From: Clostridiales bacterium
GTDB taxonomy: Bacteria > Bacillota > Clostridia > Peptostreptococcales > T1SED10-28
DNA: 17,139 bases
Reading direction: 5' to 3'
NCBI GenBank assembly: GCA_007134725.1
Contig: SLKF01000277.1
Location: 1 to 17,139 of the forward strand
Under the pieces are notes generated by a model. The model ran no database searches. It had not been told where the DNA came from and worked only from the letters and a program-made list of their open reading frames with translations. Shown here one piece after another: positions 1 to 17,139 of the stretch; the stretch's first letter is position 1, and every line of letters starts with the position of its first letter. The position numbers were made by a program, and so were the translations under genes.

Positions 1-20
1 AAAAAAAGGCAGGTGACCCT

Positions 21-704
21 ATGGCTTCAACAAAAGAGTACTTAGAACGAATCCCTATGTTTTCGGGACTGCATAAAGAAGAATTAGAACTATTATCCAA
101 GTATGAAGTGGAGAAAACCTATCAAAAGGGAGAATCCATTTTTCTAGAGGGTGATCCGGGAAAAGCGGTCTATTACATTAAAAGGGGAAAAATCAAATTG
201 TATAAAACCTCCCTGGAGGGCAGGGAAGTTACCTTAAACATTCTGGGTCCCGGCAGTATTTTTGCCGAGGTAACCATGTTCAGTGATTTGGATTATCCCG
301 CAACCGCCATGGTCCTAGAAGATGCTTTGGTGGGCATGATTCGAAATGAGGATTTGGAAAAAATCGTTCAGGAGAACGGGAATATTGCCCTCAGTTTAAT
401 TAAAGAGCTGAACCGGAGACTGTATTATGCCCAGGTAAAAATAAAAGACATGGCCCTTCATGATGTAAACGGCCGCGTGGCTAAGGTGTTGTTGGATTTG
501 GCCTACCGTTATGGAAAGAAAAACAGCCGGGGCATTCAGATTGATTTAAAAATGACCAAAACGGAAATTGCCAATATCGTAGGAACCTCAAGAGAGACCG
601 TCAGCCGGTCCCTCAGTCAATTGAAAAATGATGAGGTCATCGATATGAAAGGAAAATTGGTGTTTATCAAATCCTTAGAGGATTTGGAGGAACTGAGTTT
701 ATAA
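21..704 (+). CDS. Crp/Fnr-family transcriptional regulator
   Basis: A 227-residue cytoplasmic DNA-binding regulator. Residues about 8-125 form the cyclic-nucleotide-binding-type beta barrel (GDPGKAVYYIKRGKIKLYK, then GPGSIFAEVTMFSD). Residues about 150-215 form the winged-helix Crp domain, with the recognition helix in TKTEIANIVGTSRETVSRSL. The length is normal for the family. The protein contains no cysteine, so it cannot bind an FNR-type iron-sulfur cluster. Where CRP has an Arg-Ser pair contacting cAMP, this protein reads YPATAM, so cAMP binding is doubtful and the effector is unknown. The start is supported by AGGTGA five bases upstream. The methyltransferase at 716 follows after 11 bases and is probably co-transcribed. 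The family is certain; the regulon and signal are not known. Confidence 0.93.
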   Translation: MASTKEYLERIPMFSGLHKEELELLSKYEVEKTYQKGESIFLEGDPGKAVYYIKRGKIKLYKTSLEGREVTLNILGPGSIFAEVTMFSDLDYPATAMVLEDALVGMIRNEDLEKIVQENGNIALSLIKELNRRLYYAQVKIKDMALHDVNGRVAKVLLDLAYRYGKKNSRGIQIDLKMTKTEIANIVGTSRETVSRSLSQLKNDEVIDMKGKLVFIKSLEDLEELSL

Positions 705-715
705 GGAGGAGTCCT

Positions 716-1465
716 ATGGGTTTTTATGAAGATTTCAGCAAATATTACGATCTGATCTTTCAGGCGAAAAAGCCTCAAGTGGATTTTATCAAAAAACGTA
801 CTCCGAAAGATGGAAAGATTTTAGATGTGGCGGCGGGGACGGGAAACCATGCCATAGCCCTTGGAAAAGAGGGATATCCTCTTTGGGCCGTGGAATACGA
901 TGAAAAAATGCTAAAGGTATTAGAAGAGAAACAGGAAAACCATGACCGGAAAGTTAAGGCCCGACAGGGAGATATGAAAAAGATTCAGGAATATTACCAT
1001 CAGGATTTTTTTGATAGCATCTATTGTATCGGAAACTCCCTGGTTCATCTTTCAAGCTTTGAAGAAATCCAGACCTTTTTAGAAGGTGCCTATCTTCTAT
1101 TGAAAAAGGAAGGAAGCCTAATCATTCAAATCATCAATTACGACCGAATCCTGGATCAGGATATTAAGGGACTGCCTACGATTAAAAATGAAGAAGATCC
1201 GGAGCTGAAAGCGGAATTTGTGCGCAACTATGAAAGAATTAAGGGTTCTCATCTCCTGGATTTTCATACCCGGCTGACCGTTGAAAAATCCGGGGAGAAA
1301 AAAATCTTTGAAAATCATACCCCCCTGCTCCCGATTCGCTACAAAGCGCTCAAGGACTTGATGGAAAAAGCAGGATTTAAGAAAATTCAGGCCTTCAGCA
1401 ATTTTATGGAAAAAGACTATGATCCTGAGGCCCGGCCTTTGGTTATAACCGGGGTAAAATTATAA
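716..1465 (+). CDS. class I SAM-dependent methyltransferase
   Basis: A 249-residue soluble methyltransferase of the Rossmann-fold class I type. Motif I is ILDVAAGTGNHAIAL near residues 35-49, followed by an acidic ribose-binding position in AVEYDEKML near residues 58-66. The middle holds FDSIYCIGNSLVHL, which fits motif IV. The substrate cannot be read from the sequence; small-molecule and protein targets both occur in this superfamily. The start has a strong AAGGAGGA site six bases upstream. The gene lies 11 bp behind the Crp/Fnr regulator and is probably read from the same mRNA. Its stop codon is one base before the -35 box of the pyr promoter. I see no terminator hairpin after it, so read-through into the pyr leader is possible and would be filtered by the attenuator. 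Confidence 0.88.
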   Translation: MGFYEDFSKYYDLIFQAKKPQVDFIKKRTPKDGKILDVAAGTGNHAIALGKEGYPLWAVEYDEKMLKVLEEKQENHDRKVKARQGDMKKIQEYYHQDFFDSIYCIGNSLVHLSSFEEIQTFLEGAYLLLKKEGSLIIQIINYDRILDQDIKGLPTIKNEEDPELKAEFVRNYERIKGSHLLDFHTRLTVEKSGEKKIFENHTPLLPIRYKALKDLMEKAGFKKIQAFSNFMEKDYDPEARPLVITGVKL

Positions 1466-1466
1466 A

Positions 1467-1495
1467 TTGACAAGATTCCGGGGATATGCTATTCT
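1467..1495 (+). promoter_or_regulatory. sigma-A promoter of the pyr operon
   Basis: TTGACA at 1467-1472, a 17-base spacer, and TATTCT at 1490-1495. The -35 is perfect and the -10 matches TATAAT at four of six positions. Transcription would start near 1502, giving an untranslated leader of about 240 nt that carries the PyrR element and terminator before pyrC. Confidence 0.8.
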
Positions 1496-1540
1496 ACATT
1501 AGAATATAAAGAAATCCGTCGGATGAATAGACGGAGTTCT

Positions 1541-1582
1541 GGATACCTTTAAAAAGGTCCCGTGAGGCCTAAAGGAGTGATC
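1541..1582 (+). promoter_or_regulatory. PyrR-binding RNA hairpin (pyr attenuator)
   Basis: The segment GGTCCCGTGAGGCC fits the published PyrR-binding consensus ARUCCNGNGAGGYU at 12 of 14 positions. It folds as that site should: A55-G56-G57 pair with C68-C69-U70, U58 is bulged, C59-C60 pair with G66-G67, and CGUGA (1561-1565) is the loop. Below an A-rich internal loop, CCUUU (1546-1550) pairs with AAAGG (1571-1575). In Bacillus, UMP- or UTP-bound PyrR stabilises this hairpin and so favours the downstream terminator. A separate hairpin (TCCGTC 1515-1520 with GACGGA 1530-1535) precedes it. pyrR itself is not in the window and must lie elsewhere. I could not identify the competing antiterminator with confidence. 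Confidence 0.8.
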
Positions 1583-1585
1583 AAT

Positions 1586-1723
1586 ATGATAAATGTTGGA
1601 AAAAAGCGAAAAAGCTTTGGAAATTGTGTTGCCCGAAAATCATATAAAGAAGACATTCAAGACAATACAGGTTTTTTTGAAAACCTGCTATTGTCTTTTT
1701 ATTTTTGTCTAAAAGCTGTTTAA
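1586..1723 (+). other. possible leader ORF, 45 codons, across the attenuator
   Basis: An ATG at 1586 is preceded by AAAGGAG (1571-1577) at a good distance. The frame stays open for 45 codons, through the whole attenuator terminator, to TAA at 1721. The product starts MINVGKKRKSFGNC and has no recognisable domain. The second half is simply the translated terminator stem, so a conserved protein is unlikely. Translation itself could matter: the ribosome binding site lies in the 3' strand of the PyrR hairpin, so PyrR binding would hide it. Whether it is translated cannot be told from sequence. Confidence 0.25.
1659..1706 (+). terminator. attenuator terminator of the pyr leader
   Basis: The 17-base 5' arm at 1659-1675 pairs with 1680-1697 around a TTTG loop, with a single bulged C at 1688. 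It is followed by a T-rich run (TCTTTTTATTTTT). This is a strong intrinsic terminator 39 bases before pyrC, in the position expected for PyrR-controlled attenuation. Confidence 0.88.
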
Positions 1724-1744
1724 AATTTCAAGAGGAGGCCATTG

Positions 1745-3055
1745 ATGAAAATTATATTTAAAGAGGTAAGGGTGTTGGATCCTGAGAGTATGCGGGATGA
1801 AGTGCTGGATGTGGTCATTGAAGGGCAAAAAATTTCAGAAATGGGAAAGAATCTGGATAAAAGAGAAGGAAGGGTTATCGAAGGAAAAGGGAAGTGGTTG
1901 GTTCCGGGACTGATTGATGTGCATGTACACCTTAGGGAACCGGGTTTTGAATATAAGGAAACCTTCATTAGCGGAAGTTACAGTGGGGCCATGGGAGGCT
2001 TTACGACGGTAGCCTATATGCCGAATACCAATCCTGTCATTGATCATCCTGACATGGTAGCAAAACTGATAAAAAAAGGAAAGACGGAAGGCATCATCAA
2101 TCTTCATCCCGTGGGTGCCATGACATTATCCCAGCAGGGAAATACTTTGGGGGATTACAGGGAGATGAAAAAAGCCGGGGCTGTTGCCCTTAGTGAAGAC
2201 GGGAAAAGTGTCCTGGATAGCGGTGTGATGAAACAGGCCCTATTAAAAGCCAAGAAGGAAAACCTGCCGGTGCTGGTGCACTGCGAAGATCCTTCCTTAG
2301 TGGCGGGTGGAGCCATGAATGAAGGGGAAAAAAGCAAAGCATTAAAGATCAAAGGAATTCCCAACAGTGCCGAGGATGTGATTACCGCCCGGGATCTGAT
2401 TCTAAGTCACGAGACCGGAGCCAGGGTCCACCTTTGTCATATGAGTACGAAAGGCAGCGTGGAGCTCTTACGGGAGGCGAAAAAGAAGAATCCCAAGGTT
2501 TCCGGAGAAGTATCCCCCCATCATTTTACACTAACGGAAGAGGTTATAGACGGGATGGACACCAATACAAAAATGAATCCTCCCCTACGCCGGGAAGCGG
2601 ATCGGCGGGAGCTGATCAAAGGCCTTCAGGAAGGGGTCATCGACATTATTGCCACGGATCATGCCCCCCACAGCAAAGAGGATAAAAATCAAGGCTATGA
2701 ACAGGCCCCCTTCGGGATTGTAGGATTGGAAACCGCCCTCAGTATCGGCCTGACAGAGCTGGTCCATACCGGGGTATTATCTCCCCTTACATTCTTTGAA
2801 AAGCTGACGATCAATCCCGCAAGGCTCTTAGGAATCCCCCGGGGAAAACTGCAGGTGGGAGAAGTGGCGGACCTGACCCTAATCGATCCCGACGTGTCCT
2901 ATGAAATTCAACCGGAAAAATTTCAGTCCAAAAGTCAAAATACCCCCTTTACAGGGAGATCTGTAAAAGGAAAACCCATGCTTACTATGGTATCAGGAAA
3001 AATTGTTATGGAAAATGAAATAATAAATGAAACAATAAAGGAGGGGAATCAATGA
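1745..3055 (+). CDS. pyrC: dihydroorotase, type I (pyrimidine synthesis)
   Basis: A 436-residue zinc amidohydrolase that closes carbamoyl-aspartate to dihydroorotate. The metal and catalytic residues of type I dihydroorotases are all present: H60 and H62 in DVHVHLREPG, D152 in LSEDGK (bridging the two metals where other families use a carboxylated lysine), H179 in LVHCEDP, H232 in LCHMST, and D305 in IIATDHAPHS. The ATG at 1745 is preferred over the in-frame TTG at 1742 because AGAGGAGG ends six bases before it. The gene is first in the pyr operon behind the attenuator. Its TGA overlaps the ATG of pyrF by four bases, indicating translational coupling. Confidence 0.97.
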   Translation: MKIIFKEVRVLDPESMRDEVLDVVIEGQKISEMGKNLDKREGRVIEGKGKWLVPGLIDVHVHLREPGFEYKETFISGSYSGAMGGFTTVAYMPNTNPVIDHPDMVAKLIKKGKTEGIINLHPVGAMTLSQQGNTLGDYREMKKAGAVALSEDGKSVLDSGVMKQALLKAKKENLPVLVHCEDPSLVAGGAMNEGEKSKALKIKGIPNSAEDVITARDLILSHETGARVHLCHMSTKGSVELLREAKKKNPKVSGEVSPHHFTLTEEVIDGMDTNTKMNPPLRREADRRELIKGLQEGVIDIIATDHAPHSKEDKNQGYEQAPFGIVGLETALSIGLTELVHTGVLSPLTFFEKLTINPARLLGIPRGKLQVGEVADLTLIDPDVSYEIQPEKFQSKSQNTPFTGRSVKGKPMLTMVSGKIVMENEIINETIKEGNQ

Positions 3056-3978
3056 TTGATCAACTAATACGTTCCATTGAAAAACTGCAAAATCCCACGG
3101 TGGTGGGTCTGGATCCAAGACTCGGCTTTATTCCCGATCATATTAAGGAAGAAGCCTTTGACAAATACGGAAAAACCCTGCAAGGAGCATCCCAAGCTTT
3201 CTATCAGTTTAGTAAAGAAATTATTGATGAAGTAAAAGATATCGTACCGGCGGTTAAGCCCCAGGTGGCCATGTACGAGCAGTACGGTTATGAAGGTATC
3301 AAAGCCTACATGGAGACCATACAGTATGCTAAGGAGCAGGGACTGATCGTTATAGGAGACATCAAGCGGGGAGACATTGCCTCCACCGCAAAGGCTTATT
3401 CCGACGGGCATATCGGTCTGGTGGACATTGAAGGGGAGCGACTTGAGGTTTTTAAGGAGGATTTTATCACCCTCAGTCCCTATCTTGGATACGATTCCAT
3501 TGAACCCTATGTAAAGGACTTAAATGAGCGAAACAAAGGACTGTTTATTTTAGTGAAAACCTCGAATCCCAATAGCAAAGAAATTCAAAACCTTCCCGTG
3601 GAAGAGGAACTGCTTTACGAACGGGTGGCGAAACTGTTAAAAACCTGGGGAAAAGAAGCCATGGGAGAGCTGGGATACAGCCGTATGGGTGCTGTGGTGG
3701 GAGCCACCCATCCTAAGGATGCCCAAACCATTCGAAAAATTTTACCGAATACCTTCTTCCTGGTACCGGGATACGGAGCCCAAGGAGCCACCGCGGAGGA
3801 TTTGATTCCGAACTTCAATAAAGGGGGAAGGGGAGCAATTATCAATTCTTCCAGAGGAATAATCGCCGCCTATCAAAAGGAAAAATATCAAAAGGACTTT
3901 GAACCGAAGGACTTTGGCAAGGCTGCCAGAGCAGCAGCATTGGATATGAAAAAAGACTTGCAGCGGGTGCTGGACTAA
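3052..3978 (+). CDS. pyrF: orotidine-5'-phosphate decarboxylase, type 2
   Basis: A 308-residue enzyme for the last step to UMP. It belongs to the longer type 2 subfamily rather than the 240-residue Bacillus type. Visible features are D21 in VGLDPRLGF, K69 in AVKPQVAMYEQYG, and the DIKRGDI catalytic motif with D103, K105 and D108, followed by STAKAYSDGHIG. A late PGYGAQG segment and an NSSRGII segment bind the phosphate. It starts inside the pyrC stop codon (ATGA overlap), with GGAGGGG as its binding site. pyrK follows after 16 bases. Confidence 0.96.
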   Translation: MIDQLIRSIEKLQNPTVVGLDPRLGFIPDHIKEEAFDKYGKTLQGASQAFYQFSKEIIDEVKDIVPAVKPQVAMYEQYGYEGIKAYMETIQYAKEQGLIVIGDIKRGDIASTAKAYSDGHIGLVDIEGERLEVFKEDFITLSPYLGYDSIEPYVKDLNERNKGLFILVKTSNPNSKEIQNLPVEEELLYERVAKLLKTWGKEAMGELGYSRMGAVVGATHPKDAQTIRKILPNTFFLVPGYGAQGATAEDLIPNFNKGGRGAIINSSRGIIAAYQKEKYQKDFEPKDFGKAARAAALDMKKDLQRVLD

Positions 3979-3994
3979 GAAGGAGGCGAATTAA

Positions 3995-4774
3995 ATGGAG
4001 AAAAAAAACATCGAAAAAGCCCGGATACTGAAAAACCAAGCCCTGACTCCGGAGATTTACGAAATGGTTGTGGACGTGGGAAAAACCTTGGATGCAGTTC
4101 CGGGTCAATTCTTAAACCTGTATTGCAAAGACGGATCCCGGTTACTGCCCCGACCCATCAGTATTTGTGAAGTCGATGAAAAGATGGGAACCTTTCGCTT
4201 AATCTACAAGGTGCTGGGTAAGGGTACGGAAGAGTTTACAACCCTTAAGGAAAATGAAAAAATCGAATACTTGGGACCCTTAGGCACAGGTTTTACCCTG
4301 GAGGAATCGGACAATAAAGAAATCCTTATCATCGGCGGCGGGGTAGGGGTGCCTCCCTTACTGGAACTTTCCAAAAGATTAAAGGGGAAAAAACGGGTAC
4401 TGCTGGGGTTTGAAAAAGAGAGTATTTTGACCGGAGACTTTAAAAAAGTGGCAAGGGAAGTGACGGTGGCCACCACCACGGGCACCGAAGGCATAAAGGG
4501 TACGGTAATGGATCTTCTGGAAGAGGGAGAATATGTACCGGACCGGATTTACAGCTGTGGACCGAAGGGCATGTTAAAGGCGGTGCAGGCCTGGGCCCGG
4601 GAGCGAAACATCCCCATGGAGCTATCCTTGGAAGAGCGGATGGCCTGCGGGATCGGCGCCTGTCTGGTTTGTACCTGTAAAATCAAGGAAGGTCCTCACA
4701 TAGAAGATTGGAACTATCAGCGGGTTTGTAAAGACGGCCCGGTATTTAACGGAGAAGAGGTGGTGTTTGAATGA
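3995..4774 (+). CDS. pyrK: dihydroorotate dehydrogenase B, electron-transfer subunit
   Basis: A 259-residue flavin and iron-sulfur subunit that passes electrons from PyrD to NAD+. It has a ferredoxin-reductase-like FAD domain (residues about 1-100, with RPISICEV at 53-60), a nucleotide-binding domain starting at IIGGGVGVPPL (112-122), and a C-terminal [2Fe-2S] site formed by C218, C223, C226 and C245 (CGIGACLVC, then VCKDGPVF). An extra cysteine, C228, follows the cluster motif. The binding site GAAGGAGG precedes the ATG. The stop overlaps pyrD by four bases (ATGA), as expected for two subunits of one complex. Confidence 0.96.
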   Translation: MEKKNIEKARILKNQALTPEIYEMVVDVGKTLDAVPGQFLNLYCKDGSRLLPRPISICEVDEKMGTFRLIYKVLGKGTEEFTTLKENEKIEYLGPLGTGFTLEESDNKEILIIGGGVGVPPLLELSKRLKGKKRVLLGFEKESILTGDFKKVAREVTVATTTGTEGIKGTVMDLLEEGEYVPDRIYSCGPKGMLKAVQAWARERNIPMELSLEERMACGIGACLVCTCKIKEGPHIEDWNYQRVCKDGPVFNGEEVVFE

Positions 4775-5718
4775 TTAGTCCCGGCAAAAGACCGAATTTA
4801 ACCGTAAAGCTTTCGGGAGTGGAACTGAAAAACCCGGTAATGCCGGCTTCCGGCACCTTTGGCTCCGGGAGGGAATTCGAAGAATATCTGGATCTTAGTC
4901 GATTGGGCATGGTGGTTACCAAAGGCGTTGCGGATGTACCCTGGAAAGGGAATTCGACACCGAGAGTTGCCGAGACCTATGGGGGGATGCTCAACAGTGT
5001 GGGGCTTCAAAATCCGGGGATTGAGCACTTTATTCGGGAAGATATCCCTTTTTTACAAACCCATGACACAAGAATCATGGTAAACATCGCCGGTAGAAGC
5101 ATTGAAGAATATGTACGGGTGGTTAGGGTGCTTGGGAATCAACCGGTGGACTTTTTAGAGCTGAACATCTCCTGTCCCAATATCAAAGAGGGGGGAGTGG
5201 CCTTTGGTACCGACCTGGATATGGCTTATCAGGTAACGAAAAAGGTAAAAGCGGCGGCAACACAGCCCTTAATTGTGAAACTAAGTCCCAATGTAACGGA
5301 TATCGTGGCGGTGGCCAAGGCTTGTGAAGCTGCAGGAGCCGACGGCATCAGCTTAATCAATACCCTGTTGGGAATGAAAATGGATATAAAGACCCGAAGA
5401 CCGGTCCTTGCCAATACCTTTGGAGGCCTATCGGGACCGGCGATTAAGCCTGTGGCGCTGCGAATGGTTTACCAGTTGGCCAAGGAAATCAAGATTCCCA
5501 TTATCGGCATCGGGGGAATTTCCACCTGGGAAGATGCCCTGGAATTTATTTTAGCCGGGGCCACGGCGGTACAGGTGGGTACGGCAAACTTTCGAAATCC
5601 CCGGGTGATGATGGAAATAATCGAAGGATTGGAAAACTATCTGAAAGAAGAAAACATCGACAGCATCGAGGAACTCATCGGTGCGGGACATGAATCAAAG
5701 GAGGAGAATCCATGTTAA
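4771..5718 (+). CDS. pyrD: dihydroorotate dehydrogenase B, catalytic subunit
   Basis: A 315-residue FMN-dependent class 1B dehydrogenase that oxidises dihydroorotate to orotate. The N-terminal MPASGTFGSG, VTKGV (K51), NSVGLQNPG and NISCPNIKEGG segments are typical. C135 is the active-site cysteine of class 1 enzymes, where class 2 has serine. A late IIGIGGIS and AVQVGTANF bind the FMN phosphate. It overlaps pyrK (4 bp) upstream and pyrE (7 bp) downstream, so all three are probably translationally coupled. The presence of PyrK beside it makes NAD+ the likely acceptor. Confidence 0.97.
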   Translation: MISPGKRPNLTVKLSGVELKNPVMPASGTFGSGREFEEYLDLSRLGMVVTKGVADVPWKGNSTPRVAETYGGMLNSVGLQNPGIEHFIREDIPFLQTHDTRIMVNIAGRSIEEYVRVVRVLGNQPVDFLELNISCPNIKEGGVAFGTDLDMAYQVTKKVKAAATQPLIVKLSPNVTDIVAVAKACEAAGADGISLINTLLGMKMDIKTRRPVLANTFGGLSGPAIKPVALRMVYQLAKEIKIPIIGIGGISTWEDALEFILAGATAVQVGTANFRNPRVMMEIIEGLENYLKEENIDSIEELIGAGHESKEENPC

Positions 5719-6290
5719 CAAGAGAGCGAATGATTGAAATTCTAGAGGAAACCGAAGTACTGCTGAGAGGCCATTTTTTACTGACTTCAGGGAAACACAG
5801 CAAAGAGTATATGCAATGTGCAAAGTTGCTGCAATACCCCAATTATGCCAAGGAAATCATCGGAGAATTAGCGAAGCGTTTTAAAGATCAGGAAATTGAT
5901 ATGGTCATCGGTCCGGCGGTGGGAGGCATTATTGTGGCCTATGAGATGGCCAGTCAGTTAGAGGTCAAAAATGTGTTTGCGGAAAGAGAGCAGGGTAAGA
6001 TGACGCTTCGAAGAAACTTTACCATACCCAAAGGGGCCAAGGTCTTAGTGGCAGAGGACGTGGTAACCACGGGAGGCTCCGTTAGAGAAGTGATGGAAGT
6101 GGTAAGGGAACAGGGTGCGGAAGTAGCCGGTGTGGCGGTTATCGTGGACCGAAGTAACGGGAAAGAGGAATTCGGAGTTCCCTTTGAAGCCGCCTTGTCC
6201 GTAGAAGTGGTTGCTTATGAAGAAAAGGACTGTCCCTTATGTAAAGAAGGAAAATCGAAAGCTTATAAACCGGGAAGTCGAAACATCTAA
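5712..6290 (+). CDS. pyrE: orotate phosphoribosyltransferase
   Basis: A 192-residue enzyme joining orotate to PRPP to give OMP, the substrate of PyrF. The PRPP-binding loop is AEDVVTTGGS at residues 114-123. GPAVGGIIVAYEMA (68-81) forms the other phosphate site, and the flexible loop is EREQGKMTLRR. The C-terminus carries a CPLCKEG pair of cysteines seen in one subgroup of the family. The ATG lies seven bases inside pyrD with AAAGGAGGAG just upstream. This is the last gene of the operon: pyrB, the carbamoyl phosphate synthase genes and pyrR are not adjacent. Confidence 0.96.
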   Translation: MLTRERMIEILEETEVLLRGHFLLTSGKHSKEYMQCAKLLQYPNYAKEIIGELAKRFKDQEIDMVIGPAVGGIIVAYEMASQLEVKNVFAEREQGKMTLRRNFTIPKGAKVLVAEDVVTTGGSVREVMEVVREQGAEVAGVAVIVDRSNGKEEFGVPFEAALSVEVVAYEEKDCPLCKEGKSKAYKPGSRNI

Positions 6291-6335
6291 GGAACGATTT
6301 AACCGCAAATAGAAAAAATATCGATCTACAATCAT

Positions 6336-6380
6336 AAAAGACCTTTATAGAAAAGACCTTTATAGAAAAGACCTTTATAG
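6336..6380 (+). repeat. three tandem copies of a 15-bp unit (terminator arm)
   Basis: AAAAGACCTTTATAG occurs three times with no mismatch at 6336-6350, 6351-6365 and 6366-6380. Each copy is complementary to the single 3' arm at 6395-6411, so any one could form the pyr terminator stem. Confidence 0.95.
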
Positions 6381-6414
6381 AAATAAAAGGGATCCTATGT
6401 AAAGGTCTTTTTTT
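6366..6414 (+). terminator. intrinsic terminator of the pyr operon
   Basis: AAAAGACCTTTA (6366-6377) pairs with TAAAGGTCTTTT (6400-6411), 12 bp. TAG and CTA add three more pairs past a two-base bulge. Seven T follow at 6408-6414. The two upstream repeat copies can replace the 5' arm with longer loops. The rest of the 266-base gap between pyrE and the next gene (about 6415-6550) shows no further gene; it is AT-rich and probably contains the promoter of the downstream gene, which I could not place reliably. Confidence 0.85.
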
Positions 6415-6556
6415 GTGTTTTTTATTACATCTGAAGAATACCTGGAGGAGCCTGTGGAAATATTGTAGGACATTAAGCAATTTTTCATGCGTCTTTTGGA
6501 TAAAAATCGGGTATAAAATAGAGTAGATAACAATCCTAATATAAAGGGGGATGCCT

Positions 6557-7423
6557 TTGAATCCATACATCGAATCCTTTGTGCGAAAAACCCACTTTCA
6601 TCACCATCGGTTATTTCATGGGCCCAAAAGAAAGATTATGACGTACCGGAAATGCATCAAAAAATTCAGCATTTATCGGGTCACAGGATTTGCCGTAGGA
6701 AAAATCAATCTGGGGACATTGGATATCCTGGAGCTTCAAGGAAAACTTCAAGGAGAGGAGGAAGCCCTTAATCGAAGGATCATTGACAAGAAAATCAGTA
6801 CGATCAATCAACGAAACGAGTTTCGCAGCTTCTTTTTCTTTCTTGAAAAGGAGTATCCGGAAGACTATCAACACCTGCCCTTTCTTAAAAGTGAACGGCC
6901 GGACTTTATCCTTCGATACAAAAGAGAAGTAATCGGAATCGAGATTACCGAAGCCATCGATGCCGGGGATGCCCAGCAGCGGGCTAAGATCTATGAAAGC
7001 GAATTAAGAGGGAGAAGAGCCGGTGAAATTGAAGAATATGTGGACCAAACCCCGGCGATGGCCGTCTTGGGAAAGTCAAAGATCTCCTTGGAAAAACTGA
7101 TCGCCAAGCGAATAAAAGACAAGAAAGAAAAATTTGAAGATTTTCAAAGGGTGGACCGGGAAATTCTTATTATTATTGCCAATCACCATGAATTCCAAGG
7201 TTCCGGGGATATTGAAACAATGCGAAAAGCCCTGGAAAGAAAAGGACCGTTAAAAGAAGCCCCGTTCTCTTTGGTGGTGATGAATCTGATCCATGGCATT
7301 TATGCACATTTTTATTGGGAAAGGGATAAGGTGATTCTCCATAAAAAACCCGGAAATCGGGAAATTATTCCTGAATTCTCAGAAGCAAGGATCAGACGGA
7401 AAAATCCCTGGAAAAAAACATAA
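6557..7423 (+). CDS. putative PD-(D/E)XK nuclease-like protein
   Basis: A 288-residue soluble protein that I do not recognise as a named family. Counting from the TTG at 6557, residues about 114-132 hold ERPDFIL, then a short strand pair ending in IGIEITEAI. An aspartate after proline followed about 13 residues later by E-x-T in a beta strand is the layout of a PD-(D/E)XK nuclease core with Thr in place of Lys. The rest is charged and helical, ending in a basic tail (RIRRKNPWKK). The start is uncertain. The AAGGGGG site directly abuts the ATG at 6551 (no spacer) but lies six bases before the in-frame TTG at 6557, so TTG is favoured. It is a single-gene unit with no partner methylase or toxin/antitoxin beside it. 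DNA cleavage is inference only. Confidence 0.6.
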   Translation: MNPYIESFVRKTHFHHHRLFHGPKRKIMTYRKCIKKFSIYRVTGFAVGKINLGTLDILELQGKLQGEEEALNRRIIDKKISTINQRNEFRSFFFFLEKEYPEDYQHLPFLKSERPDFILRYKREVIGIEITEAIDAGDAQQRAKIYESELRGRRAGEIEEYVDQTPAMAVLGKSKISLEKLIAKRIKDKKEKFEDFQRVDREILIIIANHHEFQGSGDIETMRKALERKGPLKEAPFSLVVMNLIHGIYAHFYWERDKVILHKKPGNREIIPEFSEARIRRKNPWKKT

Positions 7424-7428
7424 AAAAT

Positions 7429-7450
7429 AACCGGGTTTTCCCGGGGTTTG
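7429..7450 (+). terminator. weak intrinsic terminator
   Basis: CCGGG (7431-7435), TTTT loop, CCCGG (7440-7444), with an alternative register that uses the flanking AACC and GGTT. It begins five bases after the stop of the nuclease-like gene. The following sequence has only three T in a row, so the call is weak. Confidence 0.4.
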
Positions 7451-7453
7451 ATA

Positions 7454-7483
7454 TTGTGATGGATGGGTTCCATAGGGTATAAT
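7454..7483 (+). promoter_or_regulatory. sigma-A-like promoter for the ATP-grasp gene
   Basis: TTGTGA at 7454-7459, an 18-base spacer, and a perfect TATAAT at 7478-7483. It lies about 65 bases before the start codon, after the likely terminator of the previous gene. The -35 is a 4/6 match. Confidence 0.6.
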
Positions 7484-7550
7484 TATTAAATAGGAAAATT
7501 GTTGTAATATTTTCAAAACTTTCACAAATAAATTGTAAAGGAAGATGTAT

Positions 7551-9695
7551 ATGAAAATTGCCATTGTATATAATCGTGAAAGCCAGGCGGTAATCAACCT
7601 TTTTGGAATTCCCAACAAAGAAAAATACGGACTCAACACCATCTCCATGGTGGAATCCGCATTGGTTGAACACGGACATCAGGTGGAAACCTTTGAAGGG
7701 GATAAAAATATCATTCGAAAACTGGAAGAATTTATGCCGCGGGTGGTTTCCGGCGAAAGACCGGGACTGGTATTTAATCTAAGCTATGGAATACAGGGGA
7801 AAGGACGCTATATGCATATCCCGGGGATTTTGGAGATGCTGGGCATTCCCTATGTGGGATCGAATCCCGAAACCCATGCCATCGCCTTGGATAAGGTGAT
7901 TACAAAAATGATTTTACTGCAGCGGGGAATACCCACACCGAAATTTGCGGTTTTGGAAACCCCCAAGGACGAGCTTAAAGAGCCACTCACCTATCCCTTA
8001 ATTGTAAAACCCAAAAGTGAAGCGGTATCCTTCGGCCTGAAAATTGTTCGAAATCCTGAAGAATTAAAAGCCGGGGTGGAGAATATCTATAACGAGTTTA
8101 AGGCCCCTACCCTGGTAGAGGAGTACATTGAAGGTCGGGAGGGAAATGTAGGCCTTCTGGGGAATGATGAAGTGGAAGCATTACCGGCGGTGGAACTAAT
8201 CTTCGGAGAAGGAGAGAAAATCTTTACCTTTGAAGACAAAACCCATAAAAGCGGACGAGATGTGGGACGGGAATGTCCTGCAAACTTAACTCCGGAACTG
8301 GAGGAAAAGGTAAAAACCTTAGCGATTCGAACCTTTAAAGCCTTGGACTGTTATGACAGCGCCCGGGTGGATTTTCGAATTGATGAAGAAGGGAATCCCT
8401 ATGTGTTGGAAGTAAACTCCATGGCCAGCCTGGCGCCCACGGCCTCCTATGTCTATGCGGCGGAAAAAATGGGACTTCCTTATAATAAATTGGTGCAACG
8501 TTTAATCGAAGTTGCTTCTCAGCGGTATTTTGGGTCGATTCTGGAAGGTCCGGGAGACGGAGTTCAGGATTATGAAAATTCTGCTTTTTCGTATATAACC
8601 CAAAACCGTGACAATATGGAAAATGAACTTCGTTCCTGGACCAATATGTATACCGCCACCGATGATCCCGTAAGCAAGCAGGCCTTTATACGAAAGCTGG
8701 ATTATCGACTAAGAAAACTGAAGTTAAAAAAGAACGCTCATTATACCGATGGAAAGTCCTCCTGGTTTTGGACGGGGAAAAAGGGATTCCAAAACGGCAC
8801 CGTATTTGTAATTCCCGCAGATATTCCCGGGAACCGGGGAGCCTATCCGATCCCCTTTAGGAAAGAACCGGAAAACCTTTATGGAGAGGGAATTGCCTCC
8901 AGTCGTGCAGGGCTTATCTCTGTGTTAAAAGCCTTGGATGCTTTAAAACACCTGGGTCGGATGGATGATGCCAATTTCGGAGTATTTGTCTATGGGGATG
9001 AAGGTCTTGGGATGCGCTACAGTTCCGAAATCCTCAAGAAAATTGGGAAAAGAGCGAAAAACATGGTGGTTATGCACCCGGGCTATAATGAAAATAAAGT
9101 GGTCAACCAACGACGGGGAGCCATTAAACTGAAAGTGGTCATCGAAGGCAGTTCCTTACGGATCGGTAGTCAGAGTACCACTTCCAATGCCTTGGACTTT
9201 TTGTTGGATAAATCGGTAGATATCAAAAAAATCGATAAGGAAAATAAATACTTGACCGTGGCAATCCAGGACATTCAGTCCAATCGATACAGTATGCTGA
9301 TCCCCCATCGGGTCAGTGCCAATATGTTTATTACCTATATCGACGAAGAGCAGGCGAAAAAAGTAGAAGCACGGGTACGAAAGTTGTTTCAAACAAAGAA
9401 AAAAGGCATCAAAACCTACATTGAAAAACTGGAAGAGCGTCCACCCATGGTAAAAAGCAAAGATAGTGAAAGTCTAATAGCAGAGTTACGGGAAATCAGT
9501 GAAAAGTGGAAAATTCCCTTTGATGTGGAGTCTACGTTACTACCTTCCGCAGCCGGGGTAATCAGCAAAGAATGTGCTGTGGTTTGTGGAATGGCCCCAA
9601 GTTCGAAAAATCTGTATACACCGGAAGAATCCATCAGTAGAACGGAACTTGTGCAAAAGACTTTGCTGATCAGTCAGTTTTTACTGAAAGAATAA
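7551..9695 (+). CDS. ATP-grasp ligase fused to degenerate M20 peptidase domain
   Basis: A 714-residue two-domain cytoplasmic protein with no signal peptide. Residues about 1-330 resemble D-alanine-D-alanine ligases: VGSNPETHAIALDK, YPLIVKPKSEAVSFG, LVEEYIEGREGNVG, then the Mg2+ ligands D274 (ARVDFR) and E287/N289 (LEVNSMASLAP). This half looks active and would join a carboxylate to an amine with ATP. Residues about 400-714 match the M20 (carboxypeptidase G2/ArgE-type) fold from strand order and the C-terminal TPEESISRTEL segment. Its metal site is broken by eye: HxD reads PAD, the bridging Asp is Ser450, Glu-Glu reads Glu-Gly (GDEGLG), and the late His is missing. That half is probably structural or substrate-binding. 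The ATG at 7551 is preferred to 7545 because AAAGGAAG ends six bases before it. The substrate is unknown; the GGT-like and amidohydrolase genes follow. Confidence 0.85.
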   Translation: MKIAIVYNRESQAVINLFGIPNKEKYGLNTISMVESALVEHGHQVETFEGDKNIIRKLEEFMPRVVSGERPGLVFNLSYGIQGKGRYMHIPGILEMLGIPYVGSNPETHAIALDKVITKMILLQRGIPTPKFAVLETPKDELKEPLTYPLIVKPKSEAVSFGLKIVRNPEELKAGVENIYNEFKAPTLVEEYIEGREGNVGLLGNDEVEALPAVELIFGEGEKIFTFEDKTHKSGRDVGRECPANLTPELEEKVKTLAIRTFKALDCYDSARVDFRIDEEGNPYVLEVNSMASLAPTASYVYAAEKMGLPYNKLVQRLIEVASQRYFGSILEGPGDGVQDYENSAFSYITQNRDNMENELRSWTNMYTATDDPVSKQAFIRKLDYRLRKLKLKKNAHYTDGKSSWFWTGKKGFQNGTVFVIPADIPGNRGAYPIPFRKEPENLYGEGIASSRAGLISVLKALDALKHLGRMDDANFGVFVYGDEGLGMRYSSEILKKIGKRAKNMVVMHPGYNENKVVNQRRGAIKLKVVIEGSSLRIGSQSTTSNALDFLLDKSVDIKKIDKENKYLTVAIQDIQSNRYSMLIPHRVSANMFITYIDEEQAKKVEARVRKLFQTKKKGIKTYIEKLEERPPMVKSKDSESLIAELREISEKWKIPFDVESTLLPSAAGVISKECAVVCGMAPSSKNLYTPEESISRTELVQKTLLISQFLLKE

Positions 9696-9821
9696 CCAAA
9701 AGGAAGAGAAGAAGTTTCTCATGACATTTATACACTCGGGGGAAGTCTTCTTAATCTACAATTATTGAAAAATAAGAGAAAGGCAAGAGATGAAATATGA
9801 AAAAAGAGAAGAGGGGAAAAG

Positions 9822-11429
9822 ATGAAGACGAAAACTGCACCGGTGCATCGTAGTAAAAATGGGATGGTCTCTTCGGCTTCAAGTCAAGCTACTGAAATAG
9901 GAGCAGATATCTTAGCAAGGGGAGGAAATGCTTTTGATGCCGCCACGGCGGTATCCTACTGCTTAGGAGTTACGGAGCCTCAAGCATCGGGAATCGGAGG
10001 GCAGTCCATGGGGGTAGTATATCTTGCAAAAGAGAAGCGATACTTTGCATTGGACGGCTCCTCGATTGCTCCGTATCACTTTCAACCGAATGAGATGCCT
10101 AAAACGCCTTTGAAACTGGGATTAAAAGCCACTACCCTTCCTTCGACACCGGCGTTTTACGGATATCTTTTGGATAATTATGGGACGCTGTCTTTTAAAG
10201 AGTTGGTAGAGCCTGCAATTAATGTGGCAACAAAGGGATTTCCCGTAACCCCTTTAATCCATGCCTTAATTGATCGTAGTAAAGAAGACTTGAAAAATGA
10301 TCCCCAGGCGAATAAGAACTTCCTCAAGGAAGGTAAACCCTTAAGTGTGGGAGATATTCTTACCCAGCCGGAGATGGCCCGGTTGATGAAAAGAATGGCA
10401 GAGAAAGGCTGGCAGGATTTTTACACGGGAGAAATCGGTAAAGAAATCGTTGCGGATATGAGGGCTCGAGACGGGCTGCTCACTACCGAGGATCTAAGTC
10501 AAATCCCCGTGCCGATTGAGCGACATGTATTGGAAGGAAAGTACCGGAAATACGGAATTGTTACCTTCCCACCTCCGGGAGCCGGACGGGTGTTAATGCA
10601 GATATTAAACATTCTCGAAAACTTTACGGAAGAGGACATTGATTTGGACAGCCCCTACGGCAATCTGATTTTGGCCCTGGCTTTTCAACTTACCCTTCGG
10701 GATCGGAAACGAATGCCTCAAAATCCGGATATTTACTTTCAACAAGCCACAAGAAAAATGACCGATAAAAAATACAGTCGGGAAGTCACTGAAAATATCC
10801 GTATAATTATTGAAAAATATTCCGAGACCATCACCCATCTTCCACCGGAAACTTCGGGAGAAACCACCCATTTTTCCGTTGCGGACAGGGAAGGAAATAT
10901 CGTAGCGGTAACCCAATCCATTGAATTGGTATTCGGTGCCAAACGAACCGCCCAGGGACTGGGATTTTTCTACAATAACTACATGAGTGCCTTTGAATAC
11001 AAGGATCGCACCCATCCCTATTATCTTTTGCCGGGGAATAAACCCTGGAGCAGTGTGGCACCAACCATTGTCACCTCCAGGAAAAAACCCCTGCTGGTGC
11101 TTGGAAGTCCCGGGAGTGAACGGATCTCCACGGCCCTCAGCCAAGTGATCCTTAGATATCTTGATGGAAAACAGGATTTATCAAAAGCCATAGAAGAACC
11201 AAGATTTCATACTTCCGATCTGAAGAAAATGCAGTTGGAGAAAAAGCGGTTCTCCAAGGAAATTGAAAAAACTTTTGAAGAAACCGGCTTTGATATCCGG
11301 CGTCGAGGATCCTACAGTTTTTATCTTGGCTGTGTCCAGGGAATTGAGATGCCCAATAAAAGAAACGGATACCAATTCTATGGGGTGGCGGACCCCAGAA
11401 GAGACGGATCAGCCAAAGGGCCGGAGTAG
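9822..11429 (+). CDS. gamma-glutamyltranspeptidase-family Ntn hydrolase, atypical pocket
   Basis: A 535-residue member of the GGT family. Hallmarks are GGNAFDAATAVSYCLGVTEPQASGIGG near the N-terminus and TTHFSVADREGN at 348-359. T348 is the expected self-cleavage and nucleophile threonine. NNYMSAF (385-391), PWSSVAPTIV and GSPGSERI follow. Aligned by eye with E. coli Ggt, the Ser-Ser pair is kept, but residues that hold the gamma-glutamyl group differ: R114 is S80, N411 is E368, Q430 is Y387, D433 is A390 and one of the Gly-Gly pair is Ser432. Substrate is therefore probably not an ordinary gamma-glutamyl compound. There is no signal peptide, unlike classical secreted GGT, so it likely acts in the cytoplasm. 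GAGGGG precedes the ATG. It lies 126 bp after the ATP-grasp gene; I see no convincing terminator between them. Confidence 0.85.
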   Translation: MKTKTAPVHRSKNGMVSSASSQATEIGADILARGGNAFDAATAVSYCLGVTEPQASGIGGQSMGVVYLAKEKRYFALDGSSIAPYHFQPNEMPKTPLKLGLKATTLPSTPAFYGYLLDNYGTLSFKELVEPAINVATKGFPVTPLIHALIDRSKEDLKNDPQANKNFLKEGKPLSVGDILTQPEMARLMKRMAEKGWQDFYTGEIGKEIVADMRARDGLLTTEDLSQIPVPIERHVLEGKYRKYGIVTFPPPGAGRVLMQILNILENFTEEDIDLDSPYGNLILALAFQLTLRDRKRMPQNPDIYFQQATRKMTDKKYSREVTENIRIIIEKYSETITHLPPETSGETTHFSVADREGNIVAVTQSIELVFGAKRTAQGLGFFYNNYMSAFEYKDRTHPYYLLPGNKPWSSVAPTIVTSRKKPLLVLGSPGSERISTALSQVILRYLDGKQDLSKAIEEPRFHTSDLKKMQLEKKRFSKEIEKTFEETGFDIRRRGSYSFYLGCVQGIEMPNKRNGYQFYGVADPRRDGSAKGPE

Positions 11430-11509
11430 GGAGCTGACCCGAAGCAGGGACTTGACCCGAAGCAGGGACTTGACCCGAAGCAGGGACTTGACCCGAAGCA
11501 GGGACTTGA
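11427..11509. repeat. 18-bp tandem repeat between two genes
   Basis: The unit CAGGGACTTGACCCGAAG occurs three times perfectly at 11445-11462, 11463-11480 and 11481-11498. It is flanked by a diverged copy at 11427-11444 that contains the stop codon of the GGT-like gene, and by an 11-base partial copy at 11499-11509. The unit is a multiple of three and leaves frames open on both strands, but it follows the stop codon and precedes the binding site of the next gene, so it is probably untranslated. Confidence 0.95.
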
Positions 11510-11524
11510 AAGGGAGGGAAAGTC

Positions 11525-12313
11525 ATGAAAGACCATAAATTGCCGGTACTGATATCCATTCCCCATGGGGGAACCTTAGTACCCAAGGAAATGAGAGGGT
11601 TCTTTCAATTGGGGGAGCAGGAAGTTTTACGGGACGGGGATACCTGGACCCGAGAAATTTTCGACTTTCGAGAAGAAGTATTGGAATTGGTGGAAACCCC
11701 GGTGCCGAGAGTGGTCATCGATTTAAATCGGGGTAAAGAAGACCTGCCTCCGGATAATTTTGACGGAGTGGTAAAGACCAAATCCGTATTTCTGAATCCT
11801 GTATGGCAAAACCCCGAAGGTTTAGAAGAAGCACAGCGAAAGCATTTAATCGAAAAATACTATAATCCCTATTATAACAAGATTTTAAAAGCCTTGGAAA
11901 ATCCGGCAGTAAAACTGGGACTCGACTGTCACAGCATGCTACCGGAAAATCCTTTTGATGAAACCGCAGAAAAAAGACCCTTGTTTTGTATCAGCAACCG
12001 AGGGGGAAAAGCAGGGGAATTGGTAAAAGAACCCCTCAGTGCACCGAGGGAGTTATTGCTTTCCTTTAAAGAATCCCTGGAAAAGGAATTTGGAAAAGGA
12101 AGCGTTCAGTTGAACGATCCCTTTTCCGGAGGCTACATTACCCGGTACTTCGGAATGAAAAAGAATGTCCCCTGGATCCAGTTGGAGGTAAACCGGTCCT
12201 TGTATCTTCCTTCAGAAGGGCCCATCACCGAAAGTCCCGGGGAAGAACACCGGGAAAAGGTGAAGGAACTGAATCGTAGAATTTTTAAAGCAATTACGGG
12301 CCTAAAACTGTAG
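11525..12313 (+). CDS. N-formylglutamate amidohydrolase-family protein
   Basis: A 262-residue member of the N-formylglutamate amidohydrolase (HutG/FGase) family, zinc-dependent amide hydrolases related to carboxypeptidases. Visible motifs are ISIPHGGTLVP (10-20), VIDLNRGKEDLPPDNFDG (64-81), LDCHSMLP (133-140) and QLEVNRSLY (219-227). His14, Glu/Asp near 66-72 and His136 are candidate metal or catalytic residues. No histidine-degradation genes are nearby, so a role in histidine breakdown is not supported. The context instead suggests cleavage of an amide connected with the ATP-grasp and GGT-like proteins. GGGAGGG precedes the ATG. Its stop codon lies inside the loop of the terminator at 12297-12331, which ends this gene group. 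Confidence 0.88.
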   Translation: MKDHKLPVLISIPHGGTLVPKEMRGFFQLGEQEVLRDGDTWTREIFDFREEVLELVETPVPRVVIDLNRGKEDLPPDNFDGVVKTKSVFLNPVWQNPEGLEEAQRKHLIEKYYNPYYNKILKALENPAVKLGLDCHSMLPENPFDETAEKRPLFCISNRGGKAGELVKEPLSAPRELLLSFKESLEKEFGKGSVQLNDPFSGGYITRYFGMKKNVPWIQLEVNRSLYLPSEGPITESPGEEHREKVKELNRRIFKAITGLKL

Positions 12314-12331
12314 TGTAGGCCCGGTTTTTTT
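12297..12331 (+). terminator. intrinsic terminator overlapping a stop codon
   Basis: CGGGCCT (12297-12303) pairs with AGGCCCG (12317-12323) around a 13-base loop that contains the TAG stop of the amidohydrolase gene. Seven T follow at 12325-12331. Confidence 0.88.
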
Positions 12332-12336
12332 CTTTA

Positions 12337-12379
12337 AGTGGACAGAGTGGACAGAGGGACGGAGTCATTGTCCTCTTTT
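12337..12379. repeat. REP-like hairpin element, possibly a remnant
   Basis: Two copies of AGTGGACAG (12337-12345, 12346-12354) run into a hairpin: GAGGGAC (12354-12360) pairs with GTCCTC (12370-12375) with one bulged G, followed by TTTT. The GGGACGG...TGTCC pattern resembles REP-like repeats often seen in Clostridia near IS200-like (RAYT) transposases. That assignment is from memory of the pattern; only one copy is seen here and no transposase is in the window. Confidence 0.45.
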
Positions 12380-12418
12380 GAAAAATTGTTTGGTGGGTTG
12401 ATTTTCTTTTTTTAAAAA

Positions 12419-12444
12419 TGAACTTTTTCTTAGTTAGTACGTTA
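12419..12444 (+). promoter_or_regulatory. ECF-type autoregulatory promoter of the sigma gene
   Basis: TGAAC at 12419-12423, exactly 16 bases, then CGTTA at 12440-12444, 19 bases before the ATG of the ECF sigma factor. A TGAAC-type -35 with a CGT-type -10 is the general form of ECF promoters such as sigma-W and sigma-Y of Bacillus. A matching site (TGAAC-N16-CGTTT) lies on the minus strand at 17111-17136. Confidence 0.72.
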
Positions 12445-12463
12445 TATTTAGGGAGAGGGTAAT

Positions 12464-13021
12464 ATGACGGAACGGGAATTAATCATAAAAGCACAAGGGG
12501 GCCATAACCCGTCGTTAAATCAGCTGCTGCTGGATAATTATTCGATCCTGAAGGGCTATTTAATCAAGCTTACTCTCCAAAAAGAACTGGCGGAGGATCT
12601 TACCCAGGAGACCTTATTTAAAGCGGTTAAAAAAATACAGGACTATGAACCCCAAGGGAAGTTTAGCACCTGGTTAATTGTGATTGGAAAGAATCTTTAC
12701 TTTGATTATTTGCGGAAAAACAAAAGAGAAGGAAGCTTTGAAGAATATGAGTCGGGTTCCAGTAGGATCCACGAAAAAAAAGGCCCAAGTCTGGAAGATG
12801 AAGTTATGAATACGTTCGCCTTTGATAAAATGAAAGAAAGTTTAGCAACACTCAGTCAGGAAAAGCGCAGTGTATTTGTCTTAAAACATTATTACGGATA
12901 CTCTTATAAAGAAATCGCAGAAATCGAAGGGTGTCCCATAGGCACCGTACGTTCAAGGTTACATAAGAGCATTGAGGAGATTCGAAAAGCCATGGAAAAG
13001 GAGGGGTTGGATGGATTCTAA
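12464..13021 (+). CDS. ECF sigma factor, sigma-Y-like
   Basis: A 185-residue RNA polymerase sigma factor of the extracytoplasmic-function group with only regions 2 and 4. Region 2 spans about residues 10-90 (ELAEDLTQETLFKAVKKI, then FSTWLIVIGKNLYFDYLRK). Region 4 is about 122-176, with the helix-turn-helix GYSYKEIAEIEGCPIGTVRSRL. The binding site is GGGAGAGGG. It overlaps the start of the anti-sigma gene by 11 bases, the usual coupling of such pairs. Gene order and the nearby ABC operon resemble Bacillus subtilis sigY-yxlCDEFG, so a sigma-Y type role is likely. An ECF promoter directly upstream suggests autoregulation. The inducing signal is unknown. Confidence 0.93.
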   Translation: MTERELIIKAQGGHNPSLNQLLLDNYSILKGYLIKLTLQKELAEDLTQETLFKAVKKIQDYEPQGKFSTWLIVIGKNLYFDYLRKNKREGSFEEYESGSSRIHEKKGPSLEDEVMNTFAFDKMKESLATLSQEKRSVFVLKHYYGYSYKEIAEIEGCPIGTVRSRLHKSIEEIRKAMEKEGLDGF

Positions 13022-13466
13022 ATGCAGAGAAACCCAATATCGAATGTTGGATTGGTTTTACCAAGAAGAGGAAGAAAAAAAATGGGATTTCGATCATGTT
13101 CAACAGTGCAAGGAATGCCAAGGATATCATCAAAACCTGCTAAAAACAGAAAAGAACCTACCGAGAGAACCCATGGAGTTTCAAGCTTCCGATACTTTCA
13201 TCCGGGCCTTGGAGGATCAAGTTCGAAAAGAACGGATACGGGTTGAGGAAAAGAAGGAAAGGACAAGATTTTTAAAAGAGTTGGGAGCTTTTCCGGCGGT
13301 AGCCTTTTTCCTACTGAGCCTCATGGGCAGCCTCTTCTATTATGATGTGGGACCCTCCTTTATTCAGGTGCAGTTGGCGGGATTATTGGTGTTTCCCTTG
13401 ATCATTCCAATCCTGGGAGCCGTTGAAAAAAAACGACAGCAGGGACGTGATTATTATGGTTCGTGA
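13011..13466 (+). CDS. zinc-finger membrane anti-sigma factor
   Basis: A 151-residue protein with a cytoplasmic N-terminus and two membrane segments. H29-x3-C33-x2-C36 (HVQQCKEC) is the zf-HC2/ZAS motif typical of anti-sigma factors that bind ECF sigma factors. A charged coiled-coil-like stretch (about 62-90) links it to hydrophobic segments at about 92-111 and 117-138. The ATG at 13011 is chosen over the upstream ATG at 12972 because AAAGGAGGGG lies just before it and the zinc motif then starts near the N-terminus. It overlaps the sigma gene by 11 bp and the next gene by 11 bp. By position it corresponds to YxlC, the sigma-Y antagonist. Sequestration of the sigma factor is inferred from the family. 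Confidence 0.82.
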   Translation: MDSKCRETQYRMLDWFYQEEEEKKWDFDHVQQCKECQGYHQNLLKTEKNLPREPMEFQASDTFIRALEDQVRKERIRVEEKKERTRFLKELGAFPAVAFFLLSLMGSLFYYDVGPSFIQVQLAGLLVFPLIIPILGAVEKKRQQGRDYYGS

Positions 13467-13758
13467 TTTGACGGAAGTCCCCCTAATCCTTTGGGTATTA
13501 CTGGGAGCCGTGTTGCTTGTTCAAGGTTCCTGGATGTTCTATGACGCAAAGAAAAGAAAGGAATATCCCTGGATTTGGGGACTTTTCGGACTACTGAATA
13601 CCCCCACAAACTTACTGATTTATCTGGTGGTAACCCGAATTATCAAGAAGAAAAAAAGGTGTCCCCACTGTGGAGAAATGGTGGAAGAAAAAGTGACGTA
13701 CTGCAGTCATTGCGGCAGGGAAATGGATGAGATACTACAGGCAGAAAAAGAAAAATAA
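13456..13758 (+). CDS. small membrane protein with C-terminal zinc ribbon
   Basis: A 100-residue protein with two membrane segments (about 8-24 and 39-60) followed by a basic stretch and a zinc ribbon with C69-x2-C72 and C83-x2-C86 (CPHCGEMVEEKVTYCSHCG). The membrane part resembles the small PLDc_N-type helical hairpins. In the Bacillus sigY operon the third gene, yxlD, encodes a small membrane protein that helps hold the sigma factor inactive; this gene has the same position, though the zinc ribbon would be an addition. The ATG at 13456 (AGGGA ten bases upstream) is favoured over 13423. It overlaps the anti-sigma gene by 11 bases. Function is inferred from context only. Confidence 0.78.
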   Translation: MVRDLTEVPLILWVLLGAVLLVQGSWMFYDAKKRKEYPWIWGLFGLLNTPTNLLIYLVVTRIIKKKKRCPHCGEMVEEKVTYCSHCGREMDEILQAEKEK

Positions 13759-13764
13759 AAAAAT

Positions 13765-13802
13765 ATACCCATTTAATCAATGGCAATCGATTAAATGGGT
13801 AT
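13765..13802 (-). terminator. hairpin terminator, stronger on the minus strand
   Basis: A perfect 14-bp stem (ATACCCATTTAATC with its complement) with a 10-base loop. On the minus strand it is followed by a long T-rich run (from 13764 down to about 13752). On the plus strand the following bases are poor in T. It is the first convincing terminator for the minus-strand operon, which would give that mRNA a tail of about 360 nt running antisense to the selenoprotein gene. It may also stop the sigma operon. Confidence 0.7.
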
Positions 13803-13898
13803 TAATGTTTGTATAGAGGGATTTAAGACTTTTTAGACTATTCTTTTAGAAGGTATGTAAAAGATCCCCCCAAAGCACTTAAGAAGAAGGTGAGCCCG

Positions 13899-14189
13899 AT
13901 GAAAATTGAAATGACTGATAAAGCCAAGGAATACGCCTTAAAAATCCATAAACCCGTCATCATTCGATACGAAAAAAAAGGATGATGTCACAGTGGCTTT
14001 CGCTATGTCCCGGTTATTGGTTTTAGCGACGGCAAAGATAGTCTGGAAGACTATCAAAAGTATGACATTCAGGGAATTCCTCTCTATATCAGCAAGAAAG
14101 CGGAAGCGGAGGATGAAATAATCACTATTGATCTTGCTCAGTTATTTAAATGGAAACAGCTTACCGTGGAAGGGTTGAAGGTGGTATAA
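13899..14189 (+). CDS. HesB-like / CC/Se-motif selenoprotein (in-frame TGA = Sec29)
   Basis: A 96-residue protein if TGA at 13983-13985 is read as selenocysteine. The frame starts at ATG 13899 with AGGTGA five bases upstream, reads MKIEMTDKAKEYALKIHKPV to the GGA-TGA-TGT triplets (G28-Sec29-Cys30), and stays open for 67 more codons (HSGFRYVPVIGFSDGK..., ending KQLTVEGLKVV) to TAA at 14187. The TDKAKEY opening, the redox Sec-Cys pair in mid-protein and the GIPLYISKKAE...ITIDL ending match my recollection of the small HesB/IscA-like selenoproteins of Clostridia, annotated as CC/Se-motif (seleno)proteins. A hairpin starts five bases after the TGA. Molecular function is unknown; an iron-sulfur or thiol-redox role is inference. 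The alternative is a pseudogene with a point stop. The gene overlaps the desulfhydrase gene tail to tail by 29 bp. Confidence 0.82.
13983..14011 (+). promoter_or_regulatory. Sec codon and candidate bacterial SECIS hairpin
   Basis: UGA 13983-13985, a four-base gap, then ACA-G-UGGC (13990-13997) pairing with GCUA-UGU (14002-14008). One G is bulged, one pair is G-U, and the apical loop is UUUC (13998-14001). Bacterial SECIS elements are short hairpins placed immediately 3' of the UGA within the coding region, and this fits in position and size. The primary sequence is not diagnostic. Confidence 0.55.
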
Positions 14190-15156
14190 GCCCGAAGACC
14201 CCGCCGGTATGAATGAAAAGGATCCTTTGATCGTTACGGAAGGTTCCTTTTTTGATTTCCTCCACCAAACCATAGAGGGCTTTTCCTGTATAAACGGGAT
14301 CCAAGAGGATTCCCTCAGATCTTGCCATGTGTTGCAAAAAATCCCACTCTACTGCCCGGCTTTTCCCATAACCTTCTCCCACATAACCGTCAATAACCCG
14401 GATATTCTTTGAAACAAAAAGAGGATTGTCGGCATTCAACGTACTGGGGTTCAGATAAGTTATGGCTTCCTTAAGCAGTAAAGAGACCCGCTTCTGAAAG
14501 GTTGGGGCATCGGCGGCGATATTAATGCCAATAATTTCTCCCGGGTACTGGTAAAGGGCTTTTCCTAAAATCAGCCCCCCTAAAGTGGATCCGGAGCCCG
14601 TTGCCACAACCACCGCATCAAAGGAAAAGCCTAAAGACTTTTCCTGTTCCTGAATTTCTTTGATCACATCACTGTATCCGAAACAGCCGAGACCGTTAGA
14701 AGCCCCTTCGGGAATGATGTAGGGGGTTTTCCCTTGACCTTTTAATTGATCGCTCAGGGTCTCGAGAATTTCTCCCCGGCGGTGCTGATAATCGGATTCG
14801 CTAATCCGCTGGATCCTTGCACCGAAAAGATGATCCAGCAAATAATTTCCGATCATCTCCGGTTCCTGATTTTCCTTTAACACCAGATACACGGGAAGCC
14901 CGAGTTTTGCCCCGAGGGCTGCGGTAGCCCGGCAGTGGTTGGACTGGATGGCTCCGCAGGTAATCAGGGCGTCGGCCCCCTGCTCCAGGGCTTCCTCCAT
15001 TAAGTATTCCAATTTACGGATTTTATTTCCGGATAGTTCAATACCGGTCTGGTCGTCTCTTTTAATATAGATTTCCGGACCCTTTAAGGATGCGCTTAAT
15101 CTCTGCAATTTTTCAATTTTCGTCGGTAACGTGGCGTAAGATCTCTTGGTTAGCAT
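14161..15156 (-). CDS. D-cysteine desulfhydrase / ACC deaminase family PLP enzyme
   Basis: A 331-residue fold-type II pyridoxal-phosphate enzyme. K45 in LSGNKIRKLE is the expected Schiff-base lysine. CGAIQSNHCRATAA (68-80) is the conserved Asn-containing segment, and ATGSGSTLGG (186-195) binds the cofactor phosphate. The family splits D-cysteine to pyruvate, ammonia and sulfide, or deaminates 1-aminocyclopropane carboxylate; the desulfhydrase role is more common in such bacteria, but the substrate is not provable here. AAGGAGG precedes the ATG. It is the last gene of the minus-strand ABC operon, 23 bp behind the permease. Its 3' end overlaps the selenoprotein gene by 29 bp, with no terminator between, so its transcript probably continues to the hairpin at 13765-13802. 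Confidence 0.88.
   Translation of the reverse strand: MLTKRSYATLPTKIEKLQRLSASLKGPEIYIKRDDQTGIELSGNKIRKLEYLMEEALEQGADALITCGAIQSNHCRATAALGAKLGLPVYLVLKENQEPEMIGNYLLDHLFGARIQRISESDYQHRRGEILETLSDQLKGQGKTPYIIPEGASNGLGCFGYSDVIKEIQEQEKSLGFSFDAVVVATGSGSTLGGLILGKALYQYPGEIIGINIAADAPTFQKRVSLLLKEAITYLNPSTLNADNPLFVSKNIRVIDGYVGEGYGKSRAVEWDFLQHMARSEGILLDPVYTGKALYGLVEEIKKGTFRNDQRILFIHTGGVFGLIPPSTLPR
14217..14253 (+). terminator. possible terminator of the selenoprotein gene
   Basis: AAAGGATCC (14217-14225) pairs with GGTTCCTTT (14242-14250), eight pairs around one U-U mismatch, with a 16-base loop and six T at 14248-14253. It begins 27 bases past the selenoprotein stop and lies within the opposite-strand desulfhydrase coding region. 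Confidence 0.45.
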
Positions 15157-15179
15157 AACTTCCTCCTTAACATCTCAGT

Positions 15180-15947
15180 TTAAAGAATTTCCATGGTTTT
15201 TATCCGTCGGATGGTCCCAAATAAACATAGGGCAGTTAAAACAAGGGTACTTCCCAGTACCGGCCCCAAGGAAGACCAGTCAAAGAAAAATTTAGCGCTT
15301 TCCTCTATTAAACCGTAGGGCAGAAAGTTTTGCAAGGCATTAAAATTATTCAACAGGGGAAAAACCAGGAAAGAAACAAACAGTGTCAATAGTACTGAGG
15401 GAATCCCTTTTTGAATGATGCTGATTAAAAAGAACAGTAGGGATAACAGAAAAATAAAATACAGAGCAAAGAGCAAACCACCCTGAAGTACGCCCGGGAG
15501 ATCAAGCCCGGTGTATTCAAACAGCACCCGACCGTAAAAATTATTGACCATAAAGCCTAAAAGAGTGGCAATCACAAGACCGGTACCGTACAGGAGAAAT
15601 TTGGACAAAACCAGAGCGGTGGCATTGCCGCCTTTGCTTCGGGGCAAAATCCAATATTTCCGCTGCAATTCCTGGGCAAGGGTTCCCATCACCGTAAGGG
15701 TGACCACAATCAGTCCGATCTGGGAAAGATTTGCCATATAACTTCGAAGCAGTCCCTGTTGAGAGGTATCCATCATTCCCATCATGGCAGGGTCAAAGCC
15801 TTCACTTTCCAGGATCATGGGAAGCATGCGATACATAATCGGCTCCATGAGTCCAAAAAGGATGTAAGCAACGACTAGAATTAACAAGCGATAGGTTCGA
15901 AGATTTTCTAAGAATTCTTTTTTAAAGTACGCGGAAAAATTTTTCAT
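15180..15947 (-). CDS. ABC transporter permease (ABC-2 type, YxlG-like)
   Basis: A 255-residue integral membrane protein. Six hydrophobic segments are visible at about residues 21-40, 74-92, 111-135, 156-178, 181-200 and 228-246, with a positively charged short N-terminus (FSAYFKKEFLENLRTYR) before the first. This is the layout of ABC-2 family permeases that pair with a separate ATPase. Its ATG overlaps the stop of the ATPase gene by four bases (ATGA). By position it corresponds to Bacillus YxlG. The exported substrate is unknown; lipids, antimicrobial peptides and other hydrophobic molecules are typical for the group. Confidence 0.88.
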   Translation of the reverse strand: MKNFSAYFKKEFLENLRTYRLLILVVAYILFGLMEPIMYRMLPMILESEGFDPAMMGMMDTSQQGLLRSYMANLSQIGLIVVTLTVMGTLAQELQRKYWILPRSKGGNATALVLSKFLLYGTGLVIATLLGFMVNNFYGRVLFEYTGLDLPGVLQGGLLFALYFIFLLSLLFFLISIIQKGIPSVLLTLFVSFLVFPLLNNFNALQNFLPYGLIEESAKFFFDWSSLGPVLGSTLVLTALCLFGTIRRIKTMEIL

Positions 15948-16861
15948 TTTCCATTCACCACCTTTACAAAAATATCTTCCAGACTGGAGCGTTTCAGGGA
16001 TAAGGAAATGATCGGCAGAGAAAACCCGCTGAGGACTTCCAACAATTGTCCCTGGGCTTTTTTTCGATCATGAACGTACAGGGTCATATGATTATGGTTG
16101 ATATTGATTTTATCCACCCAGGGCTGCTGTAATAAGGGCTCTTTCAGAGCCGTGCAATTGCCCTCCCATTGGATTTCATAGACCGGTTGAAGATACTGTT
16201 CCTGAAGGGTTTCCAAATTTTCCTCCAAATGAATGGTTCCTTCATGGAGAATGGCAATACGGTCACAGATTTTTTCCACATCACTTAATATATGGGTGGA
16301 CAGAAAAATCGTGGTGTTTTCATCCTTCAGGCCCAGGATGATGTCCAGAAGCTCTCTTCTTCCTTGAGGGTCCAGGGCTGAGGAAGGCTCATCGAGAAAT
16401 AGTATTTTCGGGTGATTGTAGACGGAAACCGCAAGTCCCAACCGTTGACGCATCCCTCGGGAATACCCTCCGATTTTTCGGGTGGAGGCTTCGGTCAGGT
16501 TCACCAGATGCAACAGTTCCTGATTTCTCTTGTCAATGGCTTCCCTGCTGTAGCCGCTGATTTTCCCGATGTATTCCAAATACTCGATGCCTTTCATATA
16601 GGGATAAAACTGAGGATCCTCCGGTAAGTAGCCAATAATTTTTTGCAGCTTTTCGATGTTTCCCTGTAAAGGCAGGCCATCGATCATAATGTCCCCCTCG
16701 CGATAGGAGGTAAGGCCCGTAAGGATATTCATGGTCGTGGTTTTACCGGCGCCGTTTTGTCCGAGAAATCCGTAAATTTCTCCGGAATTAATGGTAAAGT
16801 CGATGCCCTTTAAAACGTGATGCTTGCCAAATTGTTTTTGTAAATTCTTTACTTCGATCAT
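15944..16861 (-). CDS. ABC transporter ATP-binding protein (YxlF-like)
   Basis: A 305-residue ATPase. Walker A is GQNGAGKTT (34-42), the signature is YSRGMRQRLGLA near 133-144 (SRGMRQ in place of the canonical SGGQ-type sequence, common in this subfamily), Walker B is ILFLDEPSSALDP, and the switch histidine is H190 in FLSTHILSD. The extra C-terminal domain of about 90 residues is normal for drug-export-type ATPases. GAAAGGAG lies seven bases upstream of the ATG. It follows the small PLDc_N-like gene by four bases and overlaps the permease gene, so it powers that permease. It matches YxlF of the Bacillus sigY operon in type and position. Confidence 0.94.
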   Translation of the reverse strand: MIEVKNLQKQFGKHHVLKGIDFTINSGEIYGFLGQNGAGKTTTMNILTGLTSYREGDIMIDGLPLQGNIEKLQKIIGYLPEDPQFYPYMKGIEYLEYIGKISGYSREAIDKRNQELLHLVNLTEASTRKIGGYSRGMRQRLGLAVSVYNHPKILFLDEPSSALDPQGRRELLDIILGLKDENTTIFLSTHILSDVEKICDRIAILHEGTIHLEENLETLQEQYLQPVYEIQWEGNCTALKEPLLQQPWVDKININHNHMTLYVHDRKKAQGQLLEVLSGFSLPIISLSLKRSSLEDIFVKVVNGK

Positions 16862-16865
16862 AGGT

Positions 16866-17081
16866 TTACTCCTTTCGTCCGAAAATTAAAAAGGCAATGG
16901 GGCCCAGGGTATTGACCAAAAGCACAATGGCCACCCACCAAAGTTCTGATAGGTTCCGAACCCCACGATTGCCAATGATGGAAAAACATAAAATCTTTAA
17001 AGCAAGTTCCAAGACCACCAAGGGAACAATGATTAAAACGATTTCCATGGTTTCTAAATTACTGAAAAATTCCTGTATCAT
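16866..17081 (-). CDS. PLDc_N-like small membrane protein (YxlE-like)
   Basis: A 71-residue protein with two membrane segments (about 13-33 and 48-67). The ending ELWWVAIVLLVNTLGPIAFLIFGRK is the signature of the phospholipase D-nuclease N-terminal (PLDc_N) small-protein family. The ATG at 17081 is chosen because GGAGGTGG lies just upstream; the GTG at 17090 sits inside that site. In Bacillus, YxlE is a protein of this kind, encoded directly before the YxlF ATPase and reported as a negative factor for sigma-Y. The same order is seen here, four bases before the ATPase gene. Role as a transporter or sigma-regulation partner is inference. Confidence 0.82.
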   Translation of the reverse strand: MIQEFFSNLETMEIVLIIVPLVVLELALKILCFSIIGNRGVRNLSELWWVAIVLLVNTLGPIAFLIFGRKE

Positions 17082-17095
17082 AAAAGCCACCTCCA

Positions 17096-17114
17096 GTTTC
17101 TTTATTAAAGAAAC
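17096..17114. promoter_or_regulatory. 19-bp palindrome overlapping the -10 / start region
   Basis: GTTTCTTTATTAAAGAAAC is a perfect 9-bp inverted repeat around one central base. It overlaps the -10 of the minus-strand ECF promoter and the expected transcription start. It could be an operator for a dimeric repressor or a 5' hairpin just before the ribosome binding site. Confidence 0.5.
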
Positions 17115-17136
17115 GAAAAAAGTGAAAAGAAGTTCA
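17111..17136 (-). promoter_or_regulatory. ECF-type promoter of the ABC operon
   Basis: On the minus strand, TGAAC (17136-17132), exactly 16 bases, then CGTTT (17115-17111), about 30 bases before the start codon of the PLDc_N-like gene. It shares AAATGAACTT, the spacer length and CGTT with the site in front of the ECF sigma gene (12419-12444), which suggests that the same sigma factor reads both. Confidence 0.7.
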
Positions 17137-17139
17137 TTT

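Follow-up and report, generated by a model that had tools for sequence, protein, structure and literature searches.

A predicted selenoprotein of the CC/Se motif family in a Clostridiales bacterium belongs to a subclade with relatives beside arsenic resistance genes

RESULTS

The window analyzed here is a 17,139-nucleotide stretch of DNA from a Clostridiales bacterium (GenBank assembly GCA_007134725.1, contig SLKF01000277.1). At positions 13899 to 14189 of its forward strand lies a frame of 96 residues plus a TAA stop in which the single TGA, at codon 29 (positions 13983 to 13985), is directly followed by TGT (Cys30, positions 13986 to 13988), the sole Cys codon in the frame. We predict with high confidence that this frame is a selenoprotein gene in which the TGA encodes Sec29, with Cys30 as its partner; the prediction draws on a family match (NF041239, Gly-Sec-Cys-His subclade), on selection, and on a tree. 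The ATG is preceded by a ribosome binding site composed of AAGGTGAG (positions 13887 to 13894) and a 4-base spacer, together occupying positions 13887 to 13898. The same motif stands at equal spacing in four congeners (L009, L011, L018, and L023) and is absent at that spacing before the start of L015, from the sister genus. An initial annotation of this DNA had described one frame broken only by TGA at codon 29, a ribosome binding site before it, and a TGT that creates a Sec-Cys pair, all of which we confirm.

That annotation had also considered the gene to be missed by standard gene calling. Indeed, a list of standard-code open reading frames (ORFs) of at least 60 residues holds none in this frame, and two database entries (P0006 and P0007) begin 3′ of the TGA, where residue 39 stands; P0006 is identical to the congener locus L009 in its downstream part. 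Gene callers thus do truncate this gene. A genetic code in which TGA means Trp was considered and rejected: 4 of the 18 ORFs taken as genes in the window end with TGA, and together these ORFs hold 34 TGG codons, so TGA serves as a normal stop elsewhere in the window.

In all six genomes of the window's bacterial family, the selenoprotein gene follows a set composed of an ECF sigma factor gene, an unknown gene, and a zinc-ribbon-like gene, represented in the window at positions 12464 to 13758 (neighbors were clustered across the six genomes, and functional names come from the window only). Its 3′ end is overlapped, tail to tail, by a D-cysteine-desulfhydrase-family gene (positions 14161 to 15156, reverse strand; TIGR01275, 316.5 bits, cutoff 289.4), a homolog of which is likewise present in 6/6 genomes of the family.

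Within the upstream set, the sigma factor is near SigY (193.9 bits, cutoff 194), the second gene is an unmatched ORF of 164 residues, and the third encodes a small protein with a zinc-ribbon-like end. A perfect 14-base inverted repeat (positions 13765 to 13778 and 13789 to 13802) separates this set from the selenoprotein gene; it has no strong T-run and is a possible terminator. Farther upstream, positions 7545 to 9695 (forward strand) encode a 716-residue protein of unusual fused architecture: its N-terminal part is D-Ala-D-Ala-ligase-like, and its residues 442 to 663 match a hydrolase model (NF005602) at 70 bits, below the cutoff of 357. Near the end of a gamma-glutamyltransferase-family gene, positions 11263 to 11586 contain brief repeated peptide units (TRSRDL and GQVPAS) in ORFs of the two strands, in what looks like a small tandem repeat. 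Judging from their isolate names, the congeners probably come from soda-lake sediments.

With Cys written for Sec, the read-through protein matches NF041239 over residues 1 to 93 (E = 3.6e-17, 62.2 bits, cutoff 40), and the gene scored 60.6 bits in the genome search. NF041239 is the NCBIfam "CC/Se motif family (seleno)protein" (Moor_selen_rel), curated before this analysis; the match spans the whole length above the curated cutoff, and the Cys/Sec dyad of the family is present as Sec29-Cys30. Column 30 shows Cys without exception in a 30-sequence alignment of the family (alignment A2), where Cys also stands for Sec. A 2026 review (PMC13188914) lists the family as a "hypothetical protein predicted in Moorella thermoacetica," in an entry that gives no function and the motif CxxU; here, the arrangement is instead Sec-Cys (UC), and the clade has Sec in every row.

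The initial annotation had called the protein HesB-like, and of this description a remote relationship remains. The protein does not match the HesB-like selenoprotein model TIGR01911 at E values up to 1, and its score against PF01521 (Fe-S_biosyn, IscA/HesB) is 22.2 bits (E = 1.7e-4), less than the gathering score of 26.3; 14 of the 30 members of alignment A2 match PF01521 at E values up to 0.1. A profile comparison of this alignment with nine HesB-like selenoproteins of these genomes gave a probability of 96.7% (E = 3.4e-10), and the subclade alone gave 94.9%. Read from the profile alignment, Sec29 falls in the HesB-like Sec column. The protein shares this column with TIGR01911 proteins but lacks their GUGGP motif and C-terminal Cys. 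A-type carriers (IscA/HesB) carry a C-terminal Cys-x-Cys, which is absent here because the frame has no Cys after residue 30. By profile comparison, the selenoprotein is thus remotely HesB-like and not a member of TIGR01911. The precomputed label PF28096.1 is attached to the homologs found (6/6 in one search and 26/26 in another) and was not among the matches to our protein in the Pfam copy searched. A sequence search for a relative of solved structure found none, tblastn found no relative among 72,556 plasmid records at E values up to 0.001, and PADLOC returned no match.

To place the gene among its homologs, we collected NF041239 matches from related genomes; the family occurs in 86 of 198 relatives at E values up to 0.001 and exceeds its cutoff in 61 of 198. 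The over-cutoff matches numbered 98: 96 were retrieved, the window's own was taken from its sequence, and a partial one (G130:C1:3320300) was discarded; with the named locus L074 added and below-cutoff matches left out, 98 rows were analyzed (L074, L076 to L171, and the window). The initial annotation had proposed looking for homologs with Cys or Sec at residue 29; of the 98 rows, 67 have a dyad TGA, and the other 31 have Cys without TGA. A simple script rule assigned the dyad arrangements as UC in 27 rows, CU in 26, CC in 21, single C in 10, U alone in 5, CxxU in 5, and UxC in 4. The tree, which is weak because it rests on 97 columns, requires at least 12 Sec/Cys changes and 21 changes of arrangement; Sec stands at either position of the vicinal dyad, and Cys takes its place in other rows.

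The window's gene belongs to a subclade with the motif Gly-Sec-Cys-His/Arg, whose 17 rows form one clade (support 100/97) and have TGA at that codon, in the UC arrangement, in 17/17 cases. No Cys form of the subclade was found. When 393 genomes of the order were searched with a profile at E values up to 1e-14, 16 subclade matches in 15 genomes were obtained, all with TGA. Three other matches lack TGA; they belong to a Gly-Gly-Cys-Cys sister group and are not Cys variants of the subclade itself. The 17th row, L074, was identified in a separate search. No further member of the subclade was found in 391 genomes of the class.

The sequence that follows the TGA behaves as coding sequence. Pairwise comparison of five members from the window's bacterial family gave dN/dS values of 0.076 to 0.244 after the TGA (9 of 10 pairs computable) and 0.023 to 0.319 before it (6 of 10 pairs). 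The frame 3′ of the TGA is under purifying selection, and homologs extend over its full length rather than ending at codon 28; the coding character that the initial annotation had noted there is thus borne out. Synonymous-codon identity is 0.86 at codons 30 to 36, 0.61 upstream, and 0.76 at codons 47 to 96, such that it is only mildly raised just after the TGA. Four database proteins (P0002 to P0005) show Trp at residue 29. P0003 equals the L011 protein except at the start residue and the Trp/TGA position, and P0005 is identical to residues 1 to 83 of L015 apart from Trp/TGA; because both match TGA-bearing DNA, their Trp is a misread TGA rather than an unrelated sense codon. All four entries look like such misreadings, with the DNA comparison covering P0003 and P0005.

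We next searched for a selenocysteine insertion sequence (SECIS). The canonical bacterial rule asks for G in the first two loop positions, a spacing of 16 to 37 nucleotides (nt), and a stem of at least 4 bp; our strict rule is near that quoted in the SECIS passage of the review (PMC13188914), with loops of up to 14 nt instead of 9. Under this rule, a value of −4 kcal/mol or less is found for 34 of the 50 Sec rows that lie outside the subclade (mean −5.32 versus −1.82 kcal/mol for synonymous-codon controls) and for 5 of 31 Cys rows (mean −1.18 versus −1.17 kcal/mol). The Sec rows outside the subclade therefore show a classical bacterial SECIS signal. The window gene has no qualifying hairpin, and the rule gives the subclade no support because only 1 of its 17 rows reaches −4 kcal/mol (mean −1.51 versus −1.54 kcal/mol). 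A relaxed rule gave means of −5.05 versus −3.32 for the subclade (1/17 at a P value of 0.05 or less), −6.28 versus −3.25 for the other Sec rows (14/50), and −2.98 versus −2.70 for the Cys rows (2/31). When folding 3′ of the TGA was compared with that of synonymous codons, mean z values were −1.51 for the subclade, −1.33 for the other Sec rows, and −0.12 for the Cys rows, so that folding is elevated in both groups of Sec rows but not in the Cys rows; the window gene itself has a z of −1.19.

A candidate SECIS-like hairpin spans positions 13996 to 14033 of the forward strand; it is the one hairpin that RNAalifold gives for the window's family, with a consensus of −11.4 kcal/mol from six sequences. 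Counted in columns from the TGA, it pairs 14 to 16 with 49 to 51, 18 to 23 with 42 to 47, and 27 and 28 with 37 and 38, and its loop starts 25 nt after the TGA. Across its eight core pairs, 93.8% of cells pair, versus 21 to 48% with a slid partner; this value is attained by 106 of 500 shuffles and is not significant. Folded as a single sequence, the window stretch does no better than its shuffled versions (z of about 0), and RNAalifold on all 17 subclade rows found no common hairpin downstream of column 15. For nine sequences outside the window's family, a two-helix hairpin pairs in 82.5% of cells (24 to 53% with a slid partner), a value reached by 78 of 500 shuffles. According to the same review, some bacterial SECIS elements do not fit the canonical model, and failure of the canonical rule is therefore not decisive. 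We regard this modeled hairpin as a plausible candidate for a noncanonical SECIS element in the window gene.

The initial annotation had called for a search of the same genome for the selenocysteine machinery. This search succeeded in part: selD is present, and selA, selB, and tRNA-Sec were not found in the window's genome (G000), an 80%-complete assembly. Of the six genomes of the bacterial family, G001, G002, G004, and G005 carry selA, selB, and tRNA-Sec over cutoffs in one cluster, and these four of the five relatives have selD as well. The two genomes without selA, selB, and tRNA-Sec are G000 and G003 (63% complete); G005, also 80% complete, has them, and three near-complete congeners carry the whole machinery. 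Contig C157 of G000 follows the sel region of G001 (L057) to base 7422, with 43 bases left, and tRNA-Sec begins at base 7642, so that the contig ends about 180 bases before the sel cluster. We therefore rejected the missing machinery as a refutation. In all six genomes, G000 included, selD has one in-frame TGA that falls in a UAGK motif; the SelD entry of the review (PMC13188914) gives the motif as UxxK. A second TGA gene of G000 is HesB-like (C245:4415-4651, L225) with the motif VGUGGP and scores below the TIGR01911 cutoff; HesB-like genes with one TGA, all below that cutoff, occur in 13 of 13 genomes searched. The window's lineage decodes selenocysteine.

Members of the subclade are frequently encoded beside arsenic (ars) genes. 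Outside the window's bacterial family, 9 of the 11 subclade loci have at least one of acr3, arsC, arsD, and arsA within 6 kb. The count is 0 for the 81 other members of NF041239, of which 58 have about 6 kb on both sides and the rest are cut by contig ends. The queries were five proteins of L082, a search that would miss distant ars genes, other efflux types, and arsM. The only ArsR-like match outside the subclade is 5.5 kb away, at L145. Fisher's test gives 6e-11, or 1.5e-8 when the six loci of the window's family, none of which is linked, are counted; because relatives are not independent, these values are indicative only and are not probabilities.

The order arsR-Sec gene-arsC-acr3-arsD-arsA is found at L079, L082 (the same place as L075, Alkaliphilus transvaalensis), L094, and L096. 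The other arrangements are arsR-Sec gene-acr3 (L089 and L095), arsR-Sec gene-acr3-arsC (L074, Anaeromonas frigoriresistens), Sec gene-arsR-acr3-arsD-arsA (L122), and Sec gene-arsC (L110), which makes five gene orders, from several genera, that preserve the adjacency. At L103, an ArsR/SmtB gene alone is found, on a contig that ends only 974 bases past the start of the selenoprotein gene, and none of the queried ars genes is near L116 (the same as L073, Anoxynatronum buryatiense). The neighbors at L082 were identified above cutoffs as ArsR/SmtB, ACR3, and ArsD, and ArsA was identified at the GET3/ArsA subfamily level; the arsenate reductase is below equivalog cutoffs (113.1 versus 157.6 for the best). 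Family membership is also confirmed for the ACR3 of L074 and for the regulators of L095, L103, and L122, and the remaining assignments rest on tblastn with the L082 proteins.

On the tree, the window's family groups with the ars-linked loci L089 and L095 (support 97/81), and two linkage changes suffice by parsimony; from this position, the simplest reading is that the window's family lost an ars linkage. In G000, G001, G002, and G004, arsR stands beside acr3 elsewhere in the genome, without the selenoprotein gene between them (the acr3 of G004 is a contig-end fragment), and acr3 was not found in G003 and G005. Three Cys relatives (L174 to L176) have no recognizable ars neighbors in loci of about 3 kb, with ORFs judged by eye.

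ArsD, an arsenite metallochaperone, offers a close comparison, being a small ars operon protein with a vicinal soft-ligand pair (Cys-Cys in the ArsD of L082). The Cys-Cys pair of ArsD binds As(III). The protein studied here differs in having Sec in place of one Cys and does not match the ArsD model NF033727, NF041239 being the only model reported. arsD and the selenoprotein gene occur together at five subclade loci (L079, L082, L094, L096, and L122), which argues that the selenoprotein is not simply a replacement for ArsD.

DISCUSSION

Together, these results support the claim of the initial annotation that the gene encodes a true selenoprotein: NF041239 matches across the TGA, the subclade retains TGA throughout, the sequence beyond it is constrained, and selD has its UAGK motif. 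The reading in which there is no selenoprotein, and the frame is a decayed gene, a gene for a 28-residue peptide, a sequencing error, or one whose TGA is read as Trp, appears very unlikely to us. It could appeal to the absence of selA, selB, and tRNA-Sec from this assembly, to the Trp entries, and to the lack of a canonical SECIS. Against it stand the conservation of TGA across genera, purifying selection after the TGA, the loss of the sel cluster at a contig end, the TGA in selD, the use of TGA as a stop elsewhere in the window, and the two of four Trp entries that match TGA-bearing DNA.

The function was given as unknown in the initial annotation, and the protein does remain uncharacterized; the ars linkage of its relatives allows the question to be narrowed. 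A Sec-Cys pair beside an invariant Gly, together with this linkage, suggests binding or hand-over of As(III). We tentatively favor, at a little less than an even chance, a role in which the pair binds arsenite or a similar metalloid. Ribosomes almost certainly decode UGA at codon 29 as selenocysteine, producing a Sec29-Cys30 pair that, in a remote HesB/A-type-carrier-like domain, takes the place that Sec has in HesB-like selenoproteins. This selenol-thiol pair could bind trivalent arsenic or a like soft metalloid, and the selenoprotein might work beside ArsR, ACR3, and ArsD as a scavenger or chaperone; in the window's lineage, a locus without ars linkage would retain this activity. With no other Cys in the protein, a third ligand could be supplied only by His31 (Arg in 3/17 rows), by a second subunit, or by a small thiol.

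A redox-partner or Fe-S role is nearly as likely. Here too the selenoprotein is genuine, and its Sec-Cys pair would form a general redox or Fe-S-related center similar to that of A-type carriers, with ars linkage reflecting one use, for example, as a reductant of arsenate reductase, and the window copy acting in sulfur or redox metabolism. The remote HesB/PF01521 relationship is consistent with such a center, as are the absence of queried ars genes near the rest of NF041239 and the D-cysteine-desulfhydrase-family gene found tail to tail in every genome of the window's family; according to the review (PMC13188914), most uncharacterized selenoproteins are expected to have redox functions. The missing C-terminal Cys-x-Cys of A-type carriers speaks against it, and L089, L095, and L122 have acr3 but no arsC match within 6 kb, so an ArsC partner alone does not explain the linkage. 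It is improbable, in our view, that the selenoprotein has an unrelated function and that its ars linkage is the hitchhiking of a block inherited once, which would leave the window gene unexplained by it. A single event may account for the linkage, given that the subclade forms one clade; the window's family is not linked, and the short loci of the Cys relatives L174 to L176 show no recognizable ars neighbors. The persistence of adjacency through five ars gene orders in several genera speaks against hitchhiking.

Within the arsenite-binding reading, a more specific picture is possible, and we offer it with some reserve. The protein may be a dedicated arsenic selenoprotein, small and HesB-like, in which an adjacent selenol and thiol form the arsenite ligand pair; it would be ancestral in the Clostridial operon type arsR-Sec gene-arsC-acr3-arsD-arsA, would use a noncanonical SECIS, and would belong to a family in which Sec has alternated between the dyad positions.

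NF041239 is already known as a selenoprotein family, and we did not find the ars linkage of this subclade in print. Our literature search found NF041239 in PMC13188914 alone, a review whose arsenic passages do not mention the family, and found no title on linkage between a selenoprotein and an ars operon. An ars-linked and, so far, always-Sec subclade gives NF041239 a testable role, and the linkage suggests use of a selenol-thiol pair for metalloid handling. The natural Sec-Cys, Cys-Sec, and Cys-Cys swaps at one site should also be useful for asking why a protein uses selenium.

A separate observation concerns genome G130, in which an arsenite methyltransferase gene (NF008823, above cutoff) itself has a Sec-type TGA; the distance between the end of this gene and the Cys-Cys sister form of the family (L076) is about 1.2 kb.
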